Positions 1 to 10,555 of a stretch of 10,555 nt of DNA are shown here, in pieces. A program made the translations under genes and the position numbers. The DNA comes from Bacteroidales bacterium UBA7574 (GTDB lineage Bacteria > Bacteroidota > Bacteroidia > Bacteroidales > Paludibacteraceae): contig DLLA01000174.1 in NCBI GenBank assembly GCA_002479035.1, positions 1,064 through 11,618 of the forward strand, written 5' to 3'. Each line of letters opens with the position of its first letter. Within the stretch, counting starts at the first letter, position 1. Below the pieces are notes generated by a model. The model was not told the origin of the DNA and did no database searches. It worked only from the letters and a program-made list of their open reading frames with translations.

Positions 1-2975
1 CGCAGAAGAAAGTGAACCTGACAGGTGCGGTGGGAGTAGCCTCCGCAAAGGCTATTGAAGCACGCCCCGTAACGACTGCCACGCAGGCCCTACAGGGTGT
101 CGTCCCCGGTCTGCAGATAGCCAATAACACAGGTAGTCTGGAGAAAACGGCCAAAATCAATATCCGTGGTACGGCGACTATCGGTGAGGGGTCGAGCGGT
201 AGTCCGCTTGTTTTGATAGACGGTATGGAGGGCGACCTCAATGCCATCAATCCGCAGGACATTGAGAATATCTCCGTCTTGAAAGATGCAGCGGCTTCGT
301 CTATTTATGGGTCGCGTGCGCCTTTCGGGGTCATTCTGGTTACAACCAAGAGCGGCAAAGACGGCAAGACGCAGGTCAACTACAACAACAACTTCCGTTG
401 GGGTGCACCTATCGTGAAGATGCACCAGATGGACTCGTACACGTTTGCGCAGTACTACAACGAGGCGGCACGCAATACAGCCAACGATATGAACGCCATC
501 ATCTTCACCGATGAGACCATACAGCGCATCTTGGATTACCAACAGGGGAAGATAACAACCGTCCTGCCTATGCCCGAGAGCGGCACACAATGGCAGAATG
601 CTTTCACCACAGCCAATGCCAACACCGATTGGTACGACATATTCTACAAGGATTTCAACTTCTCGCAGGAGCATAACCTGTCTGCCAACGGCGGCAACGA
701 CAAGATAAACTACTACGTGTCGCTCAACTATATGAAGCAGGAGGGCTTGCTCAATCTCGGTGAAGAGAACCTGCAACGTTTCAGCGGCACGGGCAAGGTC
801 AATGCCAAACTTACGGATTGGCTCAGAATAGGATACAATGCGCGTTTTATCCGCGATGATTATACCAAGCCTTCTGCGATGAGCGACGGCTTGTATGATA
901 ACCTCGCGCGTCAGAATTGGCCGAACCTGCCCCTCTATGACAACAACGGCAACCTCTATTCTGACTCATGGCCCGGGCGCGACTTCCTGCAAGGCGGACA
1001 GTACGACAAGATAACCGACAATCTGTATCAGCAGGTTTCACTCACTTTTGAACCTGTCAAGAACTGGCTTGTCATTGGTGACTTCAACTATCGTCTCCGT
1101 TCACAGGACACCAAGTCCTACTCGCTTGCCACCTACAACTGCGACATCTACGGACAGCCTGTCGGCAAGGACATTGCCACCACCTCGGTTTCGGAACAGC
1201 GGTACCGTGAAGATTATATCCTCGCCGATCTCCGTACCACGTACCATATTAGCATAGATGATGCACATAATCTCAGTTTTCTGCTTGGAGCGCAGGCTGA
1301 AAATCTCTGGCTGAAGCAATATGGCGTAACGGCCTATGGACTTATCTCCCCCGACCAACCGGAGATAGACCTCACCACAGGTCTCGTCTGGAACTCCGAC
1401 ACACAGCAGTGGGAGAAGAAGGAACTCTCACCCTACGGAAACCGCAGTTCGTGGAGTACGGCAGGTTTCTTCGGGCGTATCAACTACGACTATCTTGGTC
1501 GCTACCTCGTAGAAGCCAATATCCGTTACGACGGCACATCACGTTACCGCGGTCCTCTTCGCTGGAACCTATACCCGTCGGTGTCATTGGGGTGGAACAT
1601 CGCTGAAGAAGCCTTTATGGAACCTTATAAACGTAACGTCGGCACACTCAAGATACGTGGCTCGTATGGCGAACTGGGCAACCAGAACACCGATGGTTGG
1701 TACCCGACTTACCTCACGTTCAGCCCTGTTGTGAATGGCGGTGCATGGCTCCAAAACGGACAAAAGACTACTGTTATCGGTGTGCCTGCCGCTATTTCCA
1801 CAAGTCTGACGTGGGAGAAAGTGCGCAATTGGAATGTGGGTCTCGATTGGGCATTGTTCGACAACCGGTTCTTCGGGTCGTTTGACTATTACACCCGCTA
1901 TACCCTCAATATGATAGGAGCATCGGTCGAACTGCCGTCTATCCTTGGCTATACGCCGCCCAAGACCAACAATACCGACCTCAAGACCTATGGTTGGGAG
2001 TTGGAAATCGCTTGGCAAGACCATCGGAGCAACGGTTTTGAGTATGGCATCAAATTCCTCCTTTCCGATGCGCAGACTATGATAACCCGCTATCCGAGCA
2101 ACACCACAGGTTCTATTGACCAATACCTCGCCGGTGAGAAACTCGGCAATATATGGGGCTATGAGACGGTAGGCATTGCCCGGTCGCAGGAAGAGATGAA
2201 TGCGCACCTCGACCTATTGGACGAGAACTTCTACAACCACAATGGTTATTACCCGTCCGAGCCACGCATGGGGCAGTCTGCACTCGGTTCGGGTTGGGGT
2301 GCCGGTGATATCATGTATGCCGACCTTGATGGTGATGGACGCATCTCCGCCGGCGAGCGCACTATGCATGACCATGGCGACCTGAAGATATTGGGCAACA
2401 ATACCCCGCGTTACCAATTTGGCATAGACCTCAATGCCGCATGGTATGGCGTGGACTTGCGTATCTTCTTCCAAGGAGTGATGAAACGCGGCTATTGGCA
2501 GGGTTCGTCCTATTTCTGGGGAGCCAACACCGATGCATGGTGGTCGGCGGCTTTGGTGCAACACCTCGATTTCTATCGTGACGAAAACTCCCTGCTTGTG
2601 CAGCGGGGCATTATGGAGGCGAATACCGACGCTTACTATCCGCGCCCTTCTTTCGACAATGGAGGAGGTCGCGGGCGTAACCACCAACCGCAGTCACGCT
2701 ATCTGCAGAATGCGGCGTATATCCGCCTAAAGAACATCCAGATTGGTTACACTTTCCCTGATAAGTGGATGAGCAAAGCCCATATTCAGAAACTGCGCCT
2801 CTATTTCTCGGCAGAGAATATCTGGACAGGTACATCCCTTGCCAAGATGTTCGACCCTGAGACTATCGATGGTGGCAGCGACTATGTTGCAGGAAAGGAC
2901 TGGCGTACACGCAACAACGGCAATGCCTACCCGCTGTCTATGCAACTTTCATGCGGCTTGAGTATCACTTTCTAA
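1..2975 (+). CDS. SusC/RagA-family TonB-linked outer-membrane transporter (5' partial)
   Basis: This is the large beta-barrel subunit of a SusC/SusD importer, which brings oligosaccharides or peptides across the outer membrane using TonB energy. The reading frame is open from base 3 (Gln-Lys-Lys-Val) with no stop before the window edge. The GTG at 12 is therefore internal, and the signal peptide, carboxypeptidase-regulatory-like domain and start of the plug lie upstream. Visible: the family's KVNLTGAV stretch at the start, the plug signature around bases 210-350 (LIDGMEGDL, then DIENISVLKDAAASSIYGSR and GVILVTTKSGK), a long barrel region rich in aromatic residues, the DLDGDGRIS segment near base 2325 common in this family, and a C-terminal Phe after SITF suited to barrel assembly. 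About 990 residues are present, so only the N-terminal part is missing. The SusD gene follows after 13 bases. Family assignment is firm; the substrate is unknown because no glycan-degrading enzyme lies alongside. Confidence 0.96.
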   Translation, partial: QKKVNLTGAVGVASAKAIEARPVTTATQALQGVVPGLQIANNTGSLEKTAKINIRGTATIGEGSSGSPLVLIDGMEGDLNAINPQDIENISVLKDAAASSIYGSRAPFGVILVTTKSGKDGKTQVNYNNNFRWGAPIVKMHQMDSYTFAQYYNEAARNTANDMNAIIFTDETIQRILDYQQGKITTVLPMPESGTQWQNAFTTANANTDWYDIFYKDFNFSQEHNLSANGGNDKINYYVSLNYMKQEGLLNLGEENLQRFSGTGKVNAKLTDWLRIGYNARFIRDDYTKPSAMSDGLYDNLARQNWPNLPLYDNNGNLYSDSWPGRDFLQGGQYDKITDNLYQQVSLTFEPVKNWLVIGDFNYRLRSQDTKSYSLATYNCDIYGQPVGKDIATTSVSEQRYREDYILADLRTTYHISIDDAHNLSFLLGAQAENLWLKQYGVTAYGLISPDQPEIDLTTGLVWNSDTQQWEKKELSPYGNRSSWSTAGFFGRINYDYLGRYLVEANIRYDGTSRYRGPLRWNLYPSVSLGWNIAEEAFMEPYKRNVGTLKIRGSYGELGNQNTDGWYPTYLTFSPVVNGGAWLQNGQKTTVIGVPAAISTSLTWEKVRNWNVGLDWALFDNRFFGSFDYYTRYTLNMIGASVELPSILGYTPPKTNNTDLKTYGWELEIAWQDHRSNGFEYGIKFLLSDAQTMITRYPSNTTGSIDQYLAGEKLGNIWGYETVGIARSQEEMNAHLDLLDENFYNHNGYYPSEPRMGQSALGSGWGAGDIMYADLDGDGRISAGERTMHDHGDLKILGNNTPRYQFGIDLNAAWYGVDLRIFFQGVMKRGYWQGSSYFWGANTDAWWSAALVQHLDFYRDENSLLVQRGIMEANTDAYYPRPSFDNGGGRGRNHQPQSRYLQNAAYIRLKNIQIGYTFPDKWMSKAHIQKLRLYFSAENIWTGTSLAKMFDPETIDGGSDYVAGKDWRTRNNGNAYPLSMQLSCGLSITF

Positions 2976-2988
2976 TATCGAATCTACA

Positions 2989-4062
2989 ATGAAAACGAGA
3001 ACCTTAGTTTATAGCATCATATTGGGCATCAGCACTTTGTGTCTGCCAAGTTGCGATGATTGGCTCACCAAAGAGCCCCTATCTTCCGTCACACCCGAAC
3101 AGTACTTCACCACAGAAGCAGCCGTTCTTTCTTTTGTGGACGGACGCTACACTGATTTCCTTCCGAGCCATGGCGGATGGTCAAGCACCACGGGTTGGGA
3201 CTATGGGCGTTTCGCTGCCGATGCCACTTCCGACAACCAAATCAGTGCCGGCGGACCGGGCTATAAGTTCCTCGGCTTGTGGCTTGTACCGCAGACAGGC
3301 GGGGGCTACGACTTCAGCAATATCTACAAGTGCAACTGGTTCTTCTCGCAGGTACTGCCGCGCTACAATGCAGGCGGGATAAGCGGCGTAAAAGAAAACA
3401 TCGACCACTATATAGGCGAGATGTATTTCCTCCGCGCGTATGGCTATTTCGACAAACTGCAGGCGTTTGGCGATTTCCCTATTATCACCCGACCGCTCCC
3501 AGACAACAAAGACACCCTTATTGCTGCCAGTCATCGTATGCCGTCCGACTCTGTGGCACGTTTCATCATGCAGGACCTAGACCGTGCCGCATCGCTGATG
3601 ACCGCCAAGATGTCCAACAGCCGCATCTCACGTGAGGCTGCCCTGTTGCTCAAGTCGCGGGTGGCACTCTATGAGGGTTCTTTCCTCAAGAACTTTGCAG
3701 GCACGCCATTTGTGCCTGGCAACGCCGAATGGGTAGGGCTGCAGAAGGATTACAACCAAGGCTACACCTTCCCGCGCGGGGACATCAGTGCTGAGGCAAA
3801 GTGGTTCTTCACTCAGGCTATGGCAGCCGCCGAACAGGTAGCCGACGCCGCTGTCCTCACCGAGAACACGGGTATCGTGCAGCAGACAGAATCCGACCCC
3901 GCCAACCCTTATATGGATATGTTCGGTACTGAAGACTTGTATAGCACCCCTGAGGTCCATTCTCTGGTGTCCGTATGCCACCAATCTTGTGGCGCACAGC
4001 GTAGTCTATTATGCCCATCGTGGCAATGCCGGTACGGGCCTCACACGCGGTCTGGTGGATAG
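2989..4062 (+). CDS. SusD-like lipoprotein, N-terminal part (ends by frameshift)
   Basis: This is the first part of a SusD/RagB-family surface lipoprotein, the lid that captures ligand over the SusC barrel. It begins with a lipoprotein signal peptide: hydrophobic stretch at residues 6-19, then LPSC with the lipidated Cys22, followed by acidic residues and the family's CDDWLTKEPLSSVTPEQYF start. The TPR-like core is plain: EMYFLRAYGYFDKLQAFGDFP at about residues 144-164, then a conserved region through the ISREAALLLKSRVALYEG helix at about 213-230. Family resemblance stops after residue 323 (PEV). The last 34 residues (HSLVSVCHQ onward) are out-of-frame sequence rich in Cys, Ser and Arg. The gene starts 13 bases after susC, so the two are almost surely cotranscribed. 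As written it would give a truncated protein lacking the C-terminal third of the family fold. Confidence 0.85.
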   Translation: MKTRTLVYSIILGISTLCLPSCDDWLTKEPLSSVTPEQYFTTEAAVLSFVDGRYTDFLPSHGGWSSTTGWDYGRFAADATSDNQISAGGPGYKFLGLWLVPQTGGGYDFSNIYKCNWFFSQVLPRYNAGGISGVKENIDHYIGEMYFLRAYGYFDKLQAFGDFPIITRPLPDNKDTLIAASHRMPSDSVARFIMQDLDRAASLMTAKMSNSRISREAALLLKSRVALYEGSFLKNFAGTPFVPGNAEWVGLQKDYNQGYTFPRGDISAEAKWFFTQAMAAAEQVADAAVLTENTGIVQQTESDPANPYMDMFGTEDLYSTPEVHSLVSVCHQSCGAQRSLLCPSWQCRYGPHTRSGG

Positions 4063-4993
4063 TTACTTGATGAAAGACGGTCTGCCTGTCTATGCCAGTC
4101 CGCTCTATCGGGGCGATGAGTCGTTCACTGCCGTGCGTTCCGACCGCGACACACGTCTCTCCTGCTTCCTCAAAGAGCCGGGGCAACGCAACTATGTCTA
4201 TCCTACCACCGAACCCAATGGTGCCATTGAGATAGAGCCAATCCCGCAGTTCACGGGCGAGACCGAGACCTATGCCACCGGCTACTCACTCCGCAAAGGC
4301 AACTCCACCCAGCAGAAGCAATGCAAGCAAGGAGGTTCCACCACGGGCTGCATCACCTTCCGCAGTGCCGAAGCCCTGCTCAACTATATCGAGGCTTGCT
4401 ACGAAGCCAAGGGCTCACTGGACAGTAAAGCCGAGGGCTACTGGCGTGCACTTCGCAGCCGTGCAGGCGTGGACGAGGACTTCATCAAGACCATCGCTGC
4501 TACTGATATGAACCGGGAAGCCAAGAATGACTTCGGTGCCTACACCGCAGGGCAACTGATTGACGCTACCCGCTACAATATCCGCCGTGAACGCCGCTCC
4601 GAGTTCCTCGCAGAGGGCATGCGTTGGATGGACTTGATACGCTGGCGTGCGCTCGACCAACTCATCGACCATCCCTATCACCCCGAAGGCATACATATCT
4701 GGAGTGCAGGTATGCAAAAGATGTATGCGGATGCAGGTATCACGCTCATCGGCAATGGCACGGATAGTGCCAATGTGTCGCCGCAGAGCGATGGCGAGTA
4801 CTACAAACCCTACCGGCGCAACGCCAAGCAAGAGGGCTATGAGGGGCTGACATGGCACATGGCATACTATCTCTCGCCTATCAATGTCAAGGAGTTCCTC
4901 CTCACCTCCGCCGACGGTGCTGCCAAGGAGACCTCACCGCTCTACCAGAACCCTTATTGGAGCACCGACGCCGATTCGCCCGCCGAGAAATAG
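3989..4993 (+). CDS. SusD-like protein, C-terminal part in the shifted frame
   Basis: This open frame carries the rest of the SusD-family protein. The GTG at 3989 is only the first possible start. The same frame read upstream to 3959 gives ILWCPYATNL, which joins naturally to PEV of the N-terminal part, so this is a continuation and not a separate gene. SusD-family C-terminal landmarks are present: FRSAEALLNYIEACYEAKG, then a residue run ending RAGVDEDF, the strongly conserved IRRERRSEFLAEGMRWMDLIRW block (bases about 4580-4645), and a tail with YLSPINVKEF and LYQNPYW, typical of the family's end. No signal peptide exists in this piece, so on its own it would stay in the cytoplasm and not act. 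The TAG stop at 4991-4993 is followed closely by the convergent HDIG gene. Confidence 0.8.
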   Translation: MAHSVVYYAHRGNAGTGLTRGLVDSYLMKDGLPVYASPLYRGDESFTAVRSDRDTRLSCFLKEPGQRNYVYPTTEPNGAIEIEPIPQFTGETETYATGYSLRKGNSTQQKQCKQGGSTTGCITFRSAEALLNYIEACYEAKGSLDSKAEGYWRALRSRAGVDEDFIKTIAATDMNREAKNDFGAYTAGQLIDATRYNIRRERRSEFLAEGMRWMDLIRWRALDQLIDHPYHPEGIHIWSAGMQKMYADAGITLIGNGTDSANVSPQSDGEYYKPYRRNAKQEGYEGLTWHMAYYLSPINVKEFLLTSADGAAKETSPLYQNPYWSTDADSPAEK

Positions 4994-5010
4994 GTAGTAT
5001 ATTTGTATAT

Positions 5011-5023
5011 AGTTAGGCTAACT
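5011..5023. terminator. Weak hairpin with T-run between convergent genes
   Basis: The bases AGTTAGGCTAACT form a near-perfect inverted repeat (5-base stem, 3-base loop) followed by TTTT on the + strand. It lies 18 bases after the susD stop and overlaps the stop codon of the convergent HDIG gene. The position suits a terminator of susD transcription, but the stem is short and AT-rich, so this is a weak call. Confidence 0.25.
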
Positions 5024-5588
5024 TTTGTGCTAGTAGTTCCGGCTCGAACATACGTTGCATATCCTCAAAGCGCACAATGGCATCATGGCCGTATTTCCAC
5101 AAGTTGTGGCGTATCTTGCGGATAGTTGCTTCCTCGCCGAGGTGTGTCTTGGAGTAGAATCGGTCGGAGTAGCAGATGAGTTTCTCCTCCAAAGTGCGCG
5201 GGCAGTAGTCTTTGACAGGTATGGGGAGGTCTTCACGGATGACTTGGTCGATGGTGATGCCACTGCCTGTATGCCTCTCAGCCACATCGGCATGACGCAG
5301 CAAGCCCTCTTTGCGCAGCAGTTCAGCACCAAGATAACCATGTTCGATGTATTGGTGTGTCCCTGTACAGTAGATTTTGGGGGCATTGCAGAAGATGATG
5401 CCGATGTCGTGCAACATGGATGCCTCCTCCACAAAACGCCTGTCCACAAGCCCCTGCTCCGCCCATTCGGGGTGTGCATCCAGTATCTTTAAGGCACGGT
5501 CCCGCACCTGCATGGAGTGGGTAACCAACACATAACGAAGGTCGGGATAAGGAGCGTAGTACTTGTCTATGAGTGAAATGTAATCCAA
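5013..5588 (-). CDS. HDIG-domain phosphohydrolase (HD superfamily)
   Basis: A 191-residue cytoplasmic protein of the HD metal-dependent phosphohydrolase superfamily, whose members typically cleave phosphate esters of nucleotides or related compounds. The metal-ligand pattern is visible: His24 (VTHSMQV), the HDIG motif at residues 60-63 (MLHDIGI), His83, His106 (AERHTGSG) and Asp142 (YSDRFYSK). From memory, small HD proteins like this are common in Bacteroidota; the exact substrate is unknown. The start is a TTG at 5586-5588. Upstream in frame there are only repeat-derived codons before a stop at 5613-5615, and the next Met (residue 26) would remove His24. The protein start DYISLIDKYY also looks natural, so TTG is the best choice. 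The gene is on the same strand as nadK but 213 bases away, behind a repeat-filled gap. No clear promoter of the TTTG/TAnnTTTG type was found directly in front of it. Confidence 0.9.
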   Translation of the reverse strand: MDYISLIDKYYAPYPDLRYVLVTHSMQVRDRALKILDAHPEWAEQGLVDRRFVEEASMLHDIGIIFCNAPKIYCTGTHQYIEHGYLGAELLRKEGLLRHADVAERHTGSGITIDQVIREDLPIPVKDYCPRTLEEKLICYSDRFYSKTHLGEEATIRKIRHNLWKYGHDAIVRFEDMQRMFEPELLAQKLA

Positions 5589-5592
5589 TTTA

Positions 5593-5674
5593 TTTACGAT
5601 TTTATTTACGATTTACGAATTTACGATGTACGATTTACCTAACTTATTTACGATTTACGAATTTACGATTTACG
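5593..5674. repeat. TTTACG array upstream of the HDIG gene
   Basis: Eight exact copies of TTTACG start at 5593, 5605, 5612, 5620, 5647, 5654, 5662 and 5669, mostly 7 or 8 bases apart, with degenerate copies near 5629 and 5634. A larger 26-base unit occurs twice, at 5602-5627 and 5644-5669 (period 42), so the array grew partly by duplicating a block. It begins five bases upstream of the HDIG start codon and fills the leader. Short ATTTACGA-type arrays are a pattern I recall from intergenic gaps of Bacteroidales. No function can be assigned from the sequence. Confidence 0.85.
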
Positions 5675-5726
5675 ATTTATTTGGAGATTTGAGAATTTGG
5701 TCATTTGTGCAGCATATCAATAATGC

Positions 5727-5796
5727 AAATAGTACATCAGCCCACAGGGCAAAATGGTACATAAATAATTAAATCGTACATTGTCAAATCGTACAT
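5727..5796 (-). repeat. ATGTACNATTT repeats, four copies
   Basis: Read on the minus strand, the 11-base unit ATGTACNATTT occurs at 5727-5737 (N=T), 5752-5762 (N=C), 5771-5781 (N=G) and 5786-5796 (N=G). A fifth copy lies in the opposite orientation at 5626-5636, inside the TTTACG array, so it can pair with the others as an inverted repeat. The cluster sits just after the nadK stop codon and before the HDIG gene. Spacings are irregular (25, 19 and 15 bases). It could be binding sites, a fold in the nadK 3' end, or related low-complexity repeat. Confidence 0.7.
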
Positions 5797-5801
5797 AAAG
5801 T

Positions 5802-6656
5802 TTATTTTCCCCAACAGAGTTTGTCTTTGAGCGACTGCATGAAGCCGCACTCTCCCACTTGCACCAACTTAATGGTGCGCTGGGAACGCTCCACATGCAG
5901 GCTGACCGCGTCACTGAACACCTGACTGCGTCCGTCAATGCTCACCATATAATTGGCATTGCGGCTGTTGATATGGAGGTCTATCTTGCTGTCGTCCGGC
6001 ACCACCAAAGGACGCACATTCAGGCTGTGTGTGGCTACAGGTGACAGGATGATGGCATGGGTGTGCGGGTCCATAAGGGGTCCTCCTACGCTCAGATTAT
6101 AAGCCGTGGAGCCTGTGGGAGTAGCCATCAGCAATCCATCGGCTTTGTAGGTATGCAGGTGCTCTCCGTTGAGGCAGGTCTCTATGGAAATCATACTGCT
6201 CAGTCCTTGTTTGAGCACTGCCACCTCGTTGAGGGCATAGGGCGAAGCAATATATCCCCCAGCACTGCAAGTAACTTCCAACATGCTGCGCTGCTCGATA
6301 GTGTATTGATTGTGAATGAGTTGGTCGAGGATAGCATCCACATTGGCTGTCTGTACCTCTGCCAGAAATCCGAGGTGCCCGCAATTGATACCAAGAATAG
6401 GTATATTAAGGTGTCCGATAGTGGCTGCTGTTGTGAGGAAAGTGCCGTCTCCTCCCACAGACAGGGCAAAGTCAATGGGTTCGCCCGTGTGCAGGGTGTA
6501 GTCGTCCACAAGAGGGAACCGTCGCATATCGGGCTCCTGACGCAGTTCCTGTGAGAGGGCGATGTCTATGCCTCTGAGTTGCAGAAACTCAATGATATGT
6601 GCCACCTCGCTCTGCGTCTCGGAGCGCATGGTGTTGCCAAAAAGTGCTATGGTCAT
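5802..6656 (-). CDS. nadK: NAD kinase
   Basis: NadK phosphorylates NAD to NADP in the cytoplasm, the only known route to NADP in most bacteria, and is usually essential. The 284-residue length fits bacterial NadK. Motifs appear in the expected order: GGDGT at residues 68-72 with catalytic Asp70, the NCGHLGFLAE loop at 91-100, the Asn143-Glu144 pair (ALNEVAV) that binds the nucleotide, and the signature TPTGSTAYNLSVGGP at 179-193. The ATG at 6654-6656 gives the typical start MTIALFGN. Just upstream lies one copy of a 45-base repeat carrying the last codons of fmt, evidence that fmt once ran straight into nadK with a 4-base ATGA overlap. In this genome a lipoprotein gene now ends 30 bases before nadK, and I see no clear promoter of its own. 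Confidence 0.97.
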   Translation of the reverse strand: MTIALFGNTMRSETQSEVAHIIEFLQLRGIDIALSQELRQEPDMRRFPLVDDYTLHTGEPIDFALSVGGDGTFLTTAATIGHLNIPILGINCGHLGFLAEVQTANVDAILDQLIHNQYTIEQRSMLEVTCSAGGYIASPYALNEVAVLKQGLSSMISIETCLNGEHLHTYKADGLLMATPTGSTAYNLSVGGPLMDPHTHAIILSPVATHSLNVRPLVVPDDSKIDLHINSRNANYMVSIDGRSQVFSDAVSLHVERSQRTIKLVQVGECGFMQSLKDKLCWGK

Positions 6657-6682
6657 GGTCGTAGTCCGTTGAGGAGGGCTTG
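6638..6682. repeat. 45-base direct repeat, copy 1 (nadK start plus fmt-tail remnant)
   Basis: Identical over 45 bases to 9345-9389 (offset 2707); the identity stops sharply on both sides (C against G at each end). On the minus strand this copy holds a relic of the end of fmt (6653-6682, encoding QALLNGLRP and stop, with no fmt in front of it) overlapping the working start of nadK (6638-6656). The nadK half is in use; the fmt half is a non-functional leftover. Confidence 0.97.
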
Positions 6683-6686
6683 CCTA

Positions 6687-7232
6687 TTATTGTTTTGCTG
6701 GTAAGATGGTAGTCCATGTGTGCCGTTTGTCGTCCTGTACATACACAATACCTGCGTTACGTCTAAGAACACACCAATAATCATGGTAAGCATTGGTAGC
6801 AATGATATCATCTTCCTTTGTTTGAAAGTCCAATATATTTCCTTCCCAAGTTTTCAGTTTGTTATGAATAGACACATCTCTTGTTATTTCGCCAGAGCGT
6901 TCAATAAGCATAAACACATGGATATATTGTTCATTCTGCTGCAGGTATATCTGAATACCTGTGGACATAATGGTTGTATCTGTGCTATTATAGTAGGATA
7001 TCCCAGACCTTGTCCCGTTATCCACAAAATAGACATCTATAGTACTGTCTTCTCGTAGAAAAACTATAGAATCTCCTATTTCGTGAGGATAAAAATACGA
7101 CTTGTACACTTCCAATGAATCCAACAACTGTTGGTTCGTGTACTTGTGGAGTGCTTGAACACTTTCTGCATGAAACCAAGAGCATGCCGAAAGAGTGATG
7201 CATAGTCCTATACAAAATACAAGATGTCTCAT
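6687..7232 (-). CDS. Small lipoprotein of unknown function, partner of the C25 peptidase gene
   Basis: I do not recognise the family. The 181-residue product starts with a clear lipoprotein signal: a hydrophobic stretch at residues 4-14 and the lipobox LSAC with Cys17. Ser18 and Trp19 follow the Cys rather than acidic residues, so surface export is not obvious. The mature part has many Tyr, Asp, Ile and Thr residues in alternating patterns, suggesting a small beta-rich domain; no catalytic motif is visible. The start ATG lies 6 bases after the peptidase stop codon, so the two are very probably one transcript. The stop is 4 bases from the 45-base repeat. It is AT-rich like the peptidase gene and seems to have arrived with it. 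Possible roles, all inference: an inhibitor or periplasmic chaperone for the peptidase, or a surface anchor. Confidence 0.85.
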   Translation of the reverse strand: MRHLVFCIGLCITLSACSWFHAESVQALHKYTNQQLLDSLEVYKSYFYPHEIGDSIVFLREDSTIDVYFVDNGTRSGISYYNSTDTTIMSTGIQIYLQQNEQYIHVFMLIERSGEITRDVSIHNKLKTWEGNILDFQTKEDDIIATNAYHDYWCVLRRNAGIVYVQDDKRHTWTTILPAKQ

Positions 7233-7238
7233 AATAAT

Positions 7239-9299
7239 TTAGTTGTTAATGATTTTATCAATAATATATTCCCCATTGGATTGATGGTATTTCACTATGT
7301 AAATACCTTTAGGAATAGTTATGCTTATTGCGTTTGCATTAGTTGGATAATCATAATCTCCTCGTGTAATGAGACGACCATCCGTAGAAAAGATTTCAAA
7401 ACTAACAATGGACTTTTCTGTGTCTTTGTGTTGATATGTTGAACGATAACGGGGGAAGTAAGAACTGTTTGAACGACCATAAACTCTCAATGTAGGGTCT
7501 CCGATGAGACTATACCGTCTTATTGCTGCTAAACGGTCTGGGGAAGCAAGTCCCCTAAAATATTTTTTCTCTGCTTCATATAGCCACTTGCTAATTGTGA
7601 GACTTTGGTGATTTGTAGTTTTCTCGACAAGCACACTAAAGATTTTTTTAGTCAAGTTATTATTATTAGCATGAGCAGACAATGTTGTAGAACCATAAAA
7701 AGCAACCCCACCACATTCACGGTTCCTCACCCAAGCGGAGCCAAAGTTATTGTTTGTTTCGTAGGTATTTAGGGAACAAGCGATGCCTAATCCTATTGGG
7801 AACGGTACATCATTTTCCAATGCATATATAGTTTCCCCATTGATGATAGGATATGAGGAAACCATATATGGTGATGCAATGTATGATCCATATATTGCAT
7901 CATAACTATCTGTTATGGTTCCCCCATGTCCCCTATACAAAACTATTGAAGAATTTTGAATAGCCTCATGGAAATTAGAGAAATCAAGTCCGTCTCGACC
8001 GTCGTAAATAGTGTTCGTGATACTTGTTTCTTCGTTAATGTCATCTGCTATCTTTTTGATATTTTTATAAAAAGAGCATTCCCCATTTCCAGTTCCTGAT
8101 AATAGAGATATGGAACTACTATAAAAAGACAACTGCTGTTCTGTCATGATAGTCTTATGAATAATAGTATTGAGTTGTTGGCTAATAGAGGAACTATTCC
8201 AATCGTCTTCTTCTACAACCCATCTACCAACACATGGATGGTATTCATCATCGGAATAGGGATTATAAAACCATTTAGACCCCGTATAAGGCGGGATTTG
8301 CTCTAAACTACCTACTAATAGAACATAGTCAGGATCCCTTTCTTGTATGATATATCGTATTGCTTGAGGATAGCCCAATGCTCTCTGTTCATCAAGATAA
8401 ACGGTGGTTACATTATATCCTAAATCTGATTTGTACTCAACAAAAGTTTGAAGGTCTTGTTGCATATCTTGAGTTGCAGCAACTATTAGGAGTCGGGGAT
8501 GGTATCTTTCGCCACTCGGGACATCTATCCAAGGAAAATCTTTGAAGTATTCCATTGCAAACGCAGACTTAAAGGTTTGAGAATCCCGTATTCCTGCAAT
8601 TTCTGATAGTAAAGAGCCACCATCAAATGCGATTATTATGCGTCCGTGTTGCAACATTCGCAAGTTGCCTATAGTAGGGATATACTCAAAGGGGTGTATG
8701 GACAATGTAACTCCTATAGACCCGAATACATCGTAAGGCTGGCTCAGAGAGTAAAACTCTTCGGTGTACTCATTATAGTAGTGAGATGCATCTATGGTTG
8801 TGTATGTGGTGGAGCAGTAATCCTCATCACGTTCTATCTCCACATATTCTCCGTTGTCAGTAGTCTGTATTGCACTTCCCTTAATGGCAGGAGCAATGTA
8901 GTAATCAAGGTCTTTGTCAAAGACATCGGAGAAATCGACATGGATATCTATATTCTCAAAGTCGCAAGGTAACAATAGTTCTATAGGGAAGAACGGCAAC
9001 TCGGGGAAACCGATATTATCTGTTACATCATAGTCATCTGTTCCAACAATATCAATGCTGTGGAAATATCCATACTGATGGAACATCTCAGGATACCCTT
9101 CTTCTGCAATATCCACATCCGTTATTTCAAAATCAGGCAGGTTGAAATCAATAATATATTGATTTTCGGATACTATTATTTGATACGTTGGCGCTTCTAT
9201 CACAAAAGGGTCTATTCCTGTTGCACTCGCTGCTATCAGGGAGGTCGAGAGTAGCAGTAAGGTCAATAATAAATACCGTGTGTGGATAGAGAGTCTCAT
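7239..9299 (-). CDS. Gingipain-type C25 cysteine peptidase with type IX secretion tail
   Basis: A 686-residue exported protein (counted from the ATG at 9299) of peptidase family C25, the clan of gingipains. Residues 1-25 are a strong signal peptide (basic start, then a leucine-rich core). A long acidic N-terminal region to about residue 255 looks like a propeptide. The C25 core then shows PRLLIVAATQDM, DYVLLVGSLEQIP, VGRWVVEE, YRGHGG with the probable catalytic His458, GIACSLNTYETN with the probable nucleophile Cys508, and SLIGDPTLRVY. The last 80 or so residues look like a type A sorting domain (IFSTDGRLI, then PKGIYIVKYHQSNGEYIIDKII), which directs passage through the type IX system. A GTG at 9317 in the same frame would add six residues but falls inside the predicted promoter, so the ATG is preferred. 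Peptide-bond preference cannot be told. The gene is AT-rich compared with its neighbours and is followed after 6 bases by the lipoprotein gene. Confidence 0.9.
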   Translation of the reverse strand: MRLSIHTRYLLLTLLLLSTSLIAASATGIDPFVIEAPTYQIIVSENQYIIDFNLPDFEITDVDIAEEGYPEMFHQYGYFHSIDIVGTDDYDVTDNIGFPELPFFPIELLLPCDFENIDIHVDFSDVFDKDLDYYIAPAIKGSAIQTTDNGEYVEIERDEDYCSTTYTTIDASHYYNEYTEEFYSLSQPYDVFGSIGVTLSIHPFEYIPTIGNLRMLQHGRIIIAFDGGSLLSEIAGIRDSQTFKSAFAMEYFKDFPWIDVPSGERYHPRLLIVAATQDMQQDLQTFVEYKSDLGYNVTTVYLDEQRALGYPQAIRYIIQERDPDYVLLVGSLEQIPPYTGSKWFYNPYSDDEYHPCVGRWVVEEDDWNSSSISQQLNTIIHKTIMTEQQLSFYSSSISLLSGTGNGECSFYKNIKKIADDINEETSITNTIYDGRDGLDFSNFHEAIQNSSIVLYRGHGGTITDSYDAIYGSYIASPYMVSSYPIINGETIYALENDVPFPIGLGIACSLNTYETNNNFGSAWVRNRECGGVAFYGSTTLSAHANNNNLTKKIFSVLVEKTTNHQSLTISKWLYEAEKKYFRGLASPDRLAAIRRYSLIGDPTLRVYGRSNSSYFPRYRSTYQHKDTEKSIVSFEIFSTDGRLITRGDYDYPTNANAISITIPKGIYIVKYHQSNGEYIIDKIINN

Positions 9300-9316
9300 A
9301 CGCACATAATTTTTCA

Positions 9317-9348
9317 CAAAGGTACTACAAACTTATGAATTATGCAAA
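9317..9348 (-). promoter_or_regulatory. Bacteroides-type promoter of the peptidase-lipoprotein pair
   Basis: On the minus strand, TTTG (9348-9345) is followed by exactly 20 bases and then TACCTTTG (9324-9317), a full match to the TTTG / TAnnTTTG promoter of Bacteroidota. Transcription would start near 9310, giving a leader of roughly 10 bases before the ATG at 9299. The upstream TTTG belongs to the duplicated nadK codons at the very edge of the repeat, while the TACCTTTG box is cassette DNA. Confidence 0.6.
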
Positions 9349-9363
9349 AAGTGCTATGGTCAT
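9340..9363 (-). pseudogene. nadK start remnant, now an 8-codon open frame
   Basis: The first six codons of nadK are reproduced here by the 45-base repeat, overlapping the fmt stop as ATGA. After the repeat ends the frame reads one Ala codon and a stop, so it would encode only MTIALFA. It is a relic of the old operon junction; translational coupling from fmt would end here. Confidence 0.7.
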
Positions 9364-9389
9364 GGTCGTAGTCCGTTGAGGAGGGCTTG
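9345..9389. repeat. 45-base direct repeat, copy 2 (fmt end plus nadK-start remnant)
   Basis: Partner of 6638-6682, with no mismatches. Here the fmt half (9360-9389: nine codons and TGA) is the working end of the gene, and the nadK half (9345-9363) is the relic. Each of the two host genes therefore keeps an intact end in a different copy, as with sites flanking an element that integrates at a gene's 3' end. One edge of this copy also supplies the TTTG box of the peptidase promoter. Confidence 0.97.
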
Positions 9390-10307
9390 GGCGGTCATGC
9401 GCTTCTTGCCCGGGAGTTGCAGTTCCAGAATATCAATATAGCCGTCGGCACAAGGGAAGATGATATGCCCCTTCTGTTCGGCAAGGGATGCGGGTGCCAC
9501 CTTATATACTTTGGCTCCCTCCAACATCGTTGCTAAGGGGTGTGCGGGTAGCGGAGCACCTATCCATGCTGCGGGATAAGGACTGAGTCCGCGTACTTGG
9601 TTGCGTATATGCTCTGCTGTTTGGGTAAAGTCAATACGGCAGGTGTCCTTATATATCTTAGGTGCAGGTCGCAAGTCGGGCAGGTCGGGTTGCGGTATGA
9701 GGGGCAGCGGTTTGCCGTTGGCTTCGCAGTCGAGTATCAAATCCATGGTGCGGAGGACAAGTTGCGCTCCCATCACCATCAGGCGGTCATGCACGGAACC
9801 AACGTCCTCGTTGTCGCCAATGGGCAGGCGTTCCTGCAAGAGCATATCGCCTGTGTCAATGTCGTGCCGCAGCATGAATGTAGTGGCTCCTGTCTCGTGG
9901 TCGCCATTCATCACTGCCCAGTTGATGGGGGCTGCCCCACGGTACTGTGGAAGGAGTGCGGCATGGAGGTTGAAGGTGCCCAATCGGGGCATGGACCATA
10001 CCACTTCGGGCAGCATACGGAAGGCAACAACTATCTGTATGTCAGCGTGATAACTGCGCAGTTCGTCCAAGAAGGCAGGGTCTTTCAGCCGCTCGGGTTG
10101 CAGCACGGGCAGCCCTACTGACAGGGCATATTGCTTGACGGCAGAGTACTGCACCCGGTGCCCCCGCCCTGCGGGTTTGTCGGGCATCGTTACAACTGCC
10201 ACCACGTTGTAGCCGCCCTCCACCAAGGCGCGGAGACTCTCCACGGCAAAGTCGGGAGTGCCCATGTAGATGATACGTATTGATTTTTTGTCAATGCTCA
10301 TATTCAT
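9360..10307 (-). CDS. fmt: Methionyl-tRNA formyltransferase
   Basis: Fmt transfers a formyl group from 10-formyl-tetrahydrofolate to methionyl initiator tRNA, allowing normal bacterial translation start. The 315-residue length matches the family. Visible: the start RIIYMGTPDFAVESLRAL, the PDKPAGRGH loop at residues 42-50 (tRNA acceptor-binding loop), the folate/catalytic block FNLHAALLPQYRGAAPINWA with Asn113 and His115, and the third catalytic residue Asp151 in RHDIDTGDM. These correspond to Asn108, His110 and Asp146 of the E. coli enzyme. The C-terminal tRNA-binding domain follows (IDFTQTAEHIRNQVRGLSPYPAAW). Two ATGs are possible, 10307 and 10301; both lie a few residues before the conserved start. 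The last nine codons and stop lie in the 45-base repeat. A Bacteroides-type promoter is 83 bases upstream. Confidence 0.97.
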   Translation of the reverse strand: MNMSIDKKSIRIIYMGTPDFAVESLRALVEGGYNVVAVVTMPDKPAGRGHRVQYSAVKQYALSVGLPVLQPERLKDPAFLDELRSYHADIQIVVAFRMLPEVVWSMPRLGTFNLHAALLPQYRGAAPINWAVMNGDHETGATTFMLRHDIDTGDMLLQERLPIGDNEDVGSVHDRLMVMGAQLVLRTMDLILDCEANGKPLPLIPQPDLPDLRPAPKIYKDTCRIDFTQTAEHIRNQVRGLSPYPAAWIGAPLPAHPLATMLEGAKVYKVAPASLAEQKGHIIFPCADGYIDILELQLPGKKRMTAQALLNGLRP

Positions 10308-10345
10308 GGCGCTTGAATGTCTGTAACTTACTATATATCAAAATG

Positions 10346-10366
10346 CTCTATGCACTATGCATAGAG
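10346..10366 (-). promoter_or_regulatory. Perfect hairpin in the fmt leader
   Basis: CTCTATGCA, a 3-base loop and TGCATAGAG make a perfect 9-base-pair stem, lying between the predicted fmt promoter and the start codon and so within the transcript leader. No U-run follows on the fmt side, which argues against a terminator. It could be an RNA structure affecting fmt translation or stability, or a palindromic protein site. Function is unknown. Confidence 0.5.
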
Positions 10367-10389
10367 GAAAACAAGGCATAAAACCCGCA

Positions 10390-10421
10390 CAAAGTTACGA
10401 AAAAGTATCGACAACCGCAAA
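10390..10421 (-). promoter_or_regulatory. Bacteroides-type promoter of fmt
   Basis: On the minus strand, TTTG (10421-10418), 20 bases, then TAACTTTG (10397-10390) match the Bacteroidota consensus exactly in both boxes and in spacing. Transcription would start near 10383, leaving a leader of about 75 bases that contains the 9-base-pair hairpin. It probably drove fmt-nadK before the cassette arrived. The remaining 134 bases up to the window end show no gene or motif I can support. Confidence 0.65.
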
Positions 10422-10555
10422 ATTTATTTCGCAGGACATAGGCAGGCGGGTGGTGCCGGCATAGGAATCGGTAATGAAAAGGGCGGGAAAAAGTGACGGC
10501 AACCTATCAATATCCAAATAAGATTAACGCTATAATATCATACTAATCACATTGT

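What the first reader, a model, noticed from the sequence alone, without database searches (positions are those of the whole stretch)
6638..9389. Peptidase-lipoprotein cassette inserted into the fmt-nadK junction with a 45-base duplication
The 45 bases at 6638-6682 and 9345-9389 are identical and consist of the end of fmt overlapping the start of nadK. The 2,662 bases between them are AT-rich and encode only a C25 peptidase and a lipoprotein. The geometry leaves both essential genes intact and would give back an ATGA-overlapping operon on deletion. Forty-five bases is far longer than the duplications made by ordinary transposases, and no recombinase gene is present. This looks like a non-autonomous integrated islet with att-like ends, or capture by recombination between short homologies. 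A cargo that uses the overlap of two housekeeping genes as its landing site would be unusual.
Basis: partly seen in the sequence, partly recalled or inferred. Interest (0 to 1): 0.85.

Follow-up and report, generated by a model that had tools for sequence, protein, structure and literature searches.

The report
Secreted peptidase operon between housekeeping genes
A gut bacterium appears to have gained a two-gene unit, a secreted gingipain-like peptidase and a small lipoprotein that may be its inhibitor, between two neighbouring housekeeping genes, and a 45-base copy of the junction keeps both of those genes whole.

Summary
A perfect 45-bp direct repeat (6638-6682, 9345-9389) made of the fmt end and nadK start flanks a 2,662-bp islet with 38% GC against 53-56% around it. 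It encodes a type IX-secreted C25 peptidase and a lipoprotein. The window's genome is not held. In the 13 nearest readable genomes (NadK 69-74% identical) fmt runs directly into nadK (3-98 bp apart in the 12 measured) with no islet, so this is a lineage-specific insertion. The attachment-site idea gets no support: the 45-mer has no recombinase-like palindrome, 16 related C25 genes show no flanking repeat of 15 bp or more in the flanks held, and they sit beside various housekeeping genes. The islet hugs its genes, and its promoter appears to take its -33 TTTG from duplicated nadK codons. I favour a one-off microhomology or template-switch insertion that survived because the duplication keeps both genes whole. 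More interesting is the cargo. In 12 of 12 readable C25 loci of the family the next gene is a lipoprotein (background 5 of 91); these fall into about six groups and one is a serpin. This resembles Tannerella KLIKK-potempin pairs, so the islet is probably a peptidase-inhibitor operon. Inhibition and insertion mechanism are inferred, not shown.

The parts
6638..6682 (-). nadK-side copy of the 45-bp direct repeat (fmt end + nadK start; the nadK part is in use)
   Evidence: the repeat finder, 100% identity
9345..9389 (-). fmt-side copy of the 45-bp direct repeat (the fmt part is in use; the nadK part supplies TTTG of the islet promoter)
   Evidence: the repeat finder; promoter pattern
6683..9344 (-). 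inserted islet, 2,662 bp, 38% GC
   Evidence: absent between fmt and nadK in 13 relatives
9317..9348 (-). Bacteroidetes-type promoter-like site TTTG-N20-TAnnTTTG that straddles the fmt-side junction
   Evidence: 2 exact matches in the window against 0.01 expected, spacing 20 only; the consensus itself is recalled
7239..9302 (-). C25 (gingipain-like) peptidase with signal peptide (by eye), prodomain-like region and T9SS type A tail; ATG at 9302 (alternative GTG at 9317)
   Evidence: PF01364 E 7e-27; TIGR04183 24.9 bits against cut-off 23; AF2 model pLDDT 83.7 matches gingipain catalytic and prodomain structures
7926..7928 (-). codon of the predicted catalytic His459 (motif YRGHGG)
   Evidence: aligned with gingipain R GHG; conserved in 90% or more of 27 sequences
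7776..7778 (-). codon of the predicted catalytic Cys509 (motif GIACSLNTY)
   Evidence: aligned with gingipain R AC; conserved in 90% or more of 27 sequences
6687..7232 (-). 181-aa lipoprotein (lipobox LSAC), proposed inhibitor/immunity partner of the peptidase
   Evidence: ORF; 6 hits in the protein search; a lipoprotein is the next gene in 12 of 12 readable family C25 loci
5802..6656 (-). nadK; its ATG lies 30 bp after the lipoprotein stop, so it is probably co-transcribed with the islet
   Evidence: PF20143/PF01513; no terminator-like site listed between them
9360..10307 (-). fmt
   Evidence: PF00551/PF02911
10390..10421 (-). promoter-like site upstream of fmt (same consensus)

Best explanation
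In this Paludibacteraceae-like lineage a compact operon was inserted once between fmt and nadK: promoter, T9SS-secreted C25 peptidase, lipoprotein. The event was illegitimate. Most likely a replication or repair end switched into donor DNA at a TTTG-type microhomology in the nadK 5' codons and came back 45 bp upstream of where it left, which duplicated the junction. Only insertions that duplicate at least the ATGA overlap and the nadK start region leave both essential genes working, so survival alone explains why the repeat is exactly the end of fmt plus the start of nadK. The junction gave the operon its -33 box, and nadK now probably reads through from the islet. The cargo is a secreted peptidase plus a lipoprotein that probably inhibits it and so protects the producer. 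Shown: the repeat, the islet-free junction in relatives, the predicted peptidase fold with its catalytic residues, and the recurrent peptidase-lipoprotein pairing within the family. Inferred: the insertion mechanism, that it happened once and recently, the transcription, and the inhibition.
For: Repeat and islet. Islet-free fmt-nadK junction in the 12 best reference loci and one more genome. The only two exact TTTG-N20-TAnnTTTG matches in the window (0.01 expected) lie upstream of fmt and across the islet junction; L143 and L144 C25 genes have the same spacing of TTTG and TAATTTTG upstream (counted by eye output), so a donor TTTG at the joint is plausible. Only 42 bp precede the peptidase ATG and 4 bp follow the lipoprotein stop inside the islet. 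No exact flanking repeat of 15 bp or more at 16 other C25 genes in the flanks held (one 14-mer in L117), none of 25 bp or more around C25 in longer stretches. Among the 25 Pfam families listed for 71 neighbouring ORFs there are many housekeeping ones (topoisomerase, DNA polymerase I, SmpB, UvrC, SufE, YgbB, dUTPase) and no integrase or transposase. Lipoprotein next in 12 of 12 readable family loci, against 5 of 91 next genes and 54 of 997 ORFs, and 2 of 11 after other genes with a T9SS-like tail by my own pattern, one of the two being the caspase-like case L135. One partner is a serpin (PF00079 E 3e-98). Catalytic His/Cys and gingipain fold.
Against: In the 12 measured relatives fmt and nadK do not overlap, so the ATGA-overlapping empty site is deduced from the repeat alone. 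Template switching leaves no diagnostic mark; a lost integrase could look similar. Flanking repeats were sought only in flanks of about 1.5 kb or less, several C25 loci having almost none on one side, or as exact matches of 25 bp or more; 9 of 16 C25 genes lie within about 600 bp of a contig end. Outside the family only 2 of 5 readable C25 loci have a lipoprotein next. Of five hits to the window's own lipoprotein profile in fetched loci, two follow C25, one follows caspase-like ORFs, one is a lone fragment and one is cut by a contig start. Close lipoprotein relatives P0032 and P0034 sit on contigs whose lengths match no C25 hit, so the partner may exist without a near C25. The C25 gene beside the serpin has an in-frame stop. 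The lipoprotein could not be modelled (pLDDT 36.7), and inhibition was not tested.
Confidence: 0.55

Rival explanations
1. Non-autonomous integrated element: the 45-bp repeats are attL/attR of a site-specific recombinase encoded elsewhere or since lost; integration at the fmt 3' end rebuilt the gene, as islands do.
For: A direct repeat that rebuilds a gene 3' end is the classic island geometry (established knowledge, recalled); low-GC cargo.
Against: No core-type inverted repeat in the 45-mer (253 of 500 shuffles as good); almost no non-coding DNA inside the islet for arm sites; no recombinase seen in the window; no comparable repeat at 16 other C25 genes in the flanks held, which sit at unrelated sites; no hits for the C25 protein in phages or plasmids, for the lipoprotein in plasmids, or for either alignment or a 30-base piece of the repeat in viral contigs.
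Confidence: 0.15
2. Minimal-mobile-element behaviour: the islet moves between strains by ordinary homologous recombination in the conserved fmt and nadK flanks; the 45-bp repeat is a relic of the first capture.
For: Recombinase-free cassette between conserved genes, as described for Neisseria drg at leuS/dam with 40.5% against 52% GC (PMC4269198: start of abstract, one body passage); other C25 modules also sit among housekeeping genes.
Against: No second strain with and without the islet could be compared; natural competence of this lineage is unknown. Compatible with, rather than opposed to, the best explanation.
Confidence: 0.2
3. Assembly artefact: the islet lies elsewhere and was joined through a short overlap.
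For: 45 bp is shorter than a short read and no reads were seen; the C25 and lipoprotein clusters are listed on 8 and 7 contigs, but their junctions could not be read.
Against: A false join would still need 45 bp of the fmt-nadK junction at both islet ends. A promoter-like site completed exactly at the junction also argues for a real joint.
Confidence: 0.08
4. The lipoprotein is not an inhibitor but a surface anchor, activator or substrate receptor of the peptidase.
For: Position and lipobox fit an anchor too; the window's own lipoprotein matches no known inhibitor family.
Against: Partners fall into about six sequence groups and one is a serpin; in Tannerella a similar arrangement is reported as inhibitory (PMC7296668 passages).
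Confidence: 0.3

Closest known systems
KLIKK peptidase / potempin pairs of Tannerella forsythia
   Same: T9SS-secreted peptidase gene next to a small lipoprotein gene; the lipoproteins of different pairs share no significant similarity (PMC4404884 passages); described as specific inhibitors, with more variation in the protease than in the inhibitor for one pair (PMC7296668 passages, citing unpublished data).
   Different: Here the peptidase is family C25 and does not end in KLIKK, the lipoprotein lies downstream rather than upstream, and the lipoprotein profile A2 matches no solved structure at E 1.
Gingipains RgpB and Kgp (family C25)
   Same: Predicted catalytic fold, His/Cys pair and prodomain-like N-terminus, with a T9SS tail.
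   Different: 16-18% identity in the structural alignments, no adhesin domains found, paired with a lipoprotein gene.
Minimal mobile elements of Neisseria
   Same: Recombinase-free cassette between conserved housekeeping genes with lower GC (PMC4269198: start of abstract, passage).
   Different: Replacement by other cargo at this junction was not seen in 13 relatives; here a 45-bp direct repeat flanks the cargo.
Genomic islands with att direct repeats at gene 3' ends (recalled)
   Same: The repeat rebuilds the end of a gene.
   Different: No integrase, no core palindrome, no arm-site space.

Membership tests
Peptidase family C25 | Pfam PF01364 match above the curated cut-off | tested here: met
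   95 bits against 23
Peptidase family C25 | Catalytic His and Cys aligned with gingipain | tested here: met
   GHG and AC motifs aligned; His459 and Cys509 conserved in 90% or more of 27 sequences
T9SS type A cargo | C-terminal sorting domain TIGR04183 | tested here: met
   24.9 bits against cut-off 23, just above
PorU2 sortase (NF052324) | Score above 450 bits | tested here: not met
   32.4 bits
KLIKK peptidase-potempin pair | KLIKK C-terminus of the peptidase | tested here: not met
   Ends KIINN
KLIKK peptidase-potempin pair | Lipoprotein inhibits its own peptidase | not testable with these tools
   Needs biochemistry
KLIKK peptidase-potempin pair | Lipoprotein gene directly upstream of the peptidase | tested here: not met
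   It is adjacent but downstream, in the window and in 12 of 12 readable family loci
Integrative element with att sites | Recombinase gene in the element | tested here: not met
   Two genes only
Integrative element with att sites | Core-type inverted repeat in the duplicated sequence | tested here: not met
   253 of 500 shuffles as good
Minimal mobile element | Different cargo between the same genes in relatives | tested here: inconclusive

The most novel reading that the evidence does not exclude
C25 peptidase plus lipoprotein-inhibitor operons are a dispersed, recombinase-free class of effector-immunity-like cassettes in gut Bacteroidales. They drop into housekeeping gene junctions by a recurrent process that leaves long target duplications, so that each insertion is scarless to its host and precisely reversible by slippage between the repeats.
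Probability: 0.12. Interest if true: 0.7.

Novelty: new variant of a known kind. Interest (0 to 1): 0.42.

Why it matters
If the pairing holds, family C25 peptidases of gut Bacteroidales come with dedicated, diverse lipoprotein inhibitors, as KLIKK peptidases do in one oral species. That would be a new source of specific inhibitors of gingipain-type peptidases and a sign that self-protection is a general need of T9SS peptidases. The islet also shows how a cassette can enter an overlapping pair of essential genes without harm, through a duplication that viability itself selects.

Tried and rejected
Rejected: att or integrase reading; plasmid, phage or viral origin (no confirmed hits: C25 in phages, plasmids and viral contigs, lipoprotein in plasmids and viral contigs, a 30-base repeat piece in viral contigs); a structured RNA in the window (Rfam gathering, none). 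The sigma-70 and terminator scans gave chance levels. Low GC alone is not proof of recent transfer: 6 of 6 C25 genes measured (of 16) were AT-rich against their own locus.

Led nowhere: the AF2 model of the lipoprotein (pLDDT 36.7) was not used for fold searches. The first genome-contig scan with one NadK found nothing; an alignment found 208 loci, of which 80 were kept. A family-wide NadK search did not complete, so relatives come from those 80 loci and from 151 genomes of the genus, drawn evenly from a larger group, of which 141 matched and 30 loci were given. Lipoprotein profile A2 gave 0 of 12 and 3 weak hits in 358 family genomes. Family and order C25 searches scored at most 3 candidates a genome, so their counts are lower bounds. 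Paper searches on illegitimate recombination with duplications gave 0 and 3 listings not followed; on islets with direct repeats 12 listings not opened; 'Paludibacteraceae' with 'peptidase C25' gave 0. Passages of PMC5445135 were read and not used.

Full report
What is there. Two identical 45-bp direct repeats lie at 6638-6682 and 9345-9389. Read on the minus strand, each holds the last nine codons and stop of fmt and, through an ATGA overlap, the first 19 bases of nadK. Between them are 2,662 bp with 38.0% GC, against 52.9% for nadK, 56.4% for fmt and 53.5% for the left flank; third-position GC is 33-36% in the two islet genes and 61-63% in four host genes. fmt and nadK are full length with their expected Pfam domains.

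The cargo. The first islet gene is a 687-aa (or 692-aa) C25 peptidase (PF01364 E 7e-27) with a T9SS type A sorting tail just above the curated cut-off; it scores only 32 bits against the 450 required of PorU2. A model from 27 sequences has pLDDT 83.7, and its best solved matches are catalytic and prodomain structures of gingipains K and R. The GHG and AC motifs align with gingipain R, placing His459 and Cys509 as the predicted pair; both are conserved in at least 90% of the 27 sequences. The second gene is a 181-aa lipoprotein without Pfam or NCBIfam match and with 6 hits in the protein search. Three pairs of C25 and lipoprotein hits share contig lengths (8028, 9328, 8854), which suggests that the genes travel together; two close lipoproteins, P0032 and P0034, sit on contigs whose lengths match none of the 30 C25 hits (inference either way).

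Empty sites. The window's own genome is not held. The 80 NadK loci kept from reference genomes reach 74% identity; NadK sequences 84-95% identical exist, but their contigs could not be opened. In 12 of 80 (L001-L012) fmt lies directly upstream of nadK; in 61 the order is nadK then fmt on the same strand; in 4 fmt is on the other strand; in 3 fmt was not found. In those 12 the fmt stop and nadK start are 3 to 98 bp apart and nothing is inserted. Of 30 further loci, 10 have this order; 9 of the 10 are genomes already counted and one, L089, is new. So in 13 genomes the junction is empty, and the islet is an insertion in the window's lineage. In the 12 measured the two genes do not overlap, so the overlapping empty site is read from the repeat itself.

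Junctions. The islet hugs its genes: 42 bp precede the peptidase ATG and 4 bp follow the lipoprotein stop. The Bacteroidetes promoter pattern TTTG-N20-TAnnTTTG (consensus recalled, only this spacing searched) occurs exactly twice in the window, 0.01 expected: upstream of fmt (10390-10421) and at 9317-9348. In the latter the TTTG is the last four bases of the fmt-side repeat copy, that is, nadK codons. Either the donor had TTTG there, a 4-base microhomology at the joint, or the insertion built the promoter. nadK starts 30 bp after the lipoprotein stop with no terminator-like site listed between, so it is probably read from the islet operon.

Is it an attachment site? The 45-mer holds no core-type inverted repeat (253 of 500 shuffles as good), there is no recombinase and little room for arm sites. 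For 17 C25 entries (16 genes, one split in two) no exact flanking repeat of 15 bp or more was found, with one 14-mer in L117; flanks were about 1.5 kb or less and several loci had almost none on one side. In 97 longer loci (80 NadK loci and 17 others, 14 of them with C25; 1.37 Mb) 23 exact repeats of 25 bp or more remain after low-complexity ones were dropped, and none flanks a C25 module. The 71 ORFs taken near 13 C25 loci match 78 Pfam families; among the 25 shown many are housekeeping (topoisomerase, DNA polymerase I, SmpB, UvrC, SufE, YgbB, dUTPase) and none is an integrase or transposase; the other 53 were not listed. Searches of phages, plasmids and viral contigs gave no confirmed hit.

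A recurrent pair. C25 relatives at E 1e-30 or better occur in 15 of 358 family genomes (17 matches, 16 genes; a lower bound, since at most 3 candidates a genome were scored). Of the 16 genes, 4 have no readable downstream ORF before the contig end; in 12 of the other 12 the next same-strand ORF, 0-60 bp downstream, has a lipobox by my pattern. Background with the same pattern and slightly different ORF rules: 54 of 997 ORFs and 5 of 91 next genes after large genes. After other genes with a T9SS-like tail (my own, slightly wider patterns) it is 2 of 11, one of the two following a caspase-like ORF in L135. Three loci carry tandem lipoproteins of one kind (L142, L143, L145). By BLASTP the partners form about six groups, and one, in L137, is a serpin (PF00079 E 3e-98), although its C25 gene has an in-frame stop. 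Of five hits to the window's own lipoprotein profile in these loci, two follow C25, one follows caspase-like ORFs, one is a lone fragment and one is cut by a contig start. Outside the family the link weakens: 8 of 393 order genomes matched, and 2 of 5 readable loci have a lipoprotein next (L148 by the pattern, L151 by eye).

Reading. Tannerella KLIKK peptidases are each preceded by a small lipoprotein gene, mutually dissimilar (PMC4404884 passages), described as inhibitors of the adjacent peptidase (PMC7296668 passages, which cite unpublished data). The same logic fits here with the order reversed and another peptidase family, so I call the lipoprotein a probable inhibitor. For the insertion I favour illegitimate, microhomology-aided copying with return 45 bp upstream; viability selects such duplications at an overlapping essential pair. 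This step is inference. The recombinase-free cassette also resembles the minimal mobile elements of Neisseria (PMC4269198: start of abstract, one body passage).

Verdict.

Noticed in passing
window 5589-5679; L002 16095-16123; L004 1395-1471; L131 683-827: Tandem repeats with a 7-bp unit whose sequence differs from array to array are common in this family: period 7 is the most frequent class among intergenic arrays (56 of 172 in 80 loci, in 34 loci), but also among arrays overlapping ORFs (33 of 109), so it is not purely intergenic. TAACTGA heptamer arrays in five other Bacteroidetes are reported in PMC4679880 (abstract and passages).
   Followed up: partly
L013-L080 against L001-L012: Gene order around nadK and fmt is swapped: nadK then fmt in 61 of 80 loci, fmt then nadK in 12, as tandem duplication and loss could give.
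   Followed up: no
L143 8221-13185; L144 309-4782: A TPR-domain lipoprotein-like gene lies downstream of the C25 module in L143 but its relative lies upstream in L144, with the module itself 77% identical.
   Followed up: no
L145 34-1419; L142 10150-11439: Tandem lipoprotein genes after C25 share identical 28-31 bp stretches at or near their 3' ends, 708-709 bp apart, which hints at recombination or recent duplication of the partner gene.
   Followed up: no
L131, L132, L138, L139, L140, L146, L147, L116, L119: In 9 of 16 C25 loci the gene lies within about 600 bp of a contig end, suggesting strain-variable or repeated surroundings.
   Followed up: no
window 2989-4993: Two overlapping ORFs in different frames (2989-4062, 3989-4993) read by eye like the halves of one SusD-type protein, after a SusC-type ORF; a frameshift or sequencing error is likely.
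   Followed up: no
L134 8639-8911: A 90-aa C-terminal fragment of the lipoprotein family stands alone in the genome that also holds the L133 pair.
   Followed up: no
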